This document shows positions 1-64,000 of a stretch of 64,000 nucleotides of DNA, one piece after another. The position numbers and the translations under genes were made by a program. The notes beneath the pieces are model-generated. The model ran no database searches. It saw only the letters and a list, made by a program, of their open reading frames with translations, and was not told the DNA's origin. The stretch is from Desulfosarcina sp. OttesenSCG-928-A07 (GTDB lineage Bacteria; Desulfobacterota; Desulfobacteria; Desulfobacterales; Desulfosarcinaceae): NCBI GenBank assembly GCA_030267325.1, contig JAJDJS010000005.1, positions 1-64,000 of the forward strand, in the 5' to 3' direction. Each line of letters opens with the position of its first letter. Within the stretch, counting starts at the first letter, position 1.

Positions 1-220
1 TCATCAAAATCCCGTTTCAACTTCTTGCGGTGGCCTAAATGCGGCAGATAAAAACGCGATAGGAAGATGGTCTTGTGACCCCTTGTCATTTTGATGGTAT
101 ACGGACCGAAGACCCAGTATGTGCATCCCAGTCAATTGACTGCGCAGTGCCTAGCTGTTTGGAACGGTCAGATAAAACGGACGACGGTTTTTTCCTGATA
201 GCGGGAGACAAAGGCTGACA
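1..220. other. Left-edge stretch with no supported gene
   Basis: Nothing here can be assigned with confidence. A minus-strand frame is open from about position 100 to the window edge (reading MTRGHKTIFLSRFYLP...), so a gene may run off the left side, but too little is visible to identify it. Positions 129-142 form a perfect 14-bp palindrome (CAGTCAATTGACTG), a possible protein-binding site. Confidence 0.3.
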
Positions 221-1570
221 TTATGTCACTTCCCCTTTTCCCGCATCACTTTCCCCACTATATCCATCCGGCAGGCGTTTATTAACCTTTGCACCCAGAA
301 CTCGGAGCTGTTCCACCTGCTGGACAAGATTTCCACGGCCTGTGCAAAGACGATTTTTTGCGGTGTGAAAGGCTTTTTTGGCCTGGTCAAGGCGGGCACT
401 GATTTCTTCAAAAGCTTCGATCAATCCGATGAATTTGTCATGCAAAGCCCCGGCCTGGCGAGCAATGGCCATGGCGTTTTCATTCTGGTCCGAAAACCGC
501 CAGAGGTGGCAAATGGTCCGAAGCATCACCAGCAAGGTGGAGGGTGATGCCAGGATCACATTTTTTTCAAAAGCATCACCCAAAATCTCACGGTCATGCT
601 CCAGGGCGGTGAGAAATGCCCCTTCCACGGGCACAAACATCAGGACAAAATCAAGGGTCCGAATCCCTTCCAGATCTTCATAATGCTTGTCGCCGAGTCT
701 TTTCACATGACTCCGGACAGAGGCCAGATGGGCTTTGATGGCCGCCAAACGAGCTGCATCGTCCGCCTTGCTGTGATACTGTTCATAGGCCTTGAGGGAC
801 ACTTTGGCATCCACCACCACATCCCGCCCATCCGGCAGCCGGACAATCACGTCGGGTTGATACCGTTCGCCACTCGCATCCAAGAGGCGGACTTGGGTGT
901 CATATTCCCTTCCTTTTTTTAAGCCCGAGGATTCCAGAACGCGTTCCAGGATGACCTCGCCCCAGTTACCCAGGGTTTTTACATCGCCCTTGAGGGCCTG
1001 GGTCAGGTTGATGGCGTCCTTTCCGATGCGTTCGTTGAGGGATCTGAGGTGGGTGATTTCATTTCGCAGGGCGGCCCGGTCGCGGGATTCATTATCATAA
1101 ACATCATCCACCCGTTTTCTGAACTCCCCCAGTTGCTGGCGAAGCGGGCCCAGGAGACCGTCCACCTGGCTCTGGTTCTGATGGGAAAACGCTTTTCCCT
1201 TTTCTTCAAAGATCTGTTCCGACACTTGTTTGAACTCAGTGGTGAGCTGTTCGCGGGCATCTTGAAGCAGAAGAATTTTTTCGTGGGTCTGCTGGCGTTC
1301 GGTTTCCAGGCGTGCGGCCAGATCGGCAATCTGTTTTTCCAGCTCCAGATTTCGGGTTTCCAGCGCGGTACGGCTGGACAGCGCTGATTCCAGTTGAAGG
1401 CGCAGTTCGCCCAACCGCTCATTTGTACCGCGCTTTTCCACCTCAAAAAGTCGCATTTCAGCGGTAAGCCGGGCCGTGTACCGGGATCTTACGATCAGAA
1501 GGGAAACCACCGCCCCCAGTCCCAGTCCAACGGCTCCGCCCACCAGCCCGGCAAGTTCAGGAAGGTTCAT
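221..1570 (-). CDS. rmuC: RmuC-family DNA recombination protein
   Basis: The 449-residue product has the RmuC layout: an N-terminal membrane anchor (about residues 6-28, rich in Gly/Ala/Leu), a long charged heptad-rich coiled coil (about 30-190), and a C-terminal RmuC domain with the blocks LGNWGEVILERVLE, YQPDVIVRLPDGRDVVVDAKVS and DFVLMFVPVEGAF. The D-V-V-V-D-A-K stretch resembles a PD-(D/E)xK nuclease core. RmuC limits inversion between short inverted repeats and is linked to DNA-end processing at the membrane. The next gene downstream on the DNA (upstream in transcription) ends 6 bp away, so the two are probably co-transcribed. Length is typical for the family. Confidence 0.9.
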   Translation of the reverse strand: MNLPELAGLVGGAVGLGLGAVVSLLIVRSRYTARLTAEMRLFEVEKRGTNERLGELRLQLESALSSRTALETRNLELEKQIADLAARLETERQQTHEKILLLQDAREQLTTEFKQVSEQIFEEKGKAFSHQNQSQVDGLLGPLRQQLGEFRKRVDDVYDNESRDRAALRNEITHLRSLNERIGKDAINLTQALKGDVKTLGNWGEVILERVLESSGLKKGREYDTQVRLLDASGERYQPDVIVRLPDGRDVVVDAKVSLKAYEQYHSKADDAARLAAIKAHLASVRSHVKRLGDKHYEDLEGIRTLDFVLMFVPVEGAFLTALEHDREILGDAFEKNVILASPSTLLVMLRTICHLWRFSDQNENAMAIARQAGALHDKFIGLIEAFEEISARLDQAKKAFHTAKNRLCTGRGNLVQQVEQLRVLGAKVNKRLPDGYSGESDAGKGEVT

Positions 1571-1576
1571 GAAAGG

Positions 1577-1978
1577 TTAGCCTTTTGCGGATCCAAGGGG
1601 CCAGAGTCCTTTTTCCAGCAGCACTTCCCGGAATACCTTCAGGGCAGAATTCACGGTGGCAATGCCGCCATAGGTAAACGTCTGAAAAATCACCTCGGCA
1701 ATATCTTCCGGCGCGCATCCCACATTGAGCGCCGCCTGGATATGAAGGCGCAGTTCATCGGTGCGGGATAATACGGTCAAAACAGCCACGGTCGTCAACT
1801 GACGGGTGGTGTGGGGAATTTTTTCCCTGGCATAGAGCTTTCCCGTGATCAACAGGGAAAGGTCCCTTCCAAGCTCGGAATCAAAGGATCGCCACAATTC
1901 ATAGGGTTTTTCACCGTTCACATCTTTAAAATACAGCTTTCCGGTCTCTTTTGTTTTTTTGACAAGGTCATCGCTCAT
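1577..1978 (-). CDS. Carboxymuconolactone decarboxylase / AhpD-like family protein
   Basis: The 133-residue product has the all-alpha CMD fold signature: a helix with TTRQLTTVAVLTVLSRTDEL, then QAALNVGCAPEDIAEVIFQ and YGGIATVNSALKVFREVL. In gamma-carboxymuconolactone decarboxylases this fold acts on a lactone; in AhpD-like members a CxxC pair is redox active, but no CxxC is present, so decarboxylase-like or unknown activity fits better. I start at the ATG at 1978 because AAGGAAATTTTC directly precedes it; a longer frame to 2047 has no ribosome site. It lies just upstream of rmuC on the same strand. The substrate cannot be read from the sequence. Confidence 0.75.
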   Translation of the reverse strand: MSDDLVKKTKETGKLYFKDVNGEKPYELWRSFDSELGRDLSLLITGKLYAREKIPHTTRQLTTVAVLTVLSRTDELRLHIQAALNVGCAPEDIAEVIFQTFTYGGIATVNSALKVFREVLLEKGLWPLGSAKG

Positions 1979-2137
1979 GAAAATTTCCTTTTTTCTGTGG
2001 GTGTTTGGGGTGCACCATATGTCTGAACCTGTCCTGAAGACAGCCAAAATCGATTAAATCCATACCAGAGGCCGGCTTCAATAACAAGAATTCCGAACCT
2101 GGCTCAAAAATAGCCACAAAATCAGCTTCATTTATTG

Positions 2138-2166
2138 TTGACACCATTATATCGATTGGGTATATC
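2138..2166 (+). promoter_or_regulatory. Sigma70-type promoter of the TetR gene
   Basis: TTGACA at 2138-2143 is followed after exactly 17 bp by TATATC at 2161-2166. The TetR-type palindrome begins about 10 bp further on, which is where a repressor would block initiation. Confidence 0.6.
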
Positions 2167-2174
2167 ACCATGAT

Positions 2175-2196
2175 ATGACTGAGCGTTCGCTCGGAT
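2175..2196. promoter_or_regulatory. Putative TetR-family operator
   Basis: The sequence contains ACTGAGCG-TT-CGCTCGGA, an inverted repeat with core arms GAGCG/CGCTC, just downstream of the promoter at 2138-2166 and upstream of the preferred TetR start at 2256. Size and position suit autoregulation by the TetR protein. Binding is inferred. Confidence 0.5.
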
Positions 2197-2255
2197 TTGG
2201 TTTACCAGAACCCTGTGCAGCCCCACCTTTTCGGAAAGGGCGAAAAAAGATCCCC

Positions 2256-2921
2256 ATGGCACCGTCAAAAACCGAAACCAAGGCCATCCCCACCCAGGTC
2301 AAGAATCCAGCCCTGGTGGAGCAGCGCCGTCGGCAGATTGTGGATGCGGCCGTGAATCTTTTTGTCCAGAACGGATTCCACAAAACCACGACCCGCCAGA
2401 TCGCCCAGTCCACCGGCATTTCCATCGGTGCCCTGTACGAATACATCACCACCAAAGAAGATGTGCTGTATCTGGTGTGCGATGCCATCCATGCGGAAAT
2501 TGAACGCGGTGTGGCCGAGGCCCTGGAACGGTCCAAAAACGGCAACAATCCCCTGGAAGAAATGGTCGGCGAGTATTTCCGTGTCTGCCACCGGATGAGC
2601 GATCATATTCTGCTCATCTACCAGGAAACCCGGTCGCTTCCCGGAAAATGGCGACAGGTGGTGCTGGAAAATGAAATCCGCGTAACCGGCATTTTCACCC
2701 GTGTGCTGGCCGGCCTCATGGCCACCGGGGCCCTGCCCCGGATTCCGTCCCGAAAGCTGGACCTGGTGGCCCACACCACCACCGTTCTGGGACACATGTG
2801 GACGTTCCGGCGATGGTTTTTGTCCAATCACTACAGCATTGACGAATATATTACGTTTCAGACCCGGAACATTCTGGGAATGTGCCGGGAAAGCGCAAAG
2901 CCCGAATCAATGCCCCCTTGA
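2256..2921 (+). CDS. TetR/AcrR-family transcriptional regulator
   Basis: This 221-residue regulator has the TetR helix-turn-helix at about residues 45-66 (TTRQIAQSTGISIGALYEYI) preceded by the usual RRRQIVDAAVNLFVQNGF helix, and a C-terminal ligand-binding domain of about 150 residues. An upstream ATG at 2175 would lengthen it to 248 residues, but that ATG lies inside the putative operator and would translate a Pro-rich, poorly conserved tail, so I prefer 2256. TetR regulators of this length next to acyl-CoA genes usually sense acyl-CoA esters. The following icmF gene makes an acyl-CoA ligand and control of branched-chain acyl-CoA oxidation likely, but that is inferred from position. Confidence 0.85.
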   Translation: MAPSKTETKAIPTQVKNPALVEQRRRQIVDAAVNLFVQNGFHKTTTRQIAQSTGISIGALYEYITTKEDVLYLVCDAIHAEIERGVAEALERSKNGNNPLEEMVGEYFRVCHRMSDHILLIYQETRSLPGKWRQVVLENEIRVTGIFTRVLAGLMATGALPRIPSRKLDLVAHTTTVLGHMWTFRRWFLSNHYSIDEYITFQTRNILGMCRESAKPESMPP

Positions 2922-3098
2922 CGTCCAACAGGTGGCGATGAAGAAAAACTGAAAGATGCTGTGCCCTGCATCCGATTGCCTGCCACTTCGGCGACTTTCC
3001 GGGTATCTGGCAGATCCCACCGATCTGAAGCAGAACCTGGAACGTGATCCGCCCGGCAGGCGCGGCATACCCGGGAGCAGCCCCCAACAGGAGGACGC

Positions 3099-6000
3099 AT
3101 GAACGATTTTATCCATGTTTATAAGCCCACAAACAATGTCCGCATCGTCACCGCAACATCCCTGTTTGACGGCCACGACGCATCCATTAATATCTTCCGG
3201 AGAATTCTCCAGAGCTCCGGCGTGGAAGTCATTCACCTGGGGCACAACCGGGCGGTCAAGGAAATTGTGGAAGCTGCCATTGAAGAAGATGCCCAGGGCA
3301 TTGCGGTCACCAGTTATCAGGGCGGACATGTGGAATTTTTCACCTACATGGTGGACCTGCTGAGGCAAAACAATGCTGCCCATATCAAGGTGTTCGGCGG
3401 CGGCGGCGGCGTCATTGTGCCGGATGAAATCCGGGAACTGGAAGCCTATGGCGTGGCCAAGATCTACTCCCCTGAAGACGGGGCCCGCATGGGACTTCAG
3501 GGCATGGTCAACCACATGATCCAGTTGATGGATTTCTCACGGGTGGATACGTCTCCCCTGGATCTTTCGGACCTTGGGCCAGACACCAAGCTCCGGCTGG
3601 CCAACCTCATCACCACTCTGGAGCAGGCGGATGCCAAAGACCGCACAGATGCGTTCCGGCAGGTCATTCAGGAAAAAATCGGGGACCGCATCGTTCCGGT
3701 GGTGGGCATCACCGGAACCGGCGGGGCGGGAAAGTCATCCCTGACCGACGAGCTGATCCAGCGGCTGCTCCACGACATCAAGGATATCCGTATTGCCATC
3801 ATCAGCGCGGACCCCTCCCGCCGAAAGACCGGCGGTGCGCTGCTGGGCGACCGCATCCGCATGAACGCCATCAATGATGATCGTGTCTATATGCGCTCCA
3901 TTGCCACCCGGCGATCCCACACGGAAATTCCAGATTCCATGCCGGAAATTCTGAATCTGGCCAAGGCGGCCGGATATGATCTGGTCATCGCTGAAACCGC
4001 CGGCATCGGCCAGGGCGATTCCCACATCATCGACATGGTGGATGTGGCCATGTATGTGATGACCAGTGATTTTGGCGCAGCCTCCCAGCTTGAAAAAATC
4101 GACATGCTGGACTTTGCCGATCTGGTGGTGGTGAACAAGTTTGAAAAACGCGGGGGAGAAGACGCGGTGCGCGATGTCAGAAAACAGGTCCAGCGTAACC
4201 GCAATGCCTTTGAAAAGCCAACAGAAGACATGCCCGTGTTCGGCACCATTGCTTCCAAGTTCAACGATGACGGTGTCACTGCCCTGTATCACGCGCTTCT
4301 GGACACCATCAAAGAGAAAACCGGCGTGGTGTTTTCTTCTTCGCTTCCCCGGTCGACCGGCAAAACATCGAGTTCCAAAACCATCATCATTCCGCCCGAG
4401 CGTACCCGGTATCTGTCTGAAATTGCCGAGACCCTTCGGGCCTATCACCGGGAAACCGAATCCCAGGCCGATGCGGTGCGCCGGGTCTGGCACCTGAAAG
4501 AAACTGCCAAAGCCCTCAGCCGCGACCTTCTGGACAGCAGCGTGGCAGATCTCATGGTCCGCCTTAAAACCGAAATCGACCAGGCCAAATCAAGTCTGAC
4601 GGCGGAAACCCAAAGCCTGGTGGATGGCTGGGAAACCACAAAATCCGCGTATTCCGGCGACGAGCTGGTGTACAGGGTTCGCGGAAAAGAAATTCGCGTG
4701 CCCCTTTATACAGAATCCCTCTCCCACCAGAAGATTCCCAAGATCGCTCTGCCCCAGTTCAAGGATCCTGGTGAAATCTACCGCTGGCTCCGGCGGGAAA
4801 ATCTTCCCGGTTATTTTCCGTTTACCGCTGGCGTGTTTCCCATGAAGCGCGTGGGGGAAGATCCCACCCGCATGTTTGCCGGCGAAGGGGATCCTGCCCG
4901 CACCAACCGCCGATTCAAGCTGGTTTCCGAGGGAAACGATGCCAAGCGCCTGTCCACGGCGTTTGACTCAGTTACCCTTTATGGGTATGATCCGGACCTT
5001 CGACCGGACATTTACGGAAAAGTGGGAAACTCGGGCGTCAGTGTCTGTTCCCTGGATGATGTAAAGGTGCTCTACGGCGGATTTGACCTGTGTGCGCCGT
5101 CCACATCAGTTTCCATGACCATCAACGGACCGGCGCCCATCATGCTGGCCATGTTTCTCAATACTGCCATTGACCAGCAGGTGGAGAAAGCGGAGGCGGA
5201 AAAAGGCCGGGCCCTTTCGCCGGATGAATACCAAAACATCAAGGCCGTTGTGCTGAAAAATGTCCGCGGCACGGTTCAGGCTGATATTTTAAAGGAAGAC
5301 CAGGGCCAGAACACCTGCATTTTCTCCATTGATTTTGCCCTGAAAATGATGGGCGATATCCAGGCGTATTTTATTGAAAACAATGTCCGCAATTTCTACT
5401 CGGTCTCGATTTCCGGATACCACATCGCCGAAGCCGGGGCCAATCCCATCAGCCAGCTGGCCTTTACCCTGGCCAATGGCTTTACCTATCTGGAGTACTA
5501 CCTGTCCCGGGGAATGCCCCTTGACAGCTTTGCGCCGAATCTTTCCTTTTTCTTCTCCAACGGCATGGATCCCGAATACACGGTCATCGGACGGGTGGCC
5601 CGGCGAATCTGGGCCGTGGCGCTCCGGGAGAAGTATGGCGCATCCGAACGCAGCCAGATGCTCAAATACCATATCCAGACTTCCGGCCGCAGTCTTCACA
5701 GCCAGGATATTCAGTTCAACGACATCCGGACCACGCTCCAGGCTCTGTGCGCCATTTACGACAACTGCCAGAGCCTGCACACCAATTCCTTTGACGAGGC
5801 CATTACCACGCCCACGGAAGAATCGGTTCGCCGGGCCCTGGCGATTCAGCTCATCATCAACCGGGAATGGGGCCTTGCCAAGAATGAAAACCCGAACCAG
5901 GGGAGTTTTATCGTCGAAGCCCTTACCGATCTGGTGGAAGAAGCTGTCCTGATGGAGTACGACAAGATCACCGCGCGGGGCGGGGTGCTGGGGGCCATGG

Positions 6001-6377
6001 AAACCGGATACCAGCGCAGCAAAATCCAGGAAGAGTCCATGTACTACGAGATGCTCAAACACACCGGCGAGTATCCCATCGTGGGCGTCAACACGTTCCG
6101 GGATCCCCATGCAGACGGAGATGATCTGACCGAAAGCGGAACCATTGACTTGGCGCGGGCAACACCGGAAGAAAAAGAATCCCAGCTTTCACGGCTGGCG
6201 GATTTCCATGCCCGCAATCAAGACAAATCCCCCGAAGCATTGGAACGGCTTCAGAAAGTGGCGCTTTCCGGCGGCAACATCTTTGCCGAATTGATGGAAA
6301 GCGTGAAAACATGCAGCTTGGGCCAGATTACCGGCGCCCTGTACGCGGTGGGCGGGCAGTACAGAAGGAATATGTAA
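3099..6377 (+). CDS. icmF: Fused isobutyryl-CoA mutase IcmF
   Basis: This 1092-residue fusion carries an N-terminal cobalamin-binding domain (DGHDASI at 24-30, including the His that ligates cobalt, and a glycine-rich VFGGGGG), a MeaI-type GTPase chaperone domain with P-loop [10 protein letters not shown] (about 205-214), and a C-terminal TIM-barrel mutase domain. The order B12-GTPase-substrate domain is diagnostic of IcmF and unlike two-subunit methylmalonyl-CoA mutase. The substrate motif reads FPFTAGVFP, as expected for isobutyryl/butyryl-type mutases, where methylmalonyl-CoA mutases have an FTRGPYP-type sequence. It interconverts isobutyryl-CoA and butyryl-CoA with adenosylcobalamin and may also act on isovaleryl/pivalyl-CoA. 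AGGAGG precedes the ATG. The thiolase, hydroxyacyl-CoA and acyl-CoA dehydrogenase genes downstream would take butyryl-CoA to acetyl-CoA. Confidence 0.95.
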
Positions 6378-6401
6378 AGTCATTTTGTCGAAATCAGTAT
6401 C

Positions 6402-6584
6402 GTAGGGTGGGTGGAGCGAAGTGAGGCCGCAAGGCCGAGATTCGTGCATCCCACCGAGATGACAGAATTCCTTAATTATTAATGGTGGGATACGCTTCGC
6501 TTTCATGTCACATGGACGATCCAAGTTTATTTACAAAATTCGTTCATTCAGATGATTTGTGTTGCGAAGCTCCACCCACCCTAC
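6402..6584. repeat. MITE/REP-like nested inverted-repeat element
   Basis: The 250-bp gap between icmF and the thiolase gene is mostly one element. Its ends are inverted repeats: 6402-6421 begins GTAGGGTGGGTGGAGCGAAG and 6566-6584 is GAAGCTCCACCCACCCTAC. Inside is a second inverted pair around GCATCCCACC (6444-6460) and GGTGGGATACGCTTCGC (6482-6498). GTAGGGTGGG-type ends are common in repetitive extragenic palindromes across bacteria. No coding potential is seen. In RNA it would fold into a long hairpin and could attenuate read-through from icmF. Confidence 0.75.
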
Positions 6585-6627
6585 AAAATTTACAATTTAT
6601 TGAATTCATTAATGGAGAACTTTACCC

Positions 6628-7803
6628 ATGAAAGAAGCAGTCATTGTCAGTGCCGTCCGAACCCCTTTGGGAAGCTTTAACGGGTCTCTTGGTGAAATCG
6701 GTGCCACGGATCTGGGCGGCCTTGTGATCAAAGAAGCCATCAAGCGGGCCGGCATTGAAAAAACAGCGGTCAACGAAGTGATCATGGGCCAGGTATTGCC
6801 TTGCGGATACGGCCAGAACCCGGCCAAACAGGCGGCAGTCAAGGCTGACATGCCGTGGGAAGCGGAAGCCATCACCATCAACAAGGTCTGCGGCTCGGCC
6901 CTTAAAGCCGTTATGCTCGCGGCCCAGGCCGTTCAGCTTGGCGATGCGGAAGTGGTGGTGGCCGGCGGTATGGAAAACATGACCCTTGCCCCCTATTACC
7001 TTGACAAAGGCCGGTTTGGATACCGCATGGGACACGGCCAGCTCAATGACTCCATGATTCATGACGGCTTGTGGGATATCGTCAATGACTTCCACATGGG
7101 CATGTCCAACGAGCTGTGTTCCGAGCGGTATCAGGTAACCCGCGAAGATCAGGACCGGTATGCTGCCGAATCTTACCAAAGGTCCATGGAATCCATCACC
7201 AGCGGCCGGTTTGACGCGGAAATTGTGCCGGTTGCCATCCCCCAGCGCAAAGGCGAGCCCAAGGTTTTTGCCAGGGATGAATGCCCACGGGAAACAACGT
7301 ATGAAGCCCTTTCCAAAATGAAGCCTGCCTTTAAAAAAGACGGGGTGGGAACCGCCGGCAACGCCTCCATCATCAGCGACGGCGCGGCTGCGGTGGTGGT
7401 GATGTCCCGTGAGAAGGCAACGGCGCTGGGATGCACCATCCTGGCCACCATCGGAGCTCAGGCATCCTACGGGATCGACATGAAATATGTTCTGGTGGCG
7501 CCCATCTGGGCCATTCCCAAATGCCTTAAAAAAGAAGGCATCGGCATAGACGATGTGGATCTGTTTGAAGTCAATGAGGCATTTTCCGGCTCCACCGTGG
7601 CAGTGATGAAAGAACTGGGACTTTCACCGGAAAAAACCAACGTCAACGGCGGCAGCGTGGCCCTGGGACATCCCATCGGCGCCAGCGGATGCCGGGTGCT
7701 GGTCACCCTGATTCATGAAATGATTCGCCGGGATAAAAAAACAGGCCTGGCTTCCCTTTGTCTGGGCGGCGGCGAGGCTGTGGCAATGGTGGTGAAGCGG
7801 TAG
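6628..7803 (+). CDS. Acetyl-CoA acetyltransferase (thiolase II)
   Basis: A full-length 391-residue thiolase. The acylated cysteine is C88 in NKVCGSALKAV, the second active-site block is NVNGGSVALGHPIGASG with its His, and the C-terminal base Cys is in LASLCLGGGEA. NEAFSGSTVAV matches the conserved NEAFA box. It condenses two acetyl-CoA or, in the degradative direction, cleaves acetoacetyl-CoA; with the neighbouring hydroxybutyryl-CoA and butyryl-CoA dehydrogenases the cleavage direction fits a fatty-acid-oxidising anaerobe. GGAG lies upstream of the ATG. A Ser-Ala pair replaces the usual Ser-Gly after the catalytic Cys-Gly, a minor variation. Confidence 0.93.
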   Translation: MKEAVIVSAVRTPLGSFNGSLGEIGATDLGGLVIKEAIKRAGIEKTAVNEVIMGQVLPCGYGQNPAKQAAVKADMPWEAEAITINKVCGSALKAVMLAAQAVQLGDAEVVVAGGMENMTLAPYYLDKGRFGYRMGHGQLNDSMIHDGLWDIVNDFHMGMSNELCSERYQVTREDQDRYAAESYQRSMESITSGRFDAEIVPVAIPQRKGEPKVFARDECPRETTYEALSKMKPAFKKDGVGTAGNASIISDGAAAVVVMSREKATALGCTILATIGAQASYGIDMKYVLVAPIWAIPKCLKKEGIGIDDVDLFEVNEAFSGSTVAVMKELGLSPEKTNVNGGSVALGHPIGASGCRVLVTLIHEMIRRDKKTGLASLCLGGGEAVAMVVKR

Positions 7804-7889
7804 ACATGAAGCGGAAAACGGCATGATAAAAACGGCTCTTCAACTGAAAATGGAACAACCCCCTAATCCATCATAACAAGGAGAAAAAC

Positions 7890-8741
7890 ATGGACGTGAA
7901 AACTTTTGGAGTTGTGGGATCGGGTCAGATGGGAAACGGAATTGCGCAGGTAGCGGCCGCCGCTGGTCTCAATGTGATCATGAGCGATATCAAGATGGAG
8001 TTTGCTGAAAAAGGTCTGGCCAACATCACCAAGCTGCTGGGAAAAAGCGTTGAAAAAGGCAAGCTGGCGGCGGCTGAAAAAGATGCCATCCTGGGCCGCA
8101 TCAAAATCACGGCCGATCTGAAAGACATGGCGGCAGCGGATTTTGTGGTGGAAGCGGCAACAGAAAGAGAAAACCTGAAGTTCGATATTTTCAAAAACCT
8201 GGATTCCATCTGCAAACCCGACATTATTCTGGCCAGCAACACTTCTTCCATTCCCATCGGCCGGATCGGCAGCCAGACAAAGCGGCCGGACAAGGTCATC
8301 GGCATGCATTTCATGAACCCGGTGCCGGTCATGAAGCTGGTGGAAGTGATCCGGGGCATCGCCACATCCGATGAAACCTTCAAAACCACCTGGGATCTGT
8401 CCGTCAAATTCGGAAAAACACCGGCGCTGGCCAATGACTATCCAGGATTTATCGCCAACCGCATCCTTCTTCCCATGATCAACGAAGCGGTTTTTGCCCT
8501 TTATGAGGGTGTGGGCTCCAAGGAAGACATTGATACGGTCATGAAACTGGGGATGAATCATCCCATGGGCCCGCTGACTTTGGCGGATCTCATTGGTCTG
8601 GATACCTGCCTTGCCATCATGGAAACCCTTTATGAAGGCTTCAAGGATTCCAAATACCGTCCCTGCCCGCTGTTGAGAAAATATGTGGAAGCCGGCTGGC
8701 TGGGCAGAAAAACGGGCAAAGGCTTTTACGATTATACCTGA
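7890..8741 (+). CDS. 3-hydroxybutyryl-CoA dehydrogenase
   Basis: The 283-residue product has an N-terminal Rossmann fold (GVVGSGQMGNGIAQVAA at about 6-22) and a C-terminal helical dimerisation domain, the length and layout of Hbd. The catalytic His lies in IGMHFMNPVPVMKLVEVIRG, with Glu and Asn partners in the same region. PGFIANRILLPMINEA is the conserved hinge. It oxidises (S)-3-hydroxybutyryl-CoA to acetoacetyl-CoA with NAD(H). AAGGAG sits 8 bp before the ATG. The enoyl-CoA hydratase needed between this enzyme and the acyl-CoA dehydrogenase is not in the window. Confidence 0.94.
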   Translation: MDVKTFGVVGSGQMGNGIAQVAAAAGLNVIMSDIKMEFAEKGLANITKLLGKSVEKGKLAAAEKDAILGRIKITADLKDMAAADFVVEAATERENLKFDIFKNLDSICKPDIILASNTSSIPIGRIGSQTKRPDKVIGMHFMNPVPVMKLVEVIRGIATSDETFKTTWDLSVKFGKTPALANDYPGFIANRILLPMINEAVFALYEGVGSKEDIDTVMKLGMNHPMGPLTLADLIGLDTCLAIMETLYEGFKDSKYRPCPLLRKYVEAGWLGRKTGKGFYDYT

Positions 8742-8843
8742 TGACAGTGTCATGCCATTGGCAGTGAATTCCCAGGGGGCGGCCTGCAAGTCGCCCCTGA
8801 AAAAAAATTTCCGTTCCGTTTCCCCTCGCACAGGAGGCGTCCC

Positions 8844-9395
8844 ATGTCCGCCGAACATAACAGCCCGCTGACCCCTGTGGGAAAGCGCATCAAAAAAATA
8901 CGGACCGACCGGAAGATGAGCTATGAATCTTTGGCCAATGATACCGGATTTTCCGTGGACTTTATCAAACAGGTGGAAGCCGGAACCCTCACCCCGCCGG
9001 TCGGCTCATTGCTTCAGATTTCCCGCGCCCTTGGCATTGACTCCGGGGATCTCCTGAAGGACGATGATGACAAAATGCAGGACCGGATTGCCGCTTATAC
9101 CACGCGAACTTCCAATTATGCCTACACCACCCTGACGCCGGGTGCGGAGAATAAGCATCTGAAGGCGTTTCGAGTGAAAATTGACGCCATGAAGGACCAC
9201 GGCGGGGTGAGTTACAACCACGCCGGTGAAGAGTTTGTCTATGTGCTTTCCGGCGCCATTGAAGTGGTGGTGGGCGAGCATGTCAACACCCTGACTGCCG
9301 GTGATTCGCTGCTGTTCAACTCCGGCATCCAGCATCTGTTAAGAAATACCGGAGACACAGACGCGGAGCTGATTGTGGTCATCTACAATCCGTAA
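8844..9395 (+). CDS. XRE-family regulator with C-terminal cupin
   Basis: The 183-residue product joins an XRE helix-turn-helix (about residues 10-65; IKKIRTDRKMSYESLANDTG followed by FIKQVEAGTLTPP) to a cupin_2 barrel (about 110-182; GVSYNHAGEEFVYVLSGAIEVVVG and LTAGDSLLFNSGIQH). Such HTH-cupin proteins are single-component sensors, often for small organic acids or CoA-linked metabolites. AGGAGG precedes the ATG. It lies between the hydroxybutyryl-CoA and acyl-CoA dehydrogenase genes on the same strand, so it probably tunes this catabolic block in addition to the TetR protein. Its ligand is unknown. Confidence 0.88.
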   Translation: MSAEHNSPLTPVGKRIKKIRTDRKMSYESLANDTGFSVDFIKQVEAGTLTPPVGSLLQISRALGIDSGDLLKDDDDKMQDRIAAYTTRTSNYAYTTLTPGAENKHLKAFRVKIDAMKDHGGVSYNHAGEEFVYVLSGAIEVVVGEHVNTLTAGDSLLFNSGIQHLLRNTGDTDAELIVVIYNP

Positions 9396-9545
9396 TCATT
9401 CCATTTCCTGTCGGATATGGCGATTTCTGCCGTGCCGGCCCTGCCTGGGTGACCCACCGTCACCTGGCCGACACGCGCAGCCGCATCGGGAAACCCTGCC
9501 GACTGTGCGCCGACCGACAGCTACCCTGTTATCAAGGATTACGCC

Positions 9546-10700
9546 ATGTCATTCAAGCTGACCGATGAACAGATGATGATTCAATCCATGGTCCGCGAGT
9601 TTTCCCGTAAAGTGCTGGCGGAAACCGCGGCGGAACGGGACAAAACAAAGGAATTTCCCGCTAAAAATCTCAAAAAAATGGCTGAACTGGGGCTTTTGGG
9701 CATGATGGTGCCCTTTGCCTATGACGGATCGGATTCGGATAGTGTGGGCTATGTGCTCGCCCTTTCCGAAATTGCCTATTCATGCGCTTCCACGGCTGTG
9801 GTGATGTCGGTTCACAACTCCATTGTCTGTGAAAGCATCCTGCATTTCGGCACAGAAGACCAGAAGCAGCATTATCTCAAAGACTTGGCGGCGGGGAAAT
9901 ACATCGGCGCCTTTGCCCTGACCGAACCCGAGGCTGGCTCTGATCCGGTAAGCCAGCAGACCACGGCGGTAAAAGACGGGAATCACTACATCATCAACGG
10001 CACCAAGCGGTTCATTTCCACGGGAAAAAACTGCGGTCTGGTGCTGGTGACTGCAAAAACCGATCCGGATGCCAGGCACAAAGGTATCAGCGTCTTTATC
10101 GTCACCAAGGACAATCCCGGCCTTGTGGTGGGCAACATGGAAGACAAAATGGGCCTTCGGGCGTCGGACACCACGGATCTGCACTTTGAAAACTGCCGGG
10201 TGCCGGCATCGGACATGCTGGGAAATCCGGGCGAGGGCTTTACCATTGTGATGAAAGGTCTGGACAGCGGCCGCATTGGTATTGCCGCCCAGAGTATCGG
10301 CGTGGCCCAGGCCGCCTTTGACGCGGCGGTAAAATATACCCGCGACCGCAGCCAGTTCGGTCAGAAGATTTCAAAATTTCAGGGAATTCGGTGGATGCTG
10401 GCAGACATGGCCACGGAAATTGAGGCGGCCCGGCAGCTCACCCTTTCCGCGGCTGCCATGAAAGACCGCAAAGAACGGTACACCACCCAAGCGTCCATGG
10501 CCAAGCTCTTTGCATCGGAAATGGTCAACCGGGTCACGGGAAAGGCGCTTCAACTCCACGGCGGATACGGGTTTACAACGGATTATCCGGTGGAGCGGTA
10601 TTACCGGGATGCGCGGGTATTTACCATTTATGAAGGCACATCGGAAATCCAGCGCATCGTGATTTCCAACAATATCTTAAAAGACAAACGCAATCCCTGA
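9546..10700 (+). CDS. Acyl-CoA dehydrogenase (short chain, butyryl-CoA-type)
   Basis: A 384-residue flavin enzyme with the full family signature: ALTEPEAGSDPVSQQTTAV, the RGRYT-like FAD/acyl contacts, QLHGGYGFTTDYPVERYYRDARVFTIYEGTSEIQR with the catalytic Glu in YEGTSE. That Glu position is typical of short- and medium-chain dehydrogenases. It desaturates acyl-CoA, here probably butyryl-CoA to crotonyl-CoA, passing electrons to electron-transferring flavoprotein (no etfAB in the window). Its place after IcmF, thiolase and Hbd supports a C4 substrate. The preceding 150 bp has an inverted repeat at 9448-9464 (GGTGAC/GTCACC) and no gene. Confidence 0.93.
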   Translation: MSFKLTDEQMMIQSMVREFSRKVLAETAAERDKTKEFPAKNLKKMAELGLLGMMVPFAYDGSDSDSVGYVLALSEIAYSCASTAVVMSVHNSIVCESILHFGTEDQKQHYLKDLAAGKYIGAFALTEPEAGSDPVSQQTTAVKDGNHYIINGTKRFISTGKNCGLVLVTAKTDPDARHKGISVFIVTKDNPGLVVGNMEDKMGLRASDTTDLHFENCRVPASDMLGNPGEGFTIVMKGLDSGRIGIAAQSIGVAQAAFDAAVKYTRDRSQFGQKISKFQGIRWMLADMATEIEAARQLTLSAAAMKDRKERYTTQASMAKLFASEMVNRVTGKALQLHGGYGFTTDYPVERYYRDARVFTIYEGTSEIQRIVISNNILKDKRNP

Positions 10701-10724
10701 ACGCATTCCAAGGAGACAAACACC

Positions 10725-11225
10725 ATGGTCAGAACGGAAATCTCTCTTTTCCTCAAAAACGAACCCGGCGAACTGGGGCGATTGGCCCGGCTCATGGCAG
10801 ATGCGGGCATCAATATTGACGCCCTGACCATTCAGGACGCATCCGCCTATGTGATGGAGCTGTTCAAAGCCAGGGGAAAATCCCTCAAACGGATTGCCTC
10901 GGCCGCCAGCTACAATTCCATGCGAAAGGATTCTTCCCAGTTTGCCCTGATCCGGCTTCTGGCCGAAGACGGCAAGACCAACGCGGCCATTGATCTATTG
11001 TCCCAGCACAACTACACTTTTGACATCATGCCGGTGATTGCCGTTCAACTGGAAAACCGTCCCGGCGAGCTGGCCCGGCTCTCTTCCCGGTTTGGTGAGG
11101 AAGGCGTCAACATCAACTATGTGTACGGGTCTGTGGCCGGCCCGGATGCCAAATGCCTGTTTGTCTTCTGCCCGGAAGATATTGATCTGGCCTCCAAAAT
11201 TTTTGCGGAAGAAAAAACCGCGTAA
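10725..11225 (+). CDS. Tandem ACT-domain protein
   Basis: The 166-residue product is two ACT domains and little else: residues 3-80 (EISLFLKNEPGELGRLARLM, AGINIDALTIQD) and 95-150 (AVQLENRPGELARLSSRFG, GVNINYVYGS). Each has the NxPGxL ligand-contact motif. Stand-alone tandem ACT proteins in anaerobes often accompany acyl-CoA or aryl-CoA ligase and dehydrogenase genes and bind amino acids; with isobutyrate being the valine breakdown product, a branched amino acid ligand would be sensible, but this is inference. AAGGAG precedes the ATG, and the gene starts 24 bp after the acyl-CoA dehydrogenase, so they are co-transcribed. Confidence 0.88.
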   Translation: MVRTEISLFLKNEPGELGRLARLMADAGINIDALTIQDASAYVMELFKARGKSLKRIASAASYNSMRKDSSQFALIRLLAEDGKTNAAIDLLSQHNYTFDIMPVIAVQLENRPGELARLSSRFGEEGVNINYVYGSVAGPDAKCLFVFCPEDIDLASKIFAEEKTA

Positions 11226-11398
11226 TATACCCGTAAACCAGATCGCGTTCCGGCAAAAAAATGGAATTTCCCAGCAGCATGGAGCCGCTTTTACCCAAAG
11301 CCGCCTCCCTGGGACTAGAATGATCTTGCCGTTGATCTGATCAAACCATAAACTCGCATGACTTCGTATGACAGCAGGTTGCTGAAGGGACCCCCCCA

Positions 11399-12286
11399 AT
11401 GCCCATGTGTCCTCAAAACAATGTTCTTGAAGAACTGCTGGTATTACTGAAATTAGAAAAAATTGAAGAAAACATCTTCCGGGGACAAAGTCAGGACCTG
11501 GGATTTGGCGCGGTGTATGGGGGGCAGGTGTTGGGCCAGGCCCTTTCCGCCGCGATTCAGACTGTGCCGGAAGACCGTCATGCCCACAGTCTGCATGCCT
11601 ATTTTTTGCGGCCGGGGGATGCAAACCAGCCCATTGTGTATATGGTGGACTGTATCCGGGATGGAAAAAGTTTTACCACGCGCCGGGTGGTGGCCATCCA
11701 GAAGGGAAAGGCCGTTTTTTCAATGTCTGCGTCCTTTCAAATCAAAGAGTCCGGTTTTGCTCACCAGGATGCGATGCCACAGGTCAGCGGGCCGGATGGA
11801 ATGGAAACCGAACATGAAATGGCCCTCCGGTTCGCCCATCACCTGCCGCCGGATATCCGGGAAAAAATACTCTGTGACAAGCCCATCGAGTTCCGGCACA
11901 TTGACCCGGTGGATCCGCTTTCACCAGAAATTGCTGCGCCGGAACGTTCGGTCTGGTTCCGGGCCATCTGTCCCATGCCGGATAATCCGCTGATTCATCA
12001 GTATCTTCTCGCCTATGCATCAGACTCCGGCGTGGTGGGCACTGCCTTGCGCCCCCATGGCCGGACCTTTTGGCAGCCGGGCGTTCAGGTGGCCAGCCTG
12101 GACCATGCCATGTGGTTTTATGGGGATTTCCGGATGGATGACTGGATGCTCTACACCATGAGAAGTCCCGTGGCATCCAGTGCCAGAGGACTTTCCATGG
12201 GACAGATTTTTACAAAGGATGGAAAACTGGTGGCAGCCGTGGCCCAGGAGGGGCTGATGCGATGCCGTCCGGAACACAAAGGGTGA
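11399..12286 (+). CDS. tesB: Acyl-CoA thioesterase II
   Basis: The 295-residue product is a double-hotdog thioesterase of the TesB family. Motifs include IFRGQSQDLGFGAVYGGQVLGQA near residue 35, HSLHAYFLRPGD (about 60), ESFTTRRVVAIQ-like core, and the C-terminal SLDHAMWFYGDFRMDDWMLY with the catalytic Asp. It hydrolyses medium/long acyl-CoA to free acid and CoA. The ATG at 11399 and one two codons later are both near AAGGGA. It ends the catabolic block and lies 173 bp after the ACT gene, so it may have its own promoter. Overflow control of acyl-CoA pools is the usual role. Confidence 0.92.
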   Translation: MPMCPQNNVLEELLVLLKLEKIEENIFRGQSQDLGFGAVYGGQVLGQALSAAIQTVPEDRHAHSLHAYFLRPGDANQPIVYMVDCIRDGKSFTTRRVVAIQKGKAVFSMSASFQIKESGFAHQDAMPQVSGPDGMETEHEMALRFAHHLPPDIREKILCDKPIEFRHIDPVDPLSPEIAAPERSVWFRAICPMPDNPLIHQYLLAYASDSGVVGTALRPHGRTFWQPGVQVASLDHAMWFYGDFRMDDWMLYTMRSPVASSARGLSMGQIFTKDGKLVAAVAQEGLMRCRPEHKG

Positions 12287-12335
12287 TAAAACCCTGTAAA
12301 AACACTTGCCCGCACCCATCACACCTGTCAAATCG

Positions 12336-13169
12336 CTACTTTTTATCGGATGCAGGCTGCGGCATGGCTGGGGTGACAAGCGACGGATCAATCGGAGTTG
12401 CAAACCAATGCATGCCCCAGTGCAGGTGAGGTCCGGTTACGCGTCCGGTAGCGCCCACATCGCCGATGATGTCGCCCTTTGAAACCTGCTGCCCTTCTGT
12501 GACCCGCAGTTTGGAAAGATGCATATAAACCGTGGAAATACCGTGACCGTGGTCAAGAATCAGTGTGCCGCCGGAGTAAAACATATCGTTATGGGCCAGC
12601 CGGATGATGCCGCCGGCCGGTGCCTTGACCGGTGTTCCGGTGGGCGCGGCAATATCCACACCAAAATGGGGGCGTTTGGGAACCCCATTAAGAATTCGTT
12701 GACTGCCCCAGACACCGCTGATTCGGCCTGTGACGGGCCAGATAAAGGGTTCGGCAAAGTCGGTGAGCGGGCTGTCGTATTTACGGGCTGCGACTGCCTG
12801 TGCCGCATCTTTTTGGATACGGGCCAGGTCTGCTTTGGATGTGGGGGTGACCTGGTTTTGAGGTAGTCCGTCAATGCGCTGGACAGGGTACTGCCGGCGT
12901 TCGATGGACAGGGTCTTGTTCTGGGTTGTGCCGTCCGGATGGCGCAGGGAAAGGGTTCCGGTGGGGGCTGCATCCCTTGCAAAACCGATGACAAAGGTTC
13001 CGTCCGGCGCCACTTGCAGGGCTTTTCCCTGAAAGGTGACACGGGTTCCGGGCTCTGTTTTCCCCACAGCCATGCCACCCTGGGTAAGGTGGCCCGAAAA
13101 CGTCAATGCCCCTGCCGAAACCGGCAGGCACAGCAGGATCAGCCATAAAAAGACAAATACGCGTTTCAT
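12336..13169 (-). CDS. Secreted M23 (LytM) peptidase
   Basis: The 277-residue product starts with a signal peptide (about residues 1-22, ending in VSAGA) and ends in an M23 zinc peptidase domain. The zinc ligands are visible in RPHFGVDIAAPTGTPV (HxxxD) and TGPHLHWGMHW (HxH). The middle region (about 25-130) is a beta-rich domain of the kind often found ahead of LytM in periplasmic murein hydrolases. It would cut peptide cross-bridges of peptidoglycan in the periplasm. All ligands being present, it is probably an active enzyme and not an EnvC/NlpD-like activator. It is convergent with tesB (50-bp gap) and alone on its strand. Confidence 0.9.
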   Translation of the reverse strand: MKRVFVFLWLILLCLPVSAGALTFSGHLTQGGMAVGKTEPGTRVTFQGKALQVAPDGTFVIGFARDAAPTGTLSLRHPDGTTQNKTLSIERRQYPVQRIDGLPQNQVTPTSKADLARIQKDAAQAVAARKYDSPLTDFAEPFIWPVTGRISGVWGSQRILNGVPKRPHFGVDIAAPTGTPVKAPAGGIIRLAHNDMFYSGGTLILDHGHGISTVYMHLSKLRVTEGQQVSKGDIIGDVGATGRVTGPHLHWGMHWFATPIDPSLVTPAMPQPASDKK

Positions 13170-13233
13170 ATCAACCCCTCCATGGTTATCTGATGTTCGC
13201 GGATGCAGGCGGTCTCATCCGGCCGTGATACCG

Positions 13234-13273
13234 AAAAGGCCGAACCCCTTGTATATTCAGGAATTCGGCCTTT
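13234..13273 (-). terminator. Rho-independent terminator after tRNA-Phe
   Basis: On the minus strand AAAGGCCGAA (13264-13273) pairs with TTCGGCCTTT (13234-13244) across a loop of about 20 bases, with T residues after the second arm. It lies 25 bp beyond the 3' end of tRNA-Phe and before the M23 peptidase start. Confidence 0.7.
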
Positions 13274-13297
13274 AACGGATTTACGTGATTAACACTT

Positions 13298-13373
13298 TGG
13301 TGCCGAGGGACGGAATCGAACCGCCGACACGGGGATTTTCAGTCCCCTGCTCTACCGACTGAGCTACCTCGGC
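13298..13373 (-). tRNA. tRNA-Phe (GAA)
   Basis: A 76-nt cloverleaf folds on the minus strand. The acceptor stem is GCCGAGG/CCTCGGC with discriminator A and an encoded CCA; the D arm is GCTC/GAGC; the anticodon arm is GGGGA-CTGAAAA-TCCCC, giving anticodon GAA; the T arm is GGCGG-TTCGATT-CCGTC. All positions expected for bacterial tRNA-Phe are present. Confidence 0.97.
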
Positions 13374-13383
13374 ACACATTCCT

Positions 13384-13425
13384 GAAACGTTCGAATATCT
13401 CAGCCATTAATGAGATGGGCGTTTC
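13384..13425 (-). other. Stem-loop in the 5' leader of pre-tRNA-Phe
   Basis: GAAACG (13384-13389) and CGTTTC (13420-13425) enclose a second pair ATCTC/GAGAT. The hairpin lies between the tRNA promoter and the mature 5' end, so it would be removed by RNase P. Confidence 0.4.
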
Positions 13426-13436
13426 AAGAAGAGCCG

Positions 13437-13466
13437 TATATATACTGCATCAAAGAATCAAGTCAA
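13437..13466 (-). promoter_or_regulatory. Promoter of tRNA-Phe
   Basis: Reading the minus strand, TTGACT (13466-13461) is followed after 16 or 18 bp by TATATA (within 13444-13437). The mature tRNA begins about 65 bp downstream. Confidence 0.6.
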
Positions 13467-13768
13467 GATGTTTTTCCTGTCGGCGAAAATATCCAGAAAC
13501 AGGGCCGGGCTTTCATGAAAAATAAAAGGGGTAATCTCTGATGAGAACAGGTGCGCCGGAAAAGCGGGCGTATATGTAATTCCGTCCAACAGTGCATGTC
13601 TGTCTTTTTTGGCCATAAAAAACCTTGCGATGAAAATTGGTTTTTGGTAAATATGCACGTTTTTAACCCACACGTCCGTGGACCGGGTCCAGGTGCTTTT
13701 CCATGGGGGAAGGTCGGATTCCGGGGCGAAGCGGGCGAAGGAACAACCAACACACCAAGGAGTGATGA
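13467..13768 (+). promoter_or_regulatory. rpsB promoter and long 5' leader
   Basis: No gene is supported between tRNA-Phe and rpsB. A promoter-like pair TTGCGA (13625-13630) and TAAATA (13648-13653) with 17-bp spacing would start a leader of about 110 nt ending in AAGGAG before the rpsB ATG. Ribosomal protein S2 is known to repress its own operon through the mRNA leader in enterobacteria; the leader length here allows something similar, but I cannot show the fold. A minus-strand frame from 13463 to 14719 is a shadow of rpsB. Confidence 0.45.
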
Positions 13769-14650
13769 ATGGCTTACGTTACCATGAAGGAACTGCTGGA
13801 AGCCGGCGTTCATTTTGGACACCAGACCAAACGCTGGAATCCCAAGATGAAGCCTTATATTTTTGGCGCCAGAAACGGGATTTACATTATTGATCTTCAG
13901 AAAACCGTGCGAATGTTCCGCGATGCTTATGATTTTGTAGCAAATACCGTTGGCAGCGGAAAATCCATTTTGTTTGTGGGGACCAAAAAACAGGCCCGGG
14001 ATGCCATCTACGAAGAAGCCAACCGTGCGGAGATGTTTTACGTACACAACCGGTGGCTGGGCGGCATGCTGACCAACTTCCAGACCATCAAAAAAAGCAT
14101 TGACCGGCTCAACTACCTCAATACCATTGAAAATGACGGCTCCATCAATCTTTTCCCTAAAAAGGAACGCCTCAAACTGGGAAAGGAACGGGAAAAACTG
14201 GACGCCACGCTGGGGGGCATCCGCAATATGTCCAGACTTCCTGGTGCGATTTTTATTATTGATCCCAAAAATGAATCCATTGCCGTCCGGGAAGGCCGGC
14301 GTCTTGGCATTCCCATTGTGGCGGTGATCGATACCAATTGCGATCCGGATGAAATCGACTATGCCATTCCCGGCAATGATGATGCGATTCGGGCCATTCG
14401 TCTGGTGGCGTCCAAAATGGCTGATGCCTGTATTGAAGGCCAGAACCGTTACAAGGAGCGTCAGCAGGCCCGCACAGACAAAGAAGAAGAGATGGCCGTG
14501 GATATGACCGGTGTTTCCGCTGACCTCAAACCTGGTGAACGCAAGGTGATTTCTGACGGCACCGATGGTCCGGTAGTGGAAATTATCCGAAAGGGAAGTG
14601 TCTCTGAAAACAGCGAGTCCATGGATGCAGACGACCATCCGGACGCATAA
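13769..14650 (+). CDS. rpsB: 30S ribosomal protein S2
   Basis: The 293-residue product has the S2 N-terminus ([20 protein letters not shown]), [17 protein letters not shown], the coiled-coil hairpin (about 100-150) and the C-terminal core [31 protein letters not shown]. It is about 50 residues longer than E. coli S2, the extra being a charged C-terminal tail (about 245-293), common in Deltaproteobacteria-type S2. AAGGAG lies 5 bp before the ATG. It begins the conserved run rpsB-tsf-pyrH-frr-uppS-cdsA-dxr-rseP. Confidence 0.98.
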
Positions 14651-14747
14651 CCTGTCGGAAAAGTGCCTAAAAAGTAAACACCAAGGATCTGAACACGGCT
14701 TCTGACAAGAAGCCGTCATGTGTTACATGGAGGGGAGAAGGATTCAG

Positions 14748-15344
14748 ATGGCAGATATCAGTGCAGCAGACGTAAAGGCGCTCCGGGAAAAATCCGGAGC
14801 CGGTATGATGGATTGCAAGGCCGCTCTTCAGGAGTGTGGTGGCGATCTTGAAAAAGCAATGGATTTTCTTAGAAAAAAAGGAATCGCCACAGCAGCGAAA
14901 CGGGCAGATCGGACCGCTTCCGAAGGCACCATACAATCGTATATTCATATGGGCGGGAAAATCGGCGTATTGGTGGAAGTGAGTTGTGAGACCGATTTTG
15001 TGGCCAAAAACGAGGATTTCTGTGAATTTGCCAGAAATATCGCCATGCATATTGCCGCCACCAATCCCGTGGCCATTACCCCCGAAGAAGTTCCCCAGGA
15101 CGTGATTGACCGGGAGCGGGCGATCTATCAGGCCCAGGTGATTGAAATGGGAAAACCCGCCAATGTGGCTGAAAAAATTGCCGAAGGCAAGATGGCCAAA
15201 TTTTTTAAAGATAACTGCCTGATGGAGCAGCAGTACGTCAAGGAGCCGGACAAGACCATTTTTGATTATCTTAACGAGGTCATTGCGCGGACCGGTGAAA
15301 AAATCGCCATCAAACGCTTTGCCCGCTTTCAGATTGGGGGCTGA
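14748..15344 (+). CDS. tsf: Elongation factor Ts
   Basis: This is the short, about 198-residue form of EF-Ts, the nucleotide exchange factor for EF-Tu. It shows the N-terminal UBA-like domain ([19 protein letters not shown]), the nucleotide-exchange motif [12 protein letters not shown] and a compact C-terminal core ending in the CxxxF-like FARFQIGG. Many Deltaproteobacteria-type bacteria have this form, lacking the second core subdomain of E. coli EF-Ts. I start at 14748 (MADISAAD), preceded by GGGGAGAAGGATTCAG; an in-frame ATG at 14718 adds only ten residues that overlap the ribosome site. Confidence 0.97.
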
Positions 15345-15352
15345 ACAGGACG

Positions 15353-16063
15353 ATGGCTGCATACAAGCGCGTTCTGCTGAAACTGAGTGGAGAAGCCCTG
15401 ATGGGCGATCAGGGCTTTGGCATTTGTCCCACCATGATGGCCTATGTGGCTGAAGAGATTCGTTCAGTGGTGGAGATGAAGGTGCAGCTGGCCATTGTGG
15501 TGGGCGGCGGAAACATTTTTCGGGGAGTGGCGGCTTCTTCATTCGGGATGGAACGAACTTCGGCAGATCACATGGGCATGCTGGCCACGGTGCTCAACAG
15601 CCTGGCCCTTCAGGATGCACTTGAAAAAACAGGTATCCAGACCCGGGTGCAGACCGCCATTTCCATGCATGAAGTGGCTGAGCCCTATATTCTGCGCCGG
15701 GCTCTTCGCCACCTTGACAAAGGCCGGGTGGTGATTTTTGCGGCTGGTTCCGGAAACCCGTATTTTACAACAGATACAGCTGCGGTACTGCGGGCCAAGG
15801 AGATTCACGCCGAGATCCTGCTCAAGGCCACCAAGGTTAACGGACTTTATGACAGTGACCCCGAACGCAACGCTGATGCGCGTTTCATCAGAACCATCCA
15901 TTATATGGAAGTGCTTGAACGACAGCTGAAAGTCATGGATATGACCGCCATTTCCCTGGCCATGGACAATCATCTCCCGCTGGTGGTATTCAACCTCAAA
16001 GAAAAGGGAAATATCCGGAAGGTGGTCAGTGGAGAAACGGTAGGAACCCTTATTGACGGTTAA
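15353..16063 (+). CDS. pyrH: UMP kinase
   Basis: The 236-residue product is a bacterial UMP kinase of the amino-acid kinase fold: [19 protein letters not shown] at the N-terminus binds [13 protein letters not shown] binds phosphate, [21 protein letters not shown] and DGLYDSDP-like NGLYDSDP follow, and [19 protein letters not shown] closes the domain. It phosphorylates UMP to UDP and forms hexamers regulated by GTP and UTP. Only 8 bp separate it from tsf, so translation is probably coupled. Confidence 0.97.
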
Positions 16064-16089
16064 CTCCTCTTCCAGGGAGGTATGCGACG

Positions 16090-16647
16090 ATGATCGATGA
16101 AACCCTTCAGGAAACCACGACGCGAATGGATAAAACCATTGATGCGCTGGAGAACGATCTCAAACGGGTGAGAACCGGAAGAGCATCGGTTTCACTTCTG
16201 GACGGCATCCGGGTTGACTACTACGGAACACAGACGCCGCTCAACCAGATGGCATCGCTTTCTGTTCCGGAAAGCCGGCTCATCATGATTCAGCCGTGGG
16301 ATGTTTCGGCCATTAAGGATATTGAAAAGGCCATTTTAAAATCCGATCTGGGCCTGACGCCCTCCAGCGACGGCAAAATTATCCGAATTTCGATTCCGCC
16401 CCTGACCGAAGAGCGGCGCAAAGAACTGGTCAAGGTGGTGAGCAAAATTTGTGAAGAGCACAAGGTGGCGGCCCGGAATATCCGGCGGGATGCCAATGAA
16501 TTGATCAAGGGTTTTAAAAAAGACGGTGATATTGCCGAGGACGATGCCTTCAAGGCCCAGGACCAGGTGCAGAAGGTCACTGATGCCTGTATCACCAAAA
16601 TCGACGCCGTCTACAAAGCCAAAGAGAAAGAAATCCTTGAATTCTGA
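16090..16647 (+). CDS. frr: Ribosome recycling factor
   Basis: At 185 residues this is a standard RRF. Recognisable blocks are [20 protein letters not shown], the loop [19 protein letters not shown], the domain II stretch [29 protein letters not shown] and the long C-terminal helix. Together with EF-G it splits post-termination ribosomes. AGGGAGG lies upstream of the ATG. The last codons overlap the probable TTG start of uppS. Confidence 0.97.
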
Positions 16648-17410
16648 CGCATCCATTGATGCGGAGGCAGCTTTTGTCCTGGAAAAACCGGGATTGAACC
16701 CGGCCCTGTTACCCCGCCATGTGGCCATCATCATGGATGGTAACGGCAGGTGGGCCAAAAAACGGCTGCTAAACCGTATCAGCGGCCATGAAAAAGGCGC
16801 GGATGCGGTCCGGACCATTGTGCGCACTGCCCGTCGGCTGGGGATTTCTGCCCTGACCCTCTACGCTTTTTCAACGGAAAACTGGCAGCGTCCCAAAGCC
16901 GAAGTATCGGGGCTTATGATACTGTTGCGCCGGTTTCTGGAAAGCGAACGCAAAACCCTGATTGAAAACGATATCCGGCTCAATGCCATCGGCCAGATTC
17001 ACAGACTGCCGGAATCGGTTCGGAATATCCTTGTTCCCGTGATGCATGAGACCGCTTCCTGCAAAGCCATGGTGCTGACCCTGGCCCTCAGTTACGGTGC
17101 CCGCGCGGAAATTGTTCAGATGGCCAAAATGATCGCCTCAGCAGCCAAAGCCGGTGCTCTTGATCCAGATGCGGTGGATGAAAAGACCATTTCCGATCAT
17201 CTGTATACCCGGGATTTGCCGGATCCGGATCTGTTGATCCGCACCAGCGGCGAGATGCGCCTCAGCAATTTTTTGCTTTGGCAGATGGCCTACACGGAAA
17301 TGGTCTTTACGCCGACCCTCTGGCCTGATTTTGATGAAGCGGAATTCATCACTATCCTGAAAACATACCAGCATCGTGAGCGTCGGTTCGGCGCGGTTGA
17401 CCCATCCTGA
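16637..17410 (+). CDS. uppS: Isoprenyl (undecaprenyl diphosphate) synthase
   Basis: A cis-prenyltransferase with [16 protein letters not shown] (catalytic Asp and diphosphate-binding Arg), [19 protein letters not shown], and the C-terminal [20 protein letters not shown] block. It makes the C55 lipid carrier for peptidoglycan and LPS. No ATG fits: the frame is open far upstream into frr, and the first plausible start is TTG at 16637, preceded by AAAGAGAAAGAAA and overlapping the end of frr by 11 bp, giving 257 residues, the family norm. A TTG further in (16692 region) is the alternative. Confidence 0.93.
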
Positions 17411-17472
17411 ACCCTGTTCCGGTTTATCTTCAAAAAACAGCCGGAATAAAACTCCCATACCACTGAAATGCC

Positions 17473-18279
17473 ATGCACCTGAAACGATGGATTACCGGAA
17501 TCATCGCAGTTCCCTTGGTTTATCTCCTGGTCGACACCGGCGGATGGGCTTTTTTGCTGCTGATTGTCGCTGTCTCCCTCTTAACCTTCTGGGAATACGG
17601 CCGGATGACCCTTGCCAATCCGCCATCACCGCTGAAATCCTTTATTTTTGGGGTGGGGATGGTGTTTTCGGCAGTGATGGGGGTTTCGGTGAACTGCTGG
17701 GGCATGGCAGGCATTCCGTTGGTGCTGGCGGTGAACCTGGTCGTGTCGGCCGGTGTTTCTCTTCCCCTTTTCAAAACCGACACAAAGGCGCCTTTTATCG
17801 TTACCCGCCAGATGGCCGGGCTGGTCTACATTCCCATGCTGCTTTCGTTTCTGGTGCTCTTGCGGGCAGATGTAAACGGCGCCCTGTGGGTGTTTCTGCT
17901 GCTCTGCACCGTAGCGGCCGGTGATATCGGTGCTTTTTATACAGGAACCTATCTGGGACGGCACAAGCTCTGTCCCTGGGTCAGCCCCAAAAAAACCATT
18001 GAGGGCAGTCTGGGAGGACTTTTGTCCAATGTGGTCCTGGTGCTGGCCTTCAAAGCCCTTTTTTTCCCGCTGCTGCCACTACTGCCGGGCATTGTCTTTG
18101 CCCTGCTGATCGGTGTTTCCGGCCAGATCGGCGACCTTTTCGCATCTGAATTCAAACGGTCCGTGGGCATCAAGGATTCCGGTCGGCTGCTTCCCGGCCA
18201 TGGAGGTTTTCTGGATCGACTGGATGCCCTGCTTCTGGCCTCACCCATTGCGTATCTGCTCAAAATCAGTATATTCTGA
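17473..18279 (+). CDS. cdsA: Phosphatidate cytidylyltransferase
   Basis: The 268-residue product is a multi-pass membrane protein (about seven or eight hydrophobic segments) ending in the CdsA signature: SVGIKDSGRLLPGHGGFLDRLDAL is the conserved C-terminal motif with the metal-binding Asp residues. It makes CDP-diacylglycerol from phosphatidate and CTP, the branch point of phospholipid synthesis. The gene follows uppS by 62 bp in the usual order uppS-cdsA-dxr-rseP. Confidence 0.96.
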   Translation: MHLKRWITGIIAVPLVYLLVDTGGWAFLLLIVAVSLLTFWEYGRMTLANPPSPLKSFIFGVGMVFSAVMGVSVNCWGMAGIPLVLAVNLVVSAGVSLPLFKTDTKAPFIVTRQMAGLVYIPMLLSFLVLLRADVNGALWVFLLLCTVAAGDIGAFYTGTYLGRHKLCPWVSPKKTIEGSLGGLLSNVVLVLAFKALFFPLLPLLPGIVFALLIGVSGQIGDLFASEFKRSVGIKDSGRLLPGHGGFLDRLDALLLASPIAYLLKISIF

Positions 18280-18310
18280 CATCCGTACCAGCCCATTGGG
18301 GGACAGCCCC

Positions 18311-19465
18311 ATGAAAGTGATTTCCATACTGGGGGCAACAGGTTCCATTGGAACCCAGGCCCTTGAGATTGTCCGTCAGTTTCCTGACCGGTTTCGGGTC
18401 GCGGCGCTCACTGCCCATACCCGGATTGAGCTTCTGGCCCGGCAGATTGTGGAATTTTCACCGCGCCTGGCAGCTGTGTCTGATCAAGACCACGCCAGCC
18501 GGCTCAAAGCCCTTCTCCCGGCTGATACAAAGGTGCGCATTGTCACTGGTGAAGCCGGATATCAACAGGCTGCCACACTGCCGGAAACCCAGATGGTACT
18601 GGGTGCCATGGTGGGTGCTGCGGGTTTGCTGCCAACCCTTTCCGCCATTGATGCGGGAAAGGATATTGCCTTGGCCAACAAGGAAACCCTGGTCATGGCC
18701 GGTGAAATTGTGATGAACCGGGCGGCTCGGCGCGGCATCAAACTCATGCCTGTGGACAGCGAGCACAGTGCCATTTTTCAGAGCATGGCCGGCCATTCCA
18801 GGGACGAGATCCGGAATATTCTGCTCACTGCATCAGGCGGACCGTTTTTAAAAACACCGGCTGCTGATTTTTTAAATATTACGCCTGAAGCTGCATTGCG
18901 TCATCCCAACTGGTCCATGGGAAGCAAAATCACCATTGATTCCTCCACCCTGATGAACAAGGGACTGGAGGTGATTGAGGCCAGGTGGCTGTTTGATGTG
19001 GATTTTTCCCGGATCCAGGTGGTGATTCACCCCCAGAGTATTGTTCATTCCATGGTGACCTACCAGGACGGCGCGGTCATGGCCCAATTGGGAATTCCGG
19101 ACATGAAGGGCGCCATTGCCTATGGACTGTCTCACCCCGAGCGCCTCTTCCTTGATATTCCGGCGCCGGATTTTCCCGGCATTGGAACGCTCACCTTTGA
19201 AGCGCCGGATCTTTCGCGGTTTCCCTGTCTGGCCTTGGCGTTTCAGGCCGGAGAAGCCGGCGGCACCTGCCCAGCGGTCCTCAACGGGGCCAATGAAGTG
19301 GCAGTGGCGGCATTTTTGGAAGGGCGGTTGCCCTATGTGGGTATTCATGCGATTATTTCCGAGGTATTGAGCCAGCATCAAATTGACAATCACCCGGATG
19401 TTGACGAGATTCTTGCCGCTGACCAGTGGGCCCGGAGAACCGCCCAAACCCTTCTCCGAAATTAA
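18311..19465 (+). CDS. dxr: 1-deoxy-D-xylulose 5-phosphate reductoisomerase
   Basis: The 384-residue product begins MKVISILGATGSIGTQALEI, the NADPH-binding Gly-rich loop, followed by ANKETLVMAGEIV, the metal-binding PVDSEHSAIFQ and SKITIDSSTLMNKGLEVIEA, and the flexible-loop region LTASGGPF. It performs the committed step of the MEP isoprenoid pathway. The frame is open upstream into cdsA, but the ATG at 18311 is the one that gives the family N-terminus. It shares the transcript with uppS, which uses its downstream product. Confidence 0.97.
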   Translation: MKVISILGATGSIGTQALEIVRQFPDRFRVAALTAHTRIELLARQIVEFSPRLAAVSDQDHASRLKALLPADTKVRIVTGEAGYQQAATLPETQMVLGAMVGAAGLLPTLSAIDAGKDIALANKETLVMAGEIVMNRAARRGIKLMPVDSEHSAIFQSMAGHSRDEIRNILLTASGGPFLKTPAADFLNITPEAALRHPNWSMGSKITIDSSTLMNKGLEVIEARWLFDVDFSRIQVVIHPQSIVHSMVTYQDGAVMAQLGIPDMKGAIAYGLSHPERLFLDIPAPDFPGIGTLTFEAPDLSRFPCLALAFQAGEAGGTCPAVLNGANEVAVAAFLEGRLPYVGIHAIISEVLSQHQIDNHPDVDEILAADQWARRTAQTLLRN

Positions 19466-19647
19466 AGCGTGGGAAATTTTGTTGGGAAGTATCCTGTTGA
19501 TGCTGTAATGGTTTGATATCTTTGATGTAAATAAATCAAGAGCGTTTGTTTGGGTGTCAGAAGGCAGCTATTCTGCCGGGAGTTTTCTGCCAGAGGGTCG
19601 GTTTTTTCATTGACGGAACTGGCCCAAAGAAAGATGAAGCGTCCATC

Positions 19648-21030
19648 ATGACCAGTATTCTCAGTAATTTTTTCATCAGTGCCATTGCCTTTGTCATTGT
19701 TTTGGGCATCCTCATTTTTATCCATGAACTGGGCCATTTTTGGGTGGCTCGGCGGTTTGGGGTCGGCATCGAGAAATTTTCCCTTGGTTTTGGGCCCCGG
19801 ATATGGGGAAAAACCGTCGGCATTACCGATTATCGGATTTCTGCGATCCCTTTGGGCGGATACGTCAAAATGGTGGGAGATGAACCCGATGCACAGCTGG
19901 AACCGGAGATGCTGCCCCTTTCCTTTACCCACAAACATATATTTAAAAAAATGCTCATTGTGGCCGCCGGACCGGTGTTCAATCTGCTGCTGGCCGTGTT
20001 CATTTTTTTCTGTTTTTTCTGCCTGGTGGGCGTTTATGACCTCCGGCCCGTGGTCCGGCATGTGGAAAAAGAAAGTCCGGCTGCCGAGGCCGGGCTTCAT
20101 CCAGGAGATGAAATCACGGCCATCAACGGCAAGTCTGTAAAAAGCTGGACAGACATTTCCCGTTCCATCGCAAGTGCGCAGGATACGCCTGTTTCCGTTT
20201 CCATCCGCCGTGGCAGCACTGCCGGAGACATTATCCTGACGCCCCAGGCCAAAGTGGGAAAGAATATTTTTGGGGATGAAGAAATCAAGTATGATACGGG
20301 CGTTACCCCTTATCTGCCCATGCCGGCACAGGTCGGTACAGTGGCGGAGGGATCTCCGGCACAAGCGGCCGGGCTTCAGAAAGACGACCTCATTCTCAGC
20401 ATCAACGACCATCCGGTGGACCGCTTGGAAGACTTGCACCGGTTAGTTTCCCAAAGTAACGGGGCATTGCTTTCCATCACCATCCGCCGCCATGGAGAAA
20501 TCCAGGTGCTTCAGGTAACCCCCGTACTTGAGAAAGACACCAATTTACTGGGGGAACCCATCCAGGTGTATCGGATCGGTATTGCAGCCCCCAGGATTTC
20601 CATTTCCGAATCAGATTGGATTCGGGTCCGCCGCGGACCCATTGACAGCTTGTGGGAGGGCTTTCGAAAAACCGGCGAAATTGTCCACCTGACACTGGTC
20701 AGCGTGGCCAAACTGATCACGGGAAAACTTTCCCCCCAAACCTTGGGCGGCCCTCTCATGATCGCGGAACAGGCCGGAAAGCAGGCCCAATCCGGTATCG
20801 GACAGCTCGTTGAATTTATTGCGCTGATCAGTATCAGTCTGGGCATCCTCAATTTGCTGCCCATTCCCGTACTGGACGGCGGCCATCTGCTGTTTTTTGC
20901 CATTGAAGCCGTCATCGGTCGGCCGGTAAACCTGCGCTTCCGGGAAAAAGCCCAGCAGGCCGGACTGTTCATCCTGCTGCTGTTGATGGTGTTTGTGTTT
21001 TATATTGATATTGCGCGCCTGTTCAGATAG
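19648..21030 (+). CDS. rseP: RIP metalloprotease RseP
   Basis: The 460-residue site-2-type protease carries HELGH in transmembrane helix 1 (FIHELGHFWVARRFG, about residue 30), two PDZ domains (about 120-200 and 205-285, with GDEITAINGKSV and DLILSINDHPVDRLEDL) and the C-terminal NLLPIPVLDGGHLLFF, which supplies the third zinc ligand Asp. It cleaves membrane anti-sigma factors and signal-peptide remnants inside the inner membrane. The ATG at 19648 matches the family start; the frame extends upstream to 19546 without a ribosome site. The 182-bp gap after dxr is AT-rich and has no gene. Confidence 0.95.
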   Translation: MTSILSNFFISAIAFVIVLGILIFIHELGHFWVARRFGVGIEKFSLGFGPRIWGKTVGITDYRISAIPLGGYVKMVGDEPDAQLEPEMLPLSFTHKHIFKKMLIVAAGPVFNLLLAVFIFFCFFCLVGVYDLRPVVRHVEKESPAAEAGLHPGDEITAINGKSVKSWTDISRSIASAQDTPVSVSIRRGSTAGDIILTPQAKVGKNIFGDEEIKYDTGVTPYLPMPAQVGTVAEGSPAQAAGLQKDDLILSINDHPVDRLEDLHRLVSQSNGALLSITIRRHGEIQVLQVTPVLEKDTNLLGEPIQVYRIGIAAPRISISESDWIRVRRGPIDSLWEGFRKTGEIVHLTLVSVAKLITGKLSPQTLGGPLMIAEQAGKQAQSGIGQLVEFIALISISLGILNLLPIPVLDGGHLLFFAIEAVIGRPVNLRFREKAQQAGLFILLLLMVFVFYIDIARLFR

Positions 21031-21063
21031 GGCCGTCTTCAGATGGTAACAGTCTGAAATGGG

Positions 21064-21093
21064 TTGATATCGGGATTTCTATAATTTTATAAT
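21064..21093 (+). promoter_or_regulatory. Promoter of purL
   Basis: TTGATA (21064-21069) and a perfect TATAAT (21088-21093) are separated by 18 bp in an AT-rich stretch between rseP and purL; a second TATAAT at 21080-21085 lies too close to this -35. No PurR box is recognised. Confidence 0.5.
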
Positions 21094-21171
21094 AAATTCA
21101 ATTCGTTATATTTTTTTTGAGGGTGACGCCCATTGACAGGCGGACTTGTCTTTTACAGGAACAACGTTGAT

Positions 21172-24168
21172 ATGCCAAAACGCATTGAAATTACACTGAA
21201 ACCCAATCTTGTGGACCCAGAAGGCGAATCGCTTCGCCACAAGGCCGGAGACTACTTCGGCATTAACCTGGAAGCGGTCCGCACCGTTCAGATTGTCACC
21301 ATTGACGCGGTACTTTCAGATGATCAGATGGAGCGCGCCAGGGATGCGATTTTCACCAATCCGGTCACCCAGATCTCTGCATTTTCGCCGCTTCCCATGG
21401 ATTTTGACCAGATGATCTGGGTGGGGTTCCGGCCGGGCGTGCGGGACAACCCCGGCGCTACGGCAGTGGAGGCCCTGGAGGATCTCCTGCGCATCCGCCT
21501 GAAGCCGGGCGAGGCGGTCTATACCTCAAAGCGATACTGCCTGAAGGGAAGGGGGCTTTCCCGGCCGGATGCGGAAAAAATCGCAGGCGCCCTTTTGGCC
21601 AATGATATCATCCAACAGTGGCGGGTATACACACCCGACCAGTGGGATCCCAAAACCGGAGTCGGAATCATCATCCCCAAGGTGATCCTCAACCACACGC
21701 CCGAGGTAAAAACCCTTTCCATTGACAGCGACGAAACCCTGGCCCGACTGAGCCATGAGCGTAATCTTTCTCTGCATCCCAACGATATTCCTGTTATCCG
21801 GGCATATTTTCTGGATCCTGACGTAAAACGCCAGCGGCAGGCCGTGGGGCTTTGCGATCCCACGGATGTGGAACTGGAGTATATTTCCCAGGGACGCAGC
21901 GACCACTGTAATCACAACACCTTTGGCGGCCGGTTTTTTTATCAGGATCTGGAAACCGGTGAGCAGGAGACCCTGACCAGCCTGTTCAAAACCTGTATTG
22001 AAAAGCCGACCCTTTCCCTTAAAGAAAAAAAGCCCTGGGTGGTGTCGGTTTTATGGGACAACGCCGGCGTGGGCCGCTTTGACGAAAACACCTTTTACAC
22101 CATTACCGGCGAGACCCACAATTCACCGTCCACCATGGAGGCCTATGGCGGCTCCATTACCGGCATTGTGGGCGTTTACCGGGATCCCATGGGCACGGGC
22201 AAAGGCTCCCGGCTGATCATGGGAAGCTACGGGTTTTGCGTGGGGCCGAGGGATTACAGCGGCGACCTCACCCCCCATCTCCATCCCCGGCGGCTTCTGG
22301 ACGGCGTGATTGAAGGCGTTCGGGACGGCGGCAACAAAAGCGGAATTCCCACGCCCTTTGGTCAGGTGACCTTTCACCCCGGATACCTGGGAAAATGCCT
22401 GGTTTTTGTGACCGCCCTGGGGATCATGCCGGCTGAAATAAACGGCGAGCCGTCGGACCAGAAAACCATTTTACCCGGCGATCAGGTGGTGATGTGCGGC
22501 GGCCGGGTGGGAAAAGACGGGATTCACGGCGTAACCGCTTCGTCGGCGACATTTTCCGCCCATACGCCGGCCGGCCATGTGCAGATCGGCGATCCCTATA
22601 CCCAGAAAAAAATGCAGGATTTTCTGCTGGAAGCCAGGGATGCCGGACTGATCCGTTTTATTACCGACAACGGCGGCGGCGGCCTGTCTTCTTCGGTTGG
22701 CGAAACCGCCCGCTGTTCCAATGGCTGTGAGATCCGGCTGGAAACCGTTCCTCTGAAATATGACGGCATGGACCCGTGGGAAATCTGGATTTCCGAATCC
22801 CAGGAACGCATGACCGTTGCCGTGGATCCCCGAAACCTTGACCGGTTCATGGCCCTTTCCCGGAAACATGCGGTGGAAAGCACGGTGATCGGCACCTATA
22901 CAGACACCGGAAAACTTCACATCACCTATAACGGCGTTACCTGCGCCTATGTGGATCTGTCTCTGCTCACCGCCAACTTTCCCAAGTGGGAGTTTGATGC
23001 CGTGTGGCAGTCTCCGGAACATCGGGGACTGACCGAGCCGGTGCTGGGAATGCCTGAAAAAATGGCCGACCTGATCCTGGATATGCTGTCCCGGCCCAAT
23101 ATTTGCTCAAAAGCGTGGATCGCCCGTCAATACGACCACGAAGTTCAGGGCACCAGCGTGATCAAACCCCTTGTGGGAAAAGACCGGGATATTCCGACAG
23201 ATGCAGCGGTGATTCGGCCGGTTCTTTCTTCTTCCAGGGGCCTTGTGTTTTCCCAGGCCCTGATTCCCACTTATTCGGCCATTGATGCCTGGCACATGGC
23301 GGCCTGTACCATTGACGAGGCGGTCCGCCGGGCCATTTCCGTGGGCGGTGACCCGGACCACTTGGGCGGGGTGGATAATTTTTGCTGGCCTGCCATTCAG
23401 TACGATCCGGCAAAAAATCCGGATGGCCGCCACAAGGCCGCCCAACTGGTGCGGGCCTGCAAGGCCATGGAAAAAATGTGCCTGACATATGGCATTCCCC
23501 TGCTTTCCGGAAAAGATTCCATGTATGTGGACGGCCATCTGTCCGGACGCTATGGCGAAACCCATAAAGTCTCGGCTTTGGAAACACTTCAGTTTTCCGT
23601 GACCGGTGTGATTGCCGATGTGTTTCAATGCATGACCCTTTCCGCCAAAATGCCGGGAGACCGGGTCTGGGTGGTGGGCATGACCCAAAACGAGCTGGGC
23701 GGATCTGAATTTTACGAGCATTTCGGTTACATTGGTCTTAATGTGCCCAAGGTCGATCCAGAAGGGTTTTTCGCCCTTTATCAGCGGGTCGCCGCGGCTG
23801 GCAAAAAAGGCCTTCTGGCATCCTGCCACGGGGTTTACCGGGGCGGGCTGGCCATCCATCTTGCCATGGTGGCCATGGCCGGAGACCTGGGGATGGATGT
23901 GGATCTCTCCAAAATTCCTGCGTCCGGTGTGGACCGGGATGATACCTTGCTGTTTTCGGAAAGCGCCGGCCGGTTTATTGTCACTGTGCCGCCGGATCAC
24001 GAACCTGCTTTTTCCGCCTTGATGAAGGATTTTCCGGCTGCCTGTGTGGGTGTTGTCACCGAGATGCCAATGCTGTCCATCACCGGAACACACGGGAAAA
24101 ATCTGGCCACATTGACGATGGAACAAATGAAAATGGCCTTTAACGCTCCTTTTGGGAACCTGATATGA
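21172..24168 (+). CDS. purL: Phosphoribosylformylglycinamidine synthase, PurSL-type large subunit
   Basis: About 998 residues long, it has an N-terminal PurS-like segment (MPKRIEITLKPNLVDPEGES) fused to two AIR-synthase-like repeats: SDHCNHNTFGG, YTITGETHNSPST, NGGGGLSSSVGE, and in the second half GGVDNFCWPAIQ and LLSGKDSMYVDG. It lacks the glutaminase domain, which is the next gene. It converts FGAR to FGAM using ATP and ammonia from PurQ. Start choice is uncertain: ATG at 21172 has AGGA 11 bp upstream; a TTG at 21133 behind GAGGGTGACGCCCA would add 13 residues. Confidence 0.93.
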   Translation: MPKRIEITLKPNLVDPEGESLRHKAGDYFGINLEAVRTVQIVTIDAVLSDDQMERARDAIFTNPVTQISAFSPLPMDFDQMIWVGFRPGVRDNPGATAVEALEDLLRIRLKPGEAVYTSKRYCLKGRGLSRPDAEKIAGALLANDIIQQWRVYTPDQWDPKTGVGIIIPKVILNHTPEVKTLSIDSDETLARLSHERNLSLHPNDIPVIRAYFLDPDVKRQRQAVGLCDPTDVELEYISQGRSDHCNHNTFGGRFFYQDLETGEQETLTSLFKTCIEKPTLSLKEKKPWVVSVLWDNAGVGRFDENTFYTITGETHNSPSTMEAYGGSITGIVGVYRDPMGTGKGSRLIMGSYGFCVGPRDYSGDLTPHLHPRRLLDGVIEGVRDGGNKSGIPTPFGQVTFHPGYLGKCLVFVTALGIMPAEINGEPSDQKTILPGDQVVMCGGRVGKDGIHGVTASSATFSAHTPAGHVQIGDPYTQKKMQDFLLEARDAGLIRFITDNGGGGLSSSVGETARCSNGCEIRLETVPLKYDGMDPWEIWISESQERMTVAVDPRNLDRFMALSRKHAVESTVIGTYTDTGKLHITYNGVTCAYVDLSLLTANFPKWEFDAVWQSPEHRGLTEPVLGMPEKMADLILDMLSRPNICSKAWIARQYDHEVQGTSVIKPLVGKDRDIPTDAAVIRPVLSSSRGLVFSQALIPTYSAIDAWHMAACTIDEAVRRAISVGGDPDHLGGVDNFCWPAIQYDPAKNPDGRHKAAQLVRACKAMEKMCLTYGIPLLSGKDSMYVDGHLSGRYGETHKVSALETLQFSVTGVIADVFQCMTLSAKMPGDRVWVVGMTQNELGGSEFYEHFGYIGLNVPKVDPEGFFALYQRVAAAGKKGLLASCHGVYRGGLAIHLAMVAMAGDLGMDVDLSKIPASGVDRDDTLLFSESAGRFIVTVPPDHEPAFSALMKDFPAACVGVVTEMPMLSITGTHGKNLATLTMEQMKMAFNAPFGNLI

Positions 24169-24980
24169 CGATAAAACCAAGGGCCTTGGTGCTGACCGGA
24201 TTTGGCCTGAACTGTGACCATGAAACCGCCTATGTGTTTGAACAGGCCGGTGCTGCAGCCCACCGGGTTCATATCAATGCCTTGATTGCCGGAGATGTCC
24301 GGCTGGACGCGTTTCAGATCCTGGTGTTCGGCGGTGGCTTTAGTTGGGGCGATGACCATGGGGCAGGCGTGATTCAGGCCCTTCGCCTCAAAACCAACCT
24401 GGGCGATCAATTGCAGGCTTTTGTGGCAGCGGAAAAATTGGTCATGGGCATCTGCAATGGGTTCCAAACCCTGGTGAATCTGGGGCTTTTGCCGGGCCTT
24501 GACAATGATTATACCCGGCGCTGTGTGGCACTCATCCATAATGACTGCGGCAATTTTCAGGACCGGTGGGTGAATCTGGCGGTGAACCCTGCTTCTCCCT
24601 GCGTGTTCACCCGAAACATGGCCACCCTTGCGCTTCCCGTCCGCCACGGCGAGGGAAAATTTTATACAGATGAGGCCACGCTTCAGACGCTGGTTGGCGG
24701 CAACCAGATTGCCCTGCAATATGCCCTTCCTGACGGAACCCCGGCAGATGGCCGGTTTCCCCACAATCCCAATGGATCACTGATGGATATTGCCGGGATC
24801 TGTGATCCCACCGGACGGGTGTTTGGCCTGATGCCCCATCCTGAGGCATATCACCACTTTACCCATCATCCGGACTGGACCCGCCGGCTGGATCTGTATC
24901 GACGGCAGGGAAGGGCGCTGGAATCCACCCGGGGAGAGGGGCTCCAACTGTTTGAAAATGCGGTTGGGTATTTTGGGTGA
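24165..24980 (+). CDS. purQ: Phosphoribosylformylglycinamidine synthase, glutaminase subunit
   Basis: The 271-residue class I glutamine amidotransferase has the nucleophile Cys in VMGICNGFQTLVNLGLLPG and the His-Glu pair in GLMPHPEAYHHF. HGEGKF matches the PurQ-type loop. It supplies ammonia to PurL. Its ATG overlaps the purL stop (ATGA), a sign of translational coupling and matched subunit amounts. Confidence 0.94.
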   Translation: MTIKPRALVLTGFGLNCDHETAYVFEQAGAAAHRVHINALIAGDVRLDAFQILVFGGGFSWGDDHGAGVIQALRLKTNLGDQLQAFVAAEKLVMGICNGFQTLVNLGLLPGLDNDYTRRCVALIHNDCGNFQDRWVNLAVNPASPCVFTRNMATLALPVRHGEGKFYTDEATLQTLVGGNQIALQYALPDGTPADGRFPHNPNGSLMDIAGICDPTGRVFGLMPHPEAYHHFTHHPDWTRRLDLYRRQGRALESTRGEGLQLFENAVGYFG

Positions 24981-25134
24981 GAGGTCATCATTCCCCGCTG
25001 GAGGTTTTTTCTGTAGACGTTGTAAGTCTTGTTGAGTTTCCGGAAAAGCCTTTGTCGTAGCTCCGGATCGGAATAAAAATACCTACGTAGAGATTTTTGA
25101 TTGATTTTATACTTGTATTAGGTATTTTAAAAGC

Positions 25135-25449
25135 GTGGAAACAACACAAGACACACCTTGGAAAGTCAGGTTCAATTCCAAAGCCAAGAAGCAGCGGGAT
25201 ACATTGCCCGATGACATCAGTTCAGTTCTGCGGTTTTTGGTCGCGGAGATTGAGCAGGAAGGTCCTGTGCAGGCAGAGTGGCCACATTATGGCAAACTGG
25301 TTGGCAGAAAAGATATGCATCACTGCCATCTGAACAGGGGAAGGCCGACATATGTGGCGATATGGAAGGTCATGAGGGACGAAGTGTGTCTTGTGGAAAT
25401 TCAATATGCAGGCACGCACGAAAAAGCCCGATACAAAAACTATAAATAG
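25135..25449 (+). CDS. RelE/ParE-like toxin (type II TA)
   Basis: The 104-residue basic protein reads like a HigB/RelE-type interferase: a central KVRFNSKAKKQRDTLPDDI helix region, then MHHCHLNRGRPTYVAIWKV and a C-terminal beta strand VEIQYAGTHEKARYKNYK. The YAGTHEKAxY ending is characteristic of RelE toxins paired with XRE antitoxins. It starts at GTG (25135); no ATG gives the full domain. The antitoxin gene follows by 13 bp. Expected action is ribosome-dependent mRNA cleavage. Confidence 0.8.
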   Translation: METTQDTPWKVRFNSKAKKQRDTLPDDISSVLRFLVAEIEQEGPVQAEWPHYGKLVGRKDMHHCHLNRGRPTYVAIWKVMRDEVCLVEIQYAGTHEKARYKNYK

Positions 25450-25462
25450 ACGGAGCATATCC

Positions 25463-25840
25463 ATGACAGCGCAAATCAGTATTCATCCCAAAGGCGGGGG
25501 GCGGGCGGAAATTTGTTTGTCTCTGCCCGCCAAGGATGCGGCTCGAACAGCGGAAATCATCCGTCATCTGCTTAAGTTTGACGGGCAGGACGCATACTGG
25601 ATCAACGAAGAGGGCGAGCGATTATACAGCGTTGAGGAAGTCTTTCCGGACAGCAGTCCCGCCATGCTGCTACGCGGTTTGCGCGGAAAAGAAGACCTGA
25701 CCCAGAAGGAATTTGCCGAACGAATCGGTATCTCCCAGCATCATGTTTCAGAAATGGAAACGGGAAAGCGGGCCATCACGTTGGAAATGGCAAAGCGTAT
25801 CGGTGAAACTTTTGGCGTACCGTACAAGATGTTCTTATAG
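25463..25840 (+). CDS. XRE-family antitoxin
   Basis: The 125-residue product has a C-terminal HTH (about 75-118; LTQKEFAERIGISQHHVSEMETGKRAITLEMAKRI split over two helices) and an N-terminal region likely to wrap the toxin. GGAG lies 9 bp before the ATG at 25463. Toxin-first order with an HTH antitoxin second matches HigBA-like loci. It would neutralise the RelE-like protein and repress the pair's promoter in the AT-rich 25081-25130 region. Confidence 0.82.
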   Translation: MTAQISIHPKGGGRAEICLSLPAKDAARTAEIIRHLLKFDGQDAYWINEEGERLYSVEEVFPDSSPAMLLRGLRGKEDLTQKEFAERIGISQHHVSEMETGKRAITLEMAKRIGETFGVPYKMFL

Positions 25841-25872
25841 AAGTGGTTCCGGAAAACAGGACAAACGCTTAA

Positions 25873-26919
25873 GTGGAAAACCTGCTGCTCAAACCCCAAA
25901 CCATCCGGCGCCTTTTGATTCGTTCCACCAACTGGATCGGCGATGCGGTTATGACCACACCGGCGGTCCGTGCCATCCGGAAGAATTTCCCCAACGCCCA
26001 CATCACAATTCTGGCCAAACCCTGGGTGGCGCCGGTCTTTGAACACAGTCCGGATGTGGATGATATCCTGATCTTTGATGCAGCCGGCCGCCACAAAGGC
26101 GTTTTTGGAATTTTGCGGCTGGCCGGAGATTTGCGGCGCTGCCGGTTTGACGCGACAATTCTTCTTCAAAATGCCATTGAAGCTGCCTTGATCACCTTTA
26201 TGGCGAAAATTCCGATACGCATCGGGTTTGATACAGACGCCCGGCGCTTTCTGTTGACCCACCCGGTCCACCGCACGCCCGCCATCAAAGCTGTCCACCA
26301 GACCGGCTACTATTTGGAAATCTTAAAAGGCGCAGGACGTTTTGGCGGATCCCCGGAACTTTCCCTGACGATTTTGCCCGAAGAACGAAAACGCGCCCGA
26401 GAAATCCTGGTTCAGGAAGGCTGGAAGGGCAGGGGACCTTTAATCGGCATCAATCCCAGCGCCACCTTTGGTCCGGCCAAACAGTGGTTTCCGGAGCGCT
26501 ACGCCGCCCTGGCAGACCAGCTTCACGCCGCTTTAAACGCCACCATCGTGATTTTCGGCGGACCGTCAGATAAGGAACTGGGCTGCCGGGTTTCCGGGAT
26601 GATGACATCGCCTGCCATTGATCTTTCCGGAAAAACCACGCTGCGGGACGCCATGGCCGTGATTGACCTGTGCCGGCTCTTTGTCACCAATGATTCGGGT
26701 CTCATGCATGTGGCAGCTGCCCTCGGAACTCCGCAGGTGGCGATTTTCGGGTCCACCAATTCCACCACCACCAGCCCTTTCAGTCAAAACAGCCGGATTG
26801 TCCGGGTGCCCATGGCCTGCAGTCCGTGCATGAAGCCCGTCTGTCCGCTTGGCCACATGGATTGTATGAAGGCGGTTTCCGTGGACCAGGTGATGGCGGC
26901 CGCGGCGGATCTCTTGTGA
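25873..26919 (+). CDS. waaF: Lipopolysaccharide heptosyltransferase II
   Basis: The 348-residue GT9 enzyme has the N-terminal LIRSTNWIGDAVMTTPAVRAIR with the catalytic Asp of the first Rossmann domain, and in the second domain INPSATFGPAKQWFPERYAALAD, the ADP-heptose-binding IVIFGGPSDKE and VTNDSGLMHVAAALGTPQVAIFG. NWxGDAVM is the WaaF-type variant. The Cys pair in ACSPCMKPVCPLGHMDCM is the family's C-terminal tail. It adds the second heptose to the LPS inner core. The start is GTG, 33 bp after the antitoxin gene. Confidence 0.92.
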   Translation: MENLLLKPQTIRRLLIRSTNWIGDAVMTTPAVRAIRKNFPNAHITILAKPWVAPVFEHSPDVDDILIFDAAGRHKGVFGILRLAGDLRRCRFDATILLQNAIEAALITFMAKIPIRIGFDTDARRFLLTHPVHRTPAIKAVHQTGYYLEILKGAGRFGGSPELSLTILPEERKRAREILVQEGWKGRGPLIGINPSATFGPAKQWFPERYAALADQLHAALNATIVIFGGPSDKELGCRVSGMMTSPAIDLSGKTTLRDAMAVIDLCRLFVTNDSGLMHVAAALGTPQVAIFGSTNSTTTSPFSQNSRIVRVPMACSPCMKPVCPLGHMDCMKAVSVDQVMAAAADLL

Positions 26920-28022
26920 ATATTCTCATTGTCAAACTCAGCGCCATCGGAGATGTGCTCCACACCCTGCCAGCCCTGTGCGCCATTCGCGCTTGCTATC
27001 CCCGCGCCCGCATTACCTGGGTGGTGGAAACCGCTGCCGCTGACCTGGTAAAAGGACACCGGGCCCTGGACCGGGTTATTGTGTTCCGCCGTAAAGAATG
27101 GATTCGCCAGCTTGCGTCTTCGCATCTGAAAAAGGGAAATATCAAAGCTGTTGCGGCTGAATTTTTGCAATTCTGCCGGGATCTCCGGGACACCCGGTAC
27201 GATATGGTCATTGATTTTCAGGGCCTGCTGAAAAGTTCGATTCCTGTGGTGCTGGCAAAAAGCCGCCGAAAAATCGGTTTTGGTCGCGGGATGCAGCACC
27301 AGGAAGGTAGCTACCTGTTTCTCAACGAGCGCATCGCGCCGGTAGATATGGAAATCCACGCCCTTGAACGGGGGCTGATACTGCTGTCCGCCATTGGCAT
27401 TTCCACTGATGCCATTGTGTACGATGTCCCGGTAACCGACGCGGACCAGCAGGCGGTGAACGATCTTCTGGTGGAGGCCGGTATCCACGGCAGCCGACCC
27501 CTTGTGGCCATCAATCCCGTGGCCTTGTGGGAGACCAAGCTCTGGAAAAATGACCGGTTTGCTGACCTCGCGGACCGGCTGGTCAAAGAAGATAATGTAG
27601 ATGTGGTTTTTACCGGCGGCCCGGACGACCGGCCGGTGATTGCGGATATCATTTCAAAAATGAAATCGCCCGCTGCCAACCTGGCGGGAAAGACCCGTCT
27701 GCCCATGCTGGCTGCCCTTTACCAGAAATCCCGACTTCTGGTGACCACCGACACCGGCCCCATGCACCTTGCTGCGGCCATGGATACTCCGGTCGTGGCG
27801 CTTTTTGGTCCCACCGCGCCCTGGCGCACCGGACCATTTGGAAAAGGCCATTACATCCTCCGCACCGGTATTTCCTGCAGCCCCTGTTTTAAACGAGATT
27901 GCATCTATCACCACCATCACTGCATGGAAGCCATCAGTGTGCAAGAGGTGGGGGTGGCGGTGGGAAGCGCCCTGAAAGATGCGGTGGACCGAATAATTTG
28001 CCCCGTATTCAAGAACCGTTAA
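26916..28022 (+). CDS. waaC: Lipopolysaccharide heptosyltransferase I
   Basis: The 368-residue GT9 protein starts NILIVKLSAIGDVLHTLPAL, where KxSAxGDVLHTLP is the WaaC-type acceptor motif, and has INPVALWETKLWKNDRFADLAD and TTDTGPMHLAAAMDTPVVALFG in the nucleotide-sugar domain. It adds the first L-glycero-D-manno-heptose to Kdo. The GTG start overlaps the waaF stop (GTGA), giving a coupled pair in the order waaF-waaC. The kdnA/kdnB genes near 57-59 kb would supply the amino-Kdo it builds on. Confidence 0.9.
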   Translation: MNILIVKLSAIGDVLHTLPALCAIRACYPRARITWVVETAAADLVKGHRALDRVIVFRRKEWIRQLASSHLKKGNIKAVAAEFLQFCRDLRDTRYDMVIDFQGLLKSSIPVVLAKSRRKIGFGRGMQHQEGSYLFLNERIAPVDMEIHALERGLILLSAIGISTDAIVYDVPVTDADQQAVNDLLVEAGIHGSRPLVAINPVALWETKLWKNDRFADLADRLVKEDNVDVVFTGGPDDRPVIADIISKMKSPAANLAGKTRLPMLAALYQKSRLLVTTDTGPMHLAAAMDTPVVALFGPTAPWRTGPFGKGHYILRTGISCSPCFKRDCIYHHHHCMEAISVQEVGVAVGSALKDAVDRIICPVFKNR

Positions 28023-28076
28023 CTCTGCTTTTTGCTGGATCGACGGTGCTCGCAGGTTTTTCGAAAAAAGATGGCA

Positions 28077-28928
28077 TCAGGGTGATATCAAACTGACGCT
28101 TATGCTGTCTTTTGTCTGATGATAAGCCAATTTTTTTCGGGTGGGATGTTGCGCAATACACAATTCTCCGATTAATTGGATTTCGTAGCCCAGCTCGTGC
28201 TGAACAAAATGCGTCAATCTTTCTCTTTTTTCAATCATACCCGTCATATAATCTCCCCAGACTTCATACAGAACCGGCGGATACCCAGATGCCGCAAGCC
28301 AGCTTTTGCCGCCTTCCAGAACTTCTAACTCAAGGCCTTCCACATCAATTTTAACCAGATCGGACCTTGGAAAGCCCAATGTGTCAAGGGTTCGTACCTG
28401 TACGGTTTCATACTCTGAAATTTTTGAATTATGCCAGTTTTGCTGCTTTCGGATATTCTCATCCAGAGACATCGCGCCCACATTTTGTTCAATGACCATG
28501 TCCAGCACCGGAATTTTCACTTTCGTGTCTTCATTGCCAATGGCGATGTTATAGGCATGGCAGTTGAAAAGCAGATTGGCAAACAGGTTTCCGCATAATT
28601 GGTAAAAAACCTGACGCTGTGGCTCAAATGCATAAAGACGACCGGAAAAAGGTTTGATGAACTGCCCGATAGGAACAGAAAATGCGCCAAGGTTTGCGCC
28701 AATATCCATCACCACGGGATTTTCCACTTTGTGAAGCAGTAATTGGGCGATCTGCAACGTAGATTTTTCCCAAACTTCTCCCTGCCGCAATCGGATGCTG
28801 ATGAAATCCGGGCTGTCAATCAGAAGATATTGAACAGATTCAACAGGATAGAGCTGAACATGATGTTTGGGTGAAAAATTCTGTTTTGGTGGGTGTACAG
28901 ATTTTTTCTTTTTCATCTGTGTCATCAC
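28077..28928 (-). CDS. FkbM-family SAM-dependent methyltransferase
   Basis: The 283-residue product carries SAM motif I VVMDIGANLGAFSVPIG (about 72-88), the acidic loop LYAFEPQRQVF and the FkbM core VRTLDTLGFPRSDLVKIDVEGLE. FkbM enzymes O-methylate sugars and polyketides; next to two LPS heptosyltransferases a glycan target is plausible, but acceptor specificity cannot be read. Base composition is more AT-rich than the flanking genes, and it is oriented against them, so recent arrival is possible. The start at 28928 or 28916 is not decided by a clear ribosome site. Confidence 0.83.
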   Translation of the reverse strand: MMTQMKKKKSVHPPKQNFSPKHHVQLYPVESVQYLLIDSPDFISIRLRQGEVWEKSTLQIAQLLLHKVENPVVMDIGANLGAFSVPIGQFIKPFSGRLYAFEPQRQVFYQLCGNLFANLLFNCHAYNIAIGNEDTKVKIPVLDMVIEQNVGAMSLDENIRKQQNWHNSKISEYETVQVRTLDTLGFPRSDLVKIDVEGLELEVLEGGKSWLAASGYPPVLYEVWGDYMTGMIEKRERLTHFVQHELGYEIQLIGELCIAQHPTRKKLAYHQTKDSISVSLISP

Positions 28929-29205
28929 TTTCTATGAGGAGATTTTTCATTGAATACCCATCTTATTTCACAGGGATCACTCATACAATACCCGCCCAAT
29001 GATGGACAACGTATAAAGCGAACAGGAGATGATAAAGAAGGTGACGGAAAGGCCGTATTGTGTCTCGGCAGGTGTTTCGACTTCTCCTGATTGACATTCA
29101 GCTGGTTTGAAGTTTACATTCGATCCGGCCGCTGGATGCGGTGATCTGCAACATTTGTAAAAAACACAAGAACAACGGATTTGATTCGAATCTCCGGAGG
29201 TAACC

Positions 29206-30381
29206 ATGCAAGCTTTGTCCGGACTTAAAATTCTGGATTTTACCCTGAACATGCCGGGGCCCTACATGACCCGGCTGCTGACGCTCCTGGGGGCAGATGT
29301 ACTCAAAGTTGAAAATCCTGCCTCACCTGACCCGTCACGGAAAGGCTGGGACCTCACACCCGGCGCATTCAATCCCTTGTTTGGACTCCTCAACAAGGGG
29401 AAAAAAGGCATCACCCTGAATCTGAAAACGCCTGAAGCCAGGGAAATTGTCATCCGCTTGCTGGACCACTACGATATTCTGGTGGAAGGTTTCCGGCCGG
29501 GTGTGATGGAAAGACTGGGGCTGAATTACGAAACCTTGAGTCAACTTTGTCCACGGCTCATCTATGTGTCTATTTCCGGTTTCGGCCAGACCGGTTCCGG
29601 CCGCCTCAAACCGGGCCATGACCTCAACTGCCAGGCCCTTGCCGGGTGTTTTGATGCGGTGGTGAACGCTGGCCATGTTCCGCAGATGCCGGGCCTGGCC
29701 ATTGCCGACCAGGTGGGCGGGGGATTTTTTGGAATTCTGGGGCTACTGTCGGCAGTCCTGCAGCGGGAGAAAACTGGAAAAGGGCAGTATGTGGATGTTT
29801 CCATGACCCACGGCGCCCTTGCCCTGAATGTGTCGGGAACGATCCGGGCCATGACCCAGGCGGTGAGCCCAACCCCAACCGGATCAACGGATCAGCGGAA
29901 ACGGGATATGCTCCAGGGTGGCCAGCCCTATTACAACATCTATGAAACCCAGGATGGCCGGCACATCGTCCTTGCTGCCATTGAACCCAAATTCTGGGAA
30001 AATTTCTGCAAAACCGTTGACCGGGATGATCTGATTCCCCTTCATTTGGGCGGGGAACCGGTCGTTAAAAAGGTTGCCGAGATTTTCAAATCCCGTCCGC
30101 TGGATGCGTGGTGCCGGCTGTTTGAAAATGTGGATGCCTGTGTGGCGCCGGTTCAGACCGTGGCCGAGGCCCTGGACTCCGACATCATCCGGTCCAGAGC
30201 CGTGGCTTTGGATAATGGATATGATACCATCACGTCCATGATGCCCCTTCGGCTATCTGCATCACCGGTAAAAGATGACGCCCCTGGGCCCGAACCCGGA
30301 CAGCATAATACAGATGTTCTGACAAGACTGGGATTTTCGGAAGATGACATTGCCGCACTGAAGGCGCGCGGTGTGATTTAA
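29206..30381 (+). CDS. Class III CoA-transferase, alpha-methylacyl-CoA racemase-like
   Basis: The 391-residue CaiB/BaiF-fold protein begins LSGLKILDFTLNMPGPYMTRLL and has GADVLKVENP, VLVEGFRPGVMERLGL-like FRPGVMERLGLNYETL and SISGFGQTG. The segment PGHDLNCQALAG is the racemase-type GHDxNY..L(S/A)G motif; class III CoA-transferases usually have a Tyr-Asp there with the Asp forming the acyl anhydride. This points to an alpha-methylacyl-CoA racemase over a transferase, which would fit branched acyl-CoA breakdown alongside IcmF. GGAGG precedes the ATG. The 278 bp upstream hold no confident gene. Confidence 0.82.
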   Translation: MQALSGLKILDFTLNMPGPYMTRLLTLLGADVLKVENPASPDPSRKGWDLTPGAFNPLFGLLNKGKKGITLNLKTPEAREIVIRLLDHYDILVEGFRPGVMERLGLNYETLSQLCPRLIYVSISGFGQTGSGRLKPGHDLNCQALAGCFDAVVNAGHVPQMPGLAIADQVGGGFFGILGLLSAVLQREKTGKGQYVDVSMTHGALALNVSGTIRAMTQAVSPTPTGSTDQRKRDMLQGGQPYYNIYETQDGRHIVLAAIEPKFWENFCKTVDRDDLIPLHLGGEPVVKKVAEIFKSRPLDAWCRLFENVDACVAPVQTVAEALDSDIIRSRAVALDNGYDTITSMMPLRLSASPVKDDAPGPEPGQHNTDVLTRLGFSEDDIAALKARGVI

Positions 30382-30806
30382 TGGGTTTTTCTATTTCAAC
30401 GGATTTTATTTCGGCCACAATCCGGAAAGGGGTAACAAAACTGGCAAGTCTTCGGTTTGTGCGCCGCGCCATTTCCGAGGAAGCGGATTTGACCGCCTTT
30501 CGGCAGCTGCCGACCTTCCGCGTGATTGTCGGCGTCAGTGCCATCGGCATCAGTTATATCCTTGCCTGGCCTTTGATTACAGTGCTGGGGATCGTTGCGG
30601 TGCGTCTGGAAATGCCCGCCATTATTCTCATCGGCGGTCCGGTGGCCTACGGGCTTTCCCATCTGGTGTTTTTGTTGGGTATGTATCTGGCCGGCGCCAA
30701 GTATTCAGTTGTTTTTCTGCGCTGGCTCACCCGGGTGGGGGTGCTGAAACTTATGGCCCTGACCCGGACGCCGTTATCGCCGGATCTTCCCCCTGAGCAT
30801 GACTGA
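30381..30806 (+). CDS. Small membrane protein of unknown function
   Basis: The 141-residue product starts on the A of the preceding stop (TAATG), so it is translationally coupled to the racemase-like gene. It has a polar N-terminal third (about 1-45) and two strong hydrophobic segments (about 46-72, IVGVSAIGISYILAWPLITV; and 79-110), with a short basic loop and a Pro-rich C-terminus. No family is recognised with certainty. The coupling suggests a role with the acyl-CoA enzyme at the membrane, but that is only context. Confidence 0.65.
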   Translation: MGFSISTDFISATIRKGVTKLASLRFVRRAISEEADLTAFRQLPTFRVIVGVSAIGISYILAWPLITVLGIVAVRLEMPAIILIGGPVAYGLSHLVFLLGMYLAGAKYSVVFLRWLTRVGVLKLMALTRTPLSPDLPPEHD

Positions 30807-30808
30807 TT

Positions 30809-30950
30809 TTAATGGATTTTTCTGTCTTCAAGCCCTCTTTCGCCGGAGACCAAAAGGCGGTGCATGTTGAGGCGCTTCTTGATATTACCGAAGGCTTTTT
30901 CAACTACACCCTTCATACGACAAGGCTTTCGCCTGAAAGTATAATGCCTG
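30809..30950 (-). pseudogene. Transposase C-terminal remnant (IS1182/IS5-like)
   Basis: A short minus-strand frame reads RRKPCRMKGVVEKAFGNIKK then RLNMHRLLVSGERGLEDRKI and stops at 30809. The pattern VEKAFGNIK..LNMHRLLVSG..GLE resembles the C-terminal end of IS1182-type DDE transposases, including the Glu of the catalytic triad region. No start, DDE core or terminal repeats remain. It is an insertion-sequence scar between the small membrane protein and the secreted-protein gene. Confidence 0.6.
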
Positions 30951-30958
30951 CCTGATCC

Positions 30959-32299
30959 CTATTCAAAATTCAAAGGCACAACCGGCGTCATAAACGGAAT
31001 ATTGGGCAGCACGATCTCTGTTTCGCCGTTAAAAAGCAGCAATTCCGCCCCAACGGCAGTTTTCCTGACGCCTCGCACCGGATACCGGCCCGCCTCGGAA
31101 TTATCCATATGCACTTGGCCGTCATCGCCAACGATGGGGTTTTTCAGATGAACACAGCACCAGGCCGTTTTTCCGGGATTCAACACCGGCTCCACCTTGT
31201 ACCAAAGGGCTGGCGGCCCGGAGTCGTCAATCATTTTATAGTCAATCACATGAACGACCGCGCCGGGTTGCAAAACACCGCTTTGGGACTGATCGTACCC
31301 CGGTTTGCTGTACAGGGGAACAGGAAGCCCGGCCGCATACTTCAACCTGCGGCCCGGCTCCGGGTCGTTCAGGGCAAAGCAAACCGTATCCTCAATTTCG
31401 CCTTTCGCATTCAGGCCCACCCGGCGGCCGATTTCATACATATTGTCGGCATGCGCATAGTACGACTGGGTGGTTATTTCGCATAAATAATAGCGTGAAT
31501 CAGCATAGCACCAGGATTCGGTATCGTAATACGGGCCGTTTTTACGAATAAATGCCAGCCGCTTTCTGGCTGGGTCAAAATACGGATTGGGCAGGCGGCC
31601 GTCTTTAAAAAACAGCCTTGATGTGTACTTGTCCGGCGAGGGGGGCAGTTTGCTTTCAGGAAAAGACACAAACAGGGAAAGCCCGTGCGCGTTTTTTCTG
31701 TTCCAGTTCAACAGCTGATAACCAAATGAACCCGAGCCCGCCGGAACCGTTAACACAAAAAAGTCAGGCTGCCCGTCAAAATCAATATCTCCCACTTCCA
31801 CCACCGCCAGGGGCCAGTCATCTGTAAAATTGATCGGGGCAATTTCGGTCAGCAGCGTTTCCGTCTGCCCGGATTGAAGCAGCAGTTGGTTGTGACGGTA
31901 AACCAGACTGAGGCCGGGCCATTTTTCCAGGCGGTGAGTTTGCCCGTCCTGCTCAAAGACGATAGAATCCAACTCGCCCAGATGCGGATAGCCACTCTCT
32001 CTGTCAGGAAAAGCGGATTCGGAGAAAAAGTGTTCGATCAAAGCCCTGGCTGCTTCATGCCCGCCCGCAGAATTGAGATACAGGAAAGGCGGATTCCCAT
32101 TGCCCTGGAGAAGCGGTTGTAAACCGGCAGAACAGCTTTCCGTCCCGTCCGCTGCCTCGCCTGACGGTGAACTGCCGCCCGGCTGACTGGAAAATGCGGC
32201 GGGGGCAAGTATGGAGATAAAACAGAAACAGACAAAAAAGGCAGTCATTGCCCGCCCCGTGGTTTTAAGGCGATTTGCAGAAATCATGATGCCCACCAT
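30959..32299 (-). CDS. Secreted protein with FG-GAP-like and SH3-like regions, unknown function
   Basis: This product of about 446 residues has an N-terminal signal sequence (hydrophobic core AFFVCFCFISILAPAAFSS). A calcium-loop-like GDIDFDGQPDFFVL stretch lies near residue 180, and LPVPLYSKPGYDQSQSG to VLQPGAVVHVIDYK (about 325-360) resembles a bacterial SH3-like domain, so it is probably a periplasmic or surface binding protein. Possible starts are ATG at 32299 (behind GGGGAAATTG), 32287 and 32320; I choose the first for its ribosome site. No operon partner is seen. A dispersed GC-rich repeat lies immediately upstream. Confidence 0.6.
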   Translation of the reverse strand: MVGIMISANRLKTTGRAMTAFFVCFCFISILAPAAFSSQPGGSSPSGEAADGTESCSAGLQPLLQGNGNPPFLYLNSAGGHEAARALIEHFFSESAFPDRESGYPHLGELDSIVFEQDGQTHRLEKWPGLSLVYRHNQLLLQSGQTETLLTEIAPINFTDDWPLAVVEVGDIDFDGQPDFFVLTVPAGSGSFGYQLLNWNRKNAHGLSLFVSFPESKLPPSPDKYTSRLFFKDGRLPNPYFDPARKRLAFIRKNGPYYDTESWCYADSRYYLCEITTQSYYAHADNMYEIGRRVGLNAKGEIEDTVCFALNDPEPGRRLKYAAGLPVPLYSKPGYDQSQSGVLQPGAVVHVIDYKMIDDSGPPALWYKVEPVLNPGKTAWCCVHLKNPIVGDDGQVHMDNSEAGRYPVRGVRKTAVGAELLLFNGETEIVLPNIPFMTPVVPLNFE

Positions 32300-32368
32300 C
32301 AATTTCCCCCTCTCCCCCAAGCGGTCTTTTTGGGTGGAGAGGGCGGGGTGAGGGAGCTAAAATCAGCC
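32300..32368. repeat. Dispersed hairpin repeat, copy 1
   Basis: CCCTCTCCCCCAA followed by GCGGTCTTTTTGGGTGGAGAGGGCGGGGTGAGGG forms a hairpin and ends in TAAAATCAGCC. A closely similar 70-bp copy lies at 37187-37258 and a shorter one at 39684-39712, all within or at the edge of the polyketide-like cluster. Confidence 0.7.
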
Positions 32369-32414
32369 TTGATGATTCCCCCTGGTTTTATTCTTTTTTC
32401 GCGTCTTTCGCGCA

Positions 32415-32445
32415 TTTCGCGGTTTCTTTTTTTTTAACCGCGAAA
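32415..32445. other. Hairpin with T-rich loop (TTTCGCGGTT/AACCGCGAAA)
   Basis: A perfect 10-bp stem with an 11-nt loop of mostly T lies in the 240-bp gap between the secreted-protein gene and the end of the cluster. It resembles the cgcgaaa-rich dispersed repeats common in related genomes. It could also stop minus-strand transcripts from the cluster. Confidence 0.5.
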
Positions 32446-32559
32446 AGCGCTAAAGGTGATAGACGTTCCGGGACTTTCCGGTTTGAATCGCCGCTTGCTT
32501 CCTGCCACGCATCTGAAAGCATAAACGTATGGGCGGTGCGGAGCATATACAAATGACCT

Positions 32560-34167
32560 TCATCCGAACACCGTGATCAGATGCCCGTCCACCTGTTGAT
32601 GCCGGGCGATCTGCTCTGGTGAACCGGCGGCCGAAAACCGGGATTCTGATTCTCCGATTTCTGTCACACAAATCGTTTCCCACGCCGCTTCCAGCGGCAG
32701 GTTCATGGCCTTTGCTGCTGCTTCTTTGATGGACCAGATGCGAAGGGCCGCCCCATGCGGGTCCAGTGAATGGTTTTGGGCCGCGCTTTCCACAAGGTCC
32801 TGCTCCGAATCGTGCATGAACAGGGAAGCAGATTTTAAAGCAGTTGCGGACAGCGGTTCCACATCCACACCCACCGGCCCAGGGTGGGCCACGGCCACGC
32901 AGAACCGGCGGTCATGGGAAAGGGAGACATGCACCGGCATCTCGCCGACAGGGGGAAGGTGGGGCCGGGGATCGTCCGGCACCGTGGTTTCAATGGCTGG
33001 TGCAGGCGTGCGCAGGTCCCCGGACAACTGCCGCCACAGGCGTTTGAGGGCCAGTCTGCCGCCCAGATAACTCTTCCGGCGCCCCTCTCCCATGCCTGCC
33101 ATGCGCCGGGCTTCTGCTGGGGAAAGGGCGCTTTCACAAAACCGCGCCACCTGTTCCCGCTCCACCAGCGCCAGTGCATCGCAGCCCAGGGCCATGGCGA
33201 AACTGACCGGTTCCGCTTGTTTTTCAGCAGTTCTTCCTGCCGGCTTCAACGCTTCCAGTCCTACTTCCCGCATCACAACGCCAAGTGCCATTTCCCGACA
33301 CTTTCCCGCCTCATCCAGCAGCCAGATATCTGCCACAAGGGTTCCGGGTTCTGCGGAAACCGGAACCATCCGGGCAACGTACAGCGCATCATTGTGGACC
33401 GGGGCTAAAACCACCCGTTTGGCGATACGAATCGGAAACAGCACCTGGCCGAGATACTGCTGTCCCCACACGCAGGCCCCATGGAACGCGCCGTCCAGGG
33501 GAAATCCCGCGCCAAGGGTTTTTGACGGCAGGGCCGAACCCGCCGGTGATTTTACTTTCACCAAGGCCCCGTCAGGTGAGATGACCAGATGGCGGACCGA
33601 CTGAAATGCCGGGCCAAAGGGAACCTGCTCCCCATAAAGGCGCTTAGGGTCAATCACCGTGCAGACGCCGGTGAGGATTCCGGCCACGTCGATTGGAATA
33701 AGATCCGGTGGAATAAGATCCGGTGGAACACGATCGGAAATCGCGGGATCAGATGGCGTCTGATCCGGCGTGATGCAGGGCAGGGCAGGGCAGGGGACCG
33801 CAAAACGCATTTCCGCATGGACAAACGACCGGCGGATTCCGGCAGAACCGACAATGCGGGACGTCGTCAGCCGGGCCTTGATCGTGCGGTCGGCTGGATG
33901 GGGGGAAAGGTGGAGGACAGCATCAATGAATGCCGCATCCCCTTTCGACCCGGACGGGATTTCCAGAAATTTGGGAAACCGGGCATCTTGCAGGGTATGG
34001 ACACAAAGTTGCGGAAACCGGGCGGCCAGATAATCTCCCAGAATGGCCATGGCTGCCACTGCCGGAACCACGGGCCGGCCCCTGACATGATGGTCTTGCC
34101 ATGCAGGATCCACAGGAATGCGAATCGCTTTTTCTTCAGGACCGGTCAGGATGGAAAAAGGGTCCAT
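32560..34167 (-). CDS. Polyketide-type dehydratase fused to Sfp-type phosphopantetheinyl transferase
   Basis: The 535-residue protein joins two activities. Residues 1-310 are a double-hotdog polyketide dehydratase: HHVRGRPVVP (26-35) fits HxxxGxxxxP with catalytic His26, and LDGAFHGACVWG supplies the second-hotdog Asp (DxxxH). Residues about 330-535 are an Sfp/AcpS-type 4'-phosphopantetheinyl transferase with RKSYLGGRLALKRL, VGVDVEPLS (Mg-binding) and WSIKEAAAKAM. It would dehydrate ACP-bound beta-hydroxy intermediates and also activate the cluster's ACPs. The linker holds two 15-bp repeats (33695-33724) and four GCAGG units (33775-33794). It ends the minus-strand operon and overlaps the thioesterase gene by 22 bp. 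Confidence 0.85.
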   Translation of the reverse strand: MDPFSILTGPEEKAIRIPVDPAWQDHHVRGRPVVPAVAAMAILGDYLAARFPQLCVHTLQDARFPKFLEIPSGSKGDAAFIDAVLHLSPHPADRTIKARLTTSRIVGSAGIRRSFVHAEMRFAVPCPALPCITPDQTPSDPAISDRVPPDLIPPDLIPIDVAGILTGVCTVIDPKRLYGEQVPFGPAFQSVRHLVISPDGALVKVKSPAGSALPSKTLGAGFPLDGAFHGACVWGQQYLGQVLFPIRIAKRVVLAPVHNDALYVARMVPVSAEPGTLVADIWLLDEAGKCREMALGVVMREVGLEALKPAGRTAEKQAEPVSFAMALGCDALALVEREQVARFCESALSPAEARRMAGMGEGRRKSYLGGRLALKRLWRQLSGDLRTPAPAIETTVPDDPRPHLPPVGEMPVHVSLSHDRRFCVAVAHPGPVGVDVEPLSATALKSASLFMHDSEQDLVESAAQNHSLDPHGAALRIWSIKEAAAKAMNLPLEAAWETICVTEIGESESRFSAAGSPEQIARHQQVDGHLITVFG

Positions 34168-34625
34168 AATTTCAGCGTTTTTTCGTCAATGCCGACCGGA
34201 ATCTTGGCTGTATTGACCGCGCAGTGCCGGGTGAATCCGGTGCAGACCAGATCGCCGGTGTCAGCATGGGTAATCACATAGTCAAACTGAAGCTTTACTC
34301 GCTCACGATTTCCCGGACGGGTGAAAATATACATGGCATCGTCATAGTAAAGGGACCGGAAATAATCGACACCCGTGGAGATAACAGGGTAGAGAAACCC
34401 GCTGTCTTCAATTTCCCGGTACGGGTAGCCGGCTGTCCGCATGAGCGAGCTCCGGCCGTATTCAAAATACCGAAGGTAATTGGCGTGATACACCACCTGG
34501 GACCGGTCTGTGTCCACATACAGAACGCGCAGGGTACACCGGTGCCAGACCATTTGCGTGGTGGCGTCCCGGAAGTAAATGTTCTCGGGCGTGATGGGTT
34601 CCGGAACAAAAGGTTTGGGCCGCAT
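34146..34625 (-). CDS. 4-hydroxybenzoyl-CoA thioesterase-like hotdog protein
   Basis: The 159-residue single-hotdog protein has the YbgC/FadM motif YVDTDRSQVVYHANYLRYFE, with the catalytic Asp, then YGRSSLMRTAGYPY and VDYFRSLYYDDAMYI. Thioesterases of this family are a regular part of aryl-polyene clusters, where one releases or edits the ACP-bound chain. It is unusually placed after a 25-residue N-terminal extension that has an alternative context of acidic residues. It sits 2 bp from the upstream ketosynthase gene and overlaps the dehydratase-PPTase gene downstream. Confidence 0.85.
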   Translation of the reverse strand: MRPKPFVPEPITPENIYFRDATTQMVWHRCTLRVLYVDTDRSQVVYHANYLRYFEYGRSSLMRTAGYPYREIEDSGFLYPVISTGVDYFRSLYYDDAMYIFTRPGNRERVKLQFDYVITHADTGDLVCTGFTRHCAVNTAKIPVGIDEKTLKLWTLFPS

Positions 34626-34627
34626 CG

Positions 34628-35893
34628 CTACATTCCCTTAAACACAATACAGCAGTTGGTGCCGCCAAAACCGAAGGCATTGGACAGAAAAAGATCATGG
34701 GGATGGGTCCGGGGCAGCCGAGGCACCACATCCACATCGGCAAATTCCGGATCCGGAATATGGTTGACCGTGGGCAGGGCCAGATCGTGGCGCATGGCTT
34801 CAATGCCCAGTACCGCTTCAATGGCCGCAGCCGCGCCAAGGGTGTGGCCAATCTGGGATTTGTTGGCCGAGATCGGAATATCCCGCAGCCGGTCGCCGAA
34901 GACTTCCCTTAAGGATTCAATTTCTGTTTTATCACCCTTGGGGGTTGAGGTGCCGTGGGCATTGATGCACCCGATGTCCGTGGGCGCAATTTCCGCATCG
35001 TAAATGGCCTGGGAAATAGCCCGCACAATGGTTGTCTGATGGGGCAGGGTAAAATGATGCGCATCCGAGGTCCAGCCCACGCCCAGAATTTCCGCCAATG
35101 GGGAAATCCCCAATTCCGCCATCCGGTCGCCGGCCATCAGCACCAGAATCCCGCCCCCTTCGGCCAGCACAATGCCCCGACGGTCCACGCTGAAGGGCCG
35201 GGACGCCTGGGCCGGGTCTGAAAACGCCCGGTCCTCCGGATCCACCTTGATGGTGGCCCACATATTGGCAAATCCCTGGATAATTTCCGGAATCAGGCAG
35301 GTTTCCACGCCGCCGACCAGGGCCACATCGCATTCGCCGTCCCGAATCATGCGGGCCCCCAGGCCAATGGCATAATTGCCGGACGCGCACGCGGCCTGGG
35401 GGGAAACAATCGGCCCGGTAAAGCCAAGCTGCATGCCCGCCTTTCCGGCCGGCAGATTGGCGCAGACATTGGGAAGCAGGTAGGGGCTGACCTTCAGCGG
35501 ACCTTTTTCCGCATAATTTTCAAAGGCAATCCGCAGGGCATCGCTGCCGTTCAGGGCAGATCCCACCAGACACGCGGTCCGGGGAAGGGTTTGGGCATCC
35601 AGCCGAAGACCGGCATGGTCAAGGGCCCGGATGCAAAGGGCCATGGTGAGAAACACATAATCCGCATTCCAGTTGTACTGGTCTTTACGGTCAAAATACC
35701 CGAGTGCTGCCGGGTCCCAGTCCGGCAGTTCGCCCACCACATTGCTGCGGGAAGATGTCTGGCACCGGGTCACCCGGCGAAATCCAGCCTCGCCCCGGAC
35801 CAGCCGCTGCCAGGTGGAAGAAAGCCCGCTTCCCAGACAGGTGGCAATGTCATAGCCCACCACATATACTTTTCGGTTGAGTGGCGCTCTCAT
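34628..35893 (-). CDS. Beta-ketoacyl-ACP synthase (FabF-type) 1
   Basis: This 421-residue elongating ketosynthase keeps every catalytic residue: C169 in SPQAACASGNYAI, the first His in NAHGTSTPKGD, and Lys/His in ANKSQIGHTLGAAAAIEA. The C-terminus FLSNAFGFGGTNCCIVF has the FabF glycine loop. It would extend an acyl-ACP by decarboxylative condensation with malonyl-ACP. It lies 3 bp from the second ketosynthase gene, and the two are only distantly alike, so they probably act as a heterodimer or at different steps. No malonyl transferase is in the cluster; FabD would be shared. Confidence 0.92.
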   Translation of the reverse strand: MRAPLNRKVYVVGYDIATCLGSGLSSTWQRLVRGEAGFRRVTRCQTSSRSNVVGELPDWDPAALGYFDRKDQYNWNADYVFLTMALCIRALDHAGLRLDAQTLPRTACLVGSALNGSDALRIAFENYAEKGPLKVSPYLLPNVCANLPAGKAGMQLGFTGPIVSPQAACASGNYAIGLGARMIRDGECDVALVGGVETCLIPEIIQGFANMWATIKVDPEDRAFSDPAQASRPFSVDRRGIVLAEGGGILVLMAGDRMAELGISPLAEILGVGWTSDAHHFTLPHQTTIVRAISQAIYDAEIAPTDIGCINAHGTSTPKGDKTEIESLREVFGDRLRDIPISANKSQIGHTLGAAAAIEAVLGIEAMRHDLALPTVNHIPDPEFADVDVVPRLPRTHPHDLFLSNAFGFGGTNCCIVFKGM

Positions 35894-35896
35894 ACA

Positions 35897-37141
35897 TCAA
35901 ATCCGTCGAAAAAGAATACAGGCATTGCACCCGCCGAATCCAAAGGCGTTTTTCAGCACATGGGTCTGGTCCACCGTGACCGGGCTTGCCGTGCAGTTGA
36001 CGGAAAGCGCCGGATCCGGCCGGTAATTAAGGGTGGGCGGCAGGATGCCGTCGCGCAGCCCCAGAAGCGCGTACACGGCCTCAATGGCGCTGGAGGCCCC
36101 CATGACATGGCCCATCAGGGATTTGTTGGCGGTTACCGGCGGCATCGGGTCTCCAAAAATATCCCGCAGCGCATCCGCCTCCACCTGGTCGCCCACCCGC
36201 GTACTGGTGGCATGGGCATTGACCGCCTGGACATCGGCCGGCGTGATGCCGGCATCGGCAAGGGCTTCGGTGATGCAGCGCCGCACCGTGGGATAATGGG
36301 GGGCCACAAAATGATGGGCATCTGAGGTCATGCTCCACCCGGCAATTTCCGCCACCGGCACAAGGCCGTTGGCCCTGGCAAAGGCGCGGCTGGCCAGAAT
36401 TACGCATCCAGCCCCTTCGGATGCCACAAACCCCCGGCGGTGAAGGGAAAACGGCCGACTGAGGGTTTCCGGTGCTTCGGGCGGCGTGTTTTCCTTTGGC
36501 GAATACGAGCCGTTCATGCTGGCAAATCCGGCGAGAATGGGTTCCACCAGCGGAAAATCCACGGCCCCGCAGATGGCGGCATCTGCCCGTCCCTGTTCGA
36601 TGAGCATGGCCCCGATAATGATGGATGTAAGTCCGGTGGCGCAGGCGGTGATGGTGGTGGTGATGGGCCCGGTGGCCCCGGTGAGCATGGACACCTTGCC
36701 GGCCACCATGTTGACGCAGCCATTGGGATTCATGCAGGGCAGGGGAAGCCGGTTGGCGGAAAACCACTTCCGGTCGGCGGAGAGAATGGCGTCCAAGCCG
36801 CCGATGGCCGAGCTGTAGGTGACAGCGGTCCGGGGGGCAAGTTTTGCATCAATGACAAGGCCGGACCGCGCAAGGGCCCGCTCGGTGGTGAGCAGGGCAT
36901 ATTTGAACACCGGTGAAATCCACCTTGCCTGTTCCCGGGCCGAGAGAAACGGGTATCCCAGATGGTCGATGTCTTCCACCTGGCCTGCGGCTTTTACCGG
37001 AAACGTGGGTCCTGGCTGAATCCGGGTGAGCGGACCAATGCCGCTTTTTCCGGCAAGGGCGTTTTGCCACTGGGTGTCAAGGTCGATTCCCAGGGGGGAG
37101 ATGGCGTCATAGCCAATGATGACAGCGGCATTACGGTTCAT
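35897..37141 (-). CDS. Beta-ketoacyl-ACP synthase (FabF-type) 2
   Basis: The 414-residue ketosynthase has the nucleophile C167 in TTTITACATGLTSI, NAHATSTRVGD with the first His (Ala replaces the usual Gly after it), and ANKSLMGHVMGASSAIEAVY with Lys and second His; LKNAFGFGGCNACILF closes the fold. It is therefore probably active. I start at 37141 (MNRNAAVIIGYDAISP); the frame runs 66 bp further upstream into the GC-rich repeat. A 124-bp gap with that repeat separates it from the radical SAM gene upstream, yet all lie on one strand. Confidence 0.9.
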   Translation of the reverse strand: MNRNAAVIIGYDAISPLGIDLDTQWQNALAGKSGIGPLTRIQPGPTFPVKAAGQVEDIDHLGYPFLSAREQARWISPVFKYALLTTERALARSGLVIDAKLAPRTAVTYSSAIGGLDAILSADRKWFSANRLPLPCMNPNGCVNMVAGKVSMLTGATGPITTTITACATGLTSIIIGAMLIEQGRADAAICGAVDFPLVEPILAGFASMNGSYSPKENTPPEAPETLSRPFSLHRRGFVASEGAGCVILASRAFARANGLVPVAEIAGWSMTSDAHHFVAPHYPTVRRCITEALADAGITPADVQAVNAHATSTRVGDQVEADALRDIFGDPMPPVTANKSLMGHVMGASSAIEAVYALLGLRDGILPPTLNYRPDPALSVNCTASPVTVDQTHVLKNAFGFGGCNACILFRRI

Positions 37142-37186
37142 GGGGCCAACAGGAGTGCGGGGTGCGCAGTGCGCAGTGCGGGGAAG

Positions 37187-37258
37187 CAATTCTCCCTCTC
37201 TTCCCAACGGGTCTTTTTGGGAGAGGCGGGGCGAGGTGCGGGGGGCGTAAAATCAGGC
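37187..37258. repeat. Dispersed hairpin repeat, copy 2
   Basis: CAATTCTCCCTCTCTTCCCA, then ACGGGTCTTTTTGGGAGAGGCGGGGCGAGG and TAAAATCAGG, matches copy 1 at 32300-32368 in order and hairpin structure with scattered changes. It fills the gap between ketosynthase 2 and the first radical SAM gene inside the operon. Confidence 0.7.
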
Positions 37259-37265
37259 ATCCCCA

Positions 37266-38264
37266 TCACCACGGAATAAACTGGTAGAGTTTGGCGAACA
37301 TTTCATACACTTCAATCCAGTTCTGAAAATCTTGGGTCGTGTTCATGTGGGCCCGTTTGTTCACCATCACCCAGCTCATGTGGGCCGCGCCATCCTTGCA
37401 GGTGCGGCAGTCCCGTGTTTCAGAGGTACAGCACCGGTGCATGGTGGAAAGATCCGATGCCCAGCGGATAAAATTGGTGAGCCGCCTGGGCCGGGGATTG
37501 CGGGTGTCCATGGGAAGGGTGACGGACGGGCACTCCATCCAGCCAAAGGACCGGTCCATCATTTTTCCGGTGGTGATGACCTCATGGTAGTATTTTGAAG
37601 AGATCACCGTGTCCGGGTAGGCATCCAGCATGGCGTCCATTTCATCCCGGATGGCGGACAGTTCGTCGGGTGTCCAGGAAAAGCCGTCCACGCCTTCGTC
37701 ATTGGACAAAAGCTGCAGATGGACTTTTACGCCCACATCCCGGATTTTTTTGATGATGGGCTCAATCCGGCCCAGCTGTCTGGGCGTCAGGGTGTACAGA
37801 TAATAGGTATGGGGATCGCCTTCGTAATGCTTGCTGGAAATGGCAAAGGCATCTTTTCCCCGCAAAAGCGTTTCTTCTTCCCGGCTGCCCCACAGGGAGA
37901 TGCCCACCATCAGGTCCGGAAACCGGTCCCGGGGCACCTTGATCAGCCCGTTGGTGGCGCAGAAGGTGGGCAGCCGCTTGTAAAAGGCCTCCACCCGGTC
38001 CAGGCACAAGGTGGGTTCACCGCCGATAAGAATGGCCAGATTCACCCCCCGGTCCATTTCTTTGTCGATAAAGGCTTCCCATTGGTGAATGTCGGTTTCT
38101 TCGCGGGCCACCTGATGCTCGCCGGAAGAAAAGAAAAAACAGCCTTTGCAGCGCAGGTTGCAGCGGTTGGTCACATCATAGATGGAACTTCTGATGTTCA
38201 GCCTGGAAATTTTCCGATACCGGTCATGCCAGTGTTCGTCCAGCAGTGAGCTGACGGTTTTCAT
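37266..38264 (-). CDS. Radical SAM protein with C-terminal Cys cluster (A)
   Basis: The 332-residue enzyme binds its SAM [4Fe-4S] cluster through C35, C39 and C42 (TNRCNLRCKGC). Downstream are ILIGGEPTLCLDRVEAF (the GGE SAM motif) and VGISLWGSREEE. Near the C-terminus, CCTSETRDCRTC with an earlier Cys in WMECPS gives a likely auxiliary Fe-S cluster, as in SPASM/twitch enzymes. It is a paralogue of the next gene. Neither shows a B12 domain. In a polyketide-like cluster such enzymes could form C-C bonds or remove H atoms from the acyl chain; the reaction cannot be read. Confidence 0.85.
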   Translation of the reverse strand: MKTVSSLLDEHWHDRYRKISRLNIRSSIYDVTNRCNLRCKGCFFFSSGEHQVAREETDIHQWEAFIDKEMDRGVNLAILIGGEPTLCLDRVEAFYKRLPTFCATNGLIKVPRDRFPDLMVGISLWGSREEETLLRGKDAFAISSKHYEGDPHTYYLYTLTPRQLGRIEPIIKKIRDVGVKVHLQLLSNDEGVDGFSWTPDELSAIRDEMDAMLDAYPDTVISSKYYHEVITTGKMMDRSFGWMECPSVTLPMDTRNPRPRRLTNFIRWASDLSTMHRCCTSETRDCRTCKDGAAHMSWVMVNKRAHMNTTQDFQNWIEVYEMFAKLYQFIPW

Positions 38265-38292
38265 ACAGCAAAACTCCCTGAAAAAGATCGGA

Positions 38293-39354
38293 TCAGGTCA
38301 ATCCGAAACCCGGCGGCGGCACCTGCCTTGTGCACAGATTGGGACCGTGGGGATACTCCCGCACCCATACGCCAAGATAGGTGTTTACATAATCCAGCCA
38401 GGACTGAAACGTATCCGGGTCTGAGGCATGGCGAAACAGCCGGGCGGTGACAATGGCGCTGCCGGCAGCATAGTGACGGCAGTCGTCGCAGTCCGTATCC
38501 GGCACGCAGCAGGCGGAAGCCCGGTCCCAGGACAGGTCCGTCCGGTACTGGCGGAAAGACCGGCCCAGTCCCACATCCGCAGATGGATTCCGGCGCGGAT
38601 ACGTGCACCCGAAAAGGGCGTGAAGACCCGAAGAATGGGTGTGGGCCACCGCATTATACGAAGAATACAGAACAGTTTCCGGAAAGCGGTTCAGAAGCGC
38701 CAGCATGGTGTTCCGGATGCGGGCAAGGGTTTCCGGGGTGTGACGCAGGTTTCCGGTATAGCCCACAGGCGCTGAAAACAGGTTGAAGGTGATGCGGCAG
38801 CCTTTTTGGGAAAGCATGCGGGTGACGGTGTCTGCCTGGTCAATGTTGTGGGGCGTAAAGGTATACACAAAAATTGCCCGGGGATCAGATGCGTAGTTGT
38901 CCAGCTGACGGACCAGCATGTCTTTGGCGTTGCGGACGCGCCGGCTGGTTTCATCATCGCCCCACACCGACACATGGATCCGGTAGCCGATGTCATCGGG
39001 GATGAACGTGAGGCCGTTGGTGGCAATGGCCCCCAGGGGGATCTCGTCGTAACAGACCTGGCACAATTCCGGGACCAGTGACGGCTCCGCGCCGGCCAGC
39101 ACCACAAAGGTGATGCCCCGGTCTTTTTCCGCCCGCATCAGGGCTCGCCACTTTTCCGGATCAGGATTTTCCGCAGCGTGCTGCTTTTCACCTTCATAAT
39201 AATAGCAGCCATCGCAGCGGATATTGCACCGCCGGGTCATGTCGTAGGTGGATTCCCGCAGAAAAAAATATTTCCGCACGGCTTCCCATCGCTGGCGTAC
39301 CCCAGGATCGGAAATCAGCTCGGCAAACGTATGGGATACCGGATCAGGTGACAA
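38293..39354 (-). CDS. Radical SAM protein with C-terminal Cys cluster (B)
   Basis: The 353-residue paralogue of the preceding gene has C43, C47 and C50 in TRRCNIRCDGC, FVVLAGAEPSLVPEL in place of the usual GGEP (Ala replaces the second Gly), VHVSVWGDDETSRR-like IHVSVWGDDETSRR, and a C-terminal CCVPDTDCDDC cluster with an extra Cys in FGCTYPRR. The two proteins share length, order and a closing Trp-rich helix (FQSWLDYVNTYLGVW). It is encoded 28 bp upstream of its paralogue and 3 bp downstream of an ACP gene, consistent with ACP-bound substrates. Confidence 0.85.
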   Translation of the reverse strand: MSPDPVSHTFAELISDPGVRQRWEAVRKYFFLRESTYDMTRRCNIRCDGCYYYEGEKQHAAENPDPEKWRALMRAEKDRGITFVVLAGAEPSLVPELCQVCYDEIPLGAIATNGLTFIPDDIGYRIHVSVWGDDETSRRVRNAKDMLVRQLDNYASDPRAIFVYTFTPHNIDQADTVTRMLSQKGCRITFNLFSAPVGYTGNLRHTPETLARIRNTMLALLNRFPETVLYSSYNAVAHTHSSGLHALFGCTYPRRNPSADVGLGRSFRQYRTDLSWDRASACCVPDTDCDDCRHYAAGSAIVTARLFRHASDPDTFQSWLDYVNTYLGVWVREYPHGPNLCTRQVPPPGFGLT

Positions 39355-39356
39355 AA

Positions 39357-39629
39357 TCAGGCCGCCTCGACAAGCTTGTTCTGAAGATAGGTGGAAATCA
39401 GGCGAATGGTGGTGAGCTTGGGATAATCATCCTCGTCAATGCGCACCGCATATTCATCCCGCAGCACCAGGGCCACTGTGGCCAGGTCCATGCTGTCAAT
39501 GCCTACTTCATCCACCAGATCCATGTCCGGATCAAAGGTTTCGGGCGTTATGTCCTCCAGTTTGAGTTCATCAATCATGATCCCGGCAACCCGGAGGATA
39601 ATGGCGTCAATCGTGTGTCCTGCTTGCAT
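39357..39629 (-). CDS. Acyl carrier protein 1
   Basis: The 90-residue ACP has the phosphopantetheine Ser46 in LVDEVGIDSMDLATVAL. The acidic helix II and overall length are standard, with an acidic helix between 20 and 40. I start at 39629 (MQAGHTIDAI) with GGAG 12 bp upstream; the frame runs a further 93 bp upstream into a GC-rich repeat. It lies between the ApeI-like dehydratase gene and radical SAM B. With the ACP at 46402 it forms a two-ACP set, as found in aryl-polyene clusters. Confidence 0.9.
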   Translation of the reverse strand: MQAGHTIDAIILRVAGIMIDELKLEDITPETFDPDMDLVDEVGIDSMDLATVALVLRDEYAVRIDEDDYPKLTTIRLISTYLQNKLVEAA

Positions 39630-39683
39630 CAGGTCGTTCTCCAGAAATTTTTTCCTCGCCGCCTGTCCGTTGCTGTTTCGGAA

Positions 39684-39712
39684 AAGGGGGAGAGGGGTCA
39701 GGGTGAGGGGGC
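39684..39712. repeat. Dispersed hairpin repeat, partial copy 3
   Basis: GGGGGAGAGGGGTCAGGGTGAGGGG corresponds to one half of the repeats at 32300-32368 and 37187-37258 (GGAGAGGGCGGGGTGAGGG). It lies in the 103-bp gap between the ACP and dehydratase genes. Confidence 0.5.
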
Positions 39713-39732
39713 TTGAAACCACGCCCTATCAT

Positions 39733-40107
39733 TTATTTTGGAATATCCTTGCAAACTGCGGGTTCGGCCCTGTCCATCACCATCGTGCCGGTGGCCACCA
39801 GACCGTCCGGTTTTTCCAGCCGGAACAGCCAGGTTTGGTTGCCGGCAGGGGTGACAGCCACGGTTACCTGATCATCCGGAACAATCTTGCGCTTGAACCG
39901 GACCCGCCGAAGTTCAGCGACCCTGAAAGACGGGTCTGTTTGATTCAGATCCGGGTGTTTCCGGACAAGATCCGCCACCCAGGCCAGTTGGGCCACACCC
40001 GGAAACACGGGCTGGTCTGGAAAATGACCGCTGAACCACGGTGAGGTTGCCGGAATATGGACAATTTCGGTGAGTGTCCCAGTATCCGGAAGGGGATTTG
40101 GCATCAT
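39733..40107 (-). CDS. ApeI/FabZ-like hotdog dehydratase
   Basis: The 124-residue protein has SPWFSGHFPDQPVFPGVAQL, the hotdog HFPxxPVxPG motif with His28. In FabZ the helix that follows reads EALAQ with the catalytic Glu; here the aligned residue is Ala (VAQLAWVADL), as I recall for ApeI-type dehydratases of aryl-polyene clusters. It may therefore depend on a partner, with the ApeP-like protein at 47987 (His14, Glu57) the obvious candidate. The ATG at 40107 has GAAAGG 8 bp upstream. It is the first gene of the minus-strand operon reaching 32560; its promoter would be in 40108-40370, where no clear match is seen. Confidence 0.85.
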   Translation of the reverse strand: MMPNPLPDTGTLTEIVHIPATSPWFSGHFPDQPVFPGVAQLAWVADLVRKHPDLNQTDPSFRVAELRRVRFKRKIVPDDQVTVAVTPAGNQTWLFRLEKPDGLVATGTMVMDRAEPAVCKDIPK

Positions 40108-40367
40108 CTGGCGCCTTTCAGGCTGAACGGGTCTGCAATAAATTTTCTGCAGGGCCATCGCTTGAAAAAAAGTTAATCATTTCAGCCTCTATCCATCACA
40201 TCCGTGCAGGTGGCACCCAAGAAATCAAAAGGAAAATCCATTCGGATGATAGATTCCCACCTGTACGGAAATGATGAAGGTTGGGTAAAGTCGCACGAAC
40301 CCTGCAAAAACGCCATTTATTGAGACCGTGCGGCAATCCTGTTTCAAGCGATTGCCCTGAAACTTTT

Positions 40368-40407
40368 TGTATAAACCATTGACCGTTTGTATTCAAGGGA
40401 AAGGAAG
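40368..40407. repeat. 40-bp direct repeat, left copy
   Basis: TGTATAAACCATTGACCGTT followed by TGTATTCAAGGGAAAGGAAG. The right copy (42077-42116) differs at one base (39/40). The pair brackets the two-gene ATPase module. Confidence 0.85.
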
Positions 40408-40416
40408 TCGGCTTCT

Positions 40417-40965
40417 TCATGCGTTATCTTGTCCCTGTTCCGGAAGTATCAGACCATACTGCTTTGCCAGCGCATCATTGATCACCACCACGGAAGTCGG
40501 CCCAAAAGCCCAAGCTTTTACCGTTGAACGCAGCGCAATCCTCAAGGCATCCTGAAGCGGTGGCAGCCATGCATCCTCATGACCTTTAATCACCAAAACA
40601 AACTTCACGTCAGTTTGTGAAAGATCAAGTGCTTTGAACGCTTCGGGCAGTTCTGTTTTGGCAATCTGGTGTCTTTTCAGGCAGGATGCCCATCCCAGCG
40701 AAAAGGCATTGATGAGTTTTTCCCGGATTTCGGAAATGAAATTGTCAAAGTTGGGTTGGATTTGCGGACGAGGCGTGCTGGATTTGGCCTCGACGATCCA
40801 CAGGACTGGCGGTTTTCCGTTTTTGGTGCGAAGCAGCAGAAATTCCGCCATCTGGATGTGGTCTTGAATAGCCGCATAGCAGGCACTCTTCTCAATGTAA
40901 AAACATTGTCCCTCTGGATACGGGCCGAACTTCATTCCGGATTCGACAATCGCCTGTGCGGTCAT
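40417..40965 (-). CDS. Uncharacterised protein with ExK nuclease-like motif
   Basis: The 182-residue protein is not assigned to a family. Its middle reads MAEFLLLRTKNGKPPVLWIV followed by EAKSSTPRP; hydrophobic strand plus E-x-K is the second half of a PD-(D/E)xK nuclease core, with the Glu of MAEF a possible preceding acidic residue. A basic helix KLINAFSLGWASCLKRHQ and a strand VKFVLVIKGHE follow. The ATG overlaps the stop of the ATPase gene (ATGA), so the two form one unit. ATPase plus nuclease-like partner is the plan of several anti-phage systems; function here is inferred. Confidence 0.6.
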   Translation of the reverse strand: MTAQAIVESGMKFGPYPEGQCFYIEKSACYAAIQDHIQMAEFLLLRTKNGKPPVLWIVEAKSSTPRPQIQPNFDNFISEIREKLINAFSLGWASCLKRHQIAKTELPEAFKALDLSQTDVKFVLVIKGHEDAWLPPLQDALRIALRSTVKAWAFGPTSVVVINDALAKQYGLILPEQGQDNA

Positions 40966-41975
40966 TTGAGCGACAACTCCACCTCTTCTTTATAGAGCTT
41001 TATCGATTCGTCAATGATTCCATTTTTCGGTATCCCGCCCTTGAGGTTCGCGGGTGTCCAGTGGCTGTCATGCGCTGAAATGACAGGGATGGAAAAATTC
41101 TTTTCCTGTGCAATCAAAAACAGCTTCTTCACAACAAAATAGGAATGCGTGGCGAGAAAGAACTGAATGCCGCCTTCGGCCAGTACCGCCACGATATCAA
41201 GCAGTTTTGAAACTGCCGCCGGGTGCAACGCAGATTCAGGCTCATCCATAAACACAATGGATTTGTTGTCCAGATACCGATTGCCGAGCAGCGTATCGAT
41301 AATCGCAATTTTTTTGACGCCTTCTGCGGTCATACCGATGGAAAACTTCTGATTTCCCTTTTTAAAGTGCCAACGACCCGATGTCTCATCGTATTCAACC
41401 CGACCGCCCACAATATCTTCCAAATAGTTCTGTGACTTGGCAAATTCTGCGTAATTTCTTCCCATTTTGGGTGACTGGCGCAGCGCTCGGGCAAGATCAA
41501 GATAGGTATCATCAAAACCGAAGGCTTTATCCTGTTCCCGGGATTTGAGAATAATCGGGTGTAATGACAGCACTTCCTTTGCAGGCAGGAATATGGAATT
41601 GCTTGTCCTTGGATGGACATAATTTTCCAAAGATGAAATCTGTTTGGCCGTGTCCTTGCCAAAACTGTAAACAAAATTTTGCTGGTCAAATTGAACGGTA
41701 CAAGACAAGGCACTATCCGCGCCTTTGGTCACCAGATCACCAATCTTGTCCGGTTGAAAGGTCCAGTAAAGTTTTTCAGCCAGGATCTCTGCCGCTGTTC
41801 TCTGGTCATCGCCACGTCTGTATTCCTCAAGGGTCCGCATGGTGCTGTAGAAGGCTTTCAAAAGGAAGGTCTTGCCTGTGCCATTGCCGCCGATAATCAG
41901 GTTAATCAGACCAAGGCCCTGCCAATCCAGTCTGGCGAGAGGCCCGAAATTTTTCAGTTCAATTCTGTCTAACAT
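40962..41975 (-). CDS. AAA15/OLD-like ABC-type ATPase
   Basis: The 337-residue protein has Walker A GGNGTGKTFLLKAF (29-42), a coiled middle region, a signature-like FSIGMTAEGVKKIA, Walker B KSIVFMDEPESALHP and the switch His in FFLATHSYF. This is the SMC/RecF-like head of AAA15 ATPases; no TOPRIM domain follows, so it is not a full OLD nuclease. The start at 41975 has AAAGGAT 6 bp upstream. The nuclease-like gene overlaps its end by 4 bp. The unit is AT-richer than the cluster genes around it and sits between 40-bp direct repeats. Confidence 0.8.
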   Translation of the reverse strand: MLDRIELKNFGPLARLDWQGLGLINLIIGGNGTGKTFLLKAFYSTMRTLEEYRRGDDQRTAAEILAEKLYWTFQPDKIGDLVTKGADSALSCTVQFDQQNFVYSFGKDTAKQISSLENYVHPRTSNSIFLPAKEVLSLHPIILKSREQDKAFGFDDTYLDLARALRQSPKMGRNYAEFAKSQNYLEDIVGGRVEYDETSGRWHFKKGNQKFSIGMTAEGVKKIAIIDTLLGNRYLDNKSIVFMDEPESALHPAAVSKLLDIVAVLAEGGIQFFLATHSYFVVKKLFLIAQEKNFSIPVISAHDSHWTPANLKGGIPKNGIIDESIKLYKEEVELSLK

Positions 41976-42076
41976 GGCTATCCTTTCGTGTGACACGTTC
42001 TTTCTGCCCACGTCAGGTGGTGATCGTTGATGCAGTCGCTGCTCAACATGGGATATCCAATCATCAAGGTCTGGCC

Positions 42077-42116
42077 TGTATAAACCGTTGACCGTTTGTA
42101 TTCAAGGGAAAGGAAG
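42077..42116. repeat. 40-bp direct repeat, right copy
   Basis: TGTATAAACCGTTGACCGTT followed by TGTATTCAAGGGAAAGGAAG. It lies between the ATPase gene and the vapB promoter and matches the left copy at 40368-40407 in 39 of 40 positions. Confidence 0.85.
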
Positions 42117-42120
42117 GGTG

Positions 42121-42166
42121 TTGACAGGTGTCTCTCTGAGTATATATTAAACATATATATTACAGG
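42121..42166 (+). promoter_or_regulatory. vapBC promoter with AT-rich operator
   Basis: TTGACA (42121-42126) and TATATT (42143-42148) are 16 bp apart. TATATATTAAACATATATAT covers the -10 and start region and has partial dyad symmetry, a likely site for VapB-mediated autoregulation. AGGAGG follows at 42163-42169. Confidence 0.6.
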
Positions 42167-42173
42167 AGGTGCC

Positions 42174-42401
42174 ATGCAACAGGCCAAATTATTTCAAAAC
42201 GGGCAGAGCCAGGCGGTACGGCTGCCCAAGGAGTTCCGCTTTGAAGGCAACAGTGTGTCCATCAAGCGGGTGGGAAGAGCGGTTGTCCTTTTGCCGCATA
42301 ATGAGCCGTGGGAGACCCTTTTTGACGCACTTTCCGATTTTTCTCCGGATTTCATGGCGCAGCGGAATCAACCGGTTGCAGATATTCGTGAGGATTTCTG
42401 A
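42174..42401 (+). CDS. vapB: VapB-type antitoxin
   Basis: The 75-residue protein begins MQQAKLFQNGQSQAVRLPKE, the AbrB-like swapped-hairpin DNA-binding motif of VapB, with FRFEGNSVSIKRVGRAVVLLP completing the fold. The acidic tail (DFSPDFMAQRNQPVADIRED) would occupy the toxin active site. AGGAGG is 5 bp before the ATG at 42174. Its stop overlaps the vapC start (TGATG). Confidence 0.9.
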   Translation: MQQAKLFQNGQSQAVRLPKEFRFEGNSVSIKRVGRAVVLLPHNEPWETLFDALSDFSPDFMAQRNQPVADIREDF

Positions 42402-42802
42402 TGCGCGTGCTTCTGGATACGAATATCTGTATTTACATGATAAAAAATAACCCGCCGCACATCCGGAAGCATTTCGAACGGTTTGTTCCCGGTGATATTG
42501 CCATCTCCGTCATTACTGTCTCCGAACTGCAATATGGCGTTGAAAAGAGCGCTTCCAGAAAGAAGAATGCGGCGGCCCTGGAAGCTTTTCTGCTGCCACT
42601 TGACATTGTTCCTTTTGATCGCGATGCCGCGTTTGCCTATGGCAGGATCAGGGCGGAACTTGAAAAACAGGGCCAGCCCATCGGCGGCATGGACATGTTG
42701 ATTGCCGCCCATGCCATTGCTTTGAACGCAGTTCTGGTCACCCACAATCTGCGGGAATTCCAGCGCATTCCGGATCTGGTGTGCGAAACCTGGGTGGAGT
42801 AG
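42401..42802 (+). CDS. vapC: VapC-type PIN-domain toxin
   Basis: The 133-residue PIN ribonuclease keeps the acidic quartet: D6 in VLLDTNICIY, E42 in TVSELQYGVE, the Asp in GGMDMLIAAHA and the later TH(N/D)LREF block. It would cleave RNA, commonly initiator tRNA or rRNA in known VapCs. Its ATG overlaps the vapB stop by one base. It faces the end of the B12-radical-SAM gene, from which it is separated by 37 bp. Confidence 0.92.
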   Translation: MRVLLDTNICIYMIKNNPPHIRKHFERFVPGDIAISVITVSELQYGVEKSASRKKNAAALEAFLLPLDIVPFDRDAAFAYGRIRAELEKQGQPIGGMDMLIAAHAIALNAVLVTHNLREFQRIPDLVCETWVE

Positions 42803-42839
42803 CAACGTCAGTCATCTCCACAGCTTCAATCTTTTGTTT

Positions 42840-44213
42840 TTACCGGCACAGGTATTCCCACAGCGGGCCGGTGTAGCCTTTTTCGTACATCCGGGTGGTG
42901 ATCCGTGTGTTTTCTGGACTGCCCGCACCGATGATCCAGTTGATCCGGCCATTTGCCTGCTTTGTGATTATTTCCGGAATTTCCTGCGGATCCATTCCCA
43001 ACGGCCGGTAAAAAATTGGCAGTGTCAGATCCTGATCTTTTCGGATTTGTTCCTCGGCAAGCGCCAGATCGTACAGTTTTGTGAAAGGATAGATACGCAT
43101 GCCGCAGAACATGAATACGGCGCACTGATCCAGGGCTTCAATGCGGTCCAAAGATCGGGAAAGTGTTTCCCGCGTCTCGCCCGGCCCACCGAACAGAAAA
43201 TAATGGGAAGTATGAAGTCCGGCATCTTTTGCCATGCGGTGGGCGGTGAAAACCTGTTGGTGGTGAAAGGGTTTGCCGTAAGCGGAAAGCACCGGATCGC
43301 TCATGGATTCGGTTCCGAATTCCACATGAAGAAGACCGCACTCCCGCATGATCTCAAAATAATCCGGCGGAAACGATGTGGGGGCAAAAAACGCGCCCCA
43401 CGGAATGGAAAGTCCCGCTTTTTTAAAGGCCTTGGCAACAGCCAGGCTGTGGTCGGTGTCTGCATTGAAGGCTGAATCCGTCATAAACAGATAACGGGCT
43501 CCGCCAGCCTGAAGATCCATGGCCATGCGGGCAATGGCGTCCGGCGAAAACAGCCGCATGCGCCGGCCTTCGATATGGGGATAGGTGCAGTAAATGCAGC
43601 CAAACGGGCATCCGCGTTTGGATTGCAGGTTCAGAATGCCGCCGTGGGTTGTATAAAATTCCACATGGCTCTGGTGCGGATCAAAATGTGGCGTGATGGC
43701 GCCCATCCAGGGGCCGGGCCGGGTTACCGGGCCGCAGCCCGTCACCACGCCTTCAATGGCGGACGGATCCTGTCCGTTTGACAAGGCATCCAGCAGCAGC
43801 GTCAACCGTTCGCCCTCGCCCACAATGCCATAATCGGCGTTAAGCCCGGCCATGGCTTCTGCCGGAAAAATGGTAAATCCGCTGCCGCCCAGTACCACCG
43901 GCGCGGCTACGGCCCGCCGCACCGCACTCATGAGGTCGCAATACGCCGCCATGAAGGTTTCCGGCCGGGTGATGTCCGTGGTGTCGACATTACGCAGGGA
44001 AATGCCCACCATATCCGGCATAAAGGTACGGATGGCCGATTCCAGGTCATCCATGGCAGCGGTGGTATTCCAGTCCAGAATGCGGACCGTGTGATGAGGC
44101 CGAAGCGTTCCGGCCACATGGTCCAGTCCCAGGGGATAAACCGGGTAGGGGGTGGTCATGGGGTTGGCGGAAATCAGAAGAATTTTCATGGCAATTTTGA
44201 AAGAGAGGGTCAT
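42840..44213 (-). CDS. B12-binding-domain radical SAM protein (BchE-like) A
   Basis: The 457-residue enzyme has an N-terminal Rossmann/B12-type domain (about 9-150; MKILLISANP, VGISLRNVDTTD, APVVLGGSGFTIFP) and a radical SAM core with SKRGCPFGCIYCTYP (CxxxCxxC). EFGTESMSDPVLSAYGK and HYFLFGGPGETRET are typical of the BchE/HpnJ class. Some such enzymes methylate or rearrange unactivated carbons, others only bind the cofactor weakly. The start may be 44213, coupled by TAATG to the KS-CLF stop, or the ATG at 44189 (MKILLIS), the family-like N-terminus. Confidence 0.85.
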   Translation of the reverse strand: MTLSFKIAMKILLISANPMTTPYPVYPLGLDHVAGTLRPHHTVRILDWNTTAAMDDLESAIRTFMPDMVGISLRNVDTTDITRPETFMAAYCDLMSAVRRAVAAPVVLGGSGFTIFPAEAMAGLNADYGIVGEGERLTLLLDALSNGQDPSAIEGVVTGCGPVTRPGPWMGAITPHFDPHQSHVEFYTTHGGILNLQSKRGCPFGCIYCTYPHIEGRRMRLFSPDAIARMAMDLQAGGARYLFMTDSAFNADTDHSLAVAKAFKKAGLSIPWGAFFAPTSFPPDYFEIMRECGLLHVEFGTESMSDPVLSAYGKPFHHQQVFTAHRMAKDAGLHTSHYFLFGGPGETRETLSRSLDRIEALDQCAVFMFCGMRIYPFTKLYDLALAEEQIRKDQDLTLPIFYRPLGMDPQEIPEIITKQANGRINWIIGAGSPENTRITTRMYEKGYTGPLWEYLCR

Positions 44214-46405
44214 TAGGCGCGCGGCGGCCGGACTGTTATCGCGGTCACAAAGGCGCCCAGTCCCAGAATCAGAATCCCTTTGCCATCAAGGGAATGGGGC
44301 GCGCCGCCACCTTCGCATGCCGGACAGATATCATTTTTAACCCAGTGAACCGCCGCCACTGCTGCAATGGCGGTTGCGGTGGCAAACTCGCCCACAAGCT
44401 GACGAATATCCATCATGGTGCCGGAAAATCCGGTGCGAGACAAAAACTCCTTCATCTGTGTACTGGCCATTGATCGGAACCCGCCGGGGATATTGACCAG
44501 CACGGCGCCAAAGGATGGGTTGACCGCATCCGGGCCGCCCACGCGGTCCACAAGGGATGAAATGGCATCCGGCATATGACCGGCATGATAGGCGGCAAGG
44601 GCAATCCCGATGCCGTCAGCCGAGCCTCCCGGTGTCAGCAGAATCGCGCCGCCGCCATCGGAAAGGGCATCAGATCCGGCAACAGACGGGTCAAACAGCG
44701 GCGACAGGGCGGCGTGGGCTTCATCTGCGCCCATGACCAGAATCGGCGCAGGTGAGGTCCGGGCCATGAGGCTGGCGCTGAGAAGGGCCTGCTCAAAGGA
44801 ATAATCTCCGCCCGTGGTGGTGATGTTGCCGCCTGTGGCGCCCAGATACAGGGCGGCCTGGCCTGCCGGCGCATTATGGACAGAGCCGATGAAATCCGTG
44901 GGGGAGGGGAACCGGTAGTCGGTTTCCCACAAACGAGAAAGAAAATCATGGGTTTCGGAAAGACAGCCCCAGCCTGTTCCCATACTGATGCAACCCGGTG
45001 CATGGATTTGGGTATCAGCTTGATAAATGGCGTCGGACAAAGCCAGAACAATGGCCGGCAGTCGCTTGAGACGACGGTGGGCGGCAGGGGCCAGTCGCTG
45101 CCGGATGACGGTATCGGCCAGGCATCCTTCACAGACAATATGGTCGGTCAGGGCGGAAAGGGTCTCATCCGTATGCCCTTTTCCGCTGATACAGGCGTAT
45201 TGGGTGACAATGAGGGGGGGCAGCGATGACGGTGGGTTTGGAGCGGCGGCCGATGGGTCAAATCGCCGTTTTCGTTTTCCCATCACCAAAGCGACATTGT
45301 TGCCGCCAAAGCCCAAGGCATTGGACAACACCGTGTTTACCGGCGTAAAAACCGGCGTAGTGGTTGGTGAAAGGGAAAGTTTCGGGTCAACGGTGACAAG
45401 GCCGGTATTGGCGGGAATCATACCGCGCTGGATGACCATGGCGGAAAATGCCGCTTCCAGTGCGCCTGACGCGCCCAGCGGGTGACCGGTCATTCCTTTT
45501 GTTGAGGAAACCGGCGGCGGATCATGGTTGAAAAGTGTGTTGACCGCCACCGCTTCAGCCTGGTCGTTATCCACTGTGCCGGTGCCGTGCAGGTTGATGT
45601 AATCCACTTCCCAGGGTGAAAGACCTGCCTCGGTCAGCGCCGCGATCATGGCGGAAAGCGCGCCTTCTCCTTTTGGATGGGGCGCGCTGGGATGAAAGGC
45701 ATCGCATGAAAGGCCCGCGCCCAGAATCTCAACATCTGATTCGCTTTTTGGGACATGGGACAACACCAGCATGGCCGCGCTTTCTCCCAGGGTCATGCCT
45801 TGGCGATCGGTGTCCAATGGGCGGGCACCCTTTGGATCAATGATTTTTAAAGATCGGAATCCGAAAAACGTAAGCTGGCACAGGGCATCCACACCGCCGG
45901 CCAGTACATGGCCGGCCATGTGGTGGCGGACCATCCAGGCGGCAATGGCAATGGCGGCAGCGCCGGATGCGCAGGCCGTGGACACGGTAATCACCGGACC
46001 CGTGCAGTTGTAACGCCGGGCCAGATCCGTTGCCAGGGTGCCCACGCCGTGGTGGGCATAATCTGCCGGATTGACGGAACCTTTTCTCAGCGCGATTTCC
46101 GTGGCACCCATACCGCCGGTCGTGGATCCCAGCACAATGGCGTTCACCGGACCGTTCCACCTGGCCATGGCTTCATCCGCCGCCATTCGGGCCAGTTGAT
46201 GGGTCCGGGAGACTTCAGCGTCCTGCATGAGTCCGGAAATTTCAGCCACCGGCAACGGCCCGTCCGGACCTGCCTGAAACAAAGACAAGGGTGAAAATAG
46301 CGACTTGCTACGAGCCAACGCGGAAAAGGTTTTCTCATGGCCCTGGCCTGCGGCGCTGATCATGCCCATGGCCGTGATAAAAACCGGCGAAGGGGACGTC
46401 GTCAA
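44213..46405 (-). CDS. Ketosynthase fused to chain-length-factor-like domain
   Basis: Residues 1-400 of this 730-residue protein are a FabF-type ketosynthase: C145 in VSTACASGAAAI, NLHGTGTVDND, SSTKGMTGHPLGASGALEAA, and LSNALGFGGNN. Residues about 415-730 form a second, shorter thiolase-fold half, with GCISMGTGWGCLSETHDF and FIGSVHNAPAGQAALYLGAT, resembling the 'beta-ketoacyl synthase N-terminal-like' chain length factor of aryl-polyene clusters. A catalytic Cys is not found at the expected place (GATGGNITTTGGDYS). In APE systems KS and CLF are separate subunits of a heterodimer; here one polypeptide appears to hold both. The upstream ACP stop is 4 bp from its start (overlap). Confidence 0.88.
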   Translation of the reverse strand: MTTSPSPVFITAMGMISAAGQGHEKTFSALARSKSLFSPLSLFQAGPDGPLPVAEISGLMQDAEVSRTHQLARMAADEAMARWNGPVNAIVLGSTTGGMGATEIALRKGSVNPADYAHHGVGTLATDLARRYNCTGPVITVSTACASGAAAIAIAAWMVRHHMAGHVLAGGVDALCQLTFFGFRSLKIIDPKGARPLDTDRQGMTLGESAAMLVLSHVPKSESDVEILGAGLSCDAFHPSAPHPKGEGALSAMIAALTEAGLSPWEVDYINLHGTGTVDNDQAEAVAVNTLFNHDPPPVSSTKGMTGHPLGASGALEAAFSAMVIQRGMIPANTGLVTVDPKLSLSPTTTPVFTPVNTVLSNALGFGGNNVALVMGKRKRRFDPSAAAPNPPSSLPPLIVTQYACISGKGHTDETLSALTDHIVCEGCLADTVIRQRLAPAAHRRLKRLPAIVLALSDAIYQADTQIHAPGCISMGTGWGCLSETHDFLSRLWETDYRFPSPTDFIGSVHNAPAGQAALYLGATGGNITTTGGDYSFEQALLSASLMARTSPAPILVMGADEAHAALSPLFDPSVAGSDALSDGGGAILLTPGGSADGIGIALAAYHAGHMPDAISSLVDRVGGPDAVNPSFGAVLVNIPGGFRSMASTQMKEFLSRTGFSGTMMDIRQLVGEFATATAIAAVAAVHWVKNDICPACEGGGAPHSLDGKGILILGLGAFVTAITVRPPRA

Positions 46406-46668
46406 GAGGCAGCCTCGGGCGTGTGGGTCCGGATATAATCGGCAAGGGTCCGTAAGGTGGCAAATACCTTGGCTCCCAGTTCCTTGTTGTTGATGACGAT
46501 GTGATAGTCCTTTTCAACCATGATGACCATCTCCAACACATCAATGGAATCAATGCCAAGCGGGCCCCCCACAAGGGGGTCGTCTTCCCGGATGTCCGCC
46601 GGTGTGATGCCCGGCAGGTTCAAAATATCAATGATTTTTGTTCTTAATTCGTTTAACAGGGCTTCCAT
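46402..46668 (-). CDS. Acyl carrier protein 2
   Basis: The 88-residue ACP has Ser41 in GGPLGIDSIDVLEMVIMVEK. I start at 46668 (MEALLNELRT), the family-like N-terminus; the frame runs upstream to 46770 and ATG at 46692 is another choice, neither with a strong ribosome site. It overlaps the KS-CLF gene by 4 bp. Sequence differs clearly from ACP 1 (helix II DSID versus DSMD), so the two probably serve different stages, such as starter or cargo versus elongation. Confidence 0.9.
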   Translation of the reverse strand: MEALLNELRTKIIDILNLPGITPADIREDDPLVGGPLGIDSIDVLEMVIMVEKDYHIVINNKELGAKVFATLRTLADYIRTHTPEAAS

Positions 46669-46866
46669 GGACGGTTCACTTTTGTGTGGCATGCGCGAAA
46701 GGCTATCCATTCGCTGATTTGTGAGGTCTGCATTGCTTTCTGTGGGATGAAACAGTGAGCCCACGGGCAATGCCGTTTACAGGTTTGAAAAACTATAGTA
46801 AATTCACATTTGTTTATCTGCTTTGACCGTGGTTTTCAAGACTTTCGACAGCCTTTTCCAAAACAA

Positions 46867-46939
46867 ACAGGTGCCCCATGCTGCCGGACAATGTGACCCT
46901 TGAGGATATTCTGCCCACCGGGAGGGCATGCGGCTGGTG
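46867..46939 (+). pseudogene. Truncated copy of the start of the ApeP-like dehydratase gene
   Basis: This stretch repeats 47976-48049 (the ribosome site and first codons of the dehydratase gene) with one deleted C; the frame (MLPDNVTLEDILP then TGRACGW) ends at a stop at 46938. The upstream 25 bp are also weakly alike. It and the intact copy bracket the Mrr gene, as if insertion of that gene duplicated its target. Confidence 0.85.
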
Positions 46940-47018
46940 ACCGCTGTCCTGAAAAGAGAGTTCCCAGAGTTAGGAATATGGAAAAATATGACTTTTGGAT
47001 GAATAGGGTGACACGATT

Positions 47019-47891
47019 ATGAAAATGCCGACTTTTCGCCAACTAATGGAACCCACCTTGAAAGCTTTGGATGTCCTTGGTGGCTCCGGCAGTATTGAAG
47101 AGATTGCGACAGAAGTCATCAGACAGCTTGATTTACCGGAAAGCATTACATCCCAGATGCATGATCCGGCCAGATCCAGTCAGACCGAAGTTGAATATCG
47201 TTTGGCTTGGTCGCGTACTTATCTGAAAAAATACGGACTCATTACAAATTCGGCGCGAGGTGTTTGGGTTTTCACAGACAAGTACCAGCCAGAGCAATCC
47301 TTTGATGCCGACGATGTCGTACGGCTTGTTCGAGAAAGTGTTTTATCCAAAAAAAACGATGACAGACAGCATCATTCTTCAGCGCCATTACATGATTTGG
47401 AAATCATAGAAGTTGATAATGAACTTGAAATATCTTGGAAAAATACGCTCCATCAAACGCTTCTGGGTATGAAACCAGATGCGTTTGAGCGCCTCACCAA
47501 ACGGTTGCTTCGTGAAAATGGATTTGTTCAGGTAGAGATAACCGGCCGTTCAGGAGATGGTGGAATTGACGGAAAAGGAATTTTAAAGCTTCAAAATATA
47601 TTGAGTTATCATGTCGTTTTTCAATGTAAACGTTACCAAAACAGTGTCGGGCCTGGTGCCATTCGAGATTTCCGTGGCGCAATGATTGGAAGAGCTGACA
47701 AAGGCATCTTTATTACCACGGGAACTTTTACTCGAGATGCGATCAATGAGGCTATACGCGATGGTGCGCCTGCAATTGATCTGATTGATGGCGAAACATT
47801 GGCGGAAATGCTGAAAACCTTACAGTTAGGCGTTAAAGTGGAAATGATTGAGAGTGTTGAGATCGATACCACTTGGTTTGAAAATATTTAA
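47019..47891 (+). CDS. mrr: Mrr-type type IV restriction endonuclease
   Basis: The 290-residue protein has an N-terminal winged-helix Mrr domain (about 1-110; FRQLMEPTLKALDVLGGSGS and SQTEVEYRLAWSRTYLKKYG) and a C-terminal Mrr catalytic domain with the PD-(D/E)xK-like core D184 in SGDGGIDGKG and Q202-x-K204 in VVFQCKRYQ. Mrr enzymes cut methylated DNA and respond to foreign methylation. The gene is AT-richer than its neighbours and lies between two copies of a dehydratase-gene 5' end. It interrupts the divergent promoter region of the polyketide-like cluster. Confidence 0.92.
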   Translation: MKMPTFRQLMEPTLKALDVLGGSGSIEEIATEVIRQLDLPESITSQMHDPARSSQTEVEYRLAWSRTYLKKYGLITNSARGVWVFTDKYQPEQSFDADDVVRLVRESVLSKKNDDRQHHSSAPLHDLEIIEVDNELEISWKNTLHQTLLGMKPDAFERLTKRLLRENGFVQVEITGRSGDGGIDGKGILKLQNILSYHVVFQCKRYQNSVGPGAIRDFRGAMIGRADKGIFITTGTFTRDAINEAIRDGAPAIDLIDGETLAEMLKTLQLGVKVEMIESVEIDTTWFENI

Positions 47892-47975
47892 AACTTGGGA
47901 GCCTTATTCTTTGAAGATTGAAGAAAATCTTGAGATCGTTCGAAACTTCACCTTCGGCGGTCTTTTTACAAAACC

Positions 47976-48049
47976 ACAGGTGCCCCATGCTGCCGGACAA
48001 TGTGACCCTTGAGGATATTCTGCCCCACCGGGAGGGCATGCGGCTGGTG
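47976..48049. repeat. Direct repeat: 5' end of dehydratase gene, intact copy
   Basis: This is the intact counterpart of 46867-46939. It runs from ACAGGTGCCCC before the ATG to CGGCTGGTG in codon 21; 73 of 74 positions agree, the difference being a single C. Confidence 0.85.
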
Positions 48050-48421
48050 GAAACAGTGGTGGAGCTTTCCACAGAGCGCGCGGTGACCCGGTCTGTGGTG
48101 TCTTCCAAGTGGCCCATGGCGGGGGCCCAAGGCGTGGACGCGCTGATGCTGGTGGAACTGGCCGCCCAGACCGCCGGTGTCAACAACGGCTGGAAAAACC
48201 GGCTCAAACACGGGCCCGCTGCTTATCATGTCGGATGGATTGTGGGCATCAAGTCTGCCCGGATTTTGATTGGCCGGCTGCAGATCGGCACAACCGTGGT
48301 GGTGGAATCCCGCAACCGGTTTGAGTATGATCAGTTGATGGAGGTCCACGCCATTGCCCGGATTGACGAAAAAACCGTGGCGGAGGTGGTGCTGCAGTTG
48401 ATGGAGGCGGATGCGCCATAG
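47987..48421 (+). CDS. ApeP-like hotdog dehydratase
   Basis: The 144-residue hotdog protein begins MLPDNVTLEDILPHREGMRL, the LPHxxxMxLL motif of ApeP-type 3-hydroxyacyl-ACP dehydratases with His14, and has the paired acidic residue Glu57 in LMLVELAAQTAG. Both catalytic positions are thus present, unlike its ApeI-like relative at 39733. In aryl-polyene systems two such proteins work as a heterodimer (as I recall). The ATG follows AGGTG. It leads a plus-strand operon with the ketoreductase, LolA-like, lipoprotein and radical SAM genes. Confidence 0.88.
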   Translation: MLPDNVTLEDILPHREGMRLVETVVELSTERAVTRSVVSSKWPMAGAQGVDALMLVELAAQTAGVNNGWKNRLKHGPAAYHVGWIVGIKSARILIGRLQIGTTVVVESRNRFEYDQLMEVHAIARIDEKTVAEVVLQLMEADAP

Positions 48422-48433
48422 AAAGGACACTCT

Positions 48434-49186
48434 GTGGAAAACACTTTGTCGGGTTTTTCAGATCAACTCCCCATTGCACTGGTGACCGGCGCCAGCAAGG
48501 GGATTGGCCGGGCCATTGCCGTGGAGATGGCCAGAAGCGGTTACCAGGTGATCATCAACTATCTGTCCGATCGCAGCGGTGCCGAAGAAACGCTTGCCGC
48601 CGTGCGTGCCTCCGGCACAGACGGTATTTGCCTCGGCTTCAACGTGGCGGACGAAGCGGAAACGCAGGCTGCGCTGGAAAAAATATTTGCCCTGTGTCCC
48701 CGGATTGACGCCCTCATCAACAATGCCGGCCGGGTGGCGGATGAACTGTTCATCATGATGCGCCCGGAAAAATGGCGTTCCGTGATTGATACGACCCTTC
48801 AGGGATTTTACAATGTCACCCGGCCGGTGCTGGAGAAAATGGTGGTCAAAAAAAAGGGGGCCGTGATATCCATTGCCTCGGTGGCCGGCATCATGGGAAA
48901 CCGGGGGCAGGCCAATTATGCGGCAGCCAAGGCTGGACTCATCGGTGCCAGTCGGTCTGTTGCCGCAGAAGTCGGTCGTCTGGGTATCCGGGTCAATGTG
49001 GTGGCGCCCGGCCTGATCCGTACCGACATGATCAAGGACGCGCCGATCCAGAACATCAAAGCCATGATTCCCATGGCCCGCTTGGGTGAACCCGAAGAAG
49101 TGGCCCGGATTGTCCGGTTTCTCTGCTCTGATGACGCTTCTTATGTCACGGGACAGGTCATCGGCGTTAATGGCGGGATGGTCTGA
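48434..49186 (+). CDS. 3-oxoacyl-ACP reductase (FabG-type ketoreductase)
   Basis: The 250-residue SDR has the NADPH loop ALVTGASKGIGRAIA, NNAG at about 97, and the catalytic set Ser in SIASVAGIMG, YxxxK in NYAAAKAG and the Asn in between. C-terminal VTGQVIGVNGGMV is the usual FabG ending. It reduces the 3-ketoacyl-ACP formed by the ketosynthases. The start is GTG at 48434 with GAAAGGAC upstream. It lies 12 bp after the ApeP-like gene. Confidence 0.94.
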   Translation: MENTLSGFSDQLPIALVTGASKGIGRAIAVEMARSGYQVIINYLSDRSGAEETLAAVRASGTDGICLGFNVADEAETQAALEKIFALCPRIDALINNAGRVADELFIMMRPEKWRSVIDTTLQGFYNVTRPVLEKMVVKKKGAVISIASVAGIMGNRGQANYAAAKAGLIGASRSVAAEVGRLGIRVNVVAPGLIRTDMIKDAPIQNIKAMIPMARLGEPEEVARIVRFLCSDDASYVTGQVIGVNGGMV

Positions 49187-49187
49187 C

Positions 49188-49814
49188 ATGGCGCCGATGA
49201 TTCCACACAGACGTTTCTGGCTCGCTGCTATCCTTTTGATTTGCTCGGTTTTTTGTTTGGGATGGGCAGATACATGGGAAGATCTTCAGACCGAAACCGG
49301 CGCCATTACTTCCATCCAGACCGACTTTGTCCAGACCAAACATCTTCCGATTCTGGCCCGCCCCCTGGTGTCACAGGGAAAACTGGCCTTCCAGACGCCC
49401 GGTTCCCTGCGATGGGAATACACCGCGCCCATCCACAGCATTCTGGTGATGCACAAGGGAAAAATCCGGCGGTTGACCCTGGATACCCGGACCCATGAAT
49501 TTCGTGAAGAAAGCGGTGCAGGCTTGGATGTCATGCAAATGGTGGTGGCGGAAATCTCCCAGTGGATGACGGGCCGGTTTGAAGACAACGCCATGTTTTC
49601 CGTTGAGCTGGCCCCTTCCCGGAAAATCCTGCTGACCCCCAAGGGCGGAATTGCTGATATTCTGAACCGGGTGGAGCTTTGGTTGGGCGATGAACCCGGC
49701 CAAATCCGGCGAGTACGGATCGTGGAAGGGGAGAATGCCTTTACGGATCTTGCCTTTTCCAATACCACGATCAATTCGGAAATTTCCGATGACGTGTTTG
49801 TGAAGGTGCCATGA
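49188..49814 (+). CDS. LolA-like outer-membrane carrier protein
   Basis: The 208-residue product has a signal peptide (WLAAILLICSVFCLGWAD) and the LolA-type beta-barrel blocks SIQTDFVQTKHLPILARPLV, GKLAFQTPGSLRWEYTAPI and a lipid-interacting C-terminal half. LolA-like proteins in aryl-polyene clusters are thought to carry the product across the periplasm. It starts 1 bp after the ketoreductase stop and overlaps the lipoprotein gene by 4 bp, so expression is tightly coupled. A housekeeping LolA would be elsewhere. Confidence 0.88.
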   Translation: MAPMIPHRRFWLAAILLICSVFCLGWADTWEDLQTETGAITSIQTDFVQTKHLPILARPLVSQGKLAFQTPGSLRWEYTAPIHSILVMHKGKIRRLTLDTRTHEFREESGAGLDVMQMVVAEISQWMTGRFEDNAMFSVELAPSRKILLTPKGGIADILNRVELWLGDEPGQIRRVRIVEGENAFTDLAFSNTTINSEISDDVFVKVP

Positions 49815-50515
49815 AACGGCTTTTCTCTTTTCCGCTCATTTTCTTTTTGCTGACCAGTCTTTGCTGGATGTGGGGGTGTGCCGGTCCGCCGCGTCTGCAT
49901 TTTTTTTCTGAGGCCACTTTGCCCATGATCGGTTGCCGGGACCTTCAACTTTCCGGTTCGTGGCAGTTTGTTCATATTGTTGAGGCCACTCCGCCCGGAT
50001 ACAAGACCGTGACCCTGATGGGTGTGGTGCAAATCCATGAAACGCTCCAAGAGCTCCACTGCGCCCTGCTCAGCCTTGAAGGGCTGGTCCTTTTTGAAGC
50101 CCACTGGAAAGACGGTGAGACAACCGTTCTCCGGGCGCTTCCCCCCTTTGATAAGCCCGGTTTTACGGATGGCCTCATGGCAGACCTCGGGTTTATTTTT
50201 CTGGCGCCTGAAATTACTTCCCAAGTATTCGGCCGGATGGATGACGGAACGCCCGTGTGCCGGTATGAATTGGCGGATGGTGAAATCCGGGACATGATGG
50301 CCTTTCTGGATGGCGGCTGGAAACTGATGCGCTATGCCAAAGGATCCCGCCTGGTCCAAACTTTGATGGCGGACGGCCCATCTGATTCAGATCCGGCTGC
50401 TCCCATGCCGCGGCATCTTTCCCTGATCACCCATGGTCTTCTGGGGTATCGCCTGACATTAACCCTGGTATCGGCCGATGCACTGTCTTCATCCGCGTCT
50501 TCTTCTGAAAAGTAA
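49811..50515 (+). CDS. DUF3261-like lipoprotein
   Basis: The 234-residue protein has a lipoprotein signal sequence ending MWGCAGPP, with Cys23 as the lipidation site after a hydrophobic 1-20 stretch. The rest is mostly beta, with charged loops. DUF3261 lipoproteins accompany LolA-like genes in aryl-polyene clusters and probably receive or anchor the product at the outer membrane; I base the family on context and general resemblance, not on a strong motif. The Ser-rich C-terminus is unusual. Confidence 0.7.
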   Translation: MKRLFSFPLIFFLLTSLCWMWGCAGPPRLHFFSEATLPMIGCRDLQLSGSWQFVHIVEATPPGYKTVTLMGVVQIHETLQELHCALLSLEGLVLFEAHWKDGETTVLRALPPFDKPGFTDGLMADLGFIFLAPEITSQVFGRMDDGTPVCRYELADGEIRDMMAFLDGGWKLMRYAKGSRLVQTLMADGPSDSDPAAPMPRHLSLITHGLLGYRLTLTLVSADALSSSASSSEK

Positions 50516-50524
50516 CAACATCCC

Positions 50525-51820
50525 ATGAAAATAACGATCATCTATCCCCGATGGCATAAGTTGTCCCGCCAGACCGAGTTTCATCTGCCGCCCCACGGGC
50601 CTGTGGTGTTTGCTGCGGCCCTTCCCCATGATGTGGGGGTGACCTTTGTGGATGAAAACCTGGAAGCCATTGATTTTGACGCGCCGGTGGATGCCGTGTG
50701 CATTTCCATGATGCTGACGGTTCAGGTGAAACGCGGCTGGCAAATTGCGGATATTTACCGGGAAAAGGGAATCCCTGTGATTTTTGGGGGCATTGCCACC
50801 ATGCTCCATGCAGAAGAAACCCTTCCCCATGCCGATGCCGTTTTTCTGGGAGAAGCCGAAGGCCGGATGGAAATGCTTTTTGACGATCTTTCCCATGGCC
50901 GGCTGAAAAAAACCTACAATTTCCTGGATGATCCTCCGTCTCTGGACACGGTAGGACCGGCCCGGCGGGATATTCTCAATCGCGAATTGTACAACTACCG
51001 GGGTGTGCAACTGGTGGATCTGGTCCATGCGTCGAGGGGCTGCCGGTATCATTGTTATCCGTGCGCCGTGGCCTATCTGGGCGGCAGAAAGTTCCGGCCC
51101 CGGCCGGTGGCACGCGCTGTGGCGGAAATGGCGGCCATCGACAACAACCGCCTGTTTATTGTGGATAATTCCCTGGCCCAGGACACCCAGTGGGAAATGG
51201 ATCTTTTCCGGGAGATGATTCCCCTGAAGAAAAAATGGTGCTGCCACCCCATTGAAGATGATCCCAAAGTACTGGATCTGGCGGCCCAGGCCGGGGCCTG
51301 GTATGTGTATCAGGCTGTTTTTGACACATCCGACTATATCAAAGAGCGCATCCGGCGGTATCACGATCATGGTATCGGCGTGGAAGGCACGATTTTGCTG
51401 GGACTGGATCACCACACCGAAGATGAGATTAAACGGCTGGTGGAATTCTTGCTGGAGATTGATCTGGATCTGGCGGAATTTACCGTACTGACGCCATTTC
51501 CCCACACCAAGGCGTATGATGAGCTAAAGCGCCAGAACCGGATTTTGTCTTATGACTGGGATGCCTATTCAGCGGATCAGGTGGTGTATCAGCCAAAGCA
51601 CATGGCGCCGGAGCGGCTTCAGGAACTTTTCCACTGGGCCTGGGATACCTTTTACCAGGATGAATCCCAGGAAATGAAAATGGCCAAATTGTTCGAGCAG
51701 GTGGTTCGGAAAGAAATCGCGGACAATACCTACCGTCCCCGCCGCCGGGACTTGCGGGCAAAGGCATTTGGGCGAGAGTGTGCTGCCGCAGAAGTAAGCC
51801 CCAAAACAAAAGCAGTGTGA
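50525..51820 (+). CDS. B12-binding-domain radical SAM protein B
   Basis: The 431-residue enzyme has an N-terminal B12-type domain (MKITIIYPRWHKL, VDAVCISMMLTVQVKRGWQI, GIPVIFGGIATM) and a radical SAM core with ASRGCRYHCYPCAVAYLGG (CxxxCxxC). The second half, with EGTILLGLDHHTEDEI and FTVLTPFPHTKAYDEL, is typical of the HpnP/HpnJ-like class. It ends the plus-strand operon and is a distant relative of the gene at 42840. C-methylation or ring rearrangement of the polyketide chain would be its plausible role in this cluster. Confidence 0.87.
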   Translation: MKITIIYPRWHKLSRQTEFHLPPHGPVVFAAALPHDVGVTFVDENLEAIDFDAPVDAVCISMMLTVQVKRGWQIADIYREKGIPVIFGGIATMLHAEETLPHADAVFLGEAEGRMEMLFDDLSHGRLKKTYNFLDDPPSLDTVGPARRDILNRELYNYRGVQLVDLVHASRGCRYHCYPCAVAYLGGRKFRPRPVARAVAEMAAIDNNRLFIVDNSLAQDTQWEMDLFREMIPLKKKWCCHPIEDDPKVLDLAAQAGAWYVYQAVFDTSDYIKERIRRYHDHGIGVEGTILLGLDHHTEDEIKRLVEFLLEIDLDLAEFTVLTPFPHTKAYDELKRQNRILSYDWDAYSADQVVYQPKHMAPERLQELFHWAWDTFYQDESQEMKMAKLFEQVVRKEIADNTYRPRRRDLRAKAFGRECAAAEVSPKTKAV

Positions 51821-51826
51821 TCAAAA

Positions 51827-51919
51827 ATGAAACAAGAAATCACCCTGTTCGAGGTCAAAAGAATCTCCCCCGTGTTCGGCCTTTGGCCCATGCCATCCAA
51901 TAGTGACCCAAAAGTGTGA
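51827..51919 (+). CDS. Very short ORF, possibly a truncated gene
   Basis: A 30-codon frame (MKQEITLFEVKRISPVFGLW then PMPSNSDPKV) lies between the radical SAM gene and aroB. Its amino acid use looks coding-like but there is no ribosome site and no recognised family, so it may be the leftover start of a deleted gene or chance. Confidence 0.25.
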   Translation: MKQEITLFEVKRISPVFGLWPMPSNSDPKV

Positions 51920-51924
51920 ATGGC

Positions 51925-52968
51925 TCAGAAATTTCCGCTAAAGTCGGTAATTCGGACCCTCTCACGCAGGGCGTCCAGTGTGATCCTCTCCACTTGGGCG
52001 TTTCCAATGGTATCCAGAAATACAAAATGGATATTCCGGCCTTCCCGTTTTTTGTCCTTTTCCATGGCTGCCAGTAAGATATCGGTTTCCACGGGCGGGT
52101 GAACCGGAAGATCATAAGATTGGATCAGTCGGATCAAGCGGTGGGCATCTGCCTGGGAAAGCATTTTTCGGGTGACGGAAAGCCGCGCTGCCATGGCCAT
52201 ACCAATGGCAACCGCTTCGCCGTGGGCAAGGCCGGTGCATTTCTCAATGGCATGTCCAAAGGTATGGCCGAAGTTCAGTTTGCGGCGTTCGCCATGTTCC
52301 CGCTCATCCCGGCTGACCACACCGGCCTTGATGGCAACAGACTGATACACCAAGCTGGAAATCACCTCCGGATCCAGTGCCATGGCCGCTTTTTGGGATG
52401 ACTCCAGCTCCGCCACCATGGCAGCACTGGAAATGGCGCCGTGCTTGATGATTTCAGCCATGCCGCACAATACTTCCCGGCGGGGAAGCGTCTTTAACAA
52501 TGCCATGTCGCAGATCACGATTTCAGGCTGGTTGAAGGTGCCCACCATATTTTTATATCCACCGAGATTCACGCCGTTTTTTCCACCTACGCTGGCGTCC
52601 ACCTGACTGAGCAGGGTTGTGGAAACAAAGCCAAACCGGATACCCCGCATATAGGTGGATGCCACAAACCCTGTGATATCACAGACAATACCACCGCCGA
52701 TGCCCAGGAGAAAAGTGGCGCGGTCCGCGCCTAGGTCAACCAATTGACGGTAAATATCGGAAACTGTTTCAAGGGTTTTTATTTTTTCACCCAGACCGAT
52801 GGAAATCACCGGGCAGGCGGGAAAAAGTTCTCTGTAGTAGTGCGAAACCCTAGTGTCAGCAAGGATCACGGTGTTTTCCACCGGCACATAATTGCCAATA
52901 CGTGTGATGGACTCGCCCACAAAGATGGAAGAGTTTCCAAAAGTACCGCTGATCTGGAATGTTTTCAT
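51925..52968 (-). CDS. aroB: 3-dehydroquinate synthase
   Basis: The 347-residue enzyme of the DHQS fold has the NAD site LLGIGGGIVCDITGFVASTYMRG-like core (GGGIVCDITGF), QVDASVGGKNGVN with the catalytic Lys, and zinc-ligand histidines in LNFGHTFGHAIE. It makes 3-dehydroquinate from DAHP, the second step of the shikimate pathway. The gene is transcribed toward the cluster end and ends 6 bp after the short ORF. It starts 28 bp after the protease gene stop, so the two share a transcript. A link to an aromatic starter is possible but unproven. Confidence 0.9.
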   Translation of the reverse strand: MKTFQISGTFGNSSIFVGESITRIGNYVPVENTVILADTRVSHYYRELFPACPVISIGLGEKIKTLETVSDIYRQLVDLGADRATFLLGIGGGIVCDITGFVASTYMRGIRFGFVSTTLLSQVDASVGGKNGVNLGGYKNMVGTFNQPEIVICDMALLKTLPRREVLCGMAEIIKHGAISSAAMVAELESSQKAAMALDPEVISSLVYQSVAIKAGVVSRDEREHGERRKLNFGHTFGHAIEKCTGLAHGEAVAIGMAMAARLSVTRKMLSQADAHRLIRLIQSYDLPVHPPVETDILLAAMEKDKKREGRNIHFVFLDTIGNAQVERITLDALRERVRITDFSGNF

Positions 52969-52995
52969 GGAATTTCCGTTTTTTGGAGAGAAATC

Positions 52996-55425
52996 TTATT
53001 TTTCCGCGGCTTTATGCTCATCCCCAAACCGGCTCTTCAACCTGAGACTTTGTTTCAGATATTGCTCCAGTTTTTTCTGGACCTGGCCATAAACCGTCCT
53101 GGCGGGATATTTTCCGTTTTTGTTGGGTTTTCCGGCGGGAACGCCTGTTAAAATCTCGATGCCTTCTGTCACTGTTGAAACCTGCCAGATTCGAAACTGG
53201 TTTTTCTTTACTGCATCAATCACGCTTTTTTTCAGCATCAGGTTTTTGACATTGGCTGCGGGAATCATCACCCCTTGGATGCCGGTGAGACCTTTGCTCT
53301 GGCACACATCAAAAAATCCTTCGATTTTCTGATTGATGCCGCCGATGGACTGGATCTGGCCTTTTTGATTAATGGAACCGGTAACGGCAATTCCCTGGTG
53401 AATGGGAATGTCCGACAGGCTGGAAAGAATGGCATACAATTCGGTGGATGAGGCGCTGTCGCCGTCAATGCCGCTGTAGCTTTGCTCAAAGGTCAGGCTG
53501 ATGGAAAGGCTTAAGGGGTAATGCTGGGCAAAGGTCCGGCCCAGATATCCGGAAAGGATCATCACGCCCTTGTCATGGATACGGCCAGAAAGCCGGGATT
53601 CCCGTTCAATATTGATGATGCCGGGCCGGCCCATGAAGGTTTCCGCAGTGATGCGGGTCGGGCGGCCAAAGGAAAGGTCATCGATCTGATACACGGCCAG
53701 GGCATTGACCTGGCCCACCACGTCGCCGGACACATCGATCATGATGGTGCCGTCCACATAGTTTTCGTGGATTTTTTCCTCGTACAGGTTGTACCGGAAG
53801 CGGTATTCGGTAAACGCTTTGATCACATGGGTTTCTGTGACGCGGTCGGCATTTTCTTTCCGGGCCCAGTAGTCTGCCTCTTTGAGCACACCGGTGATGG
53901 CGCCGAATCTGAGGGAAAGCTTGTCTTTGCTTTCAATGGTTTTTTTCCCGTATTCCACTACGGCCGAAACGCCCCTGGGCGTAAAGGGAAGCAGCCCCGC
54001 ATCCCGGCATACCCGGGCAATGAACCGGGCATACAGATAAATGGTTTCACGGGTCCGGGTAACTTCAACATCAAAATCCGCCCGGATCCGAAAAATTTTG
54101 TTGAACTTGGGGTCATAGACCTGAAGGGCCTGGAACGCGTCGTAGTCCCCCAGCAAAATGACCTTGAGATTCAGCGGAATGGGGGACGGCCGCAGGGAAA
54201 CTGTTCCCAGCCCCATATCTGATGCGACATCTTCAATCTGCAGCGTGTGATTTTGAAGGCTCCGGCTGAGGGTCTCCCACACCTGGGCAGGGTTTAAAAT
54301 CGCATCCACTTCCAGGATGAGAAATCCGCCGTTGGCCCGGAGAAGGGCGCCGGACTGTACCATGGTAAAATCCGTGACAAGGGTTCCCATGAGGGGTTTT
54401 TTGTCAATATGGCCGAACAGGGCCGCGTGGGTGGGATTGGGCTCAAACACCACCGGCGCGCCCTCAAGATCGGACCGGTCTTCCAGGACATTGATACGGT
54501 AGCGGTTCAGGGAAAGCGTTTCTTCCGGATCTGGTAAAACCTGCGCTTCTTCAGGTTCAAGCTCTACTTGCCGGGGCATGAAAAGGGAAACATGTTCCAC
54601 CATGTCTGCCTGCATTTCATCCAGAAATTTCAAAATTTCAGGTTCGGCAGCATAATTTTCCCGGACCAGATCGATCCGATTTTTAATGACCCCAAGGCTC
54701 AGATCATCCACCTGCTTTCGGATCTCTTTTTGTTCAACAGCTGAAATACGGCCCACTTCCCGAAGCATGGCCTCAATGGCGTCCTGGATTTTTTCCACAG
54801 CCCGCTCAATGGACCGCTGCACCTTTCCCGGCAGCTTGTCAAAGGAAGCCTGGCTGTGGGGGTGGTCACCATCCATGGGAATGACCTGATAGCCTGCATC
54901 TGTTTTTTCTACCTTGAGGTTGTTTTCTGCGGCAACCTCGTCCAGGTGATCCATGTGGGTCTGTTTGGTTTTGTTGTGACGTTCTTGAATCTCGGCCATT
55001 TTCTGGTGAAATGCAGGCGACTGAAATTCTTTGGGCATGCGGATTTTTAAATCTGATACCAGCCGGTTGATGCTTTTGGAAAAACGGATCGCCTGACCCG
55101 GACTTACGGAAATGACCTTGGGTCGGTACGCATCCCTGAAGTTGTTCACCATGCACCAGTCTGGCGGTGTGGGACGTGTTTTGGCCAGGGTGGCGGCAAT
55201 CTCATGGGTAATGGTGGTTTTCCCGGTGCCTTCGGGACCGGTGACAATAATATGATAGCCGTCGCTTTTCATCTCAAGGCCAAAGGTGATGGCCCGGACT
55301 GCCCGCTCCTGGCCGATGACCTGGTCCAGGGGCAAGATCTCGGCAGTGGTCTCAAAATCAAAAATCAATGGATCGCACAACCGGCGCAGATCCGCCACAG
55401 GGACTTCATTGGGATGGGACAACAT
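52996..55425 (-). CDS. Lon-like ATP-dependent protease
   Basis: The 809-residue protein lacks the N-terminal Lon substrate domain and instead opens with an AAA module (VTGPEGTGKTTITHE as Walker A, about residue 58), a long helical insertion (about 140-320) and a C-terminal Lon protease domain. The Ser nucleophile lies in GIDGDSASSTELYA and the Lys in IGGINQKIEGFF, so the Ser-Lys dyad is intact. This is the LonB/AAA_32 type seen in Deltaproteobacteria-type genomes. It degrades damaged or regulatory proteins. AGGCAGG precedes the ATG. Confidence 0.92.
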   Translation of the reverse strand: MLSHPNEVPVADLRRLCDPLIFDFETTAEILPLDQVIGQERAVRAITFGLEMKSDGYHIIVTGPEGTGKTTITHEIAATLAKTRPTPPDWCMVNNFRDAYRPKVISVSPGQAIRFSKSINRLVSDLKIRMPKEFQSPAFHQKMAEIQERHNKTKQTHMDHLDEVAAENNLKVEKTDAGYQVIPMDGDHPHSQASFDKLPGKVQRSIERAVEKIQDAIEAMLREVGRISAVEQKEIRKQVDDLSLGVIKNRIDLVRENYAAEPEILKFLDEMQADMVEHVSLFMPRQVELEPEEAQVLPDPEETLSLNRYRINVLEDRSDLEGAPVVFEPNPTHAALFGHIDKKPLMGTLVTDFTMVQSGALLRANGGFLILEVDAILNPAQVWETLSRSLQNHTLQIEDVASDMGLGTVSLRPSPIPLNLKVILLGDYDAFQALQVYDPKFNKIFRIRADFDVEVTRTRETIYLYARFIARVCRDAGLLPFTPRGVSAVVEYGKKTIESKDKLSLRFGAITGVLKEADYWARKENADRVTETHVIKAFTEYRFRYNLYEEKIHENYVDGTIMIDVSGDVVGQVNALAVYQIDDLSFGRPTRITAETFMGRPGIINIERESRLSGRIHDKGVMILSGYLGRTFAQHYPLSLSISLTFEQSYSGIDGDSASSTELYAILSSLSDIPIHQGIAVTGSINQKGQIQSIGGINQKIEGFFDVCQSKGLTGIQGVMIPAANVKNLMLKKSVIDAVKKNQFRIWQVSTVTEGIEILTGVPAGKPNKNGKYPARTVYGQVQKKLEQYLKQSLRLKSRFGDEHKAAEK

Positions 55426-55623
55426 GAAACGCCTGCCTTGACGTTATGGGGTTCGGCAAGATGGACAAACATTCGAAAAGCCGTGATACGCCGGGTGCTG
55501 ATGCGTTTCTGATTGCAAGCCAAAAAGTACGGCGTATGCGGGTTCCATACCATAGGATACCCCCGGATTCATCCCAAAAATCCCCTCATCTGATTCAAGG
55601 ACAGTGTTCTGGGGGAAACCAAA

Positions 55624-55658
55624 AATAAAAAACCACTTCCGAGAAACTCAGAAGTGGC
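55624..55658 (-). terminator. Rho-independent terminator after tRNA-Lys
   Basis: On the minus strand CCACTTC (55657-55651) and GAAGTGG (55639-55633) flank an 11-nt loop and are followed by TTTTTTATTTTT. It lies 10 bp beyond the tRNA 3' end. Confidence 0.8.
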
Positions 55659-55667
55659 TGATGTTTT

Positions 55668-55744
55668 TGGTGGGCCGTATTGGAATCGAACCAATAACCT
55701 ACTGATTAAGAGTCAGGTGCTCTGCCTGGTTGAGCTAACGGCCC
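55668..55744 (-). tRNA. tRNA-Lys (CTT)
   Basis: A 77-nt cloverleaf on the minus strand: acceptor GGGCCGT/ACGGCCC with discriminator A and encoded CCA, D arm GCTC/GAGC with a nine-base loop, anticodon loop CTCTTAA giving anticodon CTT (reads AAG), T arm ATTGG-TTCGATT-CCAAT. The first anticodon-stem pair is C-U. A tRNA-Lys with UUU must exist elsewhere. Confidence 0.95.
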
Positions 55745-55764
55745 TTTGAAACAAACGAATTCGC

Positions 55765-55794
55765 CTAATAACAGTTGACCCAAAAGGTTGTCAA
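55765..55794 (-). promoter_or_regulatory. Promoter of tRNA-Lys
   Basis: Reading the minus strand, TTGACA (55794-55789) is followed after 18 bp by TATTAG (55770-55765), about 20 bp before the mature tRNA 5' end. Confidence 0.5.
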
Positions 55795-55849
55795 CCCGTT
55801 TTTAAATATCCAGTATCTGCGCCGGATCAGGTATCGGCCAGGCATCAAG

Positions 55850-56638
55850 TCAGATATCTGATTCGATATCTGATCTGGCACTTGGCCATTTTCCCGAACG
55901 CTTTTGCTGTTTTCGCCTGCGTTCTGATTTCCATTGGTTTTTTTCCCGTTCCGGGTGTTTTTCCGTCTTTTTTTCCCATGGGGCCTTGGGGGACAAATCC
56001 GGAAAATAACTGCCTGCATGAACCGGCGGAAGGGGGCGCACTTCAGGGGCGCGTTGGGATTTTGCGGACAGATCGTCTCTGGTTCGCAGTACCGGTCCGG
56101 TAAAGGTTCCCACCGGCAACTGGTCGGCCAGCAAAAGATTGCCATAACACTGAAGGGTCACATTATACCGGATCAGATGGGAAAGATTGACGGTCAGCAT
56201 CACCGGATCAGAATCTCGTCGCCGGCCGATCCGAAGGGCCATTTCCGGTTCCCGGGAAAGTACAATGCCGGTTGCTGCTGCGGGTTCCATCCCCCTTTCC
56301 AGAACCACCGGATATCGCCGGCGGCGAACAGCGTACCATGCAAGCTTTGGCAGATTGTTTTTTTCAGGTGGCTTTGGGGTGATCAACTGGTCCCGGTTTG
56401 TCGCACGGATTTGGTTTTCATCCATTTCAACCGGGCAGGGGGCCAGCGAATATACCACTTCAGCAAGGTCATGACGGCGGATATGGCGCCAGCCGTCTTC
56501 TTCATTCAGCGCCTGGAGAAGGTCTTTAATCCCCACAAAGCCGTTCTGATCCAGCACCAGTCCCAGTTCATCGGGATTTCGGCCCAGGACAGCGGCAAGG
56601 CGTTTTGCCAGTTTTTCCACATGGTGGCGATTTTTCAT
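55850..56638 (-). CDS. KptA/Tpt1-like RNA 2'-phosphotransferase family protein
   Basis: The 262-residue protein has a KptA-like N-terminal winged-helix region (VEKLAKRLAAVLGRNPDELG, LVLDQNGFVGIKDLLQALN, MDENQIRATN) and a C-terminal ADP-ribosyl-transferase-like half (GMEPAAATGIVLSREPEMAL, RIGRRRDSDPVML, GNLLLADQLPVGTF). In KptA the loop after the linker is YHGT; here the aligned part is WYAVRRR, so activity is doubtful. A lysine/arginine-rich tail (about 205-262) is extra and may bind nucleic acid. The start at 56638 (MKNRHH) matches relatives; a GTG at 56668 is possible. It ends the kdnA-kdnB operon. Confidence 0.65.
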   Translation of the reverse strand: MKNRHHVEKLAKRLAAVLGRNPDELGLVLDQNGFVGIKDLLQALNEEDGWRHIRRHDLAEVVYSLAPCPVEMDENQIRATNRDQLITPKPPEKNNLPKLAWYAVRRRRYPVVLERGMEPAAATGIVLSREPEMALRIGRRRDSDPVMLTVNLSHLIRYNVTLQCYGNLLLADQLPVGTFTGPVLRTRDDLSAKSQRAPEVRPLPPVHAGSYFPDLSPKAPWEKKTEKHPEREKNQWKSERRRKQQKRSGKWPSARSDIESDI

Positions 56639-56699
56639 GGGAAAGGGGAATCTTCCCAGCCTCTCCACCTTTGGGGGAGGAAAGAGGGCAGGATAAAAA

Positions 56700-57791
<1,092 letters not shown>

Positions 57792-57814
57792 TTATTTTCG
57801 AGATATGCGGGGTT

Positions 57815-59005
57815 TCAAATCCCCTTGAGCACCGTTGTCAGGGCCTGAATCCGTTTGTCAAGGTCAGCATCCGTCCACCCCAGCTTGATCTGGAGGGAAA
57901 TTGTCCGCTCAATCAGGGCATCGGATTTGGGAACCGCAACTTTTTTGAAATCCGGGAAGTTGGGAAGGGCCTGGACGGCCAGCCGGGCAGGGGACTTGAG
58001 ATCCTTGAAATGATGCCATTTTCGAATGTAGTGCCAGTTGTTGTCAAACCAGTGAAAACAGCCGTCCACGCCTGCGGCGCCAAGGGCTTTGACGGCCTGC
58101 CGGGTTTTTTCGAGGTTTGGCAGCAAAAAGGTGAGAAAGGTCGCAGAATCGCCGGAAGGGTCGGGAAGGGTCCGGAAGGTGATGCCGGGAATTTTTTCCA
58201 TGGCGGTTTTGAGGACCGCCTTGTTGCGGCGCTGAATCTCCAGTATCCGGTCCAGCTTGCGAAGCTGGGCCAGTCCCACAGCCGCGTTGAGCTCGCAGAT
58301 GCGATAGTTGGTCCCCACGGTCACATGATCTTCAGCGCCCCGGTCAGAACCGATATGGTCATGGCCATGATCGGAATACGCATCAGCCGTAAGGTACACT
58401 GCATTTTCATTCGTCACCACAGCACCGCCCTCGCCGCAGGTGACGGTTTTAACCGAATCAAAGGAAAAGCATCCAGCCTTTCCGAAACCGCCCACGAATT
58501 TTCCCTGATGGGATGCCCCGAGACTCTGGCAGGCATCTTCAATGAGAACCAGTCCTTTTTGGTCGCACAGGGTTTTCAGCTCATCAATGCGCGCCATGGC
58601 ACCGCACATGTGAACAGGCAGCACGGCTTTGGTGGCTGGGGTTAGAGCCGCTGCCACGCCTTCCGGAGACAGGCACAAGGTATCGTCGATTTCGGCAAAT
58701 ACCGGAATCGCACCGGCCATGATCACGGATTCGATGGTGGCCACAAAGGTAAAGGGCGGAACAATGACCTCATCTCCGGCACCGATACCGCAGGCGGCAA
58801 GGGCAAGGGAAAGGGCCATCGTACCGTTGGCGCACAGGTGCGCGTATCCGACCTCCAGTTTGTCGGCCAGAAGGGCTTCCATTTCGCGGGCCTTCCACCG
58901 GCCTTTTCGGGCAGCGTCAAATCCGTACCGAAAAAGGACGCCGGTTTCCAGCACCTCATTGACTTCTTTACGTTCTTCATCACCGAAAATTTCAAATCCG
59001 GGCAT
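57815..59005 (-). CDS. kdnA: KdnA-like 8-amino-Kdo transaminase (DegT family)
   Basis: The 396-residue PLP enzyme begins MPGFEIFGDEERKEVNEVLE, with AHLCANGTMALSLALAACGI, IEDACQSLGASHQG and SFDSVKTVTCGEGGAVVT, where the Lys after SV forms the internal aldimine. TNYRICELNAAVGLAQL is the family signature. Its closest match by memory is KdnA, which works with KdnB to form Kdo8N for LPS. The ATG at 59005 has GGAG 7 bp upstream; a longer frame to 59035 lacks one. It follows the penicillin-binding protein gene by 60 bp. Confidence 0.88.
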   Translation of the reverse strand: MPGFEIFGDEERKEVNEVLETGVLFRYGFDAARKGRWKAREMEALLADKLEVGYAHLCANGTMALSLALAACGIGAGDEVIVPPFTFVATIESVIMAGAIPVFAEIDDTLCLSPEGVAAALTPATKAVLPVHMCGAMARIDELKTLCDQKGLVLIEDACQSLGASHQGKFVGGFGKAGCFSFDSVKTVTCGEGGAVVTNENAVYLTADAYSDHGHDHIGSDRGAEDHVTVGTNYRICELNAAVGLAQLRKLDRILEIQRRNKAVLKTAMEKIPGITFRTLPDPSGDSATFLTFLLPNLEKTRQAVKALGAAGVDGCFHWFDNNWHYIRKWHHFKDLKSPARLAVQALPNFPDFKKVAVPKSDALIERTISLQIKLGWTDADLDKRIQALTTVLKGI

Positions 59006-59065
59006 GTGCATTCTCCGTTTAGCCGGTGCGGACAAAGGTTTTTTCCGGATGTGGAAAATTGTCCG

Positions 59066-60490
59066 TTATCCTTTTAAATTCTTTCCGTTCGGCGTTTTTT
59101 TGGAAAAATAGTCTTTGTAATAATACTCAATTGCCATTCGCGCGTACTGGGTGGCACGGGTGCCGATATAGTCTCCATGGCCCACCATGGCCGCCACCAC
59201 AATTTTTTCTGTTCCTTGTTTTTCCGTGGCAAATCCCACAAACCAGTCAAACCGGGTATCTTTTTCACGATTGGAAATGGAACCGGTTTTTCCGCCGATA
59301 TCCAGCTTGGAAAGGGTGGTGTCGCGTGCCTGATCCCGAAATGTTTTTCTGCCGGTTCCGGATGTGACGGTGGCCACCATGAGCCGCTCCAGGACCTTTG
59401 CGGTTTTCGGAGAAACTGCGGCCGGCAGAAAGCTGGGGCGGGTCTGATAGATACAGGTACGGGTATCATCGGCAATGACGTCGATCAAGGTGGGCTCCAC
59501 AGGTTTTCCCCGGTTGACCACTGTGGCTGCGATCATGGCGCCGTGAAGGGGTGAGATCAGGGTCTGCCGGTTGAATCCGCTGGCGATTTCCGCCAGGTGG
59601 TATTCGTCGTCCGTCAGGGTCAGATGGCTGGTGGGCCATGGAAGTTCAAATTCCACATCTTTATTGAACCCAAACGCAGTACCCATCTTTTCCACCGCAT
59701 TCCGATCCAGGTAGTGGGTGCCGATTTTTCCGAATACCGGATTGACGGACTGGGCAAAGGCATCCTGAAGGGTGATAAACTGAGTGTGGGCAGGGTTGGC
59801 ATGGGTCAATTGGCGTTTGTACAGGGTATATTTACTGCCGTTGAAGGCAAAACGCGACAGGTGGGTATAGCCTTTTTCTTCAACAGCCGCTGCCGCAGTG
59901 ATGATTTTGAAAAGGCTGGCAGCGGGAAATGCGGCGGTCAGGCAGGGGTTCTCATCGGCATTGACCTTGTTGAAACCGGTCATGGCCAGCACCCGGCCGG
60001 TTTCCGGGGACATCACCACAATGCCGATATACCGGGAGTTGACTCGGTCCAGCCGGCTTGTCAGATACTGGTGCAAATCCGGATCCAAGCTGGTTTTTAC
60101 CGTATAGAGCCGGTTTCCGAAGGCCATCTCCACCGGCTGGGCGGAAACCGGGGAAAGGCAGCTTCGGTCAATGAGATACCGGACATCGGACTTTCGAATC
60201 TGGTGACTGGCATCCGATACCTGGCTGAGTGACCTGGACGTTATGGAACGCTTTCCCAGTGATGCTTCGCCGCTTCGGAATACCAGCATCCATCCGATCC
60301 CCAGAAACAAAATCAGAAGTCCGATCCATATCAGCAATCGGACCGAAAATCGGAATGACTGTTGGGTCCTCGGGTTTCGGGACCGGTTACCCGGTGCTGA
60401 ACGGCTGTTTTGTCGCAGGTGGTTCTGGTACGTCTTCCATCGGGGATAATCGGATAAGCGACTGTTACTTGGTCGGTAAATGTCTGTCAT
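59066..60490 (-). CDS. Penicillin-binding protein, transpeptidase only
   Basis: The 474-residue class B-like protein has a basic cytoplasmic N-terminus, one membrane anchor (about 48-70; FSVRLLIWIGLLILFLGIGW) and a transpeptidase domain with SxxK in FPAASLFKIITAAAAVEEK, SxN in FAQSVNPVFGKIG and the KTG box in DIGGKTGSISN. It lacks a clear PBP dimerisation domain, so it is smaller than PBP2/FtsI and nearer to lineage-specific PBPs. It would cross-link peptidoglycan in the periplasm. It lies in the metG-kdnAB operon, 28 bp after metG. Confidence 0.9.
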   Translation of the reverse strand: MTDIYRPSNSRLSDYPRWKTYQNHLRQNSRSAPGNRSRNPRTQQSFRFSVRLLIWIGLLILFLGIGWMLVFRSGEASLGKRSITSRSLSQVSDASHQIRKSDVRYLIDRSCLSPVSAQPVEMAFGNRLYTVKTSLDPDLHQYLTSRLDRVNSRYIGIVVMSPETGRVLAMTGFNKVNADENPCLTAAFPAASLFKIITAAAAVEEKGYTHLSRFAFNGSKYTLYKRQLTHANPAHTQFITLQDAFAQSVNPVFGKIGTHYLDRNAVEKMGTAFGFNKDVEFELPWPTSHLTLTDDEYHLAEIASGFNRQTLISPLHGAMIAATVVNRGKPVEPTLIDVIADDTRTCIYQTRPSFLPAAVSPKTAKVLERLMVATVTSGTGRKTFRDQARDTTLSKLDIGGKTGSISNREKDTRFDWFVGFATEKQGTEKIVVAAMVGHGDYIGTRATQYARMAIEYYYKDYFSKKTPNGKNLKG

Positions 60491-60518
60491 CTGAAAACCG
60501 TTTTGAGAAGGGTCCGTA

Positions 60519-62444
60519 TCAGCGCAGCGGCGTTCCCGGGGGAACGGTCCGGTCCAGCGTGGCCACGGTCACACCGGTTTCATCGGTCGCTGCAATCAGC
60601 ATGCCTTTTGATAATACACCCATGAGTTTGGCAGGCTTGAGATTTGCCACAAGAATAACCTGCTTTCCCACCAGGGACTCGGGGGTGTAGTGTTCCGCAA
60701 TACCCGACACAATGGTCCGGCGTTCGCCCATGTCCACTTCTAATTGAAGCAGTTTTTTTGCCTTGGGAACCGGCTGGGCAGAAATAACAGTGCCCACCCG
60801 CAAATCAACTTTTAAGAAATCATCAAGGGTAATTTCCGGTTTGAAGGCGAGGGCAGGTGCTTTTTCAGAACCCGATGCCTCAGCTTCATCAGCATGGGGT
60901 TTGGTTTTTTCCACACGGGGGAACAGGGAAATGGCTTTTCGCAATTTATCGCCGGACCTAAGCCCTTTCCACACCGTGAGGCGGTTCATCTTGAAGAAAT
61001 CATCGGTTCCGCTCATCCCCAGGTGCTTTTGCATGGTGATGGCCGTGTCTGGCATGACCGGGTAGATGAGCCCCGAAATAATGCGCAGTCCTTCCAGGAG
61101 ATGGCGGATCACCGCTTCCAGTTGTTTTTTTGAAGACGGTGATTTGGCCAGCACCCAGGGGGCTGTGATGTCCACATACTTGTTCATGTGGGTGATAAAT
61201 TCCCAGACCGCGATAAGCCCTTTGTGAAAGGCAAAGCTTTCCATGGCCTGATTATAGGCGAAAATGGCGGTTTCGGCATTTTTTTTCAGCCCCAGGTCCA
61301 TTTCTTCTTCAATATCCGGAGCTGCTTCGGGAATCACGCCGTCAAAATACTTGATGGCCATGGAAATGACCCGGGAAAACAAATTTCCCAGGTCATTGGC
61401 CAGATCCGCATTGATCCGTTGGATCAGGGCTGTTTCGCTGAAATTGGAATCAAGCCCGAAGGTCATGTCCCGCATGAGAAAAAACCGGAACGCGTCGGTC
61501 CCGTAAATATTTTTCATCTCCAGAGGATCAATGACATTGCCCACGGTTTTGCTCATCTTATTTTCTTCCACATTCCAGTACCCGTGGACATTGAGGTGCT
61601 GATAAAGGGGAAGACCTGCAGCTTTCAGCATGATGGGCCAGTAGATGCCGTGGGGCTTCAAAATATCCTTGGCCACGATGTGCTGAGCCACCGGCCAGTA
61701 GGTTTGGTATAAGTCCCTGTCCGGAAAGCCAAGGGCGGAGATGTAATTAAGCAGGGCGTCAAACCACACATAGGTCACATAATCCGGGTCAAAGGGGAGG
61801 GTGATGCCCCATTTGAGACGGGATTTGGGCCTTGAGATGCACAGATCCTCAAGGGGTTCCCGCAAAAACGCCAAAACTTCGTTTTTATAGCGGGTCGGCC
61901 GGATAAAGTCCGGATGGGTCTCAATGTGCTGGATAAGCCAGTCCTGGTATTTTCCGAGCTTAAAAAAGTAATTGGCCTCTTTGATGGTTTCCGGTGGGGC
62001 CTGATGGTCCGGACAACACCCGTCGACGAGTTCCCGTTCCATATAGAATCGCTCGCACCCGAAACAATAAAGCCCCTCATACTCGCTGAAGTAAATATCT
62101 CCGGAATCGTAAATCTGCTGGAGAATTTTTTCCACCACAGCAATATGGGCCGGATCGGTTGTGCGGATGAAGGCGTCATTGGAAATATTCAGTTCAGGCC
62201 ACAGGTCTTGGAAAATCTTGCTGATGTTGTCCACATAAGCTCGGGGCGAACAACCTTCTTTCTGGGCAGCGCGGACAATTTTGTCGCCATGCTCGTCTGT
62301 TCCCGTGAGAAACCAGGTTTTGTCCGTATGCATGGAATGGAACCGGCGGGCCACGTCTGCCGCAACCGTTGTGTACGCATGTCCCAGGTGGGGACGGGCG
62401 TTGACGTAGTAAATGGGGGTGGTGATGTAAAATGGCGCGGTCAT
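60519..62444 (-). CDS. metG: Methionyl-tRNA synthetase
   Basis: The 641-residue enzyme has the class I HIGH-type motif in NARPHLGHAYTTV, the KMSKS-type EENKMSKTVGNVID, and a zinc knuckle CFGCERFYMERELVDGCCPD. The C-terminal 110 residues (LDDFLKVDLRVGTVISAQPV) are the EMAP-like tRNA-binding domain that dimerises the protein. It charges tRNA-Met. AGAGGAAG precedes the ATG. It lies between the ricT-like gene and the PBP gene on one transcript. Confidence 0.97.
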   Translation of the reverse strand: MTAPFYITTPIYYVNARPHLGHAYTTVAADVARRFHSMHTDKTWFLTGTDEHGDKIVRAAQKEGCSPRAYVDNISKIFQDLWPELNISNDAFIRTTDPAHIAVVEKILQQIYDSGDIYFSEYEGLYCFGCERFYMERELVDGCCPDHQAPPETIKEANYFFKLGKYQDWLIQHIETHPDFIRPTRYKNEVLAFLREPLEDLCISRPKSRLKWGITLPFDPDYVTYVWFDALLNYISALGFPDRDLYQTYWPVAQHIVAKDILKPHGIYWPIMLKAAGLPLYQHLNVHGYWNVEENKMSKTVGNVIDPLEMKNIYGTDAFRFFLMRDMTFGLDSNFSETALIQRINADLANDLGNLFSRVISMAIKYFDGVIPEAAPDIEEEMDLGLKKNAETAIFAYNQAMESFAFHKGLIAVWEFITHMNKYVDITAPWVLAKSPSSKKQLEAVIRHLLEGLRIISGLIYPVMPDTAITMQKHLGMSGTDDFFKMNRLTVWKGLRSGDKLRKAISLFPRVEKTKPHADEAEASGSEKAPALAFKPEITLDDFLKVDLRVGTVISAQPVPKAKKLLQLEVDMGERRTIVSGIAEHYTPESLVGKQVILVANLKPAKLMGVLSKGMLIAATDETGVTVATLDRTVPPGTPLR

Positions 62445-62468
62445 GTCGGAGACTTCCTCTTTCCGGCT

Positions 62469-63278
62469 TTATGCAATGATATCGTTCAGGCTGATTTCCA
62501 CTTCTTCGCCATTTTCGACTTTTACCGACAGGCGGTTGCAGATGACATTGTGGCGGGTGACTTTTCCCGGGCCTTTTTGGGTGTTTACACGTTCTCCGAT
62601 TTTGGGAAAATCAGCCTTGAGATCACGGTAAATGTCGTTTTCAAAGGTCAGACAGCACATGAGGCGGCCGCACTGACCGGATATTTTGGTGGGGTTGAGA
62701 GACAATCCCTGCTGCTTGGCCATCCGGATCGATATGGGGTCAAATTTTTCCAGAAATGAGGTACAGCAGAAAATACGCCCGCACCGGCCGATACCGCCGC
62801 ACATTTTGGCCTGGTGGCGGATTCCCACCTGGCGCATCTCAATCCGCACATGAAACGCTTTGACCAGAATCTTGACCAGCTGGCGAAAATCCACTCTGCT
62901 CTCGGCCGTAAAAAAAAAGGTCAGCCGGCTGGCGTCAAAGGTGCTTTCCACGGAAAACAAATTCATGGGAAGCTCCAGGGACTTAATGTGCTGCAGGCAA
63001 AAGGCGTGGGCTTTCTGTTCGATTTCCCGATTATGGTCCAGTTGTTCCTGGTCCTTTTCGGTTAACCGGCGCAGAACTTTTTTAAGGGGTTTGGGAGGCG
63101 GCAGAGAAAGATCAACAGGTTCCGGCGGCGCCACGACCGTGGCAACTGCCTGTCCGTTTTCGGTTTCCACAACCACCTGATCCCCGGCATCGGGAAAAAT
63201 CACGTCACAGGAAAAATCATAGATTTTCCCGCCGCTTTTAAATTGAACGCCCACTTTGCGGGCTGGATTTTCATTCAT
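62469..63278 (-). CDS. ricT: PSP1-domain protein (RicT/YaaT-like)
   Basis: The 269-residue protein has the PSP1 core with the Cys motifs KMCGGIGRCGRIFCCTSFL and GQCGRLMCCLTFE, which in B. subtilis RicT bind an Fe-S cluster shared with RicA and RicF. It is a factor for RNase Y-dependent mRNA processing there; the Desulfobacterota role is unknown. Its start overlaps the holB stop by 4 bp (ATGA), and holB-ricT-metG is a widely conserved neighbourhood. Confidence 0.92.
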   Translation of the reverse strand: MNENPARKVGVQFKSGGKIYDFSCDVIFPDAGDQVVVETENGQAVATVVAPPEPVDLSLPPPKPLKKVLRRLTEKDQEQLDHNREIEQKAHAFCLQHIKSLELPMNLFSVESTFDASRLTFFFTAESRVDFRQLVKILVKAFHVRIEMRQVGIRHQAKMCGGIGRCGRIFCCTSFLEKFDPISIRMAKQQGLSLNPTKISGQCGRLMCCLTFENDIYRDLKADFPKIGERVNTQKGPGKVTRHNVICNRLSVKVENGEEVEISLNDIIA

Positions 63279-64000
63279 GGGGACACGTTTTGGGTTGAGT
63301 TCAGCTTTCCGATCATTTTCAGGAGCATGGCATCCAGGGTCAGTCTGGCATTGGCGTTGGCCAGAAGGGCGGCTTTGGCCTCCAGAACCGCTTCCATCTG
63401 CCGGAGCCGGTGTTTCAGGTGCTTTTTGGGCGCACTGTCCCGGCAGTGGGAAAGCGGGTCCCGGCCAAGGACCTGCGAGGGATCAATGTCTGCCACCACA
63501 AGATCCCGAAGCCACATCAAAAGGGTATCCAACGTGTCTTCAATCCATTCTTTTCTGGCGGCCAGTTTTTCGGAAAACAGGAGCCATGCACGCAAATCCG
63601 TATCTCGATCTCCCGTCAGCCGGTCCATGACCCGAATGACCCAGTTCCGGCGGGATTGCCATCCAAGGTCCAAAAGGGTTTTGGCGCGGGTGTAACTGCC
63701 GCCGCACAAGGGGGCCACCTTTCGGGCGGTTTCCGGATCAATTCCGTCACGGGTTGTCAGCAAGGTTTCAATGACGCTTTCGTTAAGGGGCATGAAGCGA
63801 ACTTGCTGGCACCGGGAAACCACTGTGGGCAAAAGATCGGCAGCCTCCACAGCCGTCAAAATCATCAGGGTCCGGGGCGGCGGTTCTTCCAGGATCTTTA
63901 AGAGCGCGTTTGCTGCTTCCGGATTCAGGGCTTGGGCATCGGACAAAATCACCACCCACTGCCTTGCCTCATGGGGCCTTAAGGACAATGTCCGCAGCAA
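63275..64000 (-). CDS. holB: DNA polymerase III subunit delta', C-terminal part (cut by window edge)
   Basis: The visible 241 residues are the C-terminal part of delta': SDAQALNPEAANALLKILEE and LMILTAVEAADLLPTVVSRCQQVRF are the sensor 1-like and SRC-like blocks, followed by the helical clamp-loader region. The Walker A and most of the AAA core lie beyond position 64000. It is part of the clamp-loader complex of DNA polymerase III. Its stop overlaps the ricT start. Confidence 0.9.
   Translation of the reverse strand: MLRTLSLRPHEARQWVVILSDAQALNPEAANALLKILEEPPPRTLMILTAVEAADLLPTVVSRCQQVRFMPLNESVIETLLTTRDGIDPETARKVAPLCGGSYTRAKTLLDLGWQSRRNWVIRVMDRLTGDRDTDLRAWLLFSEKLAARKEWIEDTLDTLLMWLRDLVVADIDPSQVLGRDPLSHCRDSAPKKHLKHRLRQMEAVLEAKAALLANANARLTLDAMLLKMIGKLNSTQNVSP

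Follow-up and report, generated by a model that had tools for sequence, protein, structure and literature searches.

The locus and its genes

The stretch of DNA analysed here, 64,000 nucleotides from Desulfosarcina sp. OttesenSCG-928-A07 and hereafter called the window, contains a conserved arylpolyene-type cluster in which a pigment-type lipid gene has been hit at its start. The gene in question encodes an intact ApeP-like hotdog dehydratase of 144 amino acids (apeP, 47987-48421, + strand), and its divergent neighbour at 46402-46671 on the - strand encodes an acyl carrier protein (ACP), recognised by a PP-binding Pfam match and by its counterpart, 75% identical as a protein, at the equivalent position in the related genome G001. 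The profile matches of the apeP product are below cut-off, 20.6 of 27 bits for ApeP-like and likewise sub-threshold for FabZ, and the product is 56% identical to that of the syntenic gene of G001. In the intergenic region there is a bipartite element, TTTACA-N12-TATAGT (46776-46799), which by eye recurs as TTTACA-N12-TATAGT(A), at near-constant spacing, in the ACP/ApeP intergenic regions of most relatives. The spacing is not that of a standard sigma-70 promoter, and the element may be an operator or a promoter of an unusual type.

Between this element and apeP lies a gene of 290 amino acids (47019-47891, + strand) whose product is predicted to be an Mrr type IV restriction endonuclease. It has Pfam matches above the cut-offs to both Mrr_cat (1.6e-31) and Mrr_N (2.5e-15), matches the PADLOC profile mREase_IV (2.1e-26), and carries the PD-(D/E)XK-type nuclease motif residues D184, Q202 and K204, which do not vary across nine aligned sequences. 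Enzymes of the type IV Mrr class are defined by the cutting of modified DNA only. The protein shares both domains and the motif residues with the family of Escherichia coli Mrr, and differs in that the nearest relatives found are just 54-62% identical to it. Across 12 other genomes of the genus a close homologue occurs only in G004 (57%), at a different locus.

A repeated gene start on both sides of mrr

The mrr gene is bracketed by two copies of the start of apeP. Direct pairwise comparison shows that the left copy (46867-46939, 73 nt, + strand) equals the right copy (47976-48049, 74 nt, + strand) except for one C, with CCC on the left and CCCC on the right; the longest exact run common to both is 50 bp and there are no substitutions in the 73-bp core. 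The unit carries the ribosome site CAGGTGCCCC, in the arrangement CAGGTG...ATG, together with codons 1 to 21 of the ApeP-like frame. On the right these codons (ATG 47987) run into the intact reading frame, whereas the left copy (ATG 46878) is, because of the missing C, a frameshifted stub that stops after 20 codons at 46938-46940. An earlier reading made from the sequence only had described the repeat, its ribosome site and first codons, and the dead left copy, and each of these holds. A search of the whole genome finds the unit, which is host coding sequence and otherwise single-copy, at these two places only, with a next best match of 16 bp, so that a chance origin of the repeat is excluded.

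The insert between the copies (46940-47975) is 1,036 bp long and mrr is its sole recognisable gene. The earlier description of mrr as lying exactly between the copies needs correction, as 79 bp precede the gene (46940-47018, + strand, 40.5% G+C) and 84 bp follow it (47892-47975, + strand, 39.3% G+C), with the last 26 bp of the latter weakly resembling the upstream flank of the left copy. The G+C content of mrr is 43.2% and that of the insert 39-43%, against 58-61% in the neighbouring apeP, fabG and ketosynthase genes; its composition and its distribution together mark mrr as foreign to the cluster. No transposase or integrase gene was found in the insert among its open reading frames or by Pfam, inspection of its ends by eye gave no convincing terminal inverted repeats, and comparison of 46940-47018 with the apeP genes of relatives gave no convincing match.

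The empty site in relatives

The ACP/ApeP junction was compared in 17 relatives, all of them other species, of which the nearest is about 75% identical in DNA; a search of genome contigs returned no closer apeP relatives. In 17 of 17 the junction is single, uninterrupted and without mrr, which is what the sequence-only reading had proposed to look for, and in three (G001, G020 and G022) the cluster without mrr is collinear with that of the window, in the order radical SAM, radical SAM, radical SAM/B12, KS and ACP, then, across the divergent junction, ApeP, FabG, LolA-like and radical SAM. The same reading would have been undone by relatives that carry both copies and lack mrr, and a second copy of the relative's own apeP start is absent within 1.4 kb upstream in all 17.

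The left flank of the window aligns with the apeP upstream region of G001 (score 35, reached in 0 of 500 shuffles), and no alignment to that region is found for 47892-47975 (p 0.14). As only the left flank aligns, it is the left flank that is native, with the sequence upstream of the right copy belonging to the insert and the end of the insert lying near 47975.

Expression of apeP behind mrr

The conserved element has remained on the left side of mrr and reads into it, and mrr and apeP are co-directional and 95 bp apart. A scan for consensus signals gave no + strand terminator between the two genes and, near the right copy, a single + strand promoter-like hit, a weak sigma-70 match (9 of 12 positions) at the end of mrr. 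The suggestion that the intact copy may use a new promoter is thus unsupported. With the element left of mrr, both genes in the same direction and no terminator found, read-through is the simpler explanation, and mrr most likely, as judged from the arrangement of these signals, shares a transcription unit with apeP, with the native upstream region ahead of both.

How the gene may have entered

The repeat, its two-copy state, the foreign composition of the insert and the empty site in relatives are the observations from which any account of entry has to start. Nobusato et al. (2000) and Furuta et al. (2010) reportedly described the insertion of restriction-modification genes with long target duplication. 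Long and variable target duplications of about 100 bp, made at such genes without a known mobile element, are described in two papers (PMC3874152; PMC3031569). It is probable, though well short of certain, that mrr entered in this way. A foreign piece of 1.04 kb with the single mrr gene would have entered apeP at its 5' end, and the 73/74 bp of host sequence at the site would have been duplicated on both sides of it, by an insertion of the break-repair type, the route put forward for restriction-modification genes, in which staggered ends are filled in around the insert with no part played by a transposase. The left copy would then have lost one C and become a dead stub, with the right copy keeping apeP intact; in principle the two copies could recombine, which would excise mrr and restore the original junction. 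The likeness to the described insertions lies in the direct repeats of host sequence (about 100 bp there, 73/74 bp here), in the empty site in relatives and in the lack of a linked mobile element. The differences are that the gene here is a solitary type IV mrr with no methyltransferase, that it sits at a gene start, and that the empty site is known from other species only.

One feature fits this less well. The 26 bp of native sequence that precede the left copy (46841-46866, + strand) are about 75% like the last 26 bp of the insert (47950-47975), with an anchored p of 0.0003 to 0.006 depending on scoring in a test that was post hoc, whilst downstream of the left copy there is no comparable similarity (p 0.50, against 0.0003 upstream). 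The divergence of this extension, set against the absence of substitutions in the 73-bp core, gives a Fisher p of about 1e-4. Judged on this contrast, a plain target duplication would not predict a diverged extension beside an unchanged core. If the homology is real it is too diverged for the age of the core, and the incoming DNA would then have brought along a diverged version of the apeP upstream region and recombined at the site.

An entry assisted by homology is therefore a possible, if distinctly less probable, alternative to insertion with long target duplication. Here mrr would have arrived on a fragment or circle that also bore diverged versions of the apeP upstream region and start; this DNA would have undergone a homologous crossover at the apeP start, with the other side joined illegitimately at 46939/46940. 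The core would then be identical since, past the crossover, each copy derives from sequence of the recipient itself. The extension, which keeps register on the upstream side of the right copy and has no counterpart downstream of the left, argues for such an event, and homology-facilitated illegitimate recombination, in which one side is homologous and the other is joined without homology, is described in several bacteria (PMC3240628) and would explain it. The present case differs from those described in that no donor is identified and the homologous side is short. Furthermore, the sequence upstream of the right copy has no convincing alignment to the apeP upstream region of G001 or of most relatives, its best match being in L031 with a p of 0.008, unremarkable for 17 tests, and the idea that it is a relative's apeP promoter was rejected on these grounds. 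As the similarity test was picked after the data were seen and no donor was found, this route is kept as the main rival. The claim that the entry of mrr duplicated the gene start and spared the dehydratase accordingly stands as far as the foreign single-gene insert and the intact right copy are concerned. That the insertion itself made the duplication is less certain, because DNA identity to the closest relative reaches only some 75% and the diverged extension fits homology-assisted entry at least as well.

It is improbable that the 74-bp duplication is older and that mrr later entered between tandem copies which were already there. The compared genomes without mrr all belong to other species, which leaves room for two separate steps, but two copies are seen in none of the 17 relatives, the insert joins both copies directly, and the duplication is young, as its core has no substitutions. 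An artefact of assembly or of strain mixture is very unlikely: the draft genome is in 114 contigs and 94% complete, and may for that reason be a metagenome bin, yet the longest exact shared run of 50 bp is short for a k-mer misjoin and the locus sits on a contig of 92.9 kb. Least credible is that mrr is a cassette or element of a site-specific or transposition system with the repeats as attachment sites, as some other mrr genes that sit among such repeats might suggest (the G077 and L113 loci below), since the present repeat consists of host coding sequence and has two genomic copies, where the attC-type repeats of integron cassettes normally come in several, and the insert has neither an integrase or transposase gene nor, by eye, convincing terminal inverted repeats.

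Repeats at other mrr loci

In a survey of 104 deduplicated close Mrr genes (the window included) and 738 control open reading frames from the same loci, flanking pairs of strong direct repeats, both members within 400 bp of the gene, were found at 5/104 Mrr loci and 2/738 controls (p 0.0005). The idea that mrr is a habitual maker of long duplications was nevertheless rejected, as the repeats form an array in G077 and are dispersed ones in G060 and L159. With the window excluded and dispersed and array repeats set aside, single-copy duplications are not significantly enriched at mrr (1/103 against 2/738 control frames, p 0.32). There is one clear parallel, in a Mucilaginibacter MAG (L125), where the 3' end of pyrF and the region downstream of it are duplicated around mrr, the duplicated sequence being found twice in that genome, and the pattern as such is accordingly a real one.

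Other arrangements were seen in the course of the survey. At L274 of G077 (about 9207-10654) mrr has around it a 205-bp repeat with some 35 near-full copies, clustered for the most part near 0.79-0.97 and 3.97-4.04 Mb in what looks like a cassette array. In a Verrucomicrobia MAG (L113) mrr is flanked at about 2865-2987 and 3845-3967 by attC-like sites (GCCTAAC...GTTAGG/GTTGGG), because of which mrr may travel as an integron cassette. In a Magnetococcales MAG (L094) a 77-bp repeat of 93.5% identity (1643-1719 and 2805-2881, reverse-strand coordinates) brackets a gene for a YhgA-like putative transposase/nuclease (Transposase_31 and DUF4351) that has another mrr beside it.

A second repeat pair in the same cluster

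Under the same criteria the 64-kb window has exactly one other repeat pair, at 40368-40407 and 42077-42116 (40 nt, one mismatch), which brackets HEC-02A/B, a candidate defence gene pair at 40417-42011 (PADLOC 4.9e-160 and 7.1e-68) in the same cluster as mrr and 5 kb away from it. The right copy of this repeat is just upstream of a MazE-like/PIN toxin-antitoxin pair. Both the HEC-02 pair and the MazE-like/PIN pair are absent at the corresponding place in the three syntenic relatives, and in the matching interval of G001 a related copy of the 40-nt unit occurs once (score 20, shuffle maximum 16). A distant HEC-02A-like gene elsewhere (L345, in G217) has a 95-bp direct repeat of 84% identity in its flanks.

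Such pairs are not a habit of the genome as a whole, a possibility that was rejected when about 530 kb of stretches from elsewhere in it, with an 11-kb overlap between two of the stretches, yielded just two more. One of the two (L323, contig C38, 15385-15445 and 16920-16977) surrounds a Fic-family gene (15698-16819), which has an ABC ATPase gene on one side and, on the other, a decayed copy of part of the interior of the ATPase gene (about 88% identity over 42 nt). A general scheme in which, within this lineage, single defence modules (mrr, HEC-02 and perhaps Fic) enter conserved clusters by one common transposase-free process, duplicating 40-100 bp of host sequence, each time sparing the target and reversible by recombination, is doubtful.

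Significance

The observation made from the sequence only is borne out and was for the most part correctly interpreted, with the exact mechanism of entry split between the duplication and the homology-assisted readings. The mode of entry is already known for restriction genes, and the locus is an unusually clean example of it for a solitary one, a single restriction gene having entered the 5' end of another gene without destroying its target. The pattern of long target duplication would thereby be extended to a solitary type IV gene, and the mrr and HEC-02 repeats together offer two insertions in one conserved cluster in which mechanisms of entry may be compared.
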